From assembly GCA_029982755.1 (NCBI GenBank), contig JARRBR010000004.1:1-53336 (forward strand): DNA of 53,336 nucleotides, written 5' to 3'. This stretch comes from Rhodocyclaceae bacterium. Its GTDB lineage: Bacteria > Pseudomonadota > Gammaproteobacteria > Burkholderiales > Rhodocyclaceae. Position numbers and translations under genes: made by a program. Shown here piece after piece: positions 1-53,336 of this stretch (positions are counted from its first letter, which is position 1; every line of letters starts with the position of its first letter). The notes beneath the pieces were generated by a model, which was given only the letters and a program-made list of their open reading frames with translations, did no database searches and was not told the origin of the DNA.

Positions 1-1
1 C

Positions 2-451
2 GGCGACGTCGTCCGCCGCCGCCGTCGCTGCGTGAAGTGCGACAAGCGCTTCACCACCTACGAGCGCATCGACCTCAAGATGCCGCACATCGTCAAGCGT
101 AACGGCAACCGCACCGAGTTCGACCACGCCAAGCTCGCCGGCAGCATGAAGCTGGCGCTGCGCAAGCGCCCGGTGACGATCGAGGCGATCGACGCCGCGG
201 TGGACCGCATCGAGGCACGCCTGCTCGCCATGGGCGAGCAGGAGGTGCCGAGCGAGAAGATCGGCGAGCTGGTCATGAAGGAGCTCAAGAAGCTCGACAA
301 GGTCGCCTACATCCGCTTTGCGTCGGTGTATCGCAACTTCGCCGACGTGGATGAGTTCTCGGAGGTGATCCGCGAGGTGCAGAGCCGTCCGCGGCGCAGC
401 AAGGCCGGCAAGCCCGAGTCGGACCCCGAGCATGACCTTTTCGGCGGCTGA
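2..451 (+). CDS. nrdR: Transcriptional repressor NrdR (5' end outside window)
   Basis: This is the ATP/dATP-sensing repressor of ribonucleotide reductase genes. The reading frame is open from base 2, so the start codon and about 20-25 residues with the first zinc-ribbon CxxC are missing. The second half of the zinc ribbon is visible (RRRRCVKC, then RFTTYE), followed by the ATP-cone domain from HIVKRNGNR and the conserved [16 protein letters not shown] near the C-terminus. The GTG at 32 lies inside the zinc ribbon and is not a real start. The 3' end overlaps ribD by 20 bp, which suggests translational coupling. Identification is secure. Confidence 0.95.
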
Positions 452-1529
452 TCATGCGGCGATGGCGCGCGCGCTGCAGCTGGCGGCCCGCGGCCTGACG
501 ACGACCGCGCCCAACCCACGGGTCGGATGCGTGCTGATGCGTGACGGTCGCATCGTCGGCGAAGGCTGGCACGCCCGCGCCGGCGAAGCCCACGCCGAGA
601 TCCACGCGCTGCGCGCCGCTGGCAACGCCGCCCGCGGCGCCACGGCCTACGTCACGCTGGAGCCCTGCTCCCACTTCGGCCGCACGCCGCCGTGCGCCGA
701 CGCACTGATCGAAGCCGGCGTGACCCGCGTGGTCAGCGCCATGGAAGACCCCAACCCGCTCGTCGCCGGGCGCGGCCTGGCGCGCCTGCGCGCCGCGGGC
801 GTCGTCACCGAGCACGGCCTGCTCGAAGCTGAAGCGCAGGAACTCAACATCGGCTTCGTGGCGCGCATGCGCCGCGGCCGCCCATGGGTGCGGCTGAAGG
901 CGGCCGCGACCCTCGACGGAAAGACCGCGCTCGCCAACGGCGTCAGCCAGTGGATCACCGGTCCCGCGGCGCGCGCCGACGGCCACCGCTGGCGCGCCCG
1001 CGCCTGCGCCATCCTCACCGGCATCGGCACGGTGCGCGAGGACGACCCGCAGCTGACGGTGCGCGACGTGCCCTGCTCGCGCCAGCCCCTGCGGGTGCTG
1101 GTCGACGCCGGGCTCGCCGTATCGCCCGCGGCCCGCATCCTGCAGGGCGAAGCGATCCTGATCGCCACCGCGACGGCCGATGCGGCGCGCGGCGATGTGC
1201 TGCGCGCGAGCGGGCACGAGGTGCTGGTACTGCCGAACGCCGCCGGCAAGGTGGATCTTGCGCGCCTGATGGCCGAGCTCGGCGCGCGCGGCCTCAACGA
1301 GGTGCATGTCGAGGCCGGCTTCAAGCTCAACGGCTCGCTGCTGCGCGAAGGCTGCGTGGACGAACTGCTGCTCTACCTGGCGCCGATGCTGGTGGGCGAT
1401 GCCGCGCAGGGGCTGTTCAACCTGCCCGAGCTGCGCAGCCTGCAGGGCGCGATACGGCTCGACGTCCGTGACCTGCGCGCGATCGGCCCCGATCTGCGCC
1501 TGATCGCGCGCCTGCGCGCGGCGGGCTGA
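432..1529 (+). CDS. ribD: Bifunctional riboflavin biosynthesis deaminase/reductase RibD
   Basis: It catalyses two cytosolic steps of riboflavin synthesis: deamination of the pyrimidine ring, then NADPH-dependent reduction of the ribosyl side chain. The 365 residues are the usual full length. The N-terminal cytidine-deaminase fold has the zinc motif H54-A-E56 (GEAHAEIHA) and [11 protein letters not shown] with C79 and C88. The C-terminal reductase domain begins near [15 protein letters not shown], and GFKLNGSLL lies close to its end. The ATG lies inside the end of nrdR, an nrdR-ribD arrangement common in proteobacteria. No FMN riboswitch can be seen because the upstream DNA is nrdR coding sequence. 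Confidence 0.96.
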
Positions 1530-1547
1530 TCCCGCCCTTCATCGCAC

Positions 1548-2300
1548 TCAGGCGCGCGCGGCGCACACCAGGCAGCCCGGATCCCGCCCGAAGGACACGC
1601 TGCGCCAGTCCATCGCCAGGCCGTCGAGCAGCAGCAGGCGGCCATCGAGCGACTGTCCGCAGCCGATCAGCAGCTTCAGCGCCTCTGCCGCCTGGGTGGC
1701 ACCGATGATGCCGACGATGGGCGCGAACACGCCCATGACCGCGCACCGCACCTCCTCGATGTCCTCGCCCTCGGGAAACAGGCAGTGGTAGCAGGCACCG
1801 TCCGGCCGACGCAGGTCGAACACCGCCGCCTGGCCGTCGAAGCGGATCGCCGCGCCCGACACCAGCGGCTTGCGATGGCGCACGCAGGCGCGGTTGATCG
1901 CATGGCGGGTGGCGAAGTTGTCGCTGCAGTCGAGCACCACGTCGGCGCGCGCCACCTCGGCTTCCAGATCCTCACCTTCCAGCCGGCGCTGGATCGGCTC
2001 GACGCGGGTCTGCGGATTGAGCCGGTGCAGGGTCGCCTGCGCCGAAGCCACCTTCGGCCGGCCGACCATCTCGGCCGAATGCATGATCTGGCGCTGCAGG
2101 TTGGTCAGGTCGACGCTGTCGTCGTCCGCGATCGCGATCGTGCCCACACCGGCAGCCGCCAGGTACATCGCCGCAGGCGAGCCCAGCCCGCCCGCGCCGA
2201 TGATCAGCGCCCGCGCATCCAGCAGTCGCTGCTGGCCGCCCACATCGATCTCGGGCAGCAGGATGTGCCGGCTGTAACGCAGGAGCTGGTCGTCGTTCAT
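1548..2300 (-). CDS. moeB: Molybdopterin-synthase adenylyltransferase MoeB / ThiF-family E1-like enzyme
   Basis: This E1-like enzyme adenylates the C-terminal glycine of a ubiquitin-like sulfur carrier (MoaD or ThiS). The 250-residue protein has the nucleotide loop IIGAGGLGSP (34-42), the DLTNLQRQ motif, two structural zinc CxxC pairs (C170/C173 and C243/C246) and the conserved C186 in RCAVMGVFAPI. There is no rhodanese domain, so it is the short MoeB type. No moaD or thiS lies nearby, so partner choice (MoaD, ThiS or both) cannot be decided here. It converges on ribD with an 18-bp gap and is the last gene of a leftward group with ctpA and envC. Confidence 0.9.
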   Translation of the reverse strand: MNDDQLLRYSRHILLPEIDVGGQQRLLDARALIIGAGGLGSPAAMYLAAAGVGTIAIADDDSVDLTNLQRQIMHSAEMVGRPKVASAQATLHRLNPQTRVEPIQRRLEGEDLEAEVARADVVLDCSDNFATRHAINRACVRHRKPLVSGAAIRFDGQAAVFDLRRPDGACYHCLFPEGEDIEEVRCAVMGVFAPIVGIIGATQAAEALKLLIGCGQSLDGRLLLLDGLAMDWRSVSFGRDPGCLVCAARA

Positions 2301-2316
2301 CGGGTCGTTCGCGGGC

Positions 2317-2769
2317 CTACTTGTATTCGCGCAACTCGGGCGGGGTGTCGTCGTGGTCGCCGTGCACCTGGTGGTCCCAGGCCTGGATGTAGACCTCGTT
2401 GGACTGCTTGATCAGACGCTCGGGGGAGAGCAGATTGTGGCGCTGGGTTTCCTCGCTGAAATACACGATGGCGCGAACCAGCTTCACGTAGAGCGAATTC
2501 TCGAGCGCGAAGCCCGCATCGCGCAGTGCGTCCTCGAGCGACTCGAGCGAATAGTCGAGCACCGAATAGCGGACGACGATCGTCAGCGGGTCGTCGCTAC
2601 GCTCGATACGCAGGCCCTTCAGCAGCTGAAGGGCCTTCCACGCGTTCTCGACCTGGCCGGGCGGCAGAGTCTTGAAGCGGATTTCGCGCTGCTTGTGGAT
2701 GTCGGCCCCGGGCACAGGACGGTCATGATGCCTGCCGGCCAGCTTGTAGGCGGTCTCCCTGCGCATCAC
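2317..2769 (-). CDS. Conserved hypothetical protein between ctpA and moeB
   Basis: I do not recognise a named family. The product has 150 residues with no signal peptide or membrane segment. Residues around 45-90 (QLLKGLRIERSDDPLTIVV followed by YSLESLEDALRDAGF) read like a small alpha/beta fold of beta-alpha-beta type, reminiscent of metal-binding ferredoxin-like domains but without a CxxC motif. The C-terminal part is charged and His/Asp-rich (VHGDHDD). It lies 20 bp after ctpA and 16 bp before moeB on the same strand, so co-transcription is likely. The coding frame is clear, but no function can be assigned. Confidence 0.7.
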   Translation of the reverse strand: MMRRETAYKLAGRHHDRPVPGADIHKQREIRFKTLPPGQVENAWKALQLLKGLRIERSDDPLTIVVRYSVLDYSLESLEDALRDAGFALENSLYVKLVRAIVYFSEETQRHNLLSPERLIKQSNEVYIQAWDHQVHGDHDDTPPELREYK

Positions 2770-2789
2770 TCCCCTCCCGGCGACATGGT

Positions 2790-4175
2790 CTACTTGACCT
2801 GATTCTGGACGATCTGCTCACCCTTGAGAAGGCGCACGGCCTGCTGCAGCTGGTAGTCGTCCGCACCGCCGAACTCGAAGCGCGCCGGCTCGCCCTCCTC
2901 GGCCTCGACGCCCGGCACCGGGGCGCCCTTGGCATCCGCAGCCTCCTTCGCCGCCTCGCCCTCCTTGTCGTTGCCGAGGTGGCGCAGCAGGTCGGCCTCG
3001 CGCACGCGGCGGCTGGAGCCGTTGGCGGTTTCCTCGACCACGATGTCGGGCTCGATGCCCTTGGCCTGGATCGAGCGCCCGTTGGGAGTGTAATAGCGAG
3101 CCGTGGTCAGCTTGATCGCGGTGTTGTTGTTGAGCGGCAAGATGGTCTGCACCGAGCCCTTGCCGAAGGTCTGGGTGCCGATCACCTTCGCGCGCTTGTG
3201 GTCCTGCAACGCGCCGGCGACGATCTCGGAAGCAGAGGCCGAACCCGCGTTGACCAGCACGACCATCGGCACGTCCTTGGCCATCTCGGGCAGGCGACGC
3301 ACGAAGTCGTCACGCGTACCACGCAGGTAGTCGGCCGGCGTCGCCCGGTACTCGCGCTTGGCGTCCTCGGTGCGACCGTCGGTCGACACCACCAGCGTGT
3401 CGGCGGGCAGGAAGGCGGCGGACACGCCCACCGCGCCATGCAGCAGCCCACCCGGGTCGTTGCGCAGGTCCAGCACCAGGCCCCGTACCGGACCCTGTTC
3501 GGCGAGCTTGTTCAGGTGATCGACCACCGACGCCGCGGTGTTCTCCTGGAACTGGGCGACGCGCAGGTAGCCGAAGCCGGGCTCGATCACCTTGGACTTC
3601 ACGCTCTGCACCTTGATGACTTCGCGCGTGAGCTTGATCACGATCGGCTGCGGCTGTCCCTTGCGCATGATCGTCAGGGTGATGTCGGTCCTCGGCTTGC
3701 CACGCATGCGCTTGACCGCGTCGTTCAGGCTCATGCCCTTGACCGGGGTGTCGTCGAGCTTGACGATCAGGTCGCCGGCAAGCACGCCGGCACGGAAGGC
3801 CGGGGTGTCCTCGATCGGCGAGATCACCTTGACGAAGCCGTCTTCCATGCCGACCTCGATGCCCAGCCCGCCGAACTCGCCCTGGGTCCCGACCTGCAGG
3901 TCCTTGAAGGCCTCGGCGTCGAGATAGGCGGAATGGGGATCCAGCCCCGACAGCATGCCGCTGATCGAGTCGGTGATAAGCTTCTTGTCTTCCACCGGCT
4001 CGACGTAGCCCTGCTTGATCGCATTGAAGACGTCGGCGTAGGCACGCAACTCCTCGACCGGCAGCGGCACCTGCGTGCTGCGGTCGGCATTGGCGGAAAA
4101 ATTGAGGCTGATCATGACCCCGGCCACCATGCCGGTCATCACGAGGCCGAACTGTTTCAGCTTGCTGCTGCGCAT
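2790..4175 (-). CDS. ctpA: Carboxyl-terminal processing protease CtpA (S41 family)
   Basis: This is a periplasmic serine protease that cleaves C-termini of envelope proteins and is often linked to control of peptidoglycan hydrolases. I chose the ATG at 4175 (MRSSKLKQFG) because it gives an N-terminal membrane anchor or signal (LVMTGMVAGVMISL). The open frame extends 42 codons further upstream, but that stretch overlaps the end of envC and has no signal-like features. A PDZ domain follows (GGLGIEVGMEDG to about ITLTIMRKG), then the S41 core with the catalytic Ser in GSASASEI and Lys in FGKGSVQT. The length is 461 residues. The gene begins 49 bp after the envC stop. Confidence 0.94.
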   Translation of the reverse strand: MRSSKLKQFGLVMTGMVAGVMISLNFSANADRSTQVPLPVEELRAYADVFNAIKQGYVEPVEDKKLITDSISGMLSGLDPHSAYLDAEAFKDLQVGTQGEFGGLGIEVGMEDGFVKVISPIEDTPAFRAGVLAGDLIVKLDDTPVKGMSLNDAVKRMRGKPRTDITLTIMRKGQPQPIVIKLTREVIKVQSVKSKVIEPGFGYLRVAQFQENTAASVVDHLNKLAEQGPVRGLVLDLRNDPGGLLHGAVGVSAAFLPADTLVVSTDGRTEDAKREYRATPADYLRGTRDDFVRRLPEMAKDVPMVVLVNAGSASASEIVAGALQDHKRAKVIGTQTFGKGSVQTILPLNNNTAIKLTTARYYTPNGRSIQAKGIEPDIVVEETANGSSRRVREADLLRHLGNDKEGEAAKEAADAKGAPVPGVEAEEGEPARFEFGGADDYQLQQAVRLLKGEQIVQNQVK

Positions 4176-4224
4176 GAGAACTCCACTGGTGCGCCGGCCT
4201 CCATTGCCGGTCGGACCGCCATGA

Positions 4225-5595
4225 CTAGTTGAGCCGCACCCATTGCATGGGATCGAGCGGCTGCCCCTGATGACGGATTTCGAAGTATAAACCCGATTCA
4301 CTGCCCACCCCGCCGGCGCCCACGCTGGCGATGGCGTCCCCGCCGGTCACCCGATCGCCCACCTCCTTCAGCAGGGCATCGTTGTTACCGTAGATCGACA
4401 GGTAGTCGCTGCCGTGATCGACGATGATGAGGTTGCCGTAGCCCCGCAGCCAGTCGGAAAAAACCACCTCGCCGCCTGCCACCGCGCGCACATCCACGCC
4501 CTCTCCGGCACGGATGAACACGCCCTTCCACGTCGTTCCGCCTTCCGCCCTTGGAGCACCGAAACGGCCAACGAGTTCGCCGCGCACGGGGAAGCGCAAC
4601 TGGCCGCGCAGCTGGCTGAAACGCACGCCGGTCGGCGTCGGTCCGGCCGCATCGCGTACCTCGCCGACCACCGGCTCGGGCGGACGCGGCGCGGGCGCGG
4701 GCGCCGCGGCACGGCTGACAGGCGGCGAGGTGCGCGCCTGCGCCGCACGCTCCTGGGAGGCACGCAGCTCGGCGGCTCGCGCCTCGGCCGCACGGCGTTC
4801 CGCTTCGCGCTGCGCCGCGAGCCGTCGCGCCGCCTCGCGCGCCGCGGCCTCGCGGGCGCGCTTGACCAGGGTGTCGATCACCACCGCGAGCCGCTGCTCG
4901 TCCTGCTGCAGGCTGCCGACCTGCTTCTTCTGTTCCTGCAGCTGGCGCGACGCTTCGGCCAGCGCCTGCTTGCGCCGCGCCTGCTCGGCCTGCAGCTCGC
5001 TGCGCCGGCTGCGCTGCTCGAGCTCGAGCGCGGCGAGCCGGTCGCGGCGCGACTGGATGTCCTGCGCGCGGCGCCGGGTCTGCTCGAGGTCGGCACGCAG
5101 GTCGTCGATCAGGGCGAGGCGCGCGCGTCCGAGGTGCTCGAGGTAATGCGCGTCGCGCGCGAGCTGATTGGGGTCGCGCGCCGAAAGCAGCGGCGCCATG
5201 CTGTCAGCGCCGCCATGGACATAGTGCCGGCGCAGCCACTCGGCGAGCTCGCCGCGCCGCGCATCGATGCGGGCGCCGGTCTCGCGCTGCTCGGCCTCGA
5301 GCTCGGCCAGCTTGTTCTCGGCATCGCGGCGCTCGCCGTCGAGCCGGGCCAGCTCGCGCATCACGCGCGAGACCGCACGCTCGGACTCGGCCACCGACTT
5401 CATGGCAGTGGAACGGTTGGCCTCGGTGCGCGCCATGTCCTCCTGCAGGTCGCGGATGCGCTTCTTGAGGTCGTCGAGGTCGGAGCGCTTCTCGGCGATC
5501 TCGCCCGCAGGCTGGGCCATCGCGGCGCCGCAGGCCGCGCCACCCAGCATCGCCGCCAGCACGACGAGCGCGGTCCCGGTGTGTCGATGCAGCAT
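4225..5595 (-). CDS. envC: Murein hydrolase activator EnvC (coiled coil plus degenerate LytM domain)
   Basis: EnvC-type proteins activate division amidases (AmiA/AmiB) in the periplasm. The ATG at 5595 starts a typical signal peptide (MLHRHTGTALVVLAAM...). A GTG at 5625 is possible but adds ten non-signal residues. Residues about 30-280 form a long Glu/Arg/Ala-rich coiled coil. The C-terminal 120 residues are a LytM/M23 fold (PVRGELVGRFG to the end). The zinc-binding HxxxD is replaced by WKGVFIRA and the last HxH by YFEIR, so it should be an activator and not a protease. It probably shares a transcript with ctpA, a common pairing. Confidence 0.9.
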   Translation of the reverse strand: MLHRHTGTALVVLAAMLGGAACGAAMAQPAGEIAEKRSDLDDLKKRIRDLQEDMARTEANRSTAMKSVAESERAVSRVMRELARLDGERRDAENKLAELEAEQRETGARIDARRGELAEWLRRHYVHGGADSMAPLLSARDPNQLARDAHYLEHLGRARLALIDDLRADLEQTRRRAQDIQSRRDRLAALELEQRSRRSELQAEQARRKQALAEASRQLQEQKKQVGSLQQDEQRLAVVIDTLVKRAREAAAREAARRLAAQREAERRAAEARAAELRASQERAAQARTSPPVSRAAAPAPAPRPPEPVVGEVRDAAGPTPTGVRFSQLRGQLRFPVRGELVGRFGAPRAEGGTTWKGVFIRAGEGVDVRAVAGGEVVFSDWLRGYGNLIIVDHGSDYLSIYGNNDALLKEVGDRVTGGDAIASVGAGGVGSESGLYFEIRHQGQPLDPMQWVRLN

Positions 5596-5730
5596 GTCGT
5601 GCGGCGTCCCCGTGTTCCCGGACACTCAGACGGACGACGCGCACTGCGCGTCGACGCGACTTTCCCGGTCGCGGACGGGCGCCTGAAGGCAGACTGGGGC
5701 GATTGCGTGCATGGGCTTCCGCTCGATCAG

Positions 5731-5772
5731 CGATGCAGGGCCGGACACCGTCCGGCACGATCGCCTGCATCG
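5731..5772. repeat. Nested perfect inverted repeat upstream of the ArsR gene
   Basis: The outer arms CGATGCAGG (5731-5739) and CCTGCATCG (5764-5772) are perfect reverse complements. Directly inside sits a second perfect repeat, GCCGGAC (5740-5746), ACC, GTCCGGC (5750-5756). As RNA or a cruciform this gives 16 base pairs with one 7-base bulge. It lies between the divergent envC and ArsR genes, just before the AT-rich promoter. No T-run follows directly, so it is not a plain intrinsic terminator. It could be a protein site or a leader structure. Confidence 0.6.
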
Positions 5773-5780
5773 GGACAACG

Positions 5781-5798
5781 CAATATTTTATACTATTG
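5781..5798 (+). promoter_or_regulatory. Candidate -10 region with ArsR-type operator
   Basis: CAATA (5781-5785) and TATTG (5794-5798) form a perfect inverted repeat with an 8-bp spacer in an AT-rich island within GC-rich DNA. TATACT at 5789-5794 fits a -10 box, so a bound repressor would block the promoter. The layout, an AT-rich palindrome over the -10 of an autoregulated ArsR/BigR-type gene, is known for that family. Assignment of this palindrome to the adjacent regulator is inference. No good -35 is seen. Confidence 0.5.
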
Positions 5799-5821
5799 CT
5801 TTGCTCGATCCGGCCCCTCTC

Positions 5822-6151
5822 GTGAACAAAGACGACATCTTCACGCTCATCGACAAGCATGAGCACATCGAAACCGCGGCACGCGCACTGAAGGCGATCG
5901 CCCACCCGCTGCGCCTGAAGATCCTGTGCGTGCTCGGCAACGGTGAGGAATGCGTGCAGGACATCGTCGAGGCGGTGGGCACCTCGCAGAGCAACATCTC
6001 CCAGCACCTGGCGATCCTGCGCGACAAGGGCGTGCTGCGCACGCGCAAGGATGCCAACCGTGTCTATTACAGCGTCTGCGACGAACGCACCCTGCAGCTG
6101 ATCGTGCTGATGCGCGAGGTCTTCTGCGGCGTCGAGCCGGGCGAGCGCTGA
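5822..6151 (+). CDS. ArsR/BigR-type transcriptional repressor, probable persulfide sensor
   Basis: This 109-residue winged-helix regulator has the ArsR helix-turn-helix (SQSNISQHLAILRDKGVLRTRK) and wing (ANRVYYSV). I prefer the GTG at 5822 (VNKDDIFTL). An upstream ATG at 5711 would pull the palindromes and promoter into the gene. Cysteines at C36 (LKILC) and C102 (REVFCG) are 66 residues apart, in the positions of the dithiol pair of BigR/SqrR sulfane-sulfur sensors. Typical arsenic-site cysteines in the recognition helix are absent. The gene starts a rightward group and is followed after 31 bp by a rhodanese, which supports a sulfur role. C44 and C86 are extra cysteines. Confidence 0.85.
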   Translation: MNKDDIFTLIDKHEHIETAARALKAIAHPLRLKILCVLGNGEECVQDIVEAVGTSQSNISQHLAILRDKGVLRTRKDANRVYYSVCDERTLQLIVLMREVFCGVEPGER

Positions 6152-6182
6152 TCCCCAACCCCCAACCGGAGCACCCCCTTCA

Positions 6183-6599
6183 GTGGAATTCCTGCAACAG
6201 AACTGGTACTGGGCCGCCCTGGCCGCCGTTTCGGGCGCCTGGCTGATGGCCGACCTCATCCGCAATCGTGGCGACAAGAGCCAGCTCTCGCCGGTGGAGG
6301 CGACCCTGCTCGTGAACCGCGAGGACGCGGTCGTGATCGACGTGCGAGAACAGGGCGAGTACGCCCAGGGCCACATCCCCAACGCACGCCACATCCCGGC
6401 CGGCGAGATCGAGCGCCGCAGCAAGGAACTGGAAAAGTGGAAGGACCACCCCGTCATCCTGTGCTGCGCCAGCGGCGCGCGCTCGAGCACCGCGGCCGGC
6501 CAGCTCAGGAAGGCCGGCTTCAGCAAGATCTACAACCTGCGCGGCGGCATGATGGAATGGCAGAAGGCCGGCCAGCCGGTGAGCCGCAAGAGGAAATGA
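6183..6599 (+). CDS. Membrane-anchored rhodanese-like sulfurtransferase (YibN type)
   Basis: A single rhodanese domain follows an N-terminal membrane anchor ([16 protein letters not shown]). The active-site loop CCASGARSS carries the catalytic cysteine that would hold a persulfide. The ID(V)RE motif and the C-terminal NLRGGMMEW are typical. The start is GTG at 6183, giving 138 residues. The order YibN-like rhodanese, grxC, secB and later gpsA matches the E. coli neighbourhood. Its place behind a persulfide-type ArsR gene suggests a role in sulfane-sulfur handling, which is inference. Confidence 0.9.
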
Positions 6600-6601
6600 G
6601 C

Positions 6602-6871
6602 ATGCAGCCGCACGTCCGCATGTACGCGACCGCCACCTGCCCCTACTGCATCCGTGCCGAGCAGCTGCTGCAGCACAAGGGGGTCAGTGGACTGGAGAAG
6701 ATCCGGGTCGATCTCGAGCCTGCCCGGCGCGAGGAAATGATGCAGGCGAGCGGACGGCGGACGGTTCCACAGATCTTCATTGGCGACTACCATGTCGGCG
6801 GCTGCGACGACCTGTACGCACTGGAACGCGCCGGCAAGCTCGACCCGCTGCTGCAGGGCGAGCCGGCCTGA
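6602..6871 (+). CDS. grxC: Glutaredoxin 3 (GrxC)
   Basis: This is a small cytosolic glutathione-dependent disulfide reductase of 89 residues. The active site is CPYC in [14 protein letters not shown], followed by the TVPQIFIG cis-Pro motif and [10 protein letters not shown] glutathione-binding loop. I place the start at 6602 because AGAGGA at 6589-6594 is then 7 bases away. The ATG at 6596, which overlaps the rhodanese stop as ATGA, adds only two residues and remains possible. It is transcribed with the rhodanese and secB. Confidence 0.94.
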
Positions 6872-6948
6872 ACCGCGCTCGAACCGCTTTCCCGCGCGGC
6901 CACGGCCATCCCGCCGCGGCCGCGCTCAACCCTCACCGGACCCCTTTC

Positions 6949-7401
6949 ATGGCCGAAAACAACCAACCCGTCTTTTCGATCGAAAAGCTCTACGTCAAGG
7001 ACCTGTCGCTGGAAGTCCCGGGCGCGCCGCAGATCTTCCTCGAGCGCGAAGCGCCCCAGATCAACGTGCAGCTGCGCACCGCCGGCCAGGGCGTCGATGA
7101 CGGCGTCTTCGAGGTCACCCTGACCGTCACCGTCACCGCCAAGATCGGCGAGGACCGCACCCTGTTCCTGGTCGAAGTGGCCCAGGCCGGCATCTTCCAG
7201 ATCCGCAACATTCCCGAGGGCGATCTCGAGCCGGTGATGATGATCGGCTGCCCGAACATTCTCTTCCCCTACGCCCGCGAGGCCGTCTCCGACGCGGTGA
7301 CGCGCGCCGGCTTCCAGCCCGTGCTGCTGTCGCCGGTGAATTTCGAATCGCTCTACCAGGCCCAGCGCCAGCAGGCCGCGGGCGAAGTCCCCGTCCAGTG
7401 A
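6949..7401 (+). CDS. secB: Protein-export chaperone SecB
   Basis: SecB is a cytosolic tetrameric chaperone that keeps precursors unfolded and hands them to SecA. The 150 residues are the standard length. Family features include [12 protein letters not shown], the core [13 protein letters not shown] and the [15 protein letters not shown] segment. The gene lies 77 bp after grxC, as in many proteobacteria. Nothing unusual is seen. Confidence 0.97.
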
Positions 7402-7411
7402 GCCAGCCAGC

Positions 7412-7891
7412 ATGAACCGCGAGCGCCGCAACACCGCAAAACCTTCGCCGGGGCTGTCCGCCCTGGCCGTCGTCGTGCTGTGTGCGGCCTCCGGTTCAGT
7501 GGCCGCACAGGCGATCGAGTACCGCTCGGCCGGCCCGGCGCTGATCGTGCGCGACGCGCCGTCGCCACAGGGGCGACAACTGTTCCGCCTGCACCCCGGC
7601 ACCCCGGTCGAGATCGTCGTCAGCCAGGACGGCTGGGTTCGCGTGCGCGAACCGGGCGGCTCCCTCAACTGGGTCGAGCAGCAGGCGCTCAGCAATCGAC
7701 GCACCGTCATCGTCACCGCCGAGCGCGCCACCATCCGGCGCGAGGCGCGATCCGACGCCCCCGCCGCCTTCGAGGCGCAGAGGAACGTGGTGCTCGAGCT
7801 CGTCGCCCCGCCCACCCAGGGCTGGGCACGGGTACGCCACCGCGAGGGGCTGGAAGGCTACATTCACGCCAGCGAGGTCTGGGGGCTGTGA
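7412..7891 (+). CDS. Exported SH3-domain protein
   Basis: The product has 159 residues. An N-terminal signal peptide (LSALAVVVLCAASGSVAAQA) is followed by two bacterial SH3-like repeats. The first is around ALIVRDAPSPQGRQLFRLHPG with WVRVREPGG, the second around TVIVTAERATIRREA with WARVRHREGLEGYI. Such domains usually bind peptidoglycan or assist envelope proteins. It overlaps gpsA by 4 bp (GTGA) and lies 10 bp after secB, so it is inserted in the secB-gpsA operon. The exact partner is unknown. Confidence 0.85.
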   Translation: MNRERRNTAKPSPGLSALAVVVLCAASGSVAAQAIEYRSAGPALIVRDAPSPQGRQLFRLHPGTPVEIVVSQDGWVRVREPGGSLNWVEQQALSNRRTVIVTAERATIRREARSDAPAAFEAQRNVVLELVAPPTQGWARVRHREGLEGYIHASEVWGL

Positions 7892-8880
7892 GCCGCTGCC
7901 GCATCGCCGTGTTCGGCGCGGGCGCCTGGGGCACGGCGCTCGCCCAGGCCTTCGCCAACAGCCACGAAATAGCCCTGTGGGGGCGCGACCGCACGCAACT
8001 GGACGAGATCGCGCGGCTGCGCGAAAACCGCCGGTACCTGCCCGGTGTGCGCCTGCACGACGCGCTCACGGTCGAAGCGGATTTCCATGCCGCAGCCGAG
8101 CGGGCCGACCTGCATCTGGTCGTCACACCCCTTTCCGGCCTGCGCGACACCGTCCGCGAGCTCCGGCACATCCGCCCCGACACCCCGCTGCTGTGGGCGT
8201 GCAAGGGTTTCGAAGCCGGCACCGGCCGCCTGCCGCACGAAATCATCGCCGAGGAGCTCGGCCCCGACACGCCCAGCGGCGTACTGACCGGCCCGAGCTT
8301 CGCCGCCGAGGTCGGACGTGGCCTGCCGGCGGCGATCACGCTCGCCTCCCGCGATCCCGCCTTCGCGCGCCATTGGGTCACCGTGCTGCACCAGCCGCGG
8401 CTGCGCATCTACGCCAACACCGACCTGGTGGGCTGCGAGGTCGGCGGCGCGGTGAAGAACGTGATGGCGATCGCCGCCGGCGTCTCCGACGGCATGGGCT
8501 TCGGTCTCAACGCCCGCGCCGCGCTGATCACCCGCGGCCTGGCCGAGATCGCCCGCCTCGCGCGCGCGCTCGGCGGCCGCAGCGAGACCCTGATGGGACT
8601 CGCCGGCATGGGCGACCTCATCCTCACCTGCACCGGCGACCTGTCGCGCAACCGCCGCGTCGGCCTCGCGCTCGCCGAAGGCAAGAGCCTGACCGACATC
8701 CTGCGCGAACTGGGCCACGTCGCCGAGGGTGTGTCCACCGCGCGCGAGGTGGTGCAGCTCGCCCACCGCCATGGCGTGGAGATGCCGGTGTGCGAGGCGA
8801 TCGACGCCCTGCTCCACCACGGCCTGAACGCACGCACCGCGGTCGAGCGCCTGCTCGCGCGCGACCCGCGCGAGGAGTGA
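7888..8880 (+). CDS. gpsA: Glycerol-3-phosphate dehydrogenase [NAD(P)+] GpsA
   Basis: GpsA reduces dihydroxyacetone phosphate to sn-glycerol-3-phosphate for phospholipid synthesis. The GTG at 7888 overlaps the preceding stop and yields 330 residues starting at the dinucleotide-binding motif VFGAGAWGTALA. The catalytic lysine is in GGAVKNVMAIAAG, and the C-terminal domain carries LTCTGDLSRNRRVG. An alternative longer frame exists upstream but would run through the SH3 gene. Last gene of the rhodanese-grxC-secB-SH3-gpsA group. Confidence 0.96.
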   Translation: MSRCRIAVFGAGAWGTALAQAFANSHEIALWGRDRTQLDEIARLRENRRYLPGVRLHDALTVEADFHAAAERADLHLVVTPLSGLRDTVRELRHIRPDTPLLWACKGFEAGTGRLPHEIIAEELGPDTPSGVLTGPSFAAEVGRGLPAAITLASRDPAFARHWVTVLHQPRLRIYANTDLVGCEVGGAVKNVMAIAAGVSDGMGFGLNARAALITRGLAEIARLARALGGRSETLMGLAGMGDLILTCTGDLSRNRRVGLALAEGKSLTDILRELGHVAEGVSTAREVVQLAHRHGVEMPVCEAIDALLHHGLNARTAVERLLARDPREE

Positions 8881-8923
8881 GCGCCGCCCGACCGAAGGTC
8901 CGCGCACTCCTCGCCGCCGCGTC

Positions 8924-9394
8924 TCAGATCCCCGCTGCGCCGGCGAAGCCGTGCTGCCGCCAGCCCTCGTAGACCACCACCGCCACCGCATTCGACAGAT
9001 TCACGCTGCGGTTGGTCGGCCGCATCGGGATGCGGATGCGCGCGTCGGGCGCGAAACCCTCGAGGACCTCGTCGGGCAGCCCCCTGCTCTCCGGGCCGAA
9101 CACCAGCGCATCCCCCGGCTCGTACGCCACGTGGTCGTGGCGGCGGCTGCCGCGCGTGGTGAGCGCGAACATGCGCCTGCCCGCAAGTGCGGCGACACAC
9201 TGTACCCAGCCCGGGTGCACGGTCAGGCAGGTCAGGTCGTGGTAGTCGAGGCCGGCACGCGCGAGCTGCTTGTCCGAGAGGTCGAAGCCCAGCGGCGCCA
9301 CGAGATGGAGCCTGGAGCCGGTGTTGGCGGCCAGGCGGATGATGTTGCCGGTGTTGGGCGGGATTTCGGGCTGGTAGAGGACGATTTCGAACAT
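8924..9394 (-). CDS. trmL: tRNA (cytidine(34)-2'-O)-methyltransferase TrmL
   Basis: This SPOUT-family methyltransferase modifies the wobble ribose of tRNA-Leu. The 156 residues show the N-terminal YQPEIPPNTGNIIRLAANTG motif and the knotted SAM site FGPESRGLP and IPMRPTNRSVNLSNAVAVV. TrmL lies close to gpsA in other proteobacteria too. Here it is on the opposite strand, converging on gpsA. Confidence 0.95.
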   Translation of the reverse strand: MFEIVLYQPEIPPNTGNIIRLAANTGSRLHLVAPLGFDLSDKQLARAGLDYHDLTCLTVHPGWVQCVAALAGRRMFALTTRGSRRHDHVAYEPGDALVFGPESRGLPDEVLEGFAPDARIRIPMRPTNRSVNLSNAVAVVVYEGWRQHGFAGAAGI

Positions 9395-9469
9395 CGGTGG
9401 CGGGACTCGGGACGTTGCCGGCGCGACGGGCCGGACGCGGCGCCGGGAGTCTACCGCCCGCCGGCCGCT

Positions 9470-10216
9470 TCAGTAAGGGGCAGGCGTGCGCGCGACGACC
9501 AGGTTGCCCACCCAGCTCGCCCCCTGCCGCTTGAGCGTGCGGGCAAGCTCGTCGAGCGTGGCGCCGGTCGTCATCACGTCGTCGACCACGATCACACGCT
9601 GCCCGTGCAGGACGGCATCGCACTCGAAGGCGCCGCGCGGGTTGCGCAGGCGCGCTGCGCGATCCAGTCCGGCCTGGGCCGGGATGTCCCGCCGCTTGCG
9701 CACCACCGCCAGCCCGAGCGGCAGGCCACGCGCTTGCACCAGCGGCCGCGCCAGTTCCACCGCCTGATTGAAGCCGCGCTCGGCCAGCCGGCGCGGATGG
9801 AGCGGCATCGGCAGGACGAGGTCGACCGCGCCGCCGAAATCACGCGCGCGCGCCGCCAGCGCCGCCCCGAAGAACGCGGCCAGCGCCAGCCGGTGGCGGT
9901 ACTTGAGCGCATGGACCATGGCATCGACCGGGAACACGAAGTCGTACAAGGCCAGCGTCGCGTCGTAGGCCGGCTGCTCGCGTTCGCACGCCGCACAGCG
10001 TCCGCCCCCCAGCCCCGGCAGGCCGCAGCAGGGACAGGCCGTTGGCGGGCGCCGCGGCAGCGCACGCGCACAGGCTTCGCACACGGCCTCGCCCGCCGAT
10101 TCCGCTCCGCACACGAAGCAGTCCTGCGGCGCGAGCACATCCACCAGATGCAGCCACAAGGCGTGAAGGGAGCGCGGGGAATTTGACAAGATTTCGGTCC
10201 ATGGAAGAACATGCAC
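9470..10216 (-). CDS. comF: ComF family phosphoribosyltransferase-like protein
   Basis: ComF/GntX proteins are needed for DNA uptake or utilisation in several bacteria. Their biochemical role is poorly settled. The N-terminal part has four CxxC pairs of zinc-ribbon type (CFVCG, CEAC, CPCC, CAAC). The C-terminal part is a type-I phosphoribosyltransferase fold with the PRPP loop VIVVDDVMTTGATLDE. The GTG at 10216 is only one option. A TTG near 10189 would also give a complete protein, so the start is uncertain. It is divergent from bioB with a 21-bp gap. Confidence 0.9.
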   Translation of the reverse strand: MHVLPWTEILSNSPRSLHALWLHLVDVLAPQDCFVCGAESAGEAVCEACARALPRRPPTACPCCGLPGLGGGRCAACEREQPAYDATLALYDFVFPVDAMVHALKYRHRLALAAFFGAALAARARDFGGAVDLVLPMPLHPRRLAERGFNQAVELARPLVQARGLPLGLAVVRKRRDIPAQAGLDRAARLRNPRGAFECDAVLHGQRVIVVDDVMTTGATLDELARTLKRQGASWVGNLVVARTPAPY

Positions 10217-10237
10217 GCCTCGTAATTACAGCCCGGA

Positions 10238-11236
10238 ATGCCTGAAATGACAATGACTTCAGCCACGCTTGACCGCAATCCCGCCACGCTGCAGGCCTCC
10301 GGACGCAAGCGCTGGGCCGTGGCCGAAGTGCAGGCCCTGTTCGAACTGCCCTTCTTCGATCTGGTGCACCGCGCGCAGCTGGTGCACCGCGAGAACTTCG
10401 ACCCCAACGCGGTGCAGCGCTCGACCCTGCTGTCGATCAAGACCGGCGGCTGCTCGGAAGATTGCGGCTACTGCTCGCAATCGGCGCGCTACGACACCGG
10501 CCTCGAGCGCGAGCGCCTGATGCCGATCGACGAGGTGCTGGAGAACGCCCGCGCCGCCAAGGCGAAGGGTGCGAGCCGCTTCTGCATGGGCGCCGCATGG
10601 CGCGGCCCGAAGGACAAGGATCTCGAACCGGTGCTGGAGATGGTGCGCGAGGTCAAGAAGCTCGGCCTGCAGACCTGCGTCACCCTCGGCATGCTCAAGG
10701 AGGGCCAGGCCGAACGCCTCGCCGAAGCCGGCCTCGACTACTACAACCACAACCTCGACACCGCGCCCGAGTTCTACGGCCAGGTGATCACCACCCATAC
10801 CATGCAGGACCGCCTCGACACCCTCGACGAGGTCCGCTCCGCCGGCATCAACGTGTGCAGCGGCGGCATCGTCGGCATGGGCGAGTCCCGCGCCCAGCGT
10901 GCCGCGCTGATCGCCCAGCTCGCCAACCTGCCCACGCCGCCCGAGTCGGTGCCGATCAACAACCTCGTGCAGATCCCCGGCACGCCGATGGCCGGCGCCG
11001 GCGCGCTCGACCCCTTCGAGTTCGTGCGCACGATCGCCGCCGCGCGCATCACCATGCCGACGAGCTACGTGCGCCTGTCCGCCGGCCGCCAGCAGATGAG
11101 CGACGAACTGCAGGCGCTGTGCTTCATGGCAGGGGCCAACTCGATGTTCTACGGCGAGCGCCTGCTCACCACCGACAACCCCGACGCCGACCGCGACGAC
11201 CGCCTGTTCGAGCGCCTCGGCCTGCGCGCGATCTGA
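10238..11236 (+). CDS. bioB: Biotin synthase BioB
   Basis: BioB is the radical-SAM enzyme that inserts sulfur into dethiobiotin, the last step of biotin synthesis. The 4Fe-4S site is CSEDCGYC. The substrate and second-cluster motifs [25 protein letters not shown] and the arginine in YVRLSAGR are present. ATG codons at 10238, 10247 and 10253 are all possible because no strong ribosome site is seen. It is followed 11 bp later by bioC. A TTGACA at 10183 has no matching -10 at normal spacing, so the promoter is unresolved. Confidence 0.97.
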
Positions 11237-11247
11237 GCGCCGGCGCG

Positions 11248-12177
11248 ATGGCCGAGAACGCCGGCGACACCACGCGCGGCACGAGCTTCGCCCTCGATCG
11301 CGGCCTGTTGCGGCGCCGCTTCGAGCGCGCCGCCGCGACCTGCGACGGCGCCGATCTGCTCGCGCGCGAAATCGCCCGGCGCATGGACGAGCGCCTCGAC
11401 TACATCCGCGTCAGCCCGCGCCGCGTCCTCGACCTCGGCTGCGGCACCGGCGCCGACCTGGCGCGACTCGCCGAACGCTTCCCCGACGCCACCGTGCTCG
11501 CCGCCGACTTCGCGCCGGCGATGCTCGCGCGCGCAGGGGCACGACTGTGCCCTGCACGCAGCGGTGGCCTGCTGCGCCGCCTGCTGTCCGCCGCCCCGAC
11601 GCCGCTGCCGCACTTCGCGGCACGGGCCGACGCCCTGCCGCTCGCCCGCGCCAGTCTCGGCCTGGTGTGGTCGAACCTGATGCTGCCGGCGCTCGACGAC
11701 CCGCTGCCGACCTTCCGCGAGATCCACCGCACCCTCGAAGTCGACGGCCTGCTGATGTTCTCCTCCCTCGGTCCGGACACCCTGCGCGAACTGCGCGCTG
11801 CCCTGCCCGACCGCCGCGGCGACCGGGTGCACCGCTTCATCGACATGCACGACATCGGCGATGCCCTGGTTCAGGCCGGCTTCGCCGATCCGGTCATGGA
11901 CATGGAGATCGTCACCCTCACCTATCCCGACCTCGACACCCTGCTGCAGGATCTGCGCCACAGCGGCGGCGCCAATGCCGCCAGCGGCCGCCCGCGCGGA
12001 CTGTCGGGGCGGAGGGAGTGGGCCGAGGCGCGCGCCGCATATGAACGCCTGCGCCGCGACGACCGCCTGCCCGCCACCTTCGAGATCATCCAGGGCCACG
12101 CCTGGAAGGCGGCGCCGAAGACCACCGAGGACGGACGCAGCATCGTGCGCTTCCAGCCCCGCACGGCTTCACGCTAG
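11248..12177 (+). CDS. bioC: Malonyl-ACP O-methyltransferase BioC
   Basis: BioC methylates malonyl-ACP to prime fatty-acid-type synthesis of the pimeloyl chain of biotin. The ATG at 11248 gives 309 residues with an N-terminal BioC-like helix (LRRRFERAAATCDGADLLAREI) and the SAM motif VLDLGCGTGADLARLAE. A 20-residue basic insertion (around LCPARSGGLLRRLLSAAPTP) separates motif I from the rest, as in other betaproteobacterial BioC proteins. It follows bioB, and the pair is probably one transcript. Confidence 0.9.
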   Translation: MAENAGDTTRGTSFALDRGLLRRRFERAAATCDGADLLAREIARRMDERLDYIRVSPRRVLDLGCGTGADLARLAERFPDATVLAADFAPAMLARAGARLCPARSGGLLRRLLSAAPTPLPHFAARADALPLARASLGLVWSNLMLPALDDPLPTFREIHRTLEVDGLLMFSSLGPDTLRELRAALPDRRGDRVHRFIDMHDIGDALVQAGFADPVMDMEIVTLTYPDLDTLLQDLRHSGGANAASGRPRGLSGRREWAEARAAYERLRRDDRLPATFEIIQGHAWKAAPKTTEDGRSIVRFQPRTASR

Positions 12178-12194
12178 CCCCGTCGCGCACGCGC

Positions 12195-12854
12195 ATGAAC
12201 ACGCTGCCCAACGCCCCCGTCTGGCTGTTCGACCTCGACAACACGCTGCACAACGCCAGCCCGCACATCTTTCCGCACATCAACCGCAGCATGACGCGCT
12301 ACCTCGAGCAGCACCTCGGGCTCACGCTCGACGAGGCCAACGCCTTGCGCATGCACTACTGGCGCCGCTACGGTGCCACCCTGCTCGGCCTGATGCGCCA
12401 CCACGGCACCGACCCCGACCACTTCCTGGTCGAGACCCACCGCTTCGACCGCCTGCACGAGATGATGGTGTTCGAGCGCGCGCTGCGTGGCATGCTGCGG
12501 CGGCTTCCCGGACGCAAGATCGTGTTCTCCAACGCACCGCGTCATTACGCGCGCGCCGCGCTCTCGGTCATGGGGATCGGCCGGCTGTTCGAGGACGTGG
12601 TCGGCATCGAGGACCTCGACTACCAGCCCAAGCCCGGCATCCGCGCCTACCGCAGCCTGCTGCACGCGCAGCGCCTGCGTGCCGAGCAATGCATCATGCT
12701 CGAGGATTCCGCGGTCAACCTGCGCACCGCCAAGCGCCTGGGCATGCGCACCGTGCTAGTCGGCGGCGGGCTGCGCACGCCGGCCTACGTCGATCTGCGC
12801 ATCCCCAACATCCTCGCGCTGCGCCGCCAGCTCGGACGCCTGGGAGTGCGCTGA
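12195..12854 (+). CDS. HAD-superfamily pyrimidine 5'-nucleotidase-like phosphatase
   Basis: The protein has 219 residues and all four HAD motifs: DLDNTLHNA (nucleophile Asp), VFSNAP, the lysine in KPGIRAYR and MLEDSAVN. The helical cap of about 80 residues between motifs I and II fits the YjjG/SDT1-like pyrimidine 5'-nucleotidase group. The physiological substrate cannot be read from sequence. It lies 17 bp after bioC and may be co-transcribed with bioBC. Confidence 0.85.
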   Translation: MNTLPNAPVWLFDLDNTLHNASPHIFPHINRSMTRYLEQHLGLTLDEANALRMHYWRRYGATLLGLMRHHGTDPDHFLVETHRFDRLHEMMVFERALRGMLRRLPGRKIVFSNAPRHYARAALSVMGIGRLFEDVVGIEDLDYQPKPGIRAYRSLLHAQRLRAEQCIMLEDSAVNLRTAKRLGMRTVLVGGGLRTPAYVDLRIPNILALRRQLGRLGVR

Positions 12855-12882
12855 GAAAGGTGCCGATCGCGCTGGGCGCGGC

Positions 12883-13415
12883 TCAGCGCTGGCCTTCGGC
12901 CAGCGGCCGCTCCATCAGGCAGGCGCCATCGCCATAGGCTGCGGGCAAGTCGGAGGGCAGTGCGCTGAAACCCAGCCGCGTCCAGAACGGCACCGCATCA
13001 CCGAGCGCCACCAGGCGCATGCCAACGTGACCGGCGGCGCGCGACCAGTCGCGCACGCGCCCGAACAGCGCCGCCGCGACCCCGAGGCCGCGCGCGGCGG
13101 GTGACACAGCCAGGTCATGGACGAAGCCGCGGTCGGCACCGGCCGGCAGCGCGGCCAGCGCCACGTGCAGCGGCGGCGCCCCGGCGGCGTCCCAGGGATG
13201 GGCGAAGACGTAGCCGAGCGCATCGTCGCCGCGGTGCGCCATCCAGCACGCCTGCGGTGCGAGCGCGAGCTTGCGCCCGAGCACCGCAGCAGATTCCTGG
13301 TAACCATCGCCGTAGGCCGCGCGCTGGATCGCCAGCACCACCGGCAGATCGGCGGCACGCAGCGGGCGCAGCGCCAGCCCCGGCGTCGACGCCGGGGCGC
13401 GCCCGGTGCCCGCCA

Positions 13416-13416
<1 letters not shown>
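12883..13416 (-). CDS. GNAT-family N-acetyltransferase
   Basis: This 177-residue protein has one GNAT domain: LALRPLRAADLPVVLAIQ at the N-terminus, the acetyl-CoA loop region [20 protein letters not shown], and WTRLGFSALP at the end. I chose the ATG at 13416, which overlaps the hemB stop (ATGA). The open frame runs further upstream only inside hemB. The substrate is unknown. It is probably co-transcribed with and translationally coupled to hemB. Confidence 0.85.
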
Positions 13417-14573
<1,157 letters not shown>

Positions 14574-14649
14574 TTAACAAGCAGATGGCACCCGGCCGCT
14601 TTGCCGGCCCCTTCGGTTCGCCATCTCCCGCTTCACCTCCCTGAGCGGG

Positions 14650-14675
14650 TGCCTCACGCCCGGTGAGGCATTTTT
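14650..14675 (+). terminator. Intrinsic terminator 1 (+ strand)
   Basis: GCCTCAC (14651-14657) pairs perfectly with GTGAGGC (14663-14669) across the loop GCCCG. A T-A pair extends the stem and TTTTT follows at 14671-14675. The T-run is on the + strand only, although both neighbouring genes are on the - strand. Confidence 0.65.
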
Positions 14676-14708
14676 GCCCCCGACTACGTCCCCTGGTCGG
14701 GGGCTTTT
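14676..14708 (+). terminator. Intrinsic terminator 2 (+ strand), overlapping the engB 3' end
   Basis: GCCCCCGAC (14676-14684) pairs perfectly over 9 bp with GTCGGGGGC (14696-14704), followed by TTTTGTTT. The engB stop codon (14684-14686) is at the edge of the stem. On the - strand the hairpin is followed by A residues, so it is not a good engB terminator. It is in tandem with the preceding hairpin. Confidence 0.65.
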
Positions 14709-15370
14709 GTTTGGTCGGCGGCAAGCGCGCCAGCGGTCAGCGACGGGACCACCTCGCCCGAGGGCGAGACCCCGGTCTCGCGCGTCAGCCAGCCGCCGAT
14801 CACCGCCTCCACCTCCTCCACCCCGCTCTTCTTCAGACTCGAGAAAAGCTGCACGGTCACCTGCGGACCGAGCGGCTGCAGCGCGCGCCGGACGTCCTGC
14901 AGCACCGCCGCGGCGGCGCCGCGCGAGAGCTTGTCGCTCTTGGTCAGCAGCACGTGCATCGGCCGGCCGGAGTACGCGAACCAGTCGATCATCTGCCGGT
15001 CCAGCGGCGTCAGCGGATGACGCGAATCCATGATCAGCACCAGGCCGATCAGGCTCTCGCGCTTCTTCAGATAGGTCTCGATCAGCCCCGCCCACTGCCG
15101 GCGGATCTTCTCCGGCACGGCGGCATAGCCGTAGCCGGGCAGATCGACGAGGAGCGCGCCGGAATTGAGACGGAAGAAATTGATCAGCTGCGTGCGGCCA
15201 GGCGTCTTCGAGACGTAGGCCAGACGGACGTGCCCGGCGAGCGTGTTGATCGCGCTCGACTTGCCGGCATTGGAACGTCCCGCAAACGCGATCTCCGGCC
15301 CCGAGGGTGGGGGCAGGCCGGACGGCTTGGCGATGGAAATCTCGAATTGTGCGTTGCGGAACAGGGGCAT
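14684..15370 (-). CDS. engB: Ribosome-biogenesis GTPase EngB/YsxC (YihA)
   Basis: EngB is an essential GTPase in late 50S subunit assembly and has also been linked to division. The 228 residues show the G1 loop AGRSNAGKSS, the G2 region KTPGRTQLINFF, G3 DLPGYGYA and G4 TKSD. The C-terminal tail (EVVPSLTAGALAADQ) is longer and less conserved than usual. It is divergent from cytochrome c4, an arrangement frequent in beta- and gammaproteobacteria. Confidence 0.96.
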   Translation of the reverse strand: MPLFRNAQFEISIAKPSGLPPPSGPEIAFAGRSNAGKSSAINTLAGHVRLAYVSKTPGRTQLINFFRLNSGALLVDLPGYGYAAVPEKIRRQWAGLIETYLKKRESLIGLVLIMDSRHPLTPLDRQMIDWFAYSGRPMHVLLTKSDKLSRGAAAAVLQDVRRALQPLGPQVTVQLFSSLKKSGVEEVEAVIGGWLTRETGVSPSGEVVPSLTAGALAADQTKAPDQGT

Positions 15371-15492
15371 GAAAAAAGGCGGCGAAAAACCGGTTGGCTG
15401 CGGGATAAAGCCCGCATCGCATCGCGCAATCAGGCTTTCGTGTTATAGAATACCGCGTTTGAAAAAATCACTCACGGCTTTCCGAGGACACC

Positions 15493-16122
15493 ATGATCAA
15501 GCGTTCCCTGCTGCTCTCGTCGTTGTTGCTTCTCGCTGGCAGCCTTCAGGCCCAGGACCAGGCTCCGGATCTCGACAAGGCGAAACAGACCGCCGAGACG
15601 CTCTGCGCCGCCTGTCACAATGCCGATGGCAACAGCCAGCTCCCGGCCAACCCCAAGCTGGCCGGCCAGCATGAAGACTACCTCTTCAAGCAGCTGCGCG
15701 AGTTCAAGGGCTGGAACGGCAATCCGCCGGTGCGCGAGAACGCGATCATGGGCGGCATGGTCGCCGCCCTCGAGGAGCCCGACATGCGTGCGCTGGCGAA
15801 GTACTTCGCCTCGTTCGAGCTGCAACCCGAACCCGCCAAGAACCTCGAGACCATCGAGCTCGGCCAGCAGATCTGGCGTGCGGGCATCGCCTCGAAGGGC
15901 GTGCCCGCCTGTGCCGCCTGCCACGGTCCGGCCGGTGCCGGCATGCCCGCGCAGTACCCGCGCCTGTCCGGCCAGTTCGCCGACTACATCGACGCGCAGA
16001 TGAAGGCCTTCCGCGACGGCGTGCGCGCCAACGATCCGAACAGCATGATGCGCACGATCGCGCTGAAGATGACGGATCCTGAGATCAAGGCCGTCGCCGA
16101 CTACGCCGCCGGCCTGCGCTGA
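15493..16122 (+). CDS. Cytochrome c4 (periplasmic dihaem)
   Basis: Cytochrome c4 passes electrons in the periplasm to terminal oxidases such as cbb3. The 209 residues begin with a signal peptide (LLLSSLLLLAGSLQA). Two haem motifs, both CAACH, occur in two repeated domains, with distal methionines expected around AIMGGMVAAL and SMMRTIALKM. GAGG at 15483-15486 lies upstream of the start. A TATAGAAT-like -10 near 15443 may belong to this gene, but no good -35 is seen. Confidence 0.94.
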   Translation: MIKRSLLLSSLLLLAGSLQAQDQAPDLDKAKQTAETLCAACHNADGNSQLPANPKLAGQHEDYLFKQLREFKGWNGNPPVRENAIMGGMVAALEEPDMRALAKYFASFELQPEPAKNLETIELGQQIWRAGIASKGVPACAACHGPAGAGMPAQYPRLSGQFADYIDAQMKAFRDGVRANDPNSMMRTIALKMTDPEIKAVADYAAGLR

Positions 16123-16143
16123 TCACGGCCTGGCATGCGCGAC

Positions 16144-16169
16144 AACAGGGCGGCTACGGCCGCCTTGTT
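16144..16169 (+). terminator. Stem-loop with UACG tetraloop after cytochrome c4
   Basis: AACAGGGCGGC (16144-16154) and GCCGCCTTGTT (16159-16169) form an 11-bp stem with one G-T wobble and the loop TACG closed by a C-G pair, a very stable UNCG-type tetraloop. It starts 22 bp after the stop codon. There is no following T-run beyond the TTGTT in the stem itself, so it may act as a weak terminator or a 3' stabiliser. Confidence 0.5.
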
Positions 16170-16274
16170 CATTCTCCGCCCCGCTCCTCGCGATCCGGCG
16201 AAGTCGAAGGCCGCCCCGACGCACACGCCGGGCATCGGCGCCAGCGCGGCAACCACCCACCGGGAGTCCGCCCC

Positions 16275-17525
16275 ATGACCACCTCCTCCGCAGACACCGG
16301 CAACGGCCGCAGCTTCCTCCCCGTCGACGAAGCGCGCGCCGCCATCCTCGACGGCCTGAGCCCGATCGCGGGCTGGGAGCGGGTCGCCGTGCGCGGCGCG
16401 CTCGGCCGCGTGCTCGCCGAGGACATCATCGCGCCCTACAACGTCCCCGCGCACGACAACTCGGCCATGGACGGCTACGCGGTGCGGGCGGGGGATCTGG
16501 CGGCCGACGGCGAGACCGCGCTCGCGGTGGTCGGCACCGCCTTCGCCGGGCGGCCGTTCTCCGGCATCGTCGGCGCCGGCCAGGCGGTGCGGATCATGAC
16601 CGGGGCCTCGATCCCGCAGGGCGCAGACACCATCGTCGTGCAGGAGATCGCCCGCCGCGAGCACGACCGCGTCTTCATCCCCGCCGGCCAGAGGAAGGGC
16701 CAGAACCTGCGCCTTGCCGGCGAGGATCTCGCCGAAGGCGGCGTGGCGCTGGCGGCCGGCTGCCGCTGCGGCCCGGCCGAGCTCGGCCTGATCGCCTCGC
16801 TGGGCATCGCCGAGGTCGCGGTGCGCCGCCGCCTGCGCGTCGCCATCCTGTCCACCGGCGACGAGATCGCCTCCATCGGCCGTCCGCTCGGGCCGGGCGA
16901 GGTCTATGACAGCAACCGCTACACGCTCTTCGGCGCGCTGTCGCGCCTGGGCTGCGAGCTGCTCGACATGGGCGTGGTGCCCGACCGCCCCGAGGCGCTC
17001 GAAGCCGCCTTCCGCGACGCCTCGCAGGCCGCCGACGTGGTCATCACCAGCGGCGGCGTGTCGGTCGGCGAGGCCGACTTCATCCGCGAGATGATGGCCC
17101 GTCTGGGCGAGGTCGCGTTCTGGAAGCTCGCCATCAAGCCCGGCCGGCCGATGGCCTTCGGCCGCATCGGCGACGCGGTGCTGTTCGGCCTGCCCGGCAA
17201 CCCGGTGGCGGTCATGGTGACCTTCTACCAGTTCGTCCAGGATGCGCTGCTGAAGCTGATGGGGGTGAGCCCGCTGCCGCCCGCCGAGCGCTTCCCGGCC
17301 CGCGCCGGCTTCGCGCTGCGCAAGCAGCCCGGACGCGTCGAATACCTGCGTGGCCGCCTGCAGCGCGATGCCGACGGCCTGTCGGTCGCCCTCGCCGGCG
17401 CCCAGGGCTCGGGCGTGCTGCGCTCGATGTCCGAAGCCGACTGCTTCGTCGTGCTGCCCGAGGACTGCACCGCGGTGCAGGTGGGCGACACGGTCCACGT
17501 TCAACCCTTCCACGGCCTCGTCTGA
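16275..17525 (+). CDS. moeA: Molybdopterin molybdenumtransferase MoeA
   Basis: MoeA inserts molybdate into adenylated molybdopterin, finishing molybdenum cofactor synthesis. The 416 residues carry the typical [16 protein letters not shown], the MPTB domain motifs [19 protein letters not shown] and KPGRPMAFG, and the [16 protein letters not shown] strand. GGGAG lies upstream of the ATG. No other moa gene is beside it. MoeB at the window start belongs to the same pathway. rpiA follows after 26 bp. Confidence 0.96.
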
Positions 17526-17551
17526 GCGCCGCCACCCCGCACGGCATTCCC

Positions 17552-18214
17552 ATGACCCAGGACGAACTCAAGAAGGCCGCCGCCCACGCGGCGCTCGACT
17601 ACATCGTCGACGGCAGCATCGTCGGCGTCGGCACCGGCTCGACGGTCAACCACTTCATCGACGCGCTCGCCGCCATGCGCGACCGCATCCGCGGCGCGGT
17701 GTCCAGCTCCGAAGCCAGCTCGCAACGGCTCAGGGCACACGGCATCGAGGTCTTCGACCTAAACGGCATCGAGTCCCTGCCGGTCTATGTCGATGGCGCC
17801 GACGAGATCGACGGCGGCTTCGCGATGATCAAGGGCGGCGGTGGCGCGCTGACGCGCGAGAAGATCGTGGCTGCGGTGTCGGAGCGCTTCGTCTGCATCT
17901 GCGATGCAAGCAAGCGCGTGGACGTGCTCGGCCGCTTTCCGCTGCCGGTCGAGGTGATCCCGATGGCGTGCAGCCACGTGATGCGCGAGCTGCGCAAGCT
18001 CGGCGGCGAACCGAAGCTGCGCGAGGGCTTCGTGACCGACAACGGCAACCTGATCGTCGACGTCCATGGACTGCGGATCGCCGACCCGGTCGCGACCGAG
18101 ACGCGAATCAACCAGATCGTCGGCGTGGTCACCAACGGCCTCTTCGCCGAGCGCGGCGCCGACGTGCTGCTGCTGGCCGGCGCCGCCGGCGTGGAGCGGC
18201 TGCAGGCGCGCTGA
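17552..18214 (+). CDS. rpiA: Ribose-5-phosphate isomerase A
   Basis: RpiA interconverts ribose 5-phosphate and ribulose 5-phosphate in the pentose phosphate pathway. The 220 residues have [13 protein letters not shown], the catalytic DGADEID, and [14 protein letters not shown]. Ribulose 5-phosphate is also the substrate of the phosphoribulokinase encoded at 46 kb. It is probably co-transcribed with moeA, though no functional link is obvious. Confidence 0.97.
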
Positions 18215-18292
18215 GCGCGGATTTCAGCCGCGTTGCACGCAACAAAAGCTTAACAATGAGCTGCTAGCGTGCACGCTTCCTCCGAACAGATC

Positions 18293-18997
18293 ATGGCAAA
18301 AATGACCGAACACACTCTCAGGAAGTTCGACACCGAACTGGAAGAAATCCGCCGCGGCGTGCTGCAGATGGGCGGTCTGGTCGAAGCTCAGGTGACGAAG
18401 GCGCTGGAGGGGCTGCGCAATGGCGACATCGCGCTGCTCGAGGCGGTCATCCAGGGCGACAAGGAGGTAAACCTCGCCCAGATCAAGCTCGACGACGCCT
18501 GCACCCACATCATCGCCCGCCAGCAACCGGCCGCCGGCGACCTGCGTCTGGTGCTCGCCACCATCAAGGCTGCATCGGATCTCGAGCGCATCGGCGACGA
18601 AGCGAAGAAGATCGCCAAGGCCGGGCGCCGCCTGCATCAGTCCGAGGTGAAGTTCGCTCCGCGCATCGGTCTGTCGCAGATCACCGAGATCGCGATCGAG
18701 ATGCTGCGCACCGCGCTGGACGCCTTCGCCCGCGTCAATGCCGACAACATCGAGGAGATGCGGCGCAAGGACGCCGAAGTCGACAGCGGCTTCAAGGGCG
18801 CAATGCGCCAGCTCATCACCTACATGATGGAAGACCCGCGCACGATCTCGAACAGCCTTGAAATGCTGTTCATCGCCAAGTCGATCGAACGCATCGGCGA
18901 CCACGCGATGAACATCGCCGAACACGTCGTGTATGTGGCCCAGGGCCTGGACGTGCGCTTCGAGAAATCGCAGGCGGCGCTCGGCGACAAGCGCTGA
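18293..18997 (+). CDS. phoU: Phosphate transport regulator PhoU
   Basis: PhoU is the cytosolic negative modulator of PhoR/PhoB signalling and of the Pst transporter. The 234 residues fold as two three-helix repeats with the metal-binding-type motifs DLERIGDEAKKIAK and SIERIGDHAMNIAE. I chose the ATG at 18293 (MAKMTEH); an in-frame GTG at 18269 adds eight residues. It is not flanked by pst or phoBR genes, and I found no Pho box in the 78 bp upstream. A strong terminator follows. Confidence 0.95.
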   Translation: MAKMTEHTLRKFDTELEEIRRGVLQMGGLVEAQVTKALEGLRNGDIALLEAVIQGDKEVNLAQIKLDDACTHIIARQQPAAGDLRLVLATIKAASDLERIGDEAKKIAKAGRRLHQSEVKFAPRIGLSQITEIAIEMLRTALDAFARVNADNIEEMRRKDAEVDSGFKGAMRQLITYMMEDPRTISNSLEMLFIAKSIERIGDHAMNIAEHVVYVAQGLDVRFEKSQAALGDKR

Positions 18998-19022
18998 GCC
19001 GGCGGCGAGCCACCCGACCACG

Positions 19023-19052
19023 AAAAAGGGGATGCGAAGCATCCCCTTTTTT
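19023..19052. terminator. Bidirectional intrinsic terminator between phoU and yggX
   Basis: A perfect 13-bp stem, AAAAAGGGGATGC (19023-19035) with GCATCCCCTTTTT (19039-19051) and the loop GAA, lies 25 bp after phoU. T-runs occur on both strands, so it can end phoU (+) and yggX (-) transcripts. Confidence 0.9.
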
Positions 19053-19084
19053 GCTTGGCATTGCGCCGCGACCGACGCCGTGAA

Positions 19085-19357
19085 TTACTGCTGCGGCGGA
19101 ACGTAGCCGGCGACCTGGTCGGCACCGCCTTCGAAGAAGTGCTTCTCCATCTGCTCGGCCAGGTACTTGCGCGCACGCGCGTCCATCAGGTTCAGGCGGT
19201 TCTCGTTGATCAGCATGGTCTGGTACTTGACCCACTGCTGCCAGGCTTCCTTGGACACGTTGTCGAAGATGCGCTTGCCGAGCGCGCCGGGCACCGGCGG
19301 CAGGTCCAGGCCTTCGGCCTCGCGACCCAGTTTCACGCAGTTCACCATGCGAGCCAT
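19085..19357 (-). CDS. yggX: Probable Fe(2+)-trafficking protein YggX
   Basis: YggX-family proteins protect Fe-S clusters against oxidative damage and are thought to carry iron. The product has 90 residues from the ATG at 19357 ([11 protein letters not shown]), preceded by GAGAGG at 7 bases. Family signatures are [28 protein letters not shown] and LEQMEKHFF-type C-terminal helix (here [13 protein letters not shown]). It ends at the shared terminator with phoU. Confidence 0.95.
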
Positions 19358-19454
19358 TTTCAATCCTCTCTGCTGTCAGGTTCATCGGAGCTCGAAGCCG
19401 GCATTCTAGCGGATTCGCCGCCCGCCCTCGCCGCGAACGGCACTCGGCGCGCGC

Positions 19455-20870
19455 TCACAGCGTCTTGACGAAGACCTTCGAGCGGCGCTGGAAGTTGTAC
19501 AGCTCGCGCTTCTGCCGCGGCAGGGCCTCGGGGCCGATCTCGCTGAAGCCACGCTCGCGGAACCAGTGCGCGGTGCGGGTGGTGAGCACGAACAGGCGCT
19601 CCAGGCGCTGCACGCGCGCGCGCCGCTCGATGCGCTTGAGCAGCTGGTCGCCGAGGCCGGCGCGGCGATACTCGGGCGTCACCGCAAGGCAGGCGAGCTC
19701 GGCGGCGTTGTCCTCGCTGAACGGATACAGCGCGGCGCAGCCCACCAGCACCCCGTCGTGCTCGACCACCGTGAAGCGCTCGATCTCCTGCTCCAGCAGC
19801 TCGCGCCCGCGTCGCACCAGGGTGCCGTCGGCCTCCATCGGCGAGATCAGCGCCACCAGCGCGGCGACGTCGTCGATCGTGGCCTCGCGCAGGCGGAACA
19901 GCGGATCGCGCGACACCACGGTGCCGACCCCGGCATGGGTGAAGAACTCGAGCAGCAGGCCGCCGTCGAGGTCGCGGTCGATCAGGTGGCAGCGCGCGAC
20001 CCCCTTGCGCACGGCGCGGATCGCGCACGGCAGGAACAGGTCGAGGTCCTCGGTGAGCCCCTCGCCGGTGTCGAGCTTGCTCTGCGCCTCGTCGGCGGTC
20101 ACCGACTCGACGAGCTGGCCACCCGCATCGAGCAGGCCGGGGGCGTCGCACAGGTAGATCAGCTTCTCGGCCTTGAGCGCCACCGCCACCGCCTCGGCCA
20201 CCTCCTCCATCGCGAGGTTGAAGATCTCGCCGGCGGGCGAGACGCCGAGCGGGGTGATCAGCACCACGTTCTGCTGGTCGAGGTCGGCGTTGATCTCCTC
20301 GGCGATGATCTTGCGCACCGCGCCGGTGTATTGGTAATCGACGCCGTCGACCACGCCCACCGGGCGCGCGGTGATGAAGTTGCCGCCGGTCACGCGGATG
20401 TAGCTGCCCGCCATCGGCGTGTTGGGCAGGCCCTGCGACAGCAGCGCCTCGACCTCGAAGCGGGTCACCGCCATCGCCGACTTGACGCATTCGAGCGCAT
20501 CGGCGTCGGTGACGCGCAGGCCGTGGTGGAAACGCGGCTCGAGGCCGCGGCGGGCGAGTTCGGCGTCGATCTGCGGACGTGCGCCATGCACCAGCACCAG
20601 GCGGATGCCGAGCGCGGCGAGCAGGTTGCAGTCGTAGGCGAGGCTCTGCGCACGCTCGCCGGCCGCCACCTCGCCGCCAAAACCGACGACGAAGGTGCGG
20701 CCGCGGAAGGCGTGGATGTAGGGGGCGGCGCCACGCACCCAGGCGACGAATTGCGCGGTGGCGTCATCGACGCGCGGGACGGCCGGGGGTTGGGAAGAGG
20801 CGGGGGAAGTCTCGGGACTGGAACTGCTGTTTTCGGCGCTCACGCATTCACCGCTGGTGGAGCCGGGCAC
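19455..20870 (-). CDS. argA: Amino-acid N-acetyltransferase (N-acetylglutamate synthase) ArgA
   Basis: ArgA makes N-acetylglutamate, the first step of arginine synthesis. The N-terminal amino-acid-kinase-like domain binds arginine (VVGFGGEVAAGERA, VLVHGARPQID, NVVLITPLGVSPAGE). The C-terminal GNAT domain spans LREATIDDVAALV to WFRERGFSEIGPE. The kinase-like domain is regulatory in this family. A 30-residue Ser/Pro-rich head precedes it. Both candidate starts, GTG at 20870 and GTG at 20843, have weak ribosome sites, so the start is uncertain. Confidence 0.95.
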   Translation of the reverse strand: MPGSTSGECVSAENSSSSPETSPASSQPPAVPRVDDATAQFVAWVRGAAPYIHAFRGRTFVVGFGGEVAAGERAQSLAYDCNLLAALGIRLVLVHGARPQIDAELARRGLEPRFHHGLRVTDADALECVKSAMAVTRFEVEALLSQGLPNTPMAGSYIRVTGGNFITARPVGVVDGVDYQYTGAVRKIIAEEINADLDQQNVVLITPLGVSPAGEIFNLAMEEVAEAVAVALKAEKLIYLCDAPGLLDAGGQLVESVTADEAQSKLDTGEGLTEDLDLFLPCAIRAVRKGVARCHLIDRDLDGGLLLEFFTHAGVGTVVSRDPLFRLREATIDDVAALVALISPMEADGTLVRRGRELLEQEIERFTVVEHDGVLVGCAALYPFSEDNAAELACLAVTPEYRRAGLGDQLLKRIERRARVQRLERLFVLTTRTAHWFRERGFSEIGPEALPRQKRELYNFQRRSKVFVKTL

Positions 20871-20951
20871 ACACGGGGCGGCCCGGCGGACTGGAATCGA
20901 TGACGGATTCTAGCCCGGTCCAGCACCGGCGTGGGATGGGGACATGCGGGC

Positions 20952-21551
20952 TCAGCCCTTGTACGGTCCGGCGCCGAGCCCGATCGGGGCCGGTGCGGCG
21001 GCGACGAGCCTGGAGAAGATCTGCGCGAAATCCTCCTCGCCCGCCTTGGGGCTGGCGCGGGTGCCGCTCAAGGGATCGTCGGCGATGAAGCCGGCGTTGG
21101 CGCGGTCCCAGTCCTCGGCGGTGAAGTGCTTGCGGATCAGCGGCAGCACCTCGCGCTCCTCGGTCATCATGTGGGTGCGGTAGAACTCGGCGTAGTCGTT
21201 GAAGGCGCGCTTGAAGGCCTCGAAGGCGCCGGCGGGGTCCTGCGCGTACGCCTTCACTGCGGCGTCCAGCACCGCGATGCGGGCATCGGCCTGGGCGTGC
21301 TCGGCCTCGAGCTTGTCCAGCGCCGCGTCGGCGTCGTGCGTGCGCGCGCGCAGCGGACCGAAGAGGAATTCGTCCTCCTTCGGGTGGTGGCGCTTCTCGG
21401 GATAGGCGTCGAGGTAATGCACCATCGCCTCGAGCAGCTTGTGGTCGGGCTGCAGGCGGCCCGCGCCGATCTCGCCGAGCATGTGGCGGATGGCGTGGAT
21501 GATCGCCGCCAGCGACTGGTGTTCGTCCATCAGGATGCGCATCGCGTCCAT
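20952..21551 (-). CDS. Hemerythrin-like domain protein
   Basis: The 199-residue protein is a four-helix hemerythrin-like (HHE) domain. Candidate iron ligands are seen in MDEHQSLAAI, HHPKEDEFLF, EAEHAQADAR and THMMTEEREVLPL. Such proteins bind a di-iron centre and O2, or sense oxygen and iron. The last 40 residues are Ala/Pro-rich. AAGGA lies upstream of the ATG. It is 28 bp after livF on the same strand and could be the tail of the liv transcript, but no functional link is evident. Confidence 0.85.
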   Translation of the reverse strand: MDAMRILMDEHQSLAAIIHAIRHMLGEIGAGRLQPDHKLLEAMVHYLDAYPEKRHHPKEDEFLFGPLRARTHDADAALDKLEAEHAQADARIAVLDAAVKAYAQDPAGAFEAFKRAFNDYAEFYRTHMMTEEREVLPLIRKHFTAEDWDRANAGFIADDPLSGTRASPKAGEEDFAQIFSRLVAAAPAPIGLGAGPYKG

Positions 21552-21579
21552 GGGGGTGTCCTTTTCTGTTGGGTCGGGC

Positions 21580-22386
21580 TCAGGTCGACAGCATCGCCTG
21601 GTGCTTGCCGCCGAAGCCCAGGTAGGCCTCGATCACGCGCGGGTCGTCCGCCAGTTCGTGCGCCGGGCCCTGCATCGCGATCTGGCCGGTCTCGAGCACG
21701 TAGGCGTAGTCGGCCACCTGGAGTGCTGCGCGCGCGTTCTGCTCGACGAGCAGGATCGACACGCCCCTTCTTCTGAGCTCGCTGATGATGCGGAAGATCT
21801 CGCGCACGATCAGCGGCGCCAGGCCCAGGCTGGGTTCGTCGAGCATCAGCAGCTTCGGCTTGGCCATCAGCGCGCGGCCCACGGCCAGCATCTGGCGCTC
21901 GCCGCCCGACATCGTGCCGGCGTGCTGGTCGCGACGCTCCTTCAGGCGCGGGAACAGCGCATAGACCTCTTCGAGCGTCTGCGCGTGGTCGCGCTTGCCC
22001 ATGCGGTAGCGCTGGAAGGCGCCCAGCACCAGGTTGTCCTCGACGCTCATCTCGCCGAAGAGCTCGCGCTTCTCGGGCACCAGGTTCATGCCGCGCGCCA
22101 CCATGCGCTCGACCTCGGGCACGACTTCGAGCGTGCCGTCGAAGGCGACACGCCCCTTGCTGCCGAGCACGCCCATGATCGCCGACAGCATCGTCGTCTT
22201 GCCCGCGCCGTTGGGGCCGATCACGGTGACGATCTGGCCTTCGCCCACGGTGATGCTGGCGTTGGTGAGCGCCTCGACCTTGCCGTAGGACACGGACAGG
22301 TCCTTGACCTCGAGCACCGGGTTCTTCGCCCCCGCATTGGAAGGCGCACTGGCGTTCAGGGGGCTGGCTTGTGTTTGTTGTGTCAT
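21580..22386 (-). CDS. livF: ABC transporter ATP-binding protein LivF
   Basis: This is one of two ATPase domains of a branched-chain-amino-acid-type (HAAT) importer. The 268 residues start with a Ser/Ala/Asn-rich head, then Walker [10 protein letters not shown], signature SGGERQML and Walker [14 protein letters not shown], ending with the LivF-type [17 protein letters not shown] precedes the ATG at 22386. It follows livM-livG by 14 bp. Substrate identity is not determined by the ATPase. Confidence 0.93.
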
Positions 22387-22400
22387 CGCGTTCTCCTCGC

Positions 22401-24194
22401 TCACTCCACGCCGCCCAGATAGGCTTCGAGCACCGCCGGATTCTGCTGGATCTCGTCCGGCAGGCCCTCGGCGATCTTCTGGCCGAACTCCATCACCACC
22501 ACGCGATCGACCAGGTTCATCACGAAGTCCATGTCGTGCTCGACGATCAGCGTGGCCATGCCTTCGGAGCGCAGCTTGCGCAGCAGCTCGCCGAGCGCTT
22601 CCTTCTCCTTGAAGCGCAGGCCCGCGGCCGGTTCGTCGAGCAGCAGCAGGCAGGGGTCGGCGCACAGCGCGCGCGCGATCTCGAGGATGCGCTGCTGACC
22701 CAGGGCCAGGCTGCCCGCTTCGTCATACATGTGGTCCTTCAGGCCCACGCGCTCGATCTGCCAGGCGGCCTCCTTCAGGATGCGCGCCTCTTCCGCCCGG
22801 TCCAGGCGCCAGGCCGAACTCAGCACGCCCTTGCCACTGCGCAGGTGGGCGCCGATGGCGACGTTCTCGAGCACGGTCATGGTGGGAAGGAGCTTCACGT
22901 GCTGGAAGGTGCGGCTCATGCCCATGCGGGCGATCTCGCGCGAGTCGTGGCCCGCCACCGGCTTGCCCAGGAACAGCACCTCGCCCGAGGTCGGGGTGTC
23001 TACGCCCGAGATCTGGTTGAACATCGTGCTCTTGCCCGCGCCGTTGGGGCCGATGAGCGCGAGGATCTCCCCGGCCCGCACTTCCAGGCTCATGTTGTTG
23101 TTGGCCACCAGGCCGCCGAACTTGCGGGTGACGTTCTTCGCCTCGAGGATCAGCTCGCCCGCCTTGGGGAGCGTGCGCCGCGGCAGGGTCTCGGCCTTGG
23201 CGTCGATCGTCTTCTGCACCGCGCGCACCGGCACCAGTTTCCTGAGGATCGGCCACACGCCTTCGCGCGCCCGGTGCAGCACCAGCACCATCAGGATGCC
23301 GAACACGATCATCTCGAAGTTGCCGCTCGCCCCGAGCAAGCTGGGCAGCCAGTCCTGCAGCCACTGCTTGAGCACGGTGATGACGCCGGCGCCGATGATC
23401 GCCCCCCACACGTAGCCGGCGCCGCCGACCACCGCCATGAACAGGTACTCGATGCCGATATGCACGCCGAACGGGGTCGGGTTCACGAAGCGCTGCATGT
23501 GCGCGTACAGCCAGCCCGAGGCACAGGCGAGCAGCGCGGCGATGACGAAGATCACCATGCGCGCCCGCGCCGTATCCACCCCCATCGCCTCGGCCATCAC
23601 CCGACCGCCCTTCAGGGCGCGGATGGCGCGGCCTTCGCGCGAGTCGAGCAGGTTGTGCGTGGTGAGCATGGCCAGCAGCAGGAAGGCCCAGATCAGGTAG
23701 TAGATCTCGCCGCCGTCGTCCATGCTCCAGCCGAAGAGGCTGATCGCCGGGATCCCGGTGATGCCGGTGTGCCCGCCCAGGCTCTCCATGGTGCCGAACA
23801 GGAAATACAGGCTGATGCCCCAGGCGATCGTGCCCAGGGGCAGGAAGTGGCCCGAGAGCTTCAGGGTGAGCGAGCCGATCAGCACCGCGACCACCGCGGT
23901 GAGGATCAGGCCGGCCACCAGCGTGAGCCAGGGCGAGGCGCCCACCCAGGCGATCCACGACGGCAGCTCCGTGGCGGTGGTGAGCGCGGCGGTGGTGTAG
24001 GCCCCCAGGCCCACGAAGGCGGCCTGGCCGAAGCTGGTCAAGCCCCCGACGCCGGTCAGCAGCACCAGGCCCAGGGCGACCATCGCGTAGAGGCCGATGT
24101 AGTTCAACAGGGTGACGTAGTACGGCGACAGGATCGCCGGCACCGCCAGCAGCAGCGCGAGGAAGGCGCCGAGCACCAGACGGTCGGTTCTCAT
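22401..24194 (-). CDS. Fused LivM permease and LivG ATPase
   Basis: The 597-residue product joins two normally separate importer subunits. Residues 1 to about 320 are a LivM-type permease with multiple hydrophobic helices and the conserved [17 protein letters not shown] near 50-70. Residues about 345-597 are a LivG-type ATPase with GPNGAGKST, the signature [15 protein letters not shown], Walker [12 protein letters not shown] and EAYLGGVE at the end. The linker (around [20 protein letters not shown]) is in frame with no stop, so it is a true fusion. The ATG overlaps the livH stop, indicating coupling, and GGAGGAAG precedes it. Confidence 0.92.
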
Positions 24195-25228
24195 TCTTCT
24201 TCCTCCACGTGGTGGCTACGCAGCGAGCGCCACAGCAGCACGGGAATGATCAGGGTGAACACGATGACTTCCTTGTAGGCGCTGGCCCAGAACGAGGCGA
24301 AGGCCTCGAGCAGCCCCACGACGAGCGCGCCGGCCGCGGCCAGCGGGTAGCTCGCCAGGCCGCCGATGATCGCGGCCACAAAACCTTTGAGGCCGATCAG
24401 GAAGCCGGTGTCGTAGTAGATGGTGGTGATCGGGGCGATCAGCACGCCCGAGAGCGCGCCGATGAAGGCGGCGAGGAAGAACGTGAGCTTGCCGGCGAGC
24501 GCGGGCGAGATGCCCATCAGCTGCGCGCCCACGCGGTTGATCGCGGTCGCGCGCAGCGCCTTGCCGTAGAGCGTGCGCTCGAAGAACTGGTACAGCCCGA
24601 CGATCAGCAGCACCGACACCACCAGCACCCACAGCGTCTGCCCGGACACCATCAGCGGGCCCAATTCGAAGCTCGCGTCGCTGAAGGAAGGCGTCCGCTG
24701 GCCCTCGGCACCGAAGAACAGCAGGCCCAGGCCCACCATCGCGATATGCAGCGCCACCGAGACGATCAGCAGGATCAGCACCGGGGCGGAGGCGATCGGC
24801 TGGTACATCAGGCGGTACATCATCGGCCCCATCGGCACCACGATCGCCAGCGTCAGCACCACCTGCAGCGCCAGCGGCAGCTCGTTGGCCGGCAGCGCGC
24901 CGAGCAGTCCGGCCAGCGCCAGCGGATAGGCCAGGTTCCAGCCCGCCACGCCCGCGGCGCGGCGGCCCTGTCCGGCCTTGAGCGCCTTGGCGCCATCGAG
25001 CGCCGTCACCAGCACCCCCATCGCCACCAGCAGCCACACCGTCGCCGGGGTCGCGCCCGACTGCATCATCGCCAGCGTCAGCGCCCCGTAGGCCACGAAC
25101 TCGCCCTGCTGGATGAAGATCACCCGCGTGACCGCGAACACCAGCACCAAGGCCAGCGCCAGCAGCGCGTAAATCGCCCCGTTGGTGATGCCGTCCTGGC
25201 CCAGGATCAGTGCAATTGAGAAATCCAT
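24191..25228 (-). CDS. livH: ABC transporter permease LivH
   Basis: This is the second membrane subunit of the HAAT-type importer, with 345 residues from the ATG at 25228 ([13 protein letters not shown]). It is almost entirely hydrophobic helices, with the family motif [19 protein letters not shown] near the N-terminus and [19 protein letters not shown] in the cytoplasmic loop. A short Lys/Gly/Arg-rich loop ([15 protein letters not shown]) is an insertion relative to standard LivH. It overlaps livM-livG by 4 bp. The open frame extends upstream, but those residues lack membrane character. Confidence 0.93.
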
Positions 25229-25309
25229 GGATACGCCTCGCCCTCGCCGTCGATCATCGACCGCCGGCAACTCTTCATTCCTCGCGCCGGCCCGGCCGGC
25301 AAGACAAAG

Positions 25310-25341
25310 CGGGCGCGGGGCGCATGCACGCCCCGCGCCCG
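25310..25341 (-). repeat. Strong stem-loop between livK and livH
   Basis: CGGGCGCGGGGCG (25310-25322) and CGCCCCGCGCCCG (25329-25341) form a perfect 13-bp GC stem with a 6-base loop, 9 bp after the livK stop. On the - strand it is followed by CTTTGTCTT, a poor U-tract. Placed between a binding-protein gene and its permease genes, it probably protects the livK message or partly terminates, allowing more binding protein than permease. Confidence 0.7.
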
Positions 25342-25350
25342 TTCAAGCAC

Positions 25351-26499
25351 TTACTTCAGCAGCGACCAGGTGCCGTTGCGGATCTCGATCATCACGCGCG
25401 AACGGTCGTCCAGGCCGAGGTGATCCTCGGCACTCATGGTGTAGATACCGGTGGCACCGGCGACTTCCTTGACGCCTTCGAGCGCGTCACGCAGCGCCGC
25501 GCGGAACTCGGCCGAACCCGGCTTGGCCGCCTTGAGCGCATTCGGCACCGCGGCCTGCAGCAGCACGCCGGCGTCCCACGCATAGGCACCGAAGCTCGAC
25601 ACCGACCCCGCGCCGTTGGCGGCCTCGTACTTCTCGACGTAGGCCAGCGCGCTGGCCTTGACCGGATGGCTGTCCGGCAGGCTGCGCGCCATCTGCACCG
25701 GACCGACCGGCAGCAGCGTGCCTTCGCAGTCCTTGCCGCAGATGCGCAGGAAATCGTTGTTGGCCACGCCGTGGGTCTGGTAGATCGGGCCCTTGTAGCC
25801 GCGCTCGCGCAGCGTCTTCTGCGGCAGCGCCGACGGGGTGCCGGAGCCGGCGATGAACACCGCGTCGGGCTTCACCGACATCAGCTTGAGCGCCTGGCCG
25901 GTCACCGAGGTGTCGGCGGGGTTGAAGCGCTCGTTGGCGACGATCTCGATGCCCTTGGCCTCGGCCAGCTTCTTGAACTGCTCGTACCAGCCTTCGCCGT
26001 AGGCGTTGGCGAAGCCGATGAAGGACACCTTCTTGATGTTGTTGGCGCCCATGTGCTCGACGATCGCGGAGGCCATCTGCTGGTCGTTCTGCGGGGTCTT
26101 GAAGATCCAGCGCTTCTTGTCGTCCATCGGCGCGACGATGCGGGCCGAGGCCGCCATCGAGATCATCGGCGTCTGGGTCTCGGCGGCGACGTCGATCATC
26201 GCCAGCGAAGCCGGGCTGGTGGTGGTGCCGACGATGACGTCGACCTTGTCCTCGGCGACCAGCTTGCGTGCGTTCTTGACCGCGGTGGTGGTGTCGGAGG
26301 CGTCGTCGAGCACGATGTAGCTGACCTTCTCGCCGCCGATGGTGGTCGGCAGCAGCGCGATCGTGTTCTTCTCGGGAATGCCCAGCGAGGCGGCCGGACC
26401 GGTCGCCGACAGCACGACGCCGACCTTGATCTCGGCCTGGGCGGCGGTGGCGGCAAAGGCGAGGCCGAGGGCGGCCAGCAGGGTGGTACGCAGTTTCAT
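25351..26499 (-). CDS. Periplasmic substrate-binding protein of the Liv-type importer
   Basis: This is the binding protein that delivers substrate to the LivH/LivMG/LivF transporter. The 382 residues start with a signal peptide (KLRTTLLAALGLAFAATAAQA, cleavage before EIKVGVV). The type-I periplasmic fold is seen in SATGPAASLGIPEKNTIAL, VIVGTTTSPASLAMIDVAA and FIGFANAYGEGWYEQF. The ligand cannot be read off. Its position beside the phenylacetate genes suggests an aromatic acid or amino acid. GGAGGAG precedes the ATG. It is the first gene of the leftward operon. Confidence 0.9.
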   Translation of the reverse strand: MKLRTTLLAALGLAFAATAAQAEIKVGVVLSATGPAASLGIPEKNTIALLPTTIGGEKVSYIVLDDASDTTTAVKNARKLVAEDKVDVIVGTTTSPASLAMIDVAAETQTPMISMAASARIVAPMDDKKRWIFKTPQNDQQMASAIVEHMGANNIKKVSFIGFANAYGEGWYEQFKKLAEAKGIEIVANERFNPADTSVTGQALKLMSVKPDAVFIAGSGTPSALPQKTLRERGYKGPIYQTHGVANNDFLRICGKDCEGTLLPVGPVQMARSLPDSHPVKASALAYVEKYEAANGAGSVSSFGAYAWDAGVLLQAAVPNALKAAKPGSAEFRAALRDALEGVKEVAGATGIYTMSAEDHLGLDDRSRVMIEIRNGTWSLLK

Positions 26500-26590
26500 G
26501 GTGTCTCCTCCAGTTGTGGGGCCGATTGCCGGTGCGCCTGATCCGGCGACTCGTTGGCGCGCCGCTGCTGCGGCATTTGGTTCTGAAATG

Positions 26591-26636
26591 TAGAACTTGT
26601 TCTAGTAATTAGAAATGATACAAAAGAAGCAGTCAA
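26591..26636 (-). promoter_or_regulatory. liv operon promoter with palindromic operator
   Basis: On the - strand, TTGACT (26636-26631), a 17-bp spacer and TCTAAT (26613-26608) form a good sigma-70 promoter for livK. Four bases downstream of the -10 lies the perfect palindrome TAGAAC-TT-GTTCTA (26591-26604), which covers the expected transcription start. A repressor there would block initiation. The IclR-type product of the adjacent gene is the natural candidate, by inference. Confidence 0.7.
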
Positions 26637-26688
26637 CAAAAAAAAATGTATCGATTCGGCCGCATCCCGTAGCCGCAGCCTTCGCAGT

Positions 26689-27504
26689 TCAGTCCGCGCC
26701 CTCGCCTGCTGCAGTCGCCGCAAGCGCGGTCGCGCCGAGCCGCGCGGAGAGCGCCGCACAGGCGTCCTTCAGCGCGGCGAGCGTCGGGCTCTGGTCGCTC
26801 AGGTCGAGCGCACCCTCCACGCCGACGAGGGCGATGCTCATGCTGATCTCGTTCTTGAAGTTGAACACCGGCCCGGCGGCGGCCTCGACGCCGGGGGCGA
26901 AATATCCGCTGGAGACCACCGCGAGGCCGCGCTCGCGGACGCCGGCGAGCAGTCGGCGCGCATCCTCGATCGTCCTGACGCCCTCGGGCGCCCGGCCGGA
27001 TTCGATCTCCCGCCGCAGCAGCGCCTCGGTCTGCTGCTCCGGCAGCCAGGCCGAGAACACCCGTCCGGCGGCCGAACCGAGCAGACTGAGGCTGGTGCCG
27101 GTCAGCACGTTGACGGTGATCGGCCGCCGCGGACGCTCCCAGCGCACGACGACCGGCCCGCGCTCGTTCCACACCGCGAGCGAGACCGTCTCGTTGGTGA
27201 TGTCGCGCAATTCGCTGATGGCGGCGAGGCCGAGGCGGATGCGGTCCACCCGGTCGAGGGCGACCAGGCCGAGATTGAGGGCGAAGGGACCGAGGTCGTA
27301 GCGCGAGGTCAGGCGGTCCTGCTCGACCAGACCGCTGCGGATCAGGCTGACCAGATAACGGTGCGCCTTCGAAGGCGGCATGTCCGCCGCCAGGGCGATG
27401 TCCTTGAGCATCATCGAGCGCTTGCCGGTGACCATCGCGCGCAGGATGCTCATGCCCACTTCCAGGGACTGCACGCCGTGCTTGCCGTCCAGTTCGTCAC
27501 TCAT
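26689..27504 (-). CDS. IclR-family transcriptional regulator
   Basis: The 271-residue regulator has the N-terminal IclR winged helix (SLEVGMSILRAMV, with MPPSKAHRYLVSLIRSGLVEQ as the HTH) and the C-terminal effector domain (LRDITNETVSLAVW, VLTGTSLSLLGSAAGRVF, VVSSGYFAPGVEAAAGPV). Start ATG at 27504; a GTG one codon earlier is possible. It lies upstream of livK on the same strand and divergent from paaY, so it could control both. The ligand is unknown. Confidence 0.92.
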   Translation of the reverse strand: MSDELDGKHGVQSLEVGMSILRAMVTGKRSMMLKDIALAADMPPSKAHRYLVSLIRSGLVEQDRLTSRYDLGPFALNLGLVALDRVDRIRLGLAAISELRDITNETVSLAVWNERGPVVVRWERPRRPITVNVLTGTSLSLLGSAAGRVFSAWLPEQQTEALLRREIESGRAPEGVRTIEDARRLLAGVRERGLAVVSSGYFAPGVEAAAGPVFNFKNEISMSIALVGVEGALDLSDQSPTLAALKDACAALSARLGATALAATAAGEGAD

Positions 27505-27532
27505 CACCGCTTACCCATAAAATTACTTATTG

Positions 27533-27547
27533 AAGAAATGTTTTCTT
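27533..27547. promoter_or_regulatory. Palindrome in the iclR-paaY intergenic region
   Basis: AAGAAA-TGT-TTTCTT is a perfect 6-bp inverted repeat in the 78-bp AT-rich gap between the divergent iclR and paaY genes. It overlaps a possible paaY promoter (TTGAAG at 27530, TAACAT at 27554, 18-bp spacing). The AGAA/TTCT half-sites resemble those of the liv promoter palindrome, though the spacing differs by one base. Confidence 0.45.
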
Positions 27548-27582
27548 TATATGTAACATAAGCCGAGATTGAGGAGACGACA

Positions 27583-28200
27583 ATGACCCAACTAAAAGTT
27601 TTTGCGATCGACGGCATCGTCCCCGTCGTCGACCCCACCGCCTACGTGCATCCGTCCGCAGTCCTGATCGGTGACGTGATCATCGGGCCGGGCTGCTACG
27701 TCGGCCCGTGCGCCAGCCTGCGCGGCGACTTCGGCCGGCTGATCCTCGAGCGCGGCTCGAACATCCAGGACACCTGCGTGATGCACGGCTTCCCCGGCAC
27801 CGACACGGTGGTCGAGGAAGACGGCCACATCGGCCACGGCGCCGTGCTGCACGGTTGCCGGGTGGGACGCAATGCGCTGGTCGGCATGAACGCGGTGATC
27901 ATGGACAACGCGGTGATCGGCGAGGCCTCGATCGTCGCCGCCTCGGCCTTCGTCAAGGCCGGCGTGGAGATTCCGCCGCGCGTGCTGGTCGCCGGCATGC
28001 CGGCGAAGGTGATCCGGCCGCTCTCCGAGGAGGAGATCCGCTGGAAGAGCGAGGGCACCGCGACCTATCAGGACCTCTCCCGCCGCAGCCTGGCGACCAT
28101 GCAGGAAACCGCCCCGCTGACCGCGGTCGAACCCGGACGCAAGCGCATCCACATGCCCGACGTGGTGCCGCTGGTGGCCTTGCGCGGCAAGGAAGACTGA
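27583..28200 (+). CDS. paaY: Phenylacetic acid degradation protein PaaY
   Basis: PaaY is a trimeric left-handed beta-helix protein of the gamma-carbonic-anhydrase-like group, reported to act as a thioesterase that rescues CoA from dead-end intermediates. The 205 residues show hexapeptide repeats ([37 protein letters not shown]) and a family-specific C-terminal part ([19 protein letters not shown]). GAGGAG precedes the ATG. It converges on paaX with about 100 bp between. Confidence 0.93.
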
Positions 28201-28302
28201 GGCCGGGCGAACACCCGACCAGGACGCGGGCGCGTGGACACGCACCGCCCAGCGCAGCCCCCCGGGGCCGCCAGACTGGTCAGGGCGCCGGATGGCCCGG
28301 AA

Positions 28303-29253
28303 TCAGGCTGCGCCGCGCAGCGGGTCGGCGTCCTGGAAACGCTCGAAAAGCCGGGACGACGCCTCCGGCGTGCGACCGTCGGCGAGCTGGAAGTGCGCGT
28401 CGATGTGACGCTCGGAGGCCGCGAGCAGACGACGATAGAGTTCGCGGCACAGCTGGCGCGCGCGCTGGCCCGGCCAGTCGCTCGCCAGCAGCACGTCGGG
28501 CAGGCCGGGGTCGCGCAGCAACAGCCGGCGGTAATCGTGGATGAGCAGCATGCGCAGCAGGAAGGCGCTTTCGTCGTCGGTCTCGCCGGCACCGTCGCGC
28601 AACTGGGCGAGGATGGGCTGATAGCGCGCGACGAAATCCCGATAGGTGGCAGCCAGGCGGTCGAGATTCCATGCCGTGTGCACCAGGTCGGCGTCGCTCG
28701 CCGCCGTCCCCAATGCCGCTTCGGCCGCCATCAGCGGCTTGAGCCGCGGCAACAGCGCCCCCAGCCCCTCTCCGACCAGGCCGTCGAAGGCGGCGATCAG
28801 GTCCGCGCTCGGGTGCAGGAAGCAGTCCCCGTTCAGCGTGCCGAAACCCTGCCAGAAGAGCGCCTTGCGCAGGCGTTCGCGATCCTTCGCCGCAAGCTCG
28901 CCGACCGTGAGGATCAGCCGCCAGCGGCGGTCCCAGATCTGCGCGTCCGAGGCATAGATACGGCGCGAGGCCTCCTCGATGCGCTGCAGGCCGGAAGCGG
29001 TGAGCAGATAGTCGGTACGACGGCCACAGGGCTCGCTGCACAACCACTCGTCGCGCACGAGACGGAACACCGATGTGCGCACCAGGCGCTCGTTCAGGCC
29101 CAGCGGCTCGAGCAGGCGGATGAGGCTGCCCAGCCAGACGCGCCCACCCCTCGGCACCACGGCGTCGCCGAAGACGGAAATGATCAAGGACCCGGCCTGG
29201 ATGCGGTCCTGCTTGCGGAACGCGTCGAGACGGTCTTGGATGGATGTGCTCAC
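28303..29253 (-). CDS. paaX: Phenylacetate-operon repressor PaaX
   Basis: PaaX represses paa promoters and is released by phenylacetyl-CoA. With the GTG start at 29253 (VSTSIQDRLDAF) the protein has 316 residues, the same as E. coli PaaX. The longer open frame to 29355 gives an implausible leader. The N-terminal winged helix includes GRVWLGSLIRLLEPLGLNERLVRTSVFRL in segments, followed by the PaaX effector and C-terminal domains (WDRRWRLILTV, LLLIHDYRRLLLRDP-like LLIHDYRRLLL). It is divergent from paaN across a long regulatory region. Confidence 0.93.
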   Translation of the reverse strand: MSTSIQDRLDAFRKQDRIQAGSLIISVFGDAVVPRGGRVWLGSLIRLLEPLGLNERLVRTSVFRLVRDEWLCSEPCGRRTDYLLTASGLQRIEEASRRIYASDAQIWDRRWRLILTVGELAAKDRERLRKALFWQGFGTLNGDCFLHPSADLIAAFDGLVGEGLGALLPRLKPLMAAEAALGTAASDADLVHTAWNLDRLAATYRDFVARYQPILAQLRDGAGETDDESAFLLRMLLIHDYRRLLLRDPGLPDVLLASDWPGQRARQLCRELYRRLLAASERHIDAHFQLADGRTPEASSRLFERFQDADPLRGAA

Positions 29254-29734
29254 GGGCTGAATTGCGGGACCTGCGCCTTGGGGGCGGAAGTCTATCGATT
29301 CCGTGGCGTAACGCCTAGCACCGGGACGGCGGACAGGAAGGAGCGAGTGGGTCATGAGCGTCGAGGATTGTGGCAGGGCTTGCCGGACGGGCAGCGAACA
29401 GGGCGCGATCAGCGGCTACCCCCTCGGGCTGCGGGGCATGGCGTCGCAGCACCCCCTTATATCGATACCTTCTGACACATAGATTAGCTTTCATAAGTAT
29501 CGCTTTCAAGCGGAGCGCGACTACAAAAAATTCTATCGAGAACACGCAACGGCCTTTCCAGGGCGGAAAAAAAGTTCTTTCTATTTGTTTTTTCAGCACT
29601 TCCTTTCTCGTTAAAGCATTCCGTATAAGGGAATTCGGACATTTTTCACCACCTTCGAACAGATACAAAGGATTGACACAGTACAAATCACTTCGTATCG
29701 TTTGCATCAGAAGACCACTCACACGGAGAGACCA
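29254..29734 (+). promoter_or_regulatory. paaX-paaN intergenic control region
   Basis: This 481-bp gap holds no convincing gene. The part next to paaX is GC-rich like the rest of the window, while 29461-29700 is about 60% A+T by hand count. The hexamer GTATCG or its complement occurs at 29463-29468, 29497-29502 and 29695-29700, the last overlapping the paaN -10 box. These are possible PaaX half-sites, but I cannot match them firmly to the E. coli PaaX operator. TTTCC/GGAAA (29555-29569) is a further short inverted repeat. Confidence 0.5.
29673..29701 (+). promoter_or_regulatory. Promoter of the paa operon
   Basis: A perfect -35 TTGACA (29673-29678), a 17-bp spacer and -10 TATCGT (29696-29701) predict a start near 29708, about 27 bases before the paaN ATG. 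GGAGAG at 29725-29730 is the ribosome site. Confidence 0.75.
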
Positions 29735-31402
29735 ATGACCCACCCCCTGCTCGAAAAGCACCGCGCGACCCTCGACAGCGCACTGAACGCCATCGCCACG
29801 CGCGGCTACTGGTCTCCCTTCCCCGAGATGCCGAGCCCCAAGCTCTACGGCGAGAACGCGCCCGACGAAGGCAAGCGCGCCTTCGAGGCCAACCTGGGCA
29901 AGCGCTTCGAACTCGACCAGCCCGGCCAGACCGGCTGGCACGGCGGTGAGACCTCGCCCTATGGCGTGGCCCTGGACGTCAGCTATCCGGTGTGCGAACC
30001 GGACGCGCTGATCGCCGCCGGCCTCGAGGCCATGAAGGGCTGGCAGGCGGTGGGCGCCGACGGCCGCACCGGCATCTGCCTGGAAATCCTCGACCGCCTC
30101 AACAAGCAGAGCTTCGAGATCGCGCACGCGGTGATGATGACCACCGGCCAGGGCTGGATGATGGCCTTCCAGGCCGGCGGCCCGCACGCCCAGGACCGCG
30201 GCCTCGAGGCCGTCACCTACGCCTGGCGCGAGCAGAGCTTCGTGCCGGCCGAGACCACCTGGGAGAAGCCGCAGGGCAAGAACCCGCCGCTGGTGATGAA
30301 GAAGCACTTCCAGATCGTCGGCCGCGGCGTCGGCCTGGTGATCGGTTGCGGCACCTTCCCGACCTGGAACACCTACCCCGGCCTGTTCGCCGCGCTCGCC
30401 ACCGGCAACGCGGTCATCGTCAAGGCGCACAGCAACGCCATCCTGCCGGCCGCGATCACCGTGCGCACGATCCGCGCCGTGCTCGCCGAGAACGGCATCG
30501 ACCCCAACCTGGTGAGCCTGTGCGTGGCCACCAAGCGCACGGTCACCCAGGCGCTCGCCACCCACCCCGCGGTGCAGTCGATCGACTTCACCGGCAGCAA
30601 CGTGTTCGGCCAGTGGCTGATCGACAACTGCCGCCAGGCCCAGGTGTATGCCGAGCTCGCCGGTGTGAACAACATCGTCATCGACTCCACCGACGCCTAC
30701 AAGGCAATGCTGGGCAACCTCGCCTTCACCCTGTCGCTGTACTCCGGCCAGATGTGCACCACCTCGCAGGCCATCTTCGTGCCCGCCGGCGGCATCGACA
30801 CCGAGGACGGCCACAAGAGCTACGACGAGGTCTGCGCCGACCTCGCCAAGGCGATCGAGCGCTTCCTGTCCAAGGCCGAAGTCGCCCACGCCGTGCTCGG
30901 TGCGATCCAGTCCGCCGACACCGCCGAGCGCATCGACATCGCCAACAGCGGCGCACTGGGCAAGGTCATCCTCGCCTCGCAAAAACTCGACAATCCCGAG
31001 TTCCCCGGCGCCACGGTGCGCACCCCGGTGCTGCTCGCCTGCGACGCCACCGACGAGCAGGCCTACATGGAAGAGCGCTTCGGCCCGATCAGCTTTATCG
31101 TCAAGGTGGCCGATACCGCGGCGGCGATCGCGCTGTCGGAGCGTGTGGTGAGCACGCATGGCGCGCTCACCGTGGGGCTGTACTCGACCCGGCAGGACGT
31201 CATCGACGCCATGACCGAAGCGACCTGGCGCAGCAAGGTCGCGCTGTCGATCAACCTCACCGGTGCGATCTTCGTGAACCAGTCGGCAGCCTTCTCCGAC
31301 TACCACGGCACCGGCGGCAACCCGGCCGCGAACGCCTCGTATTCCGACTCCGCCTTCGTCGCCAACCGCTTCCGCGTCGTCCAGCGCCGTTACCACGTCT
31401 AA
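29735..31402 (+). CDS. paaN: Phenylacetate degradation aldehyde dehydrogenase PaaN
   Basis: It should oxidise the reactive aldehyde formed when oxepin-CoA is hydrolysed. The 555 residues form only an aldehyde-dehydrogenase fold of the PaaN/PaaZ branch: GVGLVIGCGTFPTWNTYPG, NAVIVKAHSNAILPAAIT, FTGSNVFGQWL and the catalytic-cysteine segment SGQMCTTSQAIFVP. The MaoC hydratase domain of E. coli-type PaaZ (about 680 residues) is absent, so a separate hydratase is needed. First gene of the operon. Confidence 0.9.
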   Translation: MTHPLLEKHRATLDSALNAIATRGYWSPFPEMPSPKLYGENAPDEGKRAFEANLGKRFELDQPGQTGWHGGETSPYGVALDVSYPVCEPDALIAAGLEAMKGWQAVGADGRTGICLEILDRLNKQSFEIAHAVMMTTGQGWMMAFQAGGPHAQDRGLEAVTYAWREQSFVPAETTWEKPQGKNPPLVMKKHFQIVGRGVGLVIGCGTFPTWNTYPGLFAALATGNAVIVKAHSNAILPAAITVRTIRAVLAENGIDPNLVSLCVATKRTVTQALATHPAVQSIDFTGSNVFGQWLIDNCRQAQVYAELAGVNNIVIDSTDAYKAMLGNLAFTLSLYSGQMCTTSQAIFVPAGGIDTEDGHKSYDEVCADLAKAIERFLSKAEVAHAVLGAIQSADTAERIDIANSGALGKVILASQKLDNPEFPGATVRTPVLLACDATDEQAYMEERFGPISFIVKVADTAAAIALSERVVSTHGALTVGLYSTRQDVIDAMTEATWRSKVALSINLTGAIFVNQSAAFSDYHGTGGNPAANASYSDSAFVANRFRVVQRRYHV

Positions 31403-31411
31403 GGATTTCCC

Positions 31412-32206
31412 ATGGAATACAAGAACATTCTCTTCACCATGGAGGCGGGCATCGCCCGCCTGACGCTGAACCGTCCGGACAAGCTCAACAGCTTCACCGG
31501 CGACATGCACGCCGAACTGCGTGACGCCCTCGACACCATCCAGGCCGACAAGTCGGTGCGCGTGCTGGTGCTGACCGGCGCCGGCCGCGCCTTCTGCGCC
31601 GGCCAGGACCTCGCCGACCCCGACATGGCTGCGGTGGGCGGCAAGATGCCCGACATCGGCAACGTCGTCGAGAAGAACTACAAGCCGCTGGTGCTGCGCC
31701 TGCAGAACCTGCGCGTACCCACCATCGCCGCGGTCAACGGCATCGCCGCCGGCGCCGGCGCCAGCGTGGCGCTGGCCTGCGACCTGGTGGTGGCGGCGAA
31801 GTCGGCCTCCTTCCTCCAGGCCTTCAGCAAGATCGGCCTGATCCCGGACACCGGCGGCACCTGGTTCCTGCCCCAGCGCGTCGGCATGGCGCGCGCCATG
31901 GGGCTGGCGATGCTGGCCGACAAGCTGCCCGCCGAGAAGGCCGCCGACTGGGGCCTGATCTGGGCCGCCTACGACGACGCCGAGTTCGCGGCGAAGGTCG
32001 ACGCCATGGCCGCGCAACTGGCAACCATGCCTACCAAGGCCTTGGTGCGCACCCGCCAGGCCATGCACGCCGCACCCGGCCACACGCTCGAGCAGCAGCT
32101 CTCCTTCGAGGGCGGCTTCATGCGCGAGCTCGGCTGGAGCCCGGACTACGCCGAAGGCGTCGCCGCCTTCATGGAAAAACGCGCACCGAAGTTCACCGGG
32201 GAATGA
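31412..32206 (+). CDS. paaG: Ring-1,2-epoxyphenylacetyl-CoA isomerase PaaG
   Basis: PaaG, a crotonase-family enzyme, turns the ring epoxide into oxepin-CoA. It also isomerises the double bond later in the pathway. The 264 residues include the oxyanion-hole motif GRAFCAGQDLAD and GIAAGAGASVALACDLV, and the catalytic-Asp loop IGLIPDTGGTWFLP characteristic of PaaG. It lies 9 bp after paaN and overlaps paaH by ATGA. Confidence 0.94.
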   Translation: MEYKNILFTMEAGIARLTLNRPDKLNSFTGDMHAELRDALDTIQADKSVRVLVLTGAGRAFCAGQDLADPDMAAVGGKMPDIGNVVEKNYKPLVLRLQNLRVPTIAAVNGIAAGAGASVALACDLVVAAKSASFLQAFSKIGLIPDTGGTWFLPQRVGMARAMGLAMLADKLPAEKAADWGLIWAAYDDAEFAAKVDAMAAQLATMPTKALVRTRQAMHAAPGHTLEQQLSFEGGFMRELGWSPDYAEGVAAFMEKRAPKFTGE

Positions 32207-33762
32207 GCGTGACCGACACCCAGACCTCCAAGCCCGCGGCGCAGCCCCTGCCCGCCTCTGCCGTCATCGCCGTGGTCGGCACCGGCGCCATGGGTGCCGG
32301 CATCGCCCAGGTCGCTGCGGCGGCCGGCCACGTGGTCAAGCTGCTCGACAACCGCCCCGGCGCTGCCGCGAAGGCGATCGACGGCATCCGCGCCCAGTTC
32401 GGCAAGCTCGCCGACAAGGGCAGGATGAGCGCCGAGGCCGCACAGGACGCCGGCGCGCGCCTGGTCGCCGTCGAGCAGCTCGCCGATCTGGCCGACACCG
32501 CGCTGGTGGTCGAGGCCATCGTCGAGAACCTGGAAGCCAAGCAGAAGCTGTATCGCGACCTGGAAGACATCGTCGGTGCCGACTGCATCTTCGGCACCAA
32601 CACCTCGTCGATCTCGGTGACCTCGATCGGCGCCGCGCTGCAGCGTCCCGAGCGCCTGGCCGGCCTGCACTTCTTCAACCCGGCGCCGCTGATGAAGCTG
32701 GTCGAGATCGTGTCCGGTCTCGCCACCGAGCGCGGAGTCGCCGACACCCTGTTCGCCACTGCCGCGGCCTGGGGCAAGACGCCGGTGCATGCGCGCTCGA
32801 CGCCGGGCTTCATCGTCAATCGCGTCGCCCGCCCCTACTACGCCGAGGCGCTGCGCGTACTCAACGAGGGCGGCGGCGACTGCGCCACGCTGGACGCGAT
32901 CATGCGCGACGCCGGCGGCTTCCGCATGGGGCCGTTCGAGCTCATGGACATGATCGGCCACGACGTCAACTTCGCGGTGACGCGCTCGGTGTGGAACGCC
33001 TTCTACAACGATCCGCGCTTCACGCCCTCGCTGATCCAGCAGGAACTGGTCGATGCCGGCTTCCTCGGGCGCAAGAGCGGACGCGGCTTCTACGACTACC
33101 GCGAGGGCGCCGAGCGCCCCGCCGCGCAGGTCGCAGTGGCGCAGCAGGCGCCGGACGAGATCGTGCTGCACGGCCACTCGGCCGCGGCGCATGCGCTCGC
33201 CGACCGCCTGTTCGAACGCAACATCCCGCACTCCTGGGGCGAGGCCAGCGACGGCCGCATCGCCGAGGTCGGCGGTGCGGTGGTGTTCCTCACCGACGGC
33301 CGCACCGCCACCCAGCGCGCCGCCGACATGGGCATCGCCAACGTGGTGCTGATCGACCTCGCGCTCGATTACGCCACCGCCACGCGGATCGCCGTCGGCG
33401 CCGCAATCAACTGCTTCGCGCCCGCGGTCGGCGCCGCCATCGGCCTGCTGCAGGTCGCCGGCTTCGAGGTCTGCCGCCTCGGCGACACGCCGGGCCTGGC
33501 CCTGATGCGCACCGTGGCCATGCTCGCCAACGAGGCCGCCGACGCGGTCAATCAGGGCGTGTGCGACGCCGCCGGCGCCGACTCGGCCATGAAGCTGGGC
33601 GTCAACTACCCGCGCGGCCCGCTCGAATGGGCGGACCGCGTCGGCCCGTCGACGATCTGCACCGTGCTGTCCAACCTCGCCCGCTTCTACGGCGAGGATC
33701 GCTATCGCGTCTCGCCGCTGATCCAGCAGCGCGTCTTTGCCGGAAAGAAGATCCATGACTGA
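32203..33762 (+). CDS. paaH: 3-hydroxyadipyl-CoA dehydrogenase PaaH
   Basis: PaaH oxidises 3-hydroxyadipyl-CoA to the 3-oxo form with NAD+. The 519 residues contain the Rossmann motif VVGTGAMGAGIAQ, the catalytic region GLHFFNPAPLMKLVE with H and downstream STPGFIVNRVARPYY, and a second C-terminal 3HCDH domain (VNYPRGPLEWADRVG), as in the PaaH family. It overlaps paaG by 4 bp and paaI by 8 bp. Confidence 0.95.
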   Translation: MSVTDTQTSKPAAQPLPASAVIAVVGTGAMGAGIAQVAAAAGHVVKLLDNRPGAAAKAIDGIRAQFGKLADKGRMSAEAAQDAGARLVAVEQLADLADTALVVEAIVENLEAKQKLYRDLEDIVGADCIFGTNTSSISVTSIGAALQRPERLAGLHFFNPAPLMKLVEIVSGLATERGVADTLFATAAAWGKTPVHARSTPGFIVNRVARPYYAEALRVLNEGGGDCATLDAIMRDAGGFRMGPFELMDMIGHDVNFAVTRSVWNAFYNDPRFTPSLIQQELVDAGFLGRKSGRGFYDYREGAERPAAQVAVAQQAPDEIVLHGHSAAAHALADRLFERNIPHSWGEASDGRIAEVGGAVVFLTDGRTATQRAADMGIANVVLIDLALDYATATRIAVGAAINCFAPAVGAAIGLLQVAGFEVCRLGDTPGLALMRTVAMLANEAADAVNQGVCDAAGADSAMKLGVNYPRGPLEWADRVGPSTICTVLSNLARFYGEDRYRVSPLIQQRVFAGKKIHD

Positions 33763-34222
33763 CAAGCACGCCATCCCCACCGACCCGCAGGCGCTGGCCG
33801 AGGCCGTCGCCGCGGCGATGTGGTCGCGCGACCGCGCCGCCCAGGCGCTGGGCATCCGCATCGAGGCCGTCGGCCCCGGCACCGCGCGGCTCAGCATGAA
33901 GGTACGAGGCGACATGGTGAATGGCCACCACATCTGCCACGGCGGCCTGATCTTCAGCCTCGCCGACACCGCCTTCGCCTACGCCTGCAACGCCTACAAC
34001 CGCAACACCGTGGCCTCGGGCTGCAACATCGACTTCGTCGCCCCCGGCAAGGAAGGCGACACGCTCACCGCCGAGGCCGTCGAGCGCTCGGCCTCGGGCC
34101 GCACCGGTGTCTATGACATCACCGTGCGCGACAGCGCCGGCAAGACCGTCGCGCTCTTCCGCGGCAAGAGCTACCGCATTTCCGGCGAAGTCATCGCCGG
34201 CCTGGCGGCCGAAACGGCCTGA
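33755..34222 (+). CDS. paaI: Acyl-CoA thioesterase PaaI
   Basis: PaaI is a hotdog-fold thioesterase that releases CoA from hydroxyphenylacetyl-CoA and similar dead-end esters. The ATG at 33755 gives 155 residues. The active-site helix is MVNGHHICHGGLIFSLAD, where the HGG and the following Asp are conserved, followed by YNRNTVASGCNIDF. Its start lies inside the end of paaH, a sign of coupled translation. Confidence 0.94.
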   Translation: MTDKHAIPTDPQALAEAVAAAMWSRDRAAQALGIRIEAVGPGTARLSMKVRGDMVNGHHICHGGLIFSLADTAFAYACNAYNRNTVASGCNIDFVAPGKEGDTLTAEAVERSASGRTGVYDITVRDSAGKTVALFRGKSYRISGEVIAGLAAETA

Positions 34223-34258
34223 GCGGCCACCCCAGAACAGAGAGGAGAAGACAACACC

Positions 34259-35584
34259 ATGACCGTGAAGAGCCCCCAGCCCGGCGATCTCGACCCGATC
34301 GAGACCGCCAGCCGCGACGAGATCTCCGCGCTGCAGCTGCAGCGCCTGCAGTGGTCGGTGCGCCACACCTACGACAACGTCGCGCCCTACCGCAAGCGCT
34401 GCGAGGAAGCGGGCGTGCACCCCGACGACCTGAAGTCGCTGGCCGACCTCGCCAAGTTCCCGTTCATGACCAAGACGGACCTGCGCGACAACTACCCCTT
34501 CGGCCTCTTTGCCGTGCCGCGCGACAAGGTCGCCCGCCTGCACGCCTCGAGCGGCACCACCGGCAAGTCGGTGGTGGTCGGCTACACCAAGCGCGACCTC
34601 GACAACTGGGCCGACGTCGTCGCCCGCTCGCTGCGCGCCGCCGGCATCCGTGCCGGCGACATGGTGCACAACGCCTACGGCTACGGCATGTTCACCGGCG
34701 GTCTCGGCGCCCACTACGGCATCGAGCGCGCCGGCTGCACGGTCGTCCCGATGTCCGGCGGCCAGACCGAGAAGCAGGTCCAGCAGATCATGGACTTCCG
34801 CCCCGACGCGATCATGGTCACGCCGTCCTACTCGCTGGTGATCGCCGAGGAGTTCGAGCGCCTGAACATCAAGCCCGAGGAGATCTCGCTCAAGGTCGGC
34901 GTGTTCGGCGCCGAGCCCTGGGGCGAAGGCATGCGCGCCGAGATCGAGCGCAAGCTCGGCATCGACGCCATCGACATCTACGGCCTCACCGAAGTCATGG
35001 GCCCGGGCGTAGCCTGCGAGTGCATCGAGACCAAGGACGGCCCGGTGATCTGGGAGGACCACTTCTACCCCGAGATCATCGACCCCGAGACGGGCGAGGT
35101 CCTGCCCGACGGCGAGGAAGGCGAGCTGGTGTTCACCTCGCTGACCAAGGAGGCATTCCCGGTCATCCGCTATCGCACCCGCGACCTCACCCGCCTGCTG
35201 CCGCCGACCGCGCGCTCGTTCCGCCGCATCGGCAAGATCACCGGGCGCTCGGACGACATGCTGATCGTGCGCGGTGTGAACGTGTTCCCGACCCAGATCG
35301 AGGAGCAGATCCTGCGCGACAAGCGCCTGTCGGGCAACTACCAGATCGTGCTGACCCGCGACGGCCACCTCGACAACGTCGAGATCCGCGTCGAGGTGCA
35401 ACGCGAGCTGTCGGGCAAGCTCAGCCGCACCGAGACCGAGACCATCGCCCGCGAGTTGCAGCACCACATCAAGACCATCATCGGCATCTCCACCAAGGTG
35501 AACGTGATGGAGTTCGAAGCGATCCCGCGCACGCTGACCGGCAAGGCACGCCGCGTCATCGACCAGCGCCCGAAGCAACTGTAA
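34259..35584 (+). CDS. paaK: Phenylacetate-CoA ligase PaaK
   Basis: PaaK activates phenylacetate to phenylacetyl-CoA using ATP, the entry step. The 441 residues show the phosphate loop ASSGTTGKSVVVGYT, the IYGLTEVMGPG adenylate motif, YRTRDLTRLL and the hinge GRSDDMLIVRGVNVFP. The catalytic lysine is K429 in PRTLTGKARR, which fits the PxxxxGK motif modified by Pat acetyltransferases; a Pat gene lies 6 kb downstream. AGAGAGGAG precedes the start by several bases. It sits between paaI and paaJ. Confidence 0.95.
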   Translation: MTVKSPQPGDLDPIETASRDEISALQLQRLQWSVRHTYDNVAPYRKRCEEAGVHPDDLKSLADLAKFPFMTKTDLRDNYPFGLFAVPRDKVARLHASSGTTGKSVVVGYTKRDLDNWADVVARSLRAAGIRAGDMVHNAYGYGMFTGGLGAHYGIERAGCTVVPMSGGQTEKQVQQIMDFRPDAIMVTPSYSLVIAEEFERLNIKPEEISLKVGVFGAEPWGEGMRAEIERKLGIDAIDIYGLTEVMGPGVACECIETKDGPVIWEDHFYPEIIDPETGEVLPDGEEGELVFTSLTKEAFPVIRYRTRDLTRLLPPTARSFRRIGKITGRSDDMLIVRGVNVFPTQIEEQILRDKRLSGNYQIVLTRDGHLDNVEIRVEVQRELSGKLSRTETETIARELQHHIKTIIGISTKVNVMEFEAIPRTLTGKARRVIDQRPKQL

Positions 35585-35594
35585 GGAGCCGGTG

Positions 35595-36800
<1,206 letters not shown>

Positions 36801-36816
36801 GGCACGGGACCCGGTC

Positions 36817-37602
36817 ATGACATACGAAACCCTCGCCATCGAACGCCGCGGCGCGGTCGCGACGATCTGGATGGACCGCCCGGAGGTGTTCAACGCCTTC
36901 AACGAACAGCTCATCGCCGAGCTGGGGACCGCCTGCGCCGAGCTCGACGCCGACGCCACGGTGCGCGTGGTGGTGCTGGCCGGTCGCGGCAAGCACTTCT
37001 CGGCTGGCGCCGACCTCAACTGGATGCGCCGCGCCGCCGACAGCACCGAGGCCGAGAACCTCGCCGACTCGCGCAAGTTCGCCGCCATGCTGCGCGCGCT
37101 GTCGGGGATGTCGAAGCCGACCATCGCCCGCGTGCAGGGCGCCGCGCTGGGCGGTGGCACCGGCCTGACCGCAGCCTGCGACATGGCGATCGCGGCGGAC
37201 GATGCCAGCTTCGCGACCTCCGAGGTCAAGTTCGGCATCATCCCCGCGGTGATCAGCCCCTACGTGCTGCGCGCGATCGGTCCGCGCCACGCGCTGCGCT
37301 ACTTCCAGAGCGCCGAACGCTTCGGCGCCGCGGAGGCCAAAGCCATGGGCCTGGTCAACGAGGTCGTCGCCGTCGATGAACTCGACGCCGCGGTCGACCG
37401 ACTGGCCCAGGCCCTGCTCGCCTGCGGGCCGCAGGCCCAGCTCGCCGCCAAGCAGCTGATCGCCGCGCTCGCCGGCCGTCCGATCGACGATGCGGTAGCC
37501 GAGGACACCGCACAACGCATCGCCCGTCAGCGCGCCACCGAGGAAGCCCGCGAAGGATTCGCGGCCTTCTTCGACAAACGTTCGCCGGCATGGATGGCAT
37601 GA
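36817..37602 (+). CDS. Enoyl-CoA hydratase, probable PaaF function
   Basis: This 261-residue crotonase-family protein sits where paaF (2,3-dehydroadipyl-CoA hydratase) is expected. Motifs are GRGKHFSAGADLNWM, GAALGGGTGLTAACDMAIA and SEVKFGIIPAVISPYVL. The ADLNWM and AVISPYV wording resembles methylglutaconyl-CoA hydratases (LiuC) more than typical PaaF. Context favours dehydroadipyl-CoA as substrate; sequence alone does not decide. It lies 16 bp after paaJ. Confidence 0.8.
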   Translation: MTYETLAIERRGAVATIWMDRPEVFNAFNEQLIAELGTACAELDADATVRVVVLAGRGKHFSAGADLNWMRRAADSTEAENLADSRKFAAMLRALSGMSKPTIARVQGAALGGGTGLTAACDMAIAADDASFATSEVKFGIIPAVISPYVLRAIGPRHALRYFQSAERFGAAEAKAMGLVNEVVAVDELDAAVDRLAQALLACGPQAQLAAKQLIAALAGRPIDDAVAEDTAQRIARQRATEEAREGFAAFFDKRSPAWMA

Positions 37603-37700
37603 ATACCCGCCGCGCCCCGGGCGTGGCGACCGATTGAGGAGAGGGCGGGCCGCAGCACGTCCCGCGTTCCGTTCCGGTATCCCCCGGAGCGGTGTTTGCT

Positions 37701-37706
37701 AGGAGG
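37701..37706 (+). promoter_or_regulatory. Consensus Shine-Dalgarno of paaA
   Basis: AGGAGG lies six bases before the ATG at 37713 and settles the paaA start against the frame opening at 37692. It is the best ribosome site in the operon, fitting a need for large amounts of monooxygenase. Confidence 0.85.
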
Positions 37707-37712
37707 AAACAC

Positions 37713-38720
37713 ATGTACACCCAGGCAATGGACATTCCGGACGACTCCGGAAAGAAGATCGCAGCGGTATCGAGCGCACCGAGCGACCAGGAAGCGGCCT
37801 TCGAGGCCCGCATCGACGCCGACGGCCGCATCGAGCCGCAGGACTGGATGCCCGATGCGTACCGCAAGACCCTGGTGCGCCAGATCAGCCAGCACGCCCA
37901 CAGCGAGATCGTCGGCATGCTGCCCGAAGGCAACTGGATCTCGCGCGCGCCGAGCCTCAAGCGCAAGGCCATCCTGATCGCCAAGGTCCAGGACGAGGGC
38001 GGCCACGGCCTCTACCTGTACTCCGCCGCGGAGACGCTCGGCACCAGCCGCGACCAGATGCTCGATGCGCTGCACTCGGGCAAGGCCAAGTACAGCTCGA
38101 TCTTCAACTACCCGACCCTGAACTGGGCCGACGTCGGCGTGATCGGCTGGCTGGTCGACGGCGCGGCGATCATGAACCAGGTCCCGCTGTGCCGCTGCTC
38201 CTACGGCCCCTACGCGCGCGCCATGGTCCGCGTGTGCAAGGAAGAGTCCTTCCACCAGCGCCAGGGCTACGAGGCCCTGCTGGTGATGATGAAGGGCACC
38301 GACGAACAGCGCGCGATGGTGCAGGACGCGGTCAACCGCTACTGGTGGAAGTGCCTCGCCATGTTCGGGCCGCCGGACGCCGACAGCCCGCACAGCGCGC
38401 AGGGCATGCGCTGGGGCATCAAGCGCATCAGCAACGACGACCTGCGCCAGAAGTTCATCGACGCCACCGTGCCGCAGGCCAAGGTGCTGGGCGTGACCCT
38501 GCCCGACCCCGAGCTGAAGTGGAACGAGGCGCGCGGCCACTACGACTACGGCCAGATCGACTGGGCCGAGTTCTGGAACACCGTCGAAGGCAACGGACCG
38601 TGCAACAAGGAACGCCTGGCCACCCGGGTCAAGGCACACAACGATGGCCAGTGGGTCCGCGACGCGGCTCAGGCCTACGCCCGCAAGCAAAAAGAACGCG
38701 CACTGAAGGAGGCAGCATGA
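37713..38720 (+). CDS. paaA: 1,2-phenylacetyl-CoA epoxidase catalytic subunit PaaA
   Basis: PaaA is the di-iron catalytic subunit of the multicomponent monooxygenase that epoxidises the ring of phenylacetyl-CoA with O2. The 335 residues contain the ExxH iron-ligand motifs KVQDEGGHG and [13 protein letters not shown] within a ferritin-like helical fold, and the conserved [21 protein letters not shown] 110-bp gap precedes it, without a clear promoter. It overlaps paaB by ATGA. Confidence 0.97.
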
Positions 38721-39013
38721 ACACCCCCGCACTCAAGGATTGGCCGCTCTGGGAAGTCTTCGTCCGCAGCAAGCAAGGCCTCGAGCACAAGCACTGTGGC
38801 AGCCTGCACGCGGCCGACGCCGCCCAGGCCCTGCACATGGCGCGCGACGTCTACACCCGCCGTCAGGAAGGCGTGAGCATCTGGGTCGTGCCCTCGGTCG
38901 CGATCACCGCCAGCAACCCGGACGACAAGGGCGAGCTGTTCGACCCCGCCGCCGACAAGATCTACCGCCATCCGACCTTCTACGAAATCCCTGAAGAAGT
39001 GGGGCACATGTAA
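38717..39013 (+). CDS. paaB: 1,2-phenylacetyl-CoA epoxidase subunit PaaB
   Basis: PaaB is a small subunit of the epoxidase, thought to organise the complex. The 98 residues match the family, with [20 protein letters not shown] and [20 protein letters not shown]. It overlaps both neighbours (ATGA with paaA, TAATG with paaC), consistent with fixed subunit ratios. GGAGG lies just before the ATG inside paaA. Confidence 0.96.
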
Positions 39014-39795
39014 TGAGCACGCCGATCGACTACCTGCTGCACCTGGCCGACAACGCCGTCGTGCTCGGTCAGCGCAACGCCGAATGGTGCGGGCACGGCC
39101 CCATCCTGGAAGAAGACATGGCGCTGGCCAACGTCAGCCTCGACCTCATCGGCCAGGCGCGCCTGCTGTACCAGCGCGCCGCCGAGCTGATGGGCGGCGA
39201 CGCCACCGAGGACAAGCTGGCCTACTTCCGTGGCCCGCACGAGTTCCGCAACTACACGCTGCTGGAACTCCCCCACCACGGCCCGCTGGTGGGCTACGCC
39301 GCGGCCGACCGCGACTACGCCACCACCATCGTGCGCAACTTCCTGTATTCGGCGCTGATGGTGCACGTGTGGGACGGGCTGCAGCAGTCCGCCGACGCCA
39401 GCCTCGCCGCGATCGCCGCCAAGTCGCTGAAGGAAACCAGCTACCACCTGCACCACTCGCGTGACTGGCTGGTGCGCATGGGCGACGGCACCGAGGAATC
39501 GCATGCCCGCGCGCAGGCGGCGGTCAATCACCTGATGCCCTACACCGAGGAGTTCTGGACCACGAGCCCGGCCGAGGGCGCTGCGGTGGCGGCCAAGATC
39601 GGCATCGACGTGTGGGCGCTGCGCCCGGCCTGGGATGCGCTGGTCAACGACGCGCTGGCCGAAGCCACCCTGACCCGCCCGAACTTCCACGGCTACGTGA
39701 CCGAGGGCAAGATCGGCCTGCACTCCGAGCACCTGAGCTACCTGCTCGGCGAGATGCAGGGCCTGGCCCGCGCACACCCGGGCGCCACCTGGTAA
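39013..39795 (+). CDS. paaC: 1,2-phenylacetyl-CoA epoxidase structural subunit PaaC
   Basis: PaaC is the ferritin-like partner of PaaA that forms the stable core of the epoxidase and has no complete di-iron site in the family. The 260 residues include RNAEWCGHGPILEEDMALAN, the paired-helix region LKETSYHLHHSRDWL and the C-terminal EHLSYLLGEMQGLARAHPG. Start ATG at 39013 overlaps the paaB stop. Confidence 0.96.
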   Translation: MSTPIDYLLHLADNAVVLGQRNAEWCGHGPILEEDMALANVSLDLIGQARLLYQRAAELMGGDATEDKLAYFRGPHEFRNYTLLELPHHGPLVGYAAADRDYATTIVRNFLYSALMVHVWDGLQQSADASLAAIAAKSLKETSYHLHHSRDWLVRMGDGTEESHARAQAAVNHLMPYTEEFWTTSPAEGAAVAAKIGIDVWALRPAWDALVNDALAEATLTRPNFHGYVTEGKIGLHSEHLSYLLGEMQGLARAHPGATW

Positions 39796-39806
39796 GGACG
39801 AAGGCC

Positions 39807-40313
39807 ATGAGCAGCGTCGTGGACAAGGTCTGGGCCACCCTCGAGCACCTGACGGATCCCGAGATCCCGGTGGTGACCCTGCGCGAGCTGGGCATCCTGC
39901 GGGACGTGCGGGAGACGGCGGAGGGCATCGAGGTCGTCATCACCCCGACCTACAGCGGCTGTCCCGCCATGGGACAGATCGAGGACGACGTGCGCGCGAG
40001 CCTGGAACAGGCCGGCATCGCGGCGCGGGTGATCACCCAGCTCGCGCCGGCCTGGACGACCGACTGGATGAGCGACGAGGCCAAGGAAAAGCTGCGGGCC
40101 TACGGCATCGCCCCGCCCCACCGCAGCTGCGGCGGCGGTGGCGACGTCAGCGTGCTGAAGTTCGTGCGCCGGCAGCCGACCGAGCCGGTCGCCTGTCCGC
40201 AGTGCGGCTCGACCCACACCGTCGTCACCTCCGAGTTCGGTTCCACGGCTTGCAAGGCGCTCTACAAGTGCCTCGACTGCCAGGAGCCCTTCGACTACTT
40301 CAAACCCTATTAA
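39807..40313 (+). CDS. paaD: PaaD, Fe-S assembly-type factor for the epoxidase
   Basis: PaaD is needed for epoxidase activity and probably helps maturation of Fe-S or iron centres. The 168 residues combine an N-terminal DUF59/MIP18-type domain (TDPEIPVVTLRELGI, TPTYSGCPAMGQIE) with a C-terminal zinc-ribbon-like part (CPQCGS ... CLDCQEPFDYFKPY). The ATG at 39807 follows AAGG and lies 11 bp after paaC. Confidence 0.95.
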   Translation: MSSVVDKVWATLEHLTDPEIPVVTLRELGILRDVRETAEGIEVVITPTYSGCPAMGQIEDDVRASLEQAGIAARVITQLAPAWTTDWMSDEAKEKLRAYGIAPPHRSCGGGGDVSVLKFVRRQPTEPVACPQCGSTHTVVTSEFGSTACKALYKCLDCQEPFDYFKPY

Positions 40314-40332
40314 GAACCGGAGCCCAGACGCC

Positions 40333-41430
40333 ATGTCAGCCCCCCGTTTCCAAGAACTCGCCGTCAAGCGCGTAAGCCCCGAGGCCGCCGGCGCGGTGGC
40401 GATCACGTTCGCCATTCCCGAGACCGAGCGCGAACGCTTCGCCTTCGAGCCGGGCCAGTTCCTCACCCTGCGCGCGACCATCGACGGAAAGGACGTGCGC
40501 CGCAACTATTCGATCAGCAGCCCGCGCAGCCGTCTCGCCCGCAACGGCGAGCTCGAGATCGGCATCCGTCCGGTGGAGGGCGGCCTGTTCTCGAACTGGG
40601 CCGCGCGCGCCATCAAGGCCGGTGACACCCTCCAGGTGATGCCGCCCGACGGCCGCTTCGTGGTCAAGAAGAAGCGCGCCATCCACCGTGTCGGCTTCGC
40701 CGCCGGCTCGGGCATCACGCCGATCCTGTCGATCGCCGCGAGCACGCTCGAGGAGCAGCCGGACTCGAAGTTCACGCTGATCTACGGCAACCGCCGCATG
40801 TCCACGGTGATGTTCAACGAGGAACTGCAGGATCTCAAGGACCGCTACCGCGACCGCCTGACCATGATCCACGTCCTGTCGCGCCAGGCCCAGGAAGTGG
40901 ACCTGCTGCAGGGCCGCATCGACGGTCCCAAGGTGCGCGCGATCATCGACGCCCTGCTGCCGGTGGGCAGCATGGACGAGGTCTTCATCTGCGGCCCGGA
41001 CGAGATGATCACCGCCACCGAGACCGCGCTGGTCGAGGCCGGCGTGCCCGCCGACCGCATCCGTACCGAGCGCTTCACCGTGAACCTGCCTCCCGGCGCC
41101 CACCCGGTGGGCGCCTCGAGCACCGCCGAAGCGGTGGCCGCCGCCACCAAGGACATCACCATGGTCCTGGTCCTCGACGGCAAGGAGCACGAGATCGCGA
41201 TCGGCCCCGACGAGCACCTGCTCGACGCCGGCCTCAACGCCGGTCTCGACCTGCCGTTCTCGTGCAAGGCCGGCGTGTGCTGCACCTGCCGCGCCAAGGT
41301 GACGGAGGGCGAGGTGGTGATGGACAAGAACTTCACCCTCGAGGCGGACGAAGTCGAACAGGGCTACGTCCTGAGCTGCCAGGCGCGCGCCACCACCAAG
41401 CGCCTGAAGATCAGCTTCGACGAGCGCTGA
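40333..41430 (+). CDS. paaE: 1,2-phenylacetyl-CoA epoxidase reductase PaaE
   Basis: PaaE moves electrons from NADPH to the PaaA di-iron centre. The 365 residues have an N-terminal FAD-binding FNR domain (RRNYSISSPRS), an NAD(P)-binding domain (GFAAGSGITPILSIA, EVFICGPDEM) and a C-terminal plant-type 2Fe-2S ferredoxin domain (SCKAGVCCTCRAKV plus LSCQA). Last gene of the operon; a terminator follows. Confidence 0.97.
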   Translation: MSAPRFQELAVKRVSPEAAGAVAITFAIPETERERFAFEPGQFLTLRATIDGKDVRRNYSISSPRSRLARNGELEIGIRPVEGGLFSNWAARAIKAGDTLQVMPPDGRFVVKKKRAIHRVGFAAGSGITPILSIAASTLEEQPDSKFTLIYGNRRMSTVMFNEELQDLKDRYRDRLTMIHVLSRQAQEVDLLQGRIDGPKVRAIIDALLPVGSMDEVFICGPDEMITATETALVEAGVPADRIRTERFTVNLPPGAHPVGASSTAEAVAAATKDITMVLVLDGKEHEIAIGPDEHLLDAGLNAGLDLPFSCKAGVCCTCRAKVTEGEVVMDKNFTLEADEVEQGYVLSCQARATTKRLKISFDER

Positions 41431-41473
41431 CCCGGCTTGTGGGCCGGCGGCGCCCGCAAGCCTCAGCAGCCCC

Positions 41474-41503
41474 AACGGCCGTCTCGACGGCCGTTTTTCT
41501 TTT
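41474..41503 (+). terminator. Intrinsic terminator of the paa operon
   Basis: AACGGCCGT (41474-41482), loop CTCG, and ACGGCCGTT (41487-41495) form a 9-bp stem, followed by TTTCTTTT. It lies 43 bp after the paaE stop. Confidence 0.85.
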
Positions 41504-41601
41504 CCGCCGCGGATCGCGCCGCAGACTGCTGATACAAATCAAATCACAAAACCGAACTCACTGGTATCACTTCACCCCTCATCCACCTCGCAGCGCACAC
41601 C

Positions 41602-44262
41602 ATGGCCGGTCCCCACGCTCTGAGCACCGCCTTCGAACCCGCCTCGATCGCCGTCATCGGCGCCTCCGACGCGCCGGGTTCGGTCGGGCGCATGATCTTC
41701 CGCAACCTGATGGAAGGCGGCTATCGCGGCGCCCTGTACGCGGTCAATCCCAAGTACGGCAGCATCCAGGACCATCCCTGCCACCGCTCGATCGAGGACA
41801 TCGGCCGCCCGGTCGATCTCGCCATCATCGCCACCCCGGCACGCGTGCTGCACAGCGTGACCGCGCAGTGCGGGCGCAGCGGGGTGCGCAACGCGCTCAT
41901 CGTCAGCGCCACCGGGCACACGCTGGAGCGGCGAATCATCGAGACCGCGCGCGAGACCGGGCTGCGCCTGCTCGGCCCGGGCAGCATCGGCATCGCCCGC
42001 CCGGGCAGCGGGCTCAACGCCGCGCTCACCCGCATCGGCGTCAAGCCCGGCGAGATCGCCCTGGTCTCGCAATCGGGCGCGATGTGCTCGGTGGTGCTCG
42101 ACTGGGCGCTGACCAACGGCGTCGGCTTCTCCTCGGTGATCTCGCTCGGCGGCACGGTGGACATCGACTTCGGCGAGACCCTCGAGTACCTGACCCACGA
42201 CCTGCAGACGCGCTACATCCTGCTCTACGTCGACCACGTGCGGAACGCCCGCCACTTCATGAGCGCGCTGCGCTCGGCGGCGCGCGTCAAGCCGATCATC
42301 CTGCTCAAGGCCGGGCGACACGGACAGGGTGACGGCGGCGCACCGGCCGCCGCCAGCGCGGCGCTGGCCGACGTCGTCTTCGAGGCGGCGATGCGCCGCG
42401 CCGGCGTCGTGCGGGTGCAGAACGTCGACCAGCTGTTCTTCGCCACCAAGGCCCTGTCCTGCGGCTTCCGCCCGCGCGAGGACAACCTCGCCATCGTCTC
42501 CAACGGCAGCGGCCCGGCCGATCTCGCCGCCGACCGCGCCAAGGACCTGGGCACCGCGCTGGTCGCCCTCGGCTCGCCGACCATCGCCGCGCTCGAGCGC
42601 CTGGGCGGGCGCGAGCGCCGCACCCACAACCCGCTCGACCTCGGCGGCGACGCCAGCCCGCAGCTCTACCGCGACGCCATCCTCGCGCTGGCCGAGGACG
42701 GCGCGGTGTCGAACCTGCTGGTGATCCTGTCGCCGCACGCGCTGGTCGATCCGGTCGAGGTCGCGCAGGAGATCATCGACCTCGCCGCCCAGGTGCGGCT
42801 CAAGCTGTGCTGCTGCTGGATGGGCGGGGGCCAGGTGGCGGAGGCGCGCGCCCTGCTGGAGAAGGCCGGCATCCCGGTGTTCGCCTCGCCCGAGGCGGCG
42901 ATCGAGCTGTTCCACAACATCTCGCGCTTCCACCGCAGCCAGACCCTGCTGCTGCAGACCGCCGGCGGCGGCGACGCCACCGCCTGGCGACGCAGCGGCG
43001 GTGCGCGCGTGCTCGTCGAGAGCCTGCTCAACCAGCGCCGCCACGTCCTGTCGGCGATGGAATCGAAGGCGCTGCTGCGCAGCTTCGGCATTCCGGTCAC
43101 GCACACCACCGTCGCCCGCGACGCGACCGAGGCCCTGTTCATCGCCGAACAGATGGGCTTTCCGGTGGCGATGAAGGTCGACGCGCCCGAGGTCGCCAGC
43201 AAGTCCGAATCCGGCGGCGTGCGCCTCAACCTCAACACCACCGAGTCGGTGTGGAGCGCCTATCACGACATCGTCGACACGGTGCGGGTCCGCCACCCCG
43301 AGGCGCACATCAACGGCGTGTCGATCGAGCCCTACCTGTACCGGCCGCGTGCGCGCGAGCTGAGCATCCAGGTGCATCGCGACGCGATCTTCGGCCCGGT
43401 GATCAGCCTCGGCCCGCACGACGCCTCGGCGCCGCGCACCTTCGCGCTGCCGCCGCTCAACGCCGTGCTGGCGCGCGACCTCATCGACTCGGCCCTGCCC
43501 CCCGCGGCACAGGGGCCGCGCAGCCAGGCCGGCACGCTCAACCGCAGCGCCATCGAGCAGGTGCTGGTGTCGGTCTCGGACCTGGTGTGCGAGCTGCCCG
43601 CGGTGCGCGAACTGGAGATCGGCCCGCTGATCGTGGATGCCGAGGGCGCGATCGCCGCCGACGCGCGCGTGCTCATCGACCAGGGCCTGCCCGCGGGCAG
43701 CGACCGCTACGCCCACATGGCGATCCACCCCTATCCGCTGCATCTGATCCAGGACTGGAAGATCGGTGACGGGCGCGCGGTGCGCACCCGGCCGGTTCGC
43801 CCGGAGGACGCGCAACTGCTGCTCGGCTTCTTCGAGAGCCTGAGCACGGAGACCCGCTTCATGCGCTTCATGGAGGAGATCGAGGCGCTCAGCCCGGCGA
43901 TGGTCGCGCGCTTCACGCAGATCGACTACGACCGCGAGATGGCCCTGATCGCCACCACCCTCGACGAGCAGGGCGGCGAGCGGATGATCGGCAGCGCACG
44001 CTACGCGCTCGCCGAGGACGGCGAATCGGTGGAGTTCGCGCTGGTGGTCTCGGACGCCTGGCAGCGCTACGGCCTCGGCCGCCGGCTGATGGGTGCGCTG
44101 ATCGAGGTCGCCCGCGCCAAGGGCTATCGCGCGATCTTCGGCGACGTGCTGGGCAAGAACGCCAAGATGCTGCGCCTGATGCAGGGGCTCGGATTCACCG
44201 TGCAGCCTCATCCGGAAGACAGCGGCCTGCGCCGGGTGGTGAAGCCGCTGCTCGGCAAGTAG
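41602..44262 (+). CDS. pat: Pat-type protein lysine acetyltransferase (acyl-CoA-synthetase-like plus GNAT)
   Basis: Pat/YfiQ enzymes acetylate the catalytic lysine of acyl-CoA ligases and switch them off. The 886 residues comprise an ADP-forming acyl-CoA synthetase-like region: CoA-binding IAVIGASDAPGSVGRMIF, then IALVSQSGAMCSVVLDWA, and an ATP-grasp part around SMESKALLRSFGIPV. A C-terminal GNAT domain follows from about residue 735 (RPVRPEDAQLLLGFFESL, ALVVSDAWQRYGLGRRLMG). The phosphorylated histidine of true synthetases is absent (GAPAAASAALADV where an SHTGS-type loop would be), as expected for Pat. It lies alone behind the paa terminator. Confidence 0.9.
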   Translation: MAGPHALSTAFEPASIAVIGASDAPGSVGRMIFRNLMEGGYRGALYAVNPKYGSIQDHPCHRSIEDIGRPVDLAIIATPARVLHSVTAQCGRSGVRNALIVSATGHTLERRIIETARETGLRLLGPGSIGIARPGSGLNAALTRIGVKPGEIALVSQSGAMCSVVLDWALTNGVGFSSVISLGGTVDIDFGETLEYLTHDLQTRYILLYVDHVRNARHFMSALRSAARVKPIILLKAGRHGQGDGGAPAAASAALADVVFEAAMRRAGVVRVQNVDQLFFATKALSCGFRPREDNLAIVSNGSGPADLAADRAKDLGTALVALGSPTIAALERLGGRERRTHNPLDLGGDASPQLYRDAILALAEDGAVSNLLVILSPHALVDPVEVAQEIIDLAAQVRLKLCCCWMGGGQVAEARALLEKAGIPVFASPEAAIELFHNISRFHRSQTLLLQTAGGGDATAWRRSGGARVLVESLLNQRRHVLSAMESKALLRSFGIPVTHTTVARDATEALFIAEQMGFPVAMKVDAPEVASKSESGGVRLNLNTTESVWSAYHDIVDTVRVRHPEAHINGVSIEPYLYRPRARELSIQVHRDAIFGPVISLGPHDASAPRTFALPPLNAVLARDLIDSALPPAAQGPRSQAGTLNRSAIEQVLVSVSDLVCELPAVRELEIGPLIVDAEGAIAADARVLIDQGLPAGSDRYAHMAIHPYPLHLIQDWKIGDGRAVRTRPVRPEDAQLLLGFFESLSTETRFMRFMEEIEALSPAMVARFTQIDYDREMALIATTLDEQGGERMIGSARYALAEDGESVEFALVVSDAWQRYGLGRRLMGALIEVARAKGYRAIFGDVLGKNAKMLRLMQGLGFTVQPHPEDSGLRRVVKPLLGK

Positions 44263-44331
44263 GACGGCCGAGCGGCCCCCGCCGCATCGACCGTCTGCGA
44301 GCCCCTGCGCCAAGACCGCGAGCGCGCGGCC

Positions 44332-45054
44332 TCAGAAGTCGCCCCAGCGGCTCTGCAGCGCGGCGATCGCAGCCAGGCCCGCGGTCTCGGTACGCAGCAC
44401 CCGCGGCCCCAGCCGCACGCGGCGGCAGCCGGCGGCGTCGAAGGCCGCCATCTCGGCCTCGCTCCAGCCGCCCTCCGGCCCGACGAGCACATGCACCGTA
44501 GCCTGCGGCGCCGGTTCTTCGGCGAAGCTCGTCGCGCCGCCGGGCGCGAGCACGTAGGCCAGCGCGCCGCGATGGGCCGCCAGCCAGCTCGCCAGCGGCT
44601 GCAAGGGCCGGATCTCGGGGATGCGGTTGCGGCCGCACTGCTCGCAGGCCGCCACCGCAACCTGCTGCCAGTGCGCCAGGCGCTTGTCGGCGCGCTCGGC
44701 GGCGAGCCGCAGCACCGAGCGTTCGGCCTGCACCGGCTGGATCGCGCTCACGCCGAGCTCGACCGCCTTCTGCACCACCCAGTCCATCTTGTCGCCGGCC
44801 GCCAGGGCCTGCACCAGCACGATGGCGAGCGGCGACTCGCGATCGATCTCGCGGCGCGCCTCGACCTGCGCCCACGCCGCCTTGCCGCGCACCTGCAGCG
44901 TCGCCTCGGCTTCCCCGCCTTCGCCGTCGAAGAGCACGATGCGCTCGCCGTCGCGCAGGCGCAGCACGCGCACCGCATGGTGGGCGAGCGCGTCGGGGAG
45001 TTCGAGTTCGCCCGCTGCGGGCAGGCGGCCGGGAAAGTGGAAGCGTGAAATCAT
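44332..45054 (-). CDS. rsmE: 16S rRNA (uracil(1498)-N3)-methyltransferase RsmE
   Basis: RsmE methylates U1498 of 16S rRNA. The ATG at 45054 (MISRFHFPGRL) gives 240 residues with an N-terminal PUA-like domain and a SPOUT domain: AAGDKMDWVVQKAVELGV, VGPEGGWSEAEM and the knot RLGPRVLRTETAGLAAI. A much longer frame runs upstream through the next genes and is a shadow. It is divergent from the IMPase gene with 51 bp between. Confidence 0.95.
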   Translation of the reverse strand: MISRFHFPGRLPAAGELELPDALAHHAVRVLRLRDGERIVLFDGEGGEAEATLQVRGKAAWAQVEARREIDRESPLAIVLVQALAAGDKMDWVVQKAVELGVSAIQPVQAERSVLRLAAERADKRLAHWQQVAVAACEQCGRNRIPEIRPLQPLASWLAAHRGALAYVLAPGGATSFAEEPAPQATVHVLVGPEGGWSEAEMAAFDAAGCRRVRLGPRVLRTETAGLAAIAALQSRWGDF

Positions 45055-45105
45055 CGTAAGATTATAGGCCTGCGCCCCGCCCATCCGACCGGCAAGGAGG
45101 TTCCC

Positions 45106-45915
45106 ATGCCCACAGCCTCGCAGCGTCTCGCCCGTGCCCGCGCGCTCGAATCCCTGGTGCGCGACATCGCCCGCGACGAAATCCTGCCGCGCTACCTGAA
45201 GTCCGCGCGCAATCGCAAGGCCGATGGTTCGCTGTTCACCGAAGCCGACCTCGAATCCCAGCGCCGCTTCACCGAGGCGCTGCCGGCGTTCCTGCCCGGC
45301 GCGGTGCTCGGCGAGGAGATGACCCCGGCCGAACAGGCCGAACACTGGAACGAAGGCGCCCGCGGCCTGTGGTGCATCGACCCGATCGACGGCACCACCA
45401 ACTTCGCCAACGGCATCCCGCTGTTCGCGGTGTCGATCGCCTACCTGATCGAGCACGAGCCGGTGATCGGCGTGGTGTACAACCCGATCACCGACGAATC
45501 CTTCTACGCCGCGCGCGGCGCCGGCGCCTTCCTCAACGGCAACGAGCTGCCGCTGCGCCAGTGCGCGAGCAGCCTGCGCGACGCGGTAGCCGGCGTCGAC
45601 TTCAAGCGCATCAGCCATCACCTCGGCGACGAGCTGGCGGTGCGCCCGCCCTACTACTCGCAGCGCAACTTCGGCTCCAGCGCGCTCGAATGGTGCTTCG
45701 TCGCCGCCGGCCGGCTCGACGTGTATGTACACGGCGGGCAGATGCTGTGGGACTACGCGGCCGGACGCCTGATCCTCGCCGAGGCCGGCGGCCAGGCCGA
45801 GTCCCTCGACGGCGGCAAGCTGATGTCCGGGCCGGCGATCAAGCGCGGCGTGATCGCCGCCGCCAGCCCGGCGCTGTTCACCGAATGGTCGGCGTGGATC
45901 AAGGGGCACTCCTGA
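45106..45915 (+). CDS. Inositol-monophosphatase-family phosphatase
   Basis: The 269 residues have the lithium-sensitive phosphatase metal sites: GEEMTPAEQ, DPIDGTTNFANGIP and GGQMLWDYAAGRLILAEAGG. Members act on inositol phosphates, histidinol phosphate or sugar bisphosphates; the substrate is not clear here. AAGGAGG precedes the ATG. It lies 111 bp before the phosphoribulokinase gene, so a sugar-phosphate role is possible but unproven. Confidence 0.85.
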   Translation: MPTASQRLARARALESLVRDIARDEILPRYLKSARNRKADGSLFTEADLESQRRFTEALPAFLPGAVLGEEMTPAEQAEHWNEGARGLWCIDPIDGTTNFANGIPLFAVSIAYLIEHEPVIGVVYNPITDESFYAARGAGAFLNGNELPLRQCASSLRDAVAGVDFKRISHHLGDELAVRPPYYSQRNFGSSALEWCFVAAGRLDVYVHGGQMLWDYAAGRLILAEAGGQAESLDGGKLMSGPAIKRGVIAAASPALFTEWSAWIKGHS

Positions 45916-46026
45916 CCCCCGAGGCCCCCAACGCAGCATGCAGCCGGAAGCCGGCGCCCCTTTCCCGCGACGATGCGGCGGCGCACAATCCACCGAATAC
46001 GACAGTCGCCAGCGGCGGAGCACATC

Positions 46027-46902
46027 ATGTCCATGAAGCACCCGATCATCGCGGTCACCGGTTCGTCCGGCGCAGGCACCACGACGGTCAAGCACACCTT
46101 CGAAGCCATCTTCCATCGCGAGAACGTCAACGCCGCGATCATCGAGGGCGACAGCTTCCACCGCTACACCCGCGCCGAGATGCAGACGCTGATCGAGGAG
46201 GCGGAGAACGCAGGCAAGCGCGGCATCAGCCATTTCGGGCCCGAGGCCAACCTGCTGTCCGAACTGGAGAGCCTGTTCCGCGCCTACGGCGAGGCCGCCA
46301 CCGGCCGCCGCCGCTACTACATCCACAACGAAGCCCAGGCCATGCGCTGGAACCTGCCGATGGGCACCTTCACCGAATGGGAGGACCTGCCGGTCGGCAC
46401 CGACTGCCTGTTCTACGAAGGCCTGCACGGCGCGCTGGTGACCGAGAACGTCAACATCGCCCGCCACGTCGACCTGCTCATAGGCGTGGTGCCGATCATC
46501 AACCTGGAGTGGATCCAGAAGCTGCACCGCGACACCAAGCTGCGCGGCTACACCGCCGAGGCGGTGCAGGACACGATCCTGCGCCGCATGCACGACTACG
46601 TGCATTACATCGTCCCGCAGTTCGCCTGCACCCACATCAACTTCCAGCGCGTGCCGGTGGTCGACACCTCGAACCCCTTCATCGCGCGCGACGTGCCGAC
46701 GCAGGACGAGTCCATGGTGGTGATCCGCTTCAAGGATCCGCGCGGCGTCGACTTCCCCTACCTGCTGCGCATGATCCACGACGCCTTCATGAGCCGCGCC
46801 AACACCATCGTGATTCCCGGCGGCAAGCTCGACCTGGCGATGCAGCTGATCCTGACGCCGCTGATCTGGAAGCTGATGGAACGCCGCCGGCAGTGGGTGT
46901 GA
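46027..46902 (+). CDS. prk: Phosphoribulokinase (CbbP/PrkB type)
   Basis: The enzyme phosphorylates ribulose 5-phosphate to ribulose 1,5-bisphosphate. The ATG at 46027 (MSMKHPIIAVTG) gives 291 residues with the P-loop TGSSGAGTTTVKHTF, IEGDSFHRYTRAEM, LFYEGLHGALV and GVVPIINLEWIQKLHRD, typical of the proteobacterial class-I enzyme. By memory it resembles CbbP of Calvin-cycle betaproteobacteria closely, and E. coli PrkB less so. tkt, gap, pgk, pyk and fba follow; RuBisCO genes are not in the window. Confidence 0.9.
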   Translation: MSMKHPIIAVTGSSGAGTTTVKHTFEAIFHRENVNAAIIEGDSFHRYTRAEMQTLIEEAENAGKRGISHFGPEANLLSELESLFRAYGEAATGRRRYYIHNEAQAMRWNLPMGTFTEWEDLPVGTDCLFYEGLHGALVTENVNIARHVDLLIGVVPIINLEWIQKLHRDTKLRGYTAEAVQDTILRRMHDYVHYIVPQFACTHINFQRVPVVDTSNPFIARDVPTQDESMVVIRFKDPRGVDFPYLLRMIHDAFMSRANTIVIPGGKLDLAMQLILTPLIWKLMERRRQWV

Positions 46903-46934
46903 GGCTGCGGGCGCGTCGTAATTGCACTGCAACA

Positions 46935-46965
46935 TTGCCAACCACAAGGGCTTTTAAGGGATAAT
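46935..46965 (+). promoter_or_regulatory. Candidate promoter of tkt
   Basis: TTGCCA (46935-46940) and GATAAT (46960-46965) each match five of six consensus positions. The spacing is 19 bp, longer than ideal, in a locally AT-rich stretch 40 bp before the tkt ATG. Confidence 0.5.
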
Positions 46966-47004
46966 TGCGGCCTTTCTAATGTTGGCCTCCGGCCCGAGAA
47001 CAGC

Positions 47005-49020
47005 ATGCAGTCGACCCGCAACGTCAAGCCCCCGGTCTTCAACCCCGTCACCGGTGCGATCCGCGCGCTGGCGATGGACGCCGTGCAACAGGCGAACTCC
47101 GGCCATCCGGGGGCGCCGATGGGCATGGCGGAGATCGCGGAAGTGCTGTGGCGCCACCACCTGCGTCACAACCCGGCCAACCCCAAGTGGGCCGACCGCG
47201 ACCGCTTCGTGCTCTCCAACGGCCACGGCTCGATGCTGATCTACGCGCTGCTGCACCTGACCGGCTACGACCTGCCGATCGAGGAGCTCAAGCGCTTCCG
47301 CCAGCTGCACAGCAAGACCCCGGGCCACCCCGAATACGGCTACACCCCCGGCGTCGAGACCACCACCGGCCCGCTCGGCCAGGGCATCACCAACGCGGTG
47401 GGCATGGCGCTGGCCGAGAAGATCCTCGCCGCCGAGTTCAACCGCCCGGGCCACGAGATCGTCAACCACCACACCTACGTCTTCCTCGGCGATGGCTGCC
47501 TGATGGAGGGCATCTCGCACGAGGCCTGCTCGCTCGCCGGCACCTGGGGCCTGGGCAAGCTCGTCGCCTTCTACGACGACAACAACATCTCCATCGACGG
47601 GCACGTCGACGGCTGGTTCACCGACGACACCCCGAAGCGCTTCGAGGCCTACGGCTGGCAGGTCATCCGCGACGTGCAGGGCCACGACCCGGTCGCGATC
47701 GAGGCTGCGATCCAGCAGGCCAAGGCCAACCGCGAGCAGCCCACGCTGATCTGCTGCAAGACCATCATCGGCGCCGGCGCCCCCAACAAGCAGGACAGCC
47801 ACGACGTGCATGGCGCCCCGCTCGGCGCCGCCGAGATCGAGGCCGCGCGCGCCCACATCGGCTGGAGCCACCCGCCGTTCGAGATCCCGGCCGAGATCTA
47901 TGCCGCCTGGGATGCCCGCACCAAGGGCGCCTCGCTCGAGGCGCAGTGGAACGCCGGCTTTGCCGCCTACCGCGCCGCCCACCCCGAGCTCGCCGCCGAA
48001 TTCGAGCGCCGCATGGCCGGCGAGCTGCCCGCCGACTGGGACGCCCACGTCGCCGCAGTGCTCGCCAAGGTCGTCGACAAGGCCGAGACCATCGCCACCC
48101 GCAAGGCCAGCCAGAACGCCATCGAAGCCTACGCGCCCAAGCTGCCCGAGCTGCTCGGCGGCTCGGCCGACCTCGCCGGCTCCAACCTCACGCTGTGGTC
48201 GGGCGCCAGGGGCGTCAGCAAGAGCAGCGGCGGCAACTACGTGTATTACGGCGTGCGCGAGTTCGGCATGGCGGCGATCGCCAACGGCGTCGCGCTGCAT
48301 GGCGGCCTGATCCCCTACACCGCCACCTTCCTGATGTTCAGCGAGTACGCGCGCAACGCCCTGCGCATGGCCGCGCTGATGAAGATCCGCCAGATCTTCG
48401 TGTTCACCCACGACTCGATCGGCCTCGGCGAGGACGGCCCCACCCACCAGCCGGTGGAGCAGACCGCCACGCTGCGCCTGATCCCCAACATGGACGTGTG
48501 GCGCCCCTGCGACACCACCGAGTCGGCCGTGGCCTGGGCGAGCGCGATCGAGCGCAAGTCGGGTCCGACGGCGATGTGCTTCTCGCGCCAGAACCTGCCC
48601 TTCCAGGCGCGCAGCGCCGAGCAGGTCGCCGCGATCCGCAAGGGCGGCTACGTGCTTGCCGACGCCGAAGGCGGCAAGCCGCAGGCGGTGATCATCGCCA
48701 CCGGCTCCGAGGTCGCACTCGCCGTGGCGGCGCAGAAGACGCTGGCCGAGCAGGGCGTCGCGGTGCGCGTGGTGTCCATGCCCTCGACCAACGTCTTCGA
48801 CCGCCAGGACGCCGCGTACAAGGCGAACGTGCTGCCCGCCGGCCTGCCGCGCATCGCGGTCGAGGCCGGCAGCACCGACGGCTGGTACAAGTACGTCGGC
48901 CTGGAAGGCCGCGTGATCGGCATCGACCGCTTCGGCGAATCGGCGCCGGCGGGCGAGCTGTTCAAGTATTTCGGCATCACCGCGGATGCGGTGGTACAGG
49001 CAGTGAAGTCGGTGCTCTGA
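47005..49020 (+). CDS. tkt: Transketolase
   Basis: Transketolase moves two-carbon units between sugar phosphates in the pentose phosphate and Calvin pathways, using thiamine diphosphate. The 671 residues are full length, with [18 protein letters not shown], the cofactor motif [14 protein letters not shown] to [30 protein letters not shown] and the C-terminal domain. Downstream, CGGGAGC/GCTCCCG (49034-49064) can pair but no T-run follows, so transcription may run on into gap. Confidence 0.97.
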
Positions 49021-49156
49021 CGAGGGCCTGGCGCGGGAGCGGCTCCGGAAGCGGACTGCTCCCGTTGCACATCAGGGCTCGGTCCGGCGCGCGCCGGCAG
49101 GGCATCGGCAAGGACAAACACCCAGTTTCAGGACGTCATTTCAGGGAGAAGCATCG

Positions 49157-50185
<1,029 letters not shown>

Positions 50186-50210
50186 GCCGGCCGGCCATCG
50201 CAAACCATCG

Positions 50211-50234
50211 ACGCCCTGTCCTGCAGGGCGTTTT
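50211..50234 (+). terminator. Weak intrinsic terminator or attenuator between gap and pgk
   Basis: ACGCCCTG (50211-50218), loop TCCTG and CAGGGCGT (50224-50231) make a perfect 8-bp stem followed by only TTTC. It sits 19 bp before the pgk ATG, so it would give partial termination or fold the pgk leader. Confidence 0.55.
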
Positions 50235-50252
50235 CACGAGACCGAACAGATC

Positions 50253-51437
50253 ATGCAAGTCAAGAAACTCGCCGACCTCGACGTGCGCGGCAAGAAGGTG
50301 TTCATCCGCGCCGACCTCAACGTGCCGCAGGACGAAGCCGGCAACATCACCGAGGACACCCGCATCCGCGCCTCGATCCCGTCCATCCGCTACTGCCTCG
50401 ACAACGGCGCCGCGGTGATGGTCACCTCCCACCTCGGCCGCCCGACCGAAGGCGAACTGCGCGCCGAGGACTCGCTGATGCCGGTCGCCGTGCGCCTCGG
50501 CCTGCTGCTCGACAAGCCCGTGCGCCTGATCCAGAACTGGGTCGACGGCGGCTTCGAGGTCAAGCCGGGCGAGGTCGTGCTGCTCGAGAACTGCCGCTGC
50601 AACAAGGGCGAGAAGAAGGACGACGAGGAGCTCGCCAAGAAGATGGCGGCGCTGTGCGACATCTACGTCAATGACGCCTTCGGCACCGCCCACCGCGCCG
50701 AGGCCACCACCCACGGCATCGCCCGCTTCGCCCCGGTCGCCTGCGCCGGCATGCTGATGGGCGCCGAGATCGACGCGCTGAGCAAGGCGCTGCACGACCC
50801 GGCCCGCCCGCTGGTCGCCATCGTCGGCGGCGCCAAGGTGTCGACCAAGCTGACCATCCTCAAGACCCTGGCCAACAAGGTCGACCAGCTGATCGTCGGT
50901 GGCGGCATCGCCAACACCTTCCTGCTCGCCGCCGGCAAGCGCATCGGCGAGTCGCTCGCCGAGCCCGAGATGGTGCGCGAGGCCCAGCAGGTCATGGACA
51001 TCATGAAGGCGCGCGGCGCCGAGGTGCCGCTGCCGGTGGACGTGGTGGTGGCCGACGAGGTGTCGGCGCTGGCCCGCGCCAACCGCATCTCGGTGGACGA
51101 GGTCGGCCCGCACGACCGCATCCTCGACTTCGGCCCGAAGAGCTCGGCCAAGCTCGCCGAGATCATCGCCCACGCCGGCACCATCGTGTGGAACGGCCCG
51201 GTCGGCGTGTTCGAGTACCCGCAGTTCGCCGGCGGCACCAAGATGATGGCCTCGGCCATCGCCCACTCCGAGGCCTTCTCGATCGCCGGCGGCGGCGACA
51301 CCCTGGCCGCGATCGCCAAGTTCGACATCGCCCAGGACGTCGGCTACATCTCGACCGGCGGCGGCGCCTTCCTGGAGTTCCTCGAGGGCAAGACCCTGCC
51401 GGCGATCGCCGCGCTGGAAGAGCGTTACGCGGGCTGA
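50253..51437 (+). CDS. pgk: Phosphoglycerate kinase
   Basis: It transfers phosphate between 1,3-bisphosphoglycerate and ADP. The 394 residues include [48 protein letters not shown] and the nucleotide loop GGGDTLAAI. It follows gap in the order gap-pgk-pyk-fba known from many proteobacteria. A terminator follows. Confidence 0.97.
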
Positions 51438-51464
51438 TCCGCAGCGCGGCACGCTCGCACCCCG

Positions 51465-51491
51465 AAGGCCGTCCCGCGTGACGGCCTTTTT
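51465..51491 (+). terminator. Intrinsic terminator after pgk
   Basis: AAGGCCGTC (51465-51473), loop CCGCGT and GACGGCCTT (51480-51488) form a perfect 9-bp stem, followed by TTT and then CTT. It lies 28 bp after the pgk stop and before pyk. Confidence 0.85.
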
Positions 51492-51573
51492 CTTGCCCGC
51501 GGATAGAATGTCCGCTCGCCCACCCACCTTCGCCCCGCTCGCCGAACTGCCACCCGCCCTGCTGGAGTCCCGC

Positions 51574-53028
51574 ATGTCCCGCCACACCAAGATTGTCGCC
51601 ACCCTCGGCCCCGCCTCGTCCGACCTCCATACCCTGGAACGCATGGCGCACGCCGGCGTCGATGTAGTGCGCATGAACTTCTCCCACGGCAGGGCCGAGG
51701 AGCACATCGCGCGCGCCGAGGCCATCCGCGACGCCTCGGCGCGCACTGGCCGCCCGATCGGCATCCTCGCCGACCTGCAGGGGCCCAAGATCCGCATCGG
51801 CAAGTTCGAGAACGGCCGCGTCAGCCTTACCCGCGACGCACCCTTCGTGCTCGACGCGCGCTGCGAGCTCGGCAACAGCCAGCGCGTCGGCCTTGACTAC
51901 AAGGACCTGCCCAAGGACGTGAAGGCGGGCGACGTGCTGTTGCTCGACGACGGGCGGGTGAAGCTTACCGTGCACCGCGTACTCGGCCACGAGATCCACA
52001 CCATCGTGAAGGTCGGCGGCGAGCTGTCCAACAACAAGGGCATCAACCGCCAGGGCGGCGGGCTGACCGCGCCCGCGCTGACCGCCAAGGACATGGACGA
52101 CATCCGCACCGCGGCACAGATCGGCGTCGACTTCGTCGCCGTGTCCTTTCCCAAGAGCGCGGCCGACATGTACATGGCGCGCCAGCTGCTGCGCGCCGCC
52201 GGCAGCGCGGCGCTCCTGATCGCCAAGATCGAGCGCACCGAGGCGGTGGCCAACCTCGACGAGATCCTCGACGCCTCGGACGGCATCATGGTGGCGCGCG
52301 GCGATCTCGCGGTGGAGGTGGGCGACGCCGCGGTGCCGGCGCTGCAGAAGAAGATGATCCGCGCCGCCCGCGACCGCAACAAGCTCACCATCACCGCCAC
52401 GCAGATGATGGAGTCGATGATCACCAGCCCGGTGCCGACCCGCGCCGAGGTCTCGGACGTGGCCAACGCGGTGCTCGACGGCACCGATGCGGTGATGCTG
52501 TCGGCGGAGACCGCCGCCGGCAAGTTCCCGGTGGAGGTCGTCGAGGCCATGAGCCGGGTGTGCCTGGAGGCGGAGAAATCCTCCGAGCTCGGGCTCGACC
52601 GCGAGATGCTCAACCGCGTATTCACCCGCATCGACCAGTCGATCGCGATGGCGGCGATCTGGACCGCCTACCACCTCAAGGTCAAGGCCATCGCCTCGCT
52701 CACCCAGACCGGCTCCACCGCGCTGTGGATGAGCCGGATGATCGCCGGCGTGCCGATCTACGCGCTCACCCCCGAGCTGTCGGCACGCAACCAGATGACG
52801 CTTTACCGCGAGGTCCATCCGCTGCTGATGAGCCAGACCCACCAGGACCGCGACGTGCTGCTGTGGGAGGCCGAACAGGTGCTGCTCGAGCAGGGCGTGG
52901 TCGAGTACGGCGACCTGATCGTGCTCACCATCGGCGAGCCCATCGGCGCCTCGGGCGGCACCAACACGCTGAAGATCGTCCGGGTCGGCGAGCACCACAT
53001 CCCGGGCACGCTCGACGACCCGGTCTGA
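51574..53028 (+). CDS. pyk: Pyruvate kinase
   Basis: It makes pyruvate and ATP from phosphoenolpyruvate. I chose the ATG at 51574 ([16 protein letters not shown]), which starts right at the family motif. The frame opens at 51478 inside the terminator hairpin, and that leader is not coding-like. The 484 residues have NFSHG, the [10 protein letters not shown] active-site strand, [10 protein letters not shown] and [13 protein letters not shown] lies upstream. Confidence 0.96.
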
Positions 53029-53171
53029 GCGCGCCACGACCACCCCCGGCGTCCGCGCCGCTCGTGTGTCACGCCCTGTTTCGGAGCCGCGGCAAGCGGC
53101 CGCGACACAGGCTAAAATGCTGGTTTTCGATCGCAACGCACGCCCCGTGCGGCCCTCTTCCGGAGAGACTC

Positions 53172-53336
53172 ATGCCCCTCGTTTCCATGCGCCAGCTGCT
53201 CGACCACGCTGCCGAACACAGCTATGGCCTGCCCGCCTTCAACGTGAACAACCTCGAACAGGTCCAGGCCATCATGGAAGCGGCTGCCGAATGCGACAGC
53301 CCGGTGATCATGCAGGCCTCGGCCGGCGCGCGTAAG
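53172..53336 (+). CDS. fba: Class II fructose-bisphosphate aldolase (3' end outside window)
   Basis: The first 55 residues are visible ([48 protein letters not shown]), which match the class II aldolase of the CbbA/FbaA type used in glycolysis, gluconeogenesis and the Calvin cycle. GGAGAG lies before the ATG. TAAAAT at 53113-53118 could be a -10 box of its own promoter, but no -35 is evident. The zinc-binding residues are beyond the edge. Confidence 0.93.

Follow-up and report, generated by a model that had tools for sequence, protein, structure and literature searches.

The + strand between hemB and engB in the 53,336-nucleotide stretch of Rhodocyclaceae DNA analysed here (the window) carries a structured RNA gene that, judged by its sequence, is a member of the already named family RF02837 (anti-hemB, Burkholderia RNA 7). 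We think it quite probable that this element encodes a trans-acting small RNA (sRNA) of about 130 nt, which would be driven by sigma-E in this lineage and would mask ribosome-binding sites with its C-rich loops. The family itself is known; what is new is a sigma-E-type promoter motif upstream of the RNA and a tie to the sRNA locus found between polA and engB.

The RNA gene in the window and its family

Both hemB and engB lie on the - strand and the RNA gene between them lies on the + strand (Table 1), an arrangement that a sequence-only reading of this DNA had reported and that our analysis confirms, with four hairpins on the + strand. RF02837 is the single Rfam match in the 53-kb window at Rfam thresholds, and the same reading was mistaken in calling the RNA unannotated, since the family is already in Rfam. 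The predicted fold is far more stable than those of dinucleotide shuffles, both for positions 14579-14712 (z -5.9) and for positions 14624-14712 (z -6.4), with 0 of 200 shuffles equally stable in either case. The nested arm of stem 1 is an expansion, and longer arms also occur in a locus of the same genus (L080) and in a few other members of the taxonomic family.

Table 1. Features of the RNA locus and its neighbours, in window coordinates.
Feature	Position	Strand	Basis and remarks
hemB, porphobilinogen synthase	13416..14432	-	NCBIfam NF006762, 509.2 bits; divergent neighbour, frame free of sRNA
-35 element GGAACTTT, sigma-E-type promoter	14548..14555	+	sequence; strict pattern; looser motif in 75/86 family loci
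-10 element TCTTA, same sigma-E-type promoter	14572..14576	+	motif matches
Putative full-length sRNA, 130 nt	14583..14712	+	start by rule; ncS04 homologue 105 nt; family median 105 nt
Stem-loop 1	14583..14626	+	predicted fold; stem covaries; outside Rfam model
Nested stem GGCCG/CGGCC in stem-loop 1	14594-14598 with 14605-14609	+	predicted fold
RF02837 anti-hemB match, whole model 1-81	14624..14712	+	72.7 bits, gathering score 49.5
Stem-loop 2	14627..14649	+	loop CCUCCC 14636-14641, predicted unpaired probability 1.00
Stem-loop 3	14650..14670	+	fold, covariation; then U5 linker 14671-14675
Stem-loop 4, intrinsic terminator	14676..14704	+	terminator scan, covariation, fold
CCCC in loop region of stem-loop 4	14690-14693	+	predicted unpaired probability 0.76-1.00
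U-rich tail of sRNA	14705-14712	+	after stem-loop 4
engB (yihA/ysxC), ribosome biogenesis GTPase	14684..15370	-	TIGR03598, 234 bits; convergent neighbour

The last two hairpins had been read as tandem terminators, of which one stands. A terminator consensus scan accepted only the hairpin at 14676-14704, together with a shorter stem nested inside it, and of the two hairpins only this last one looks conserved as a terminator. The preceding hairpin (14650-14670) is followed by five T in the window, but in relatives the T-run is shorter and variable and the scan does not list the hairpin; we therefore rejected it as a conserved second terminator, and its appearance is rather that of an internal stem followed by U-rich linker sequence. 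Two further observations concern the surrounding sequence. A GC-rich inverted repeat at 14479-14504, noticed by eye, separates the start of hemB from the promoter of the sRNA and may belong to the hemB leader, and a model of the suhB/mmgR RNA gives a weak match at 14644-14719 (24 bits against a cut-off of 41, E 0.0074).

RF02837 matches (E <= 0.001) occur in 91 of 101 genomes of the window's taxonomic family (79 of 101 above the cut-off), in 120 of 150 genomes of its order (104 of 150 above it) and in 124 of 274 genomes sampled from its class, where 14 exceed the cut-off and 12 of these 14 lie outside the order; three of 14 control genomes match, all below the cut-off. A scan of named genomes for the core motif returned at least 120 stretches, 80 of 120 being listed and several, in unrelated phyla, probably due to chance; the genera among the matches listed include Azoarcus, Aromatoleum, Burkholderia, Cupriavidus, Variovorax, Nitrosospira, Ectothiorhodospira and Salinisphaera. 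Some loci hold the RNA in tandem, as two or three copies (L195 4595-5142; L238 2680-3308; L254 1757-2064; L270 675-906; L360 1494-1870; L361 1502-1806). Most copies have a sigma-E-type promoter of their own under a loosened pattern. The second copy of L270 (Nitrosospira) has no promoter motif, however, and in L195 and L238 the third copy has a GGAACA variant.

The Burkholderia cenocepacia J2315 homologue, ncS04, is a 105-nt RNA whose orientation relative to its flanking genes is < > <; in the available parts of the two sources its start was mapped by dRNA-seq and its 3' end by RACE, it was detected on a Northern blot and co-purified with Hfq, and qPCR found no significant change in any of seven conditions (PMC5688073, PMC4603805). 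The window RNA resembles anti-hemB/ncS04 in its divergent hemB, its convergent engB, the CCUCCCUG loop and the terminator, and differs from the Burkholderia-type loci in having a sigma-E-type motif and a longer, nested stem 1. The passages that we found in the literature give no function for anti-hemB/ncS04. Part of a review lists Bc7 as an Hfq-bound RNA that is a RybB homologue and has hemB as a predicted target (PMC6321483), and our guess is that Bc7 is the same RNA as ncS04/anti-hemB.

A conserved sigma-E-type promoter motif

Upstream of the RNA, the sequence GGAACTT-N17-TCTTA (14548-14576) fits the strict pattern GGAACTTN{15,18}TCNNA, and its general form, GAAC(T/C)...TCnnA, is what we take to be the sigma-E (RpoE/AlgU) consensus. 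A looser motif, GAAC(T/C)-N15..19-TCnnA, was searched for in the last 100 nt before each Rfam match, with one locus (L002) omitted from the promoter counts as an RF02278 RNA. Of the 86 family loci 75 have it, the window included, as do 25 of the 29 order loci and 15 of the 28 class loci, where dinucleotide shuffles lead one to expect 1.2, 0.4 and 0.4; it is absent from 11, 4 and 13, respectively. Control searches 200-300 nt upstream found it 0, 0 and 0 times, and those on the reverse strand 0, 2 and 0 times. The stricter GAACTT form is present at 54 family, 14 order and 11 class loci.

The motif also sets a plausible 5' end. If transcription is taken to begin at the seventh base after the -10 element, the first base in the window is the first base of stem 1 (14583). 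This rule yielded 113 deduced transcripts from 143 loci (73 family, 25 order and 15 class), and 105 of the 113 begin with a base that the predicted fold pairs. The median transcript measures 105 nt among family loci, 106 nt among order loci and 121 nt in the class sample, the published length of ncS04 being 105 nt in the source passages available.

Because rpoE is expected to be autoregulated, its upstream regions served as a positive control. The strict expression was found at seven of 30 family rpoE genes. We then trained a weight matrix on 47 sRNA promoters of the family, which reached 10 bits at 10 of the 30 genes, at none of the 30 on the reverse strand and in 4.3% of mononucleotide shuffles; since it was tried after the strict pattern had failed, this control is weaker than one planned beforehand. 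In the matrix results, read by eye from a table, 22 of the 30 genomes show a site of the form (T/G/C)GAAC(T/C)(A/T)-N15-GTC at 104-182 nt upstream of the RpoE match (e.g. L154); to judge from its sequence it is probably the rpoE autoregulatory promoter, and the recurrence of the same layout upstream of these genes supports the sigma-E identity of the sRNA motif. The strict pattern is not enriched across the window's genome (six matches, versus four for a reversed control), so the case for sigma-E rests on position and conservation.

Some lineages lack the motif, and they lend weight to an alternative in which the same trans-acting sRNA is made from a housekeeping sigma-70 promoter, as in Burkholderia, while the GGAACTT motif goes unused. 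Among the named core-motif matches listed, 27 of 85 have the sigma-E motif, as do 23 of the 68 with a hemB, polA or engB neighbour; it is missing from 10 of 10 Burkholderia-type loci (Burkholderia, Paraburkholderia, Caballeronia, Cupriavidus and Pandoraea) and from 17 of 17 Comamonadaceae-type loci, both groups being picked from these matches by record title, and sigma-70-like sites can be seen by eye in both groups. One such site, in Burkholderia ambifaria (L225), predicts by hand count an RNA of 105 nt, the published length of ncS04. We nevertheless regard a housekeeping promoter as unlikely for the window RNA, because no sigma-70-like site was found at 14400-14760 and because not only the sigma-E motif but also its spacing and its distance to stem 1 are conserved in the family, in the order and at about half of the class loci.

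Genomic place and conserved structure

Divergent hemB and convergent engB both lie within the fetched stretch at 79 of the 86 family loci, hemB only at six and engB only at one, divergent hemB thus being present at 85 of 86. At the 29 order loci the corresponding numbers are 20 with both genes, one with hemB only, two with engB only and six with neither. The 28 class loci comprise nine with polA upstream and engB convergent, six with polA only, seven with engB only and six with neither. A count from coordinates, which drew on the best 118 of the 124 class genomes with a match, of which 65 have a listed engB, places a convergent engB within 391 nt of 43 of 65 matches; for the other 22, engB is on another contig in 15 and on the same contig in another arrangement in seven. 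Approached from the opposite side, 30 engB loci chosen by EngB score, blind to the sRNA, include 10 with such a motif directed towards engB from no more than 700 nt away and one with it on the reverse strand; polA lies upstream in 12 of the 30. In other Gammaproteobacteria, RF02837-like RNAs often occupy the gap between polA and engB. Spot 42 has this place in E. coli, and ErsA has it in P. aeruginosa according to the available part of the source (PMC8575079).

This neighbourhood bears on the proposal, made in the sequence-only reading, that the RNA end overlaps the engB stop and that the RNA could act antisense on engB mRNA. The overlap itself holds, as in the window the 3' end of the sRNA covers the final 29 nt of the engB frame, which is likewise overlapped at 49 of 80 family and 17 of 22 order loci; this would favour a cis-antisense RNA acting on engB (or hemB) mRNA by perfect complementarity. 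As a conserved role, however, an antisense effect on engB is unlikely: in the family, 31 of the 80 loci whose engB end can be read leave the frame free, as do 5 of 22 in the order and 13 of 16 in the class. In one genome (G157, L035) the RNA follows polA and engB is on another contig; in family loci with a hemB match, the BLAST start of hemB lies at least 70 nt from the Rfam match; and conservation peaks at stem-loop 2, which in the window lies outside both reading frames. On the overlap counts we rejected a conserved antisense function against engB or hemB, and we consider such a mechanism distinctly improbable.

Conservation of the RNA itself was assessed with 77 of the 98 deduced family and order transcripts; the 21 others were set aside manually with no rule fixed in writing, in most cases because the start was shifted or the length unusual, a selection that may make the covariation count look better than it is. 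The alignment holds four stems, in which 10 of 27 pairs have changed on both sides and 98.7% of cells pair. The covariation score is 0.190, versus 0.111 in shuffles, with 0 of 500 shuffles reaching it and slid controls at 0.018-0.051, and none of the five measures was attained in 500 shuffles. Compensatory changes, which the sequence-only reading proposed to look for in the four stems, appear in stems 1, 3 and 4; stem 2 hardly varies in the alignment and carries the nearly invariant CUCCCU core in the CCUCCCUG loop. Beyond the order, changes in stem 2 can leave it paired (L044 has CCGTC with GACGG), and CUCCC is found in 141 of the 143 loci. At least two hairpin loops containing CCC occur in 103 of the 113 deduced transcripts, as against 9 of 339 mononucleotide shuffles, and the CCUCCC loop is complementary to Shine-Dalgarno sequences.

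That there is no RNA gene here, and that the hairpins have no transcript of their own, is barely credible in view of three covarying stems out of four, a nearly invariant loop, a conserved promoter motif, expression of the homologue in B. cenocepacia (in the published passages available) and a terminator that works on + strand RNA only and so cannot end either neighbouring gene. The structured, hidden + strand transcript that had been suspected from the sequence is supported by the Rfam match, the covariation, the promoter motif and the partly available description of the Burkholderia homologue.

Comparable sRNAs and proposed function

Several named sRNAs invite comparison with the window RNA. 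First, ErsA (Pseudomon-1, RF01719) is, in the source passages available, a 132-nt RNA under sigma-22 control at the polA-engB locus of P. aeruginosa; the window shares with it what appears from the sequence to be a sigma-E/AlgU-type promoter motif (GGAACTT-N17-TCTTA) and the engB side of the locus, and differs in having hemB where polA would be. The part of the review at hand states that ErsA represses algC mainly through pairing at the ribosome-binding site, with Hfq (PMC6321483). The RF01719 model has no match in the window's genome at E 0.001 and matches 10 of 274 class genomes, one of them above the cut-off (G262, L341). This last match follows polA and has GAACT-N18-TCATA upstream, with no engB within the 1.5-kb flank; the ErsA sequence that we compared is L341, from this genome and not from P. 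aeruginosa itself, and it lacks the CCUCCCUG stem-loop of anti-hemB. Of the nine weaker matches to this model, six coincide with RF02837 matches, among them two (G155, G256) above the RF02837 cut-off, and a convergent engB adjoins all nine.

Second, sX13 of the Xanthomonadaceae (RF02232) resembles the window RNA in its stem-loops with C-rich loops (CCUCCC and CCCC in the window), and differs in place, lying downstream of polA, as the accessible text has it, where the window RNA adjoins hemB. According to the available part of its description, sX13 represses translation independently of Hfq, by way of its C-rich loops and of G-rich motifs close to start codons, and alphaproteobacterial RNAs of the alpha-r7 family also lie at the polA locus (PMC3771888). 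The RF02232 model has no match in the window's genome and matches 12 of 274 class genomes, two of them above the cut-off and both 163-164 nt after a polA match. Of its 10 weaker matches, three coincide with RF02837 matches, and at least four of the rest appear fortuitous. No sigma-E motif was found upstream of the sX13 loci L351 and L352.

Finally, Spot 42 (spf, RF00021) of E. coli also follows polA and is convergent with engB (yihA), and has a CRP site upstream. RF00021 has no match in the 274 class genomes, the window's included, and RF02837 has none at E. coli spf up to E 5; Spot 42 was rejected as a sequence homologue, with no RF00021, RF02837 or R1 match in its support. R1 is a model that we built from 26 RF02837-type sequences, and only 15 base pairs, in two stems, survive in its consensus structure. 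It finds ErsA at 24.5 bits and sX13 at 24.7 and 24.8 bits, scores only just above that of a motif-preselected and probably chance match (L208, 23.0 bits), the best unselected match being 17.5 bits in 668 kb. R1 did not match seven rpoE loci or Spot 42, nor L313 and L315, two engB loci with a sigma-E-type motif. The betaproteobacterial toxic sRNA (RF02278) shares with anti-hemB, in the passages available, C- and U-rich stretches complementary to ribosome-binding sites, and is set apart by its separate loci, its two hairpins and the lack of an R1 match. Two double-hairpin loci of this kind, both above the Rfam cut-off, occur in the window's genome (C120:565-629, L061; C66:8303-8371, L062).

Common descent of anti-hemB, ErsA and sX13 is likely on these sequence comparisons, though not proved. 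We lean, by a modest measure, towards a fuller scheme in which RF02837, RF01719 and RF02232 are branches of one ancestral sRNA gene that lay downstream of polA, convergent with engB, was controlled by sigma-E and had C-rich loops directed against ribosome-binding sites. Under this scheme hemB would have replaced polA in Burkholderiales, the promoter would have been exchanged for a housekeeping one in Burkholderia and Comamonadaceae, and Spot 42 would occupy the same place by descent or by replacement. We found no paper that links anti-hemB with sigma-E, ErsA, sX13 or the polA locus in the open-licence literature, most subscription papers falling outside this scope.

For the window's lineage we hypothesize that the envelope-stress sigma factor RpoE (sigma-E) would transcribe the sRNA from 14583 to 14712, that transcription would end at the hairpin 14676-14704 and that the U-rich tail probably binds Hfq. 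The exposed CCUCCC and CCCC loops would then probably pair with G-rich ribosome-binding sites, and such pairing could block the translation of several mRNAs under envelope stress. A target search in the window's genome with the 9-nt complement AGGGAGGTG found seven sites, one of them the sRNA's own locus, versus five for the reversed control, which is no enrichment. At mnmA (L188, reverse strand, about position 1501), AGGGAGGTG, the full complement of the C-rich loop, stands 6 nt before the ATG; mnmA is possibly a target and possibly a chance match, as one site without enrichment is not evidence.

The conserved sigma-E-type promoter gives anti-hemB a testable role, in envelope stress, in many lineages. 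The motif has no counterpart in Burkholderia, which says why work confined to that genus would miss a link to envelope stress. If the scheme of common ancestry is true, it was the exchange of promoters in Burkholderia and Comamonadaceae that hid this link.
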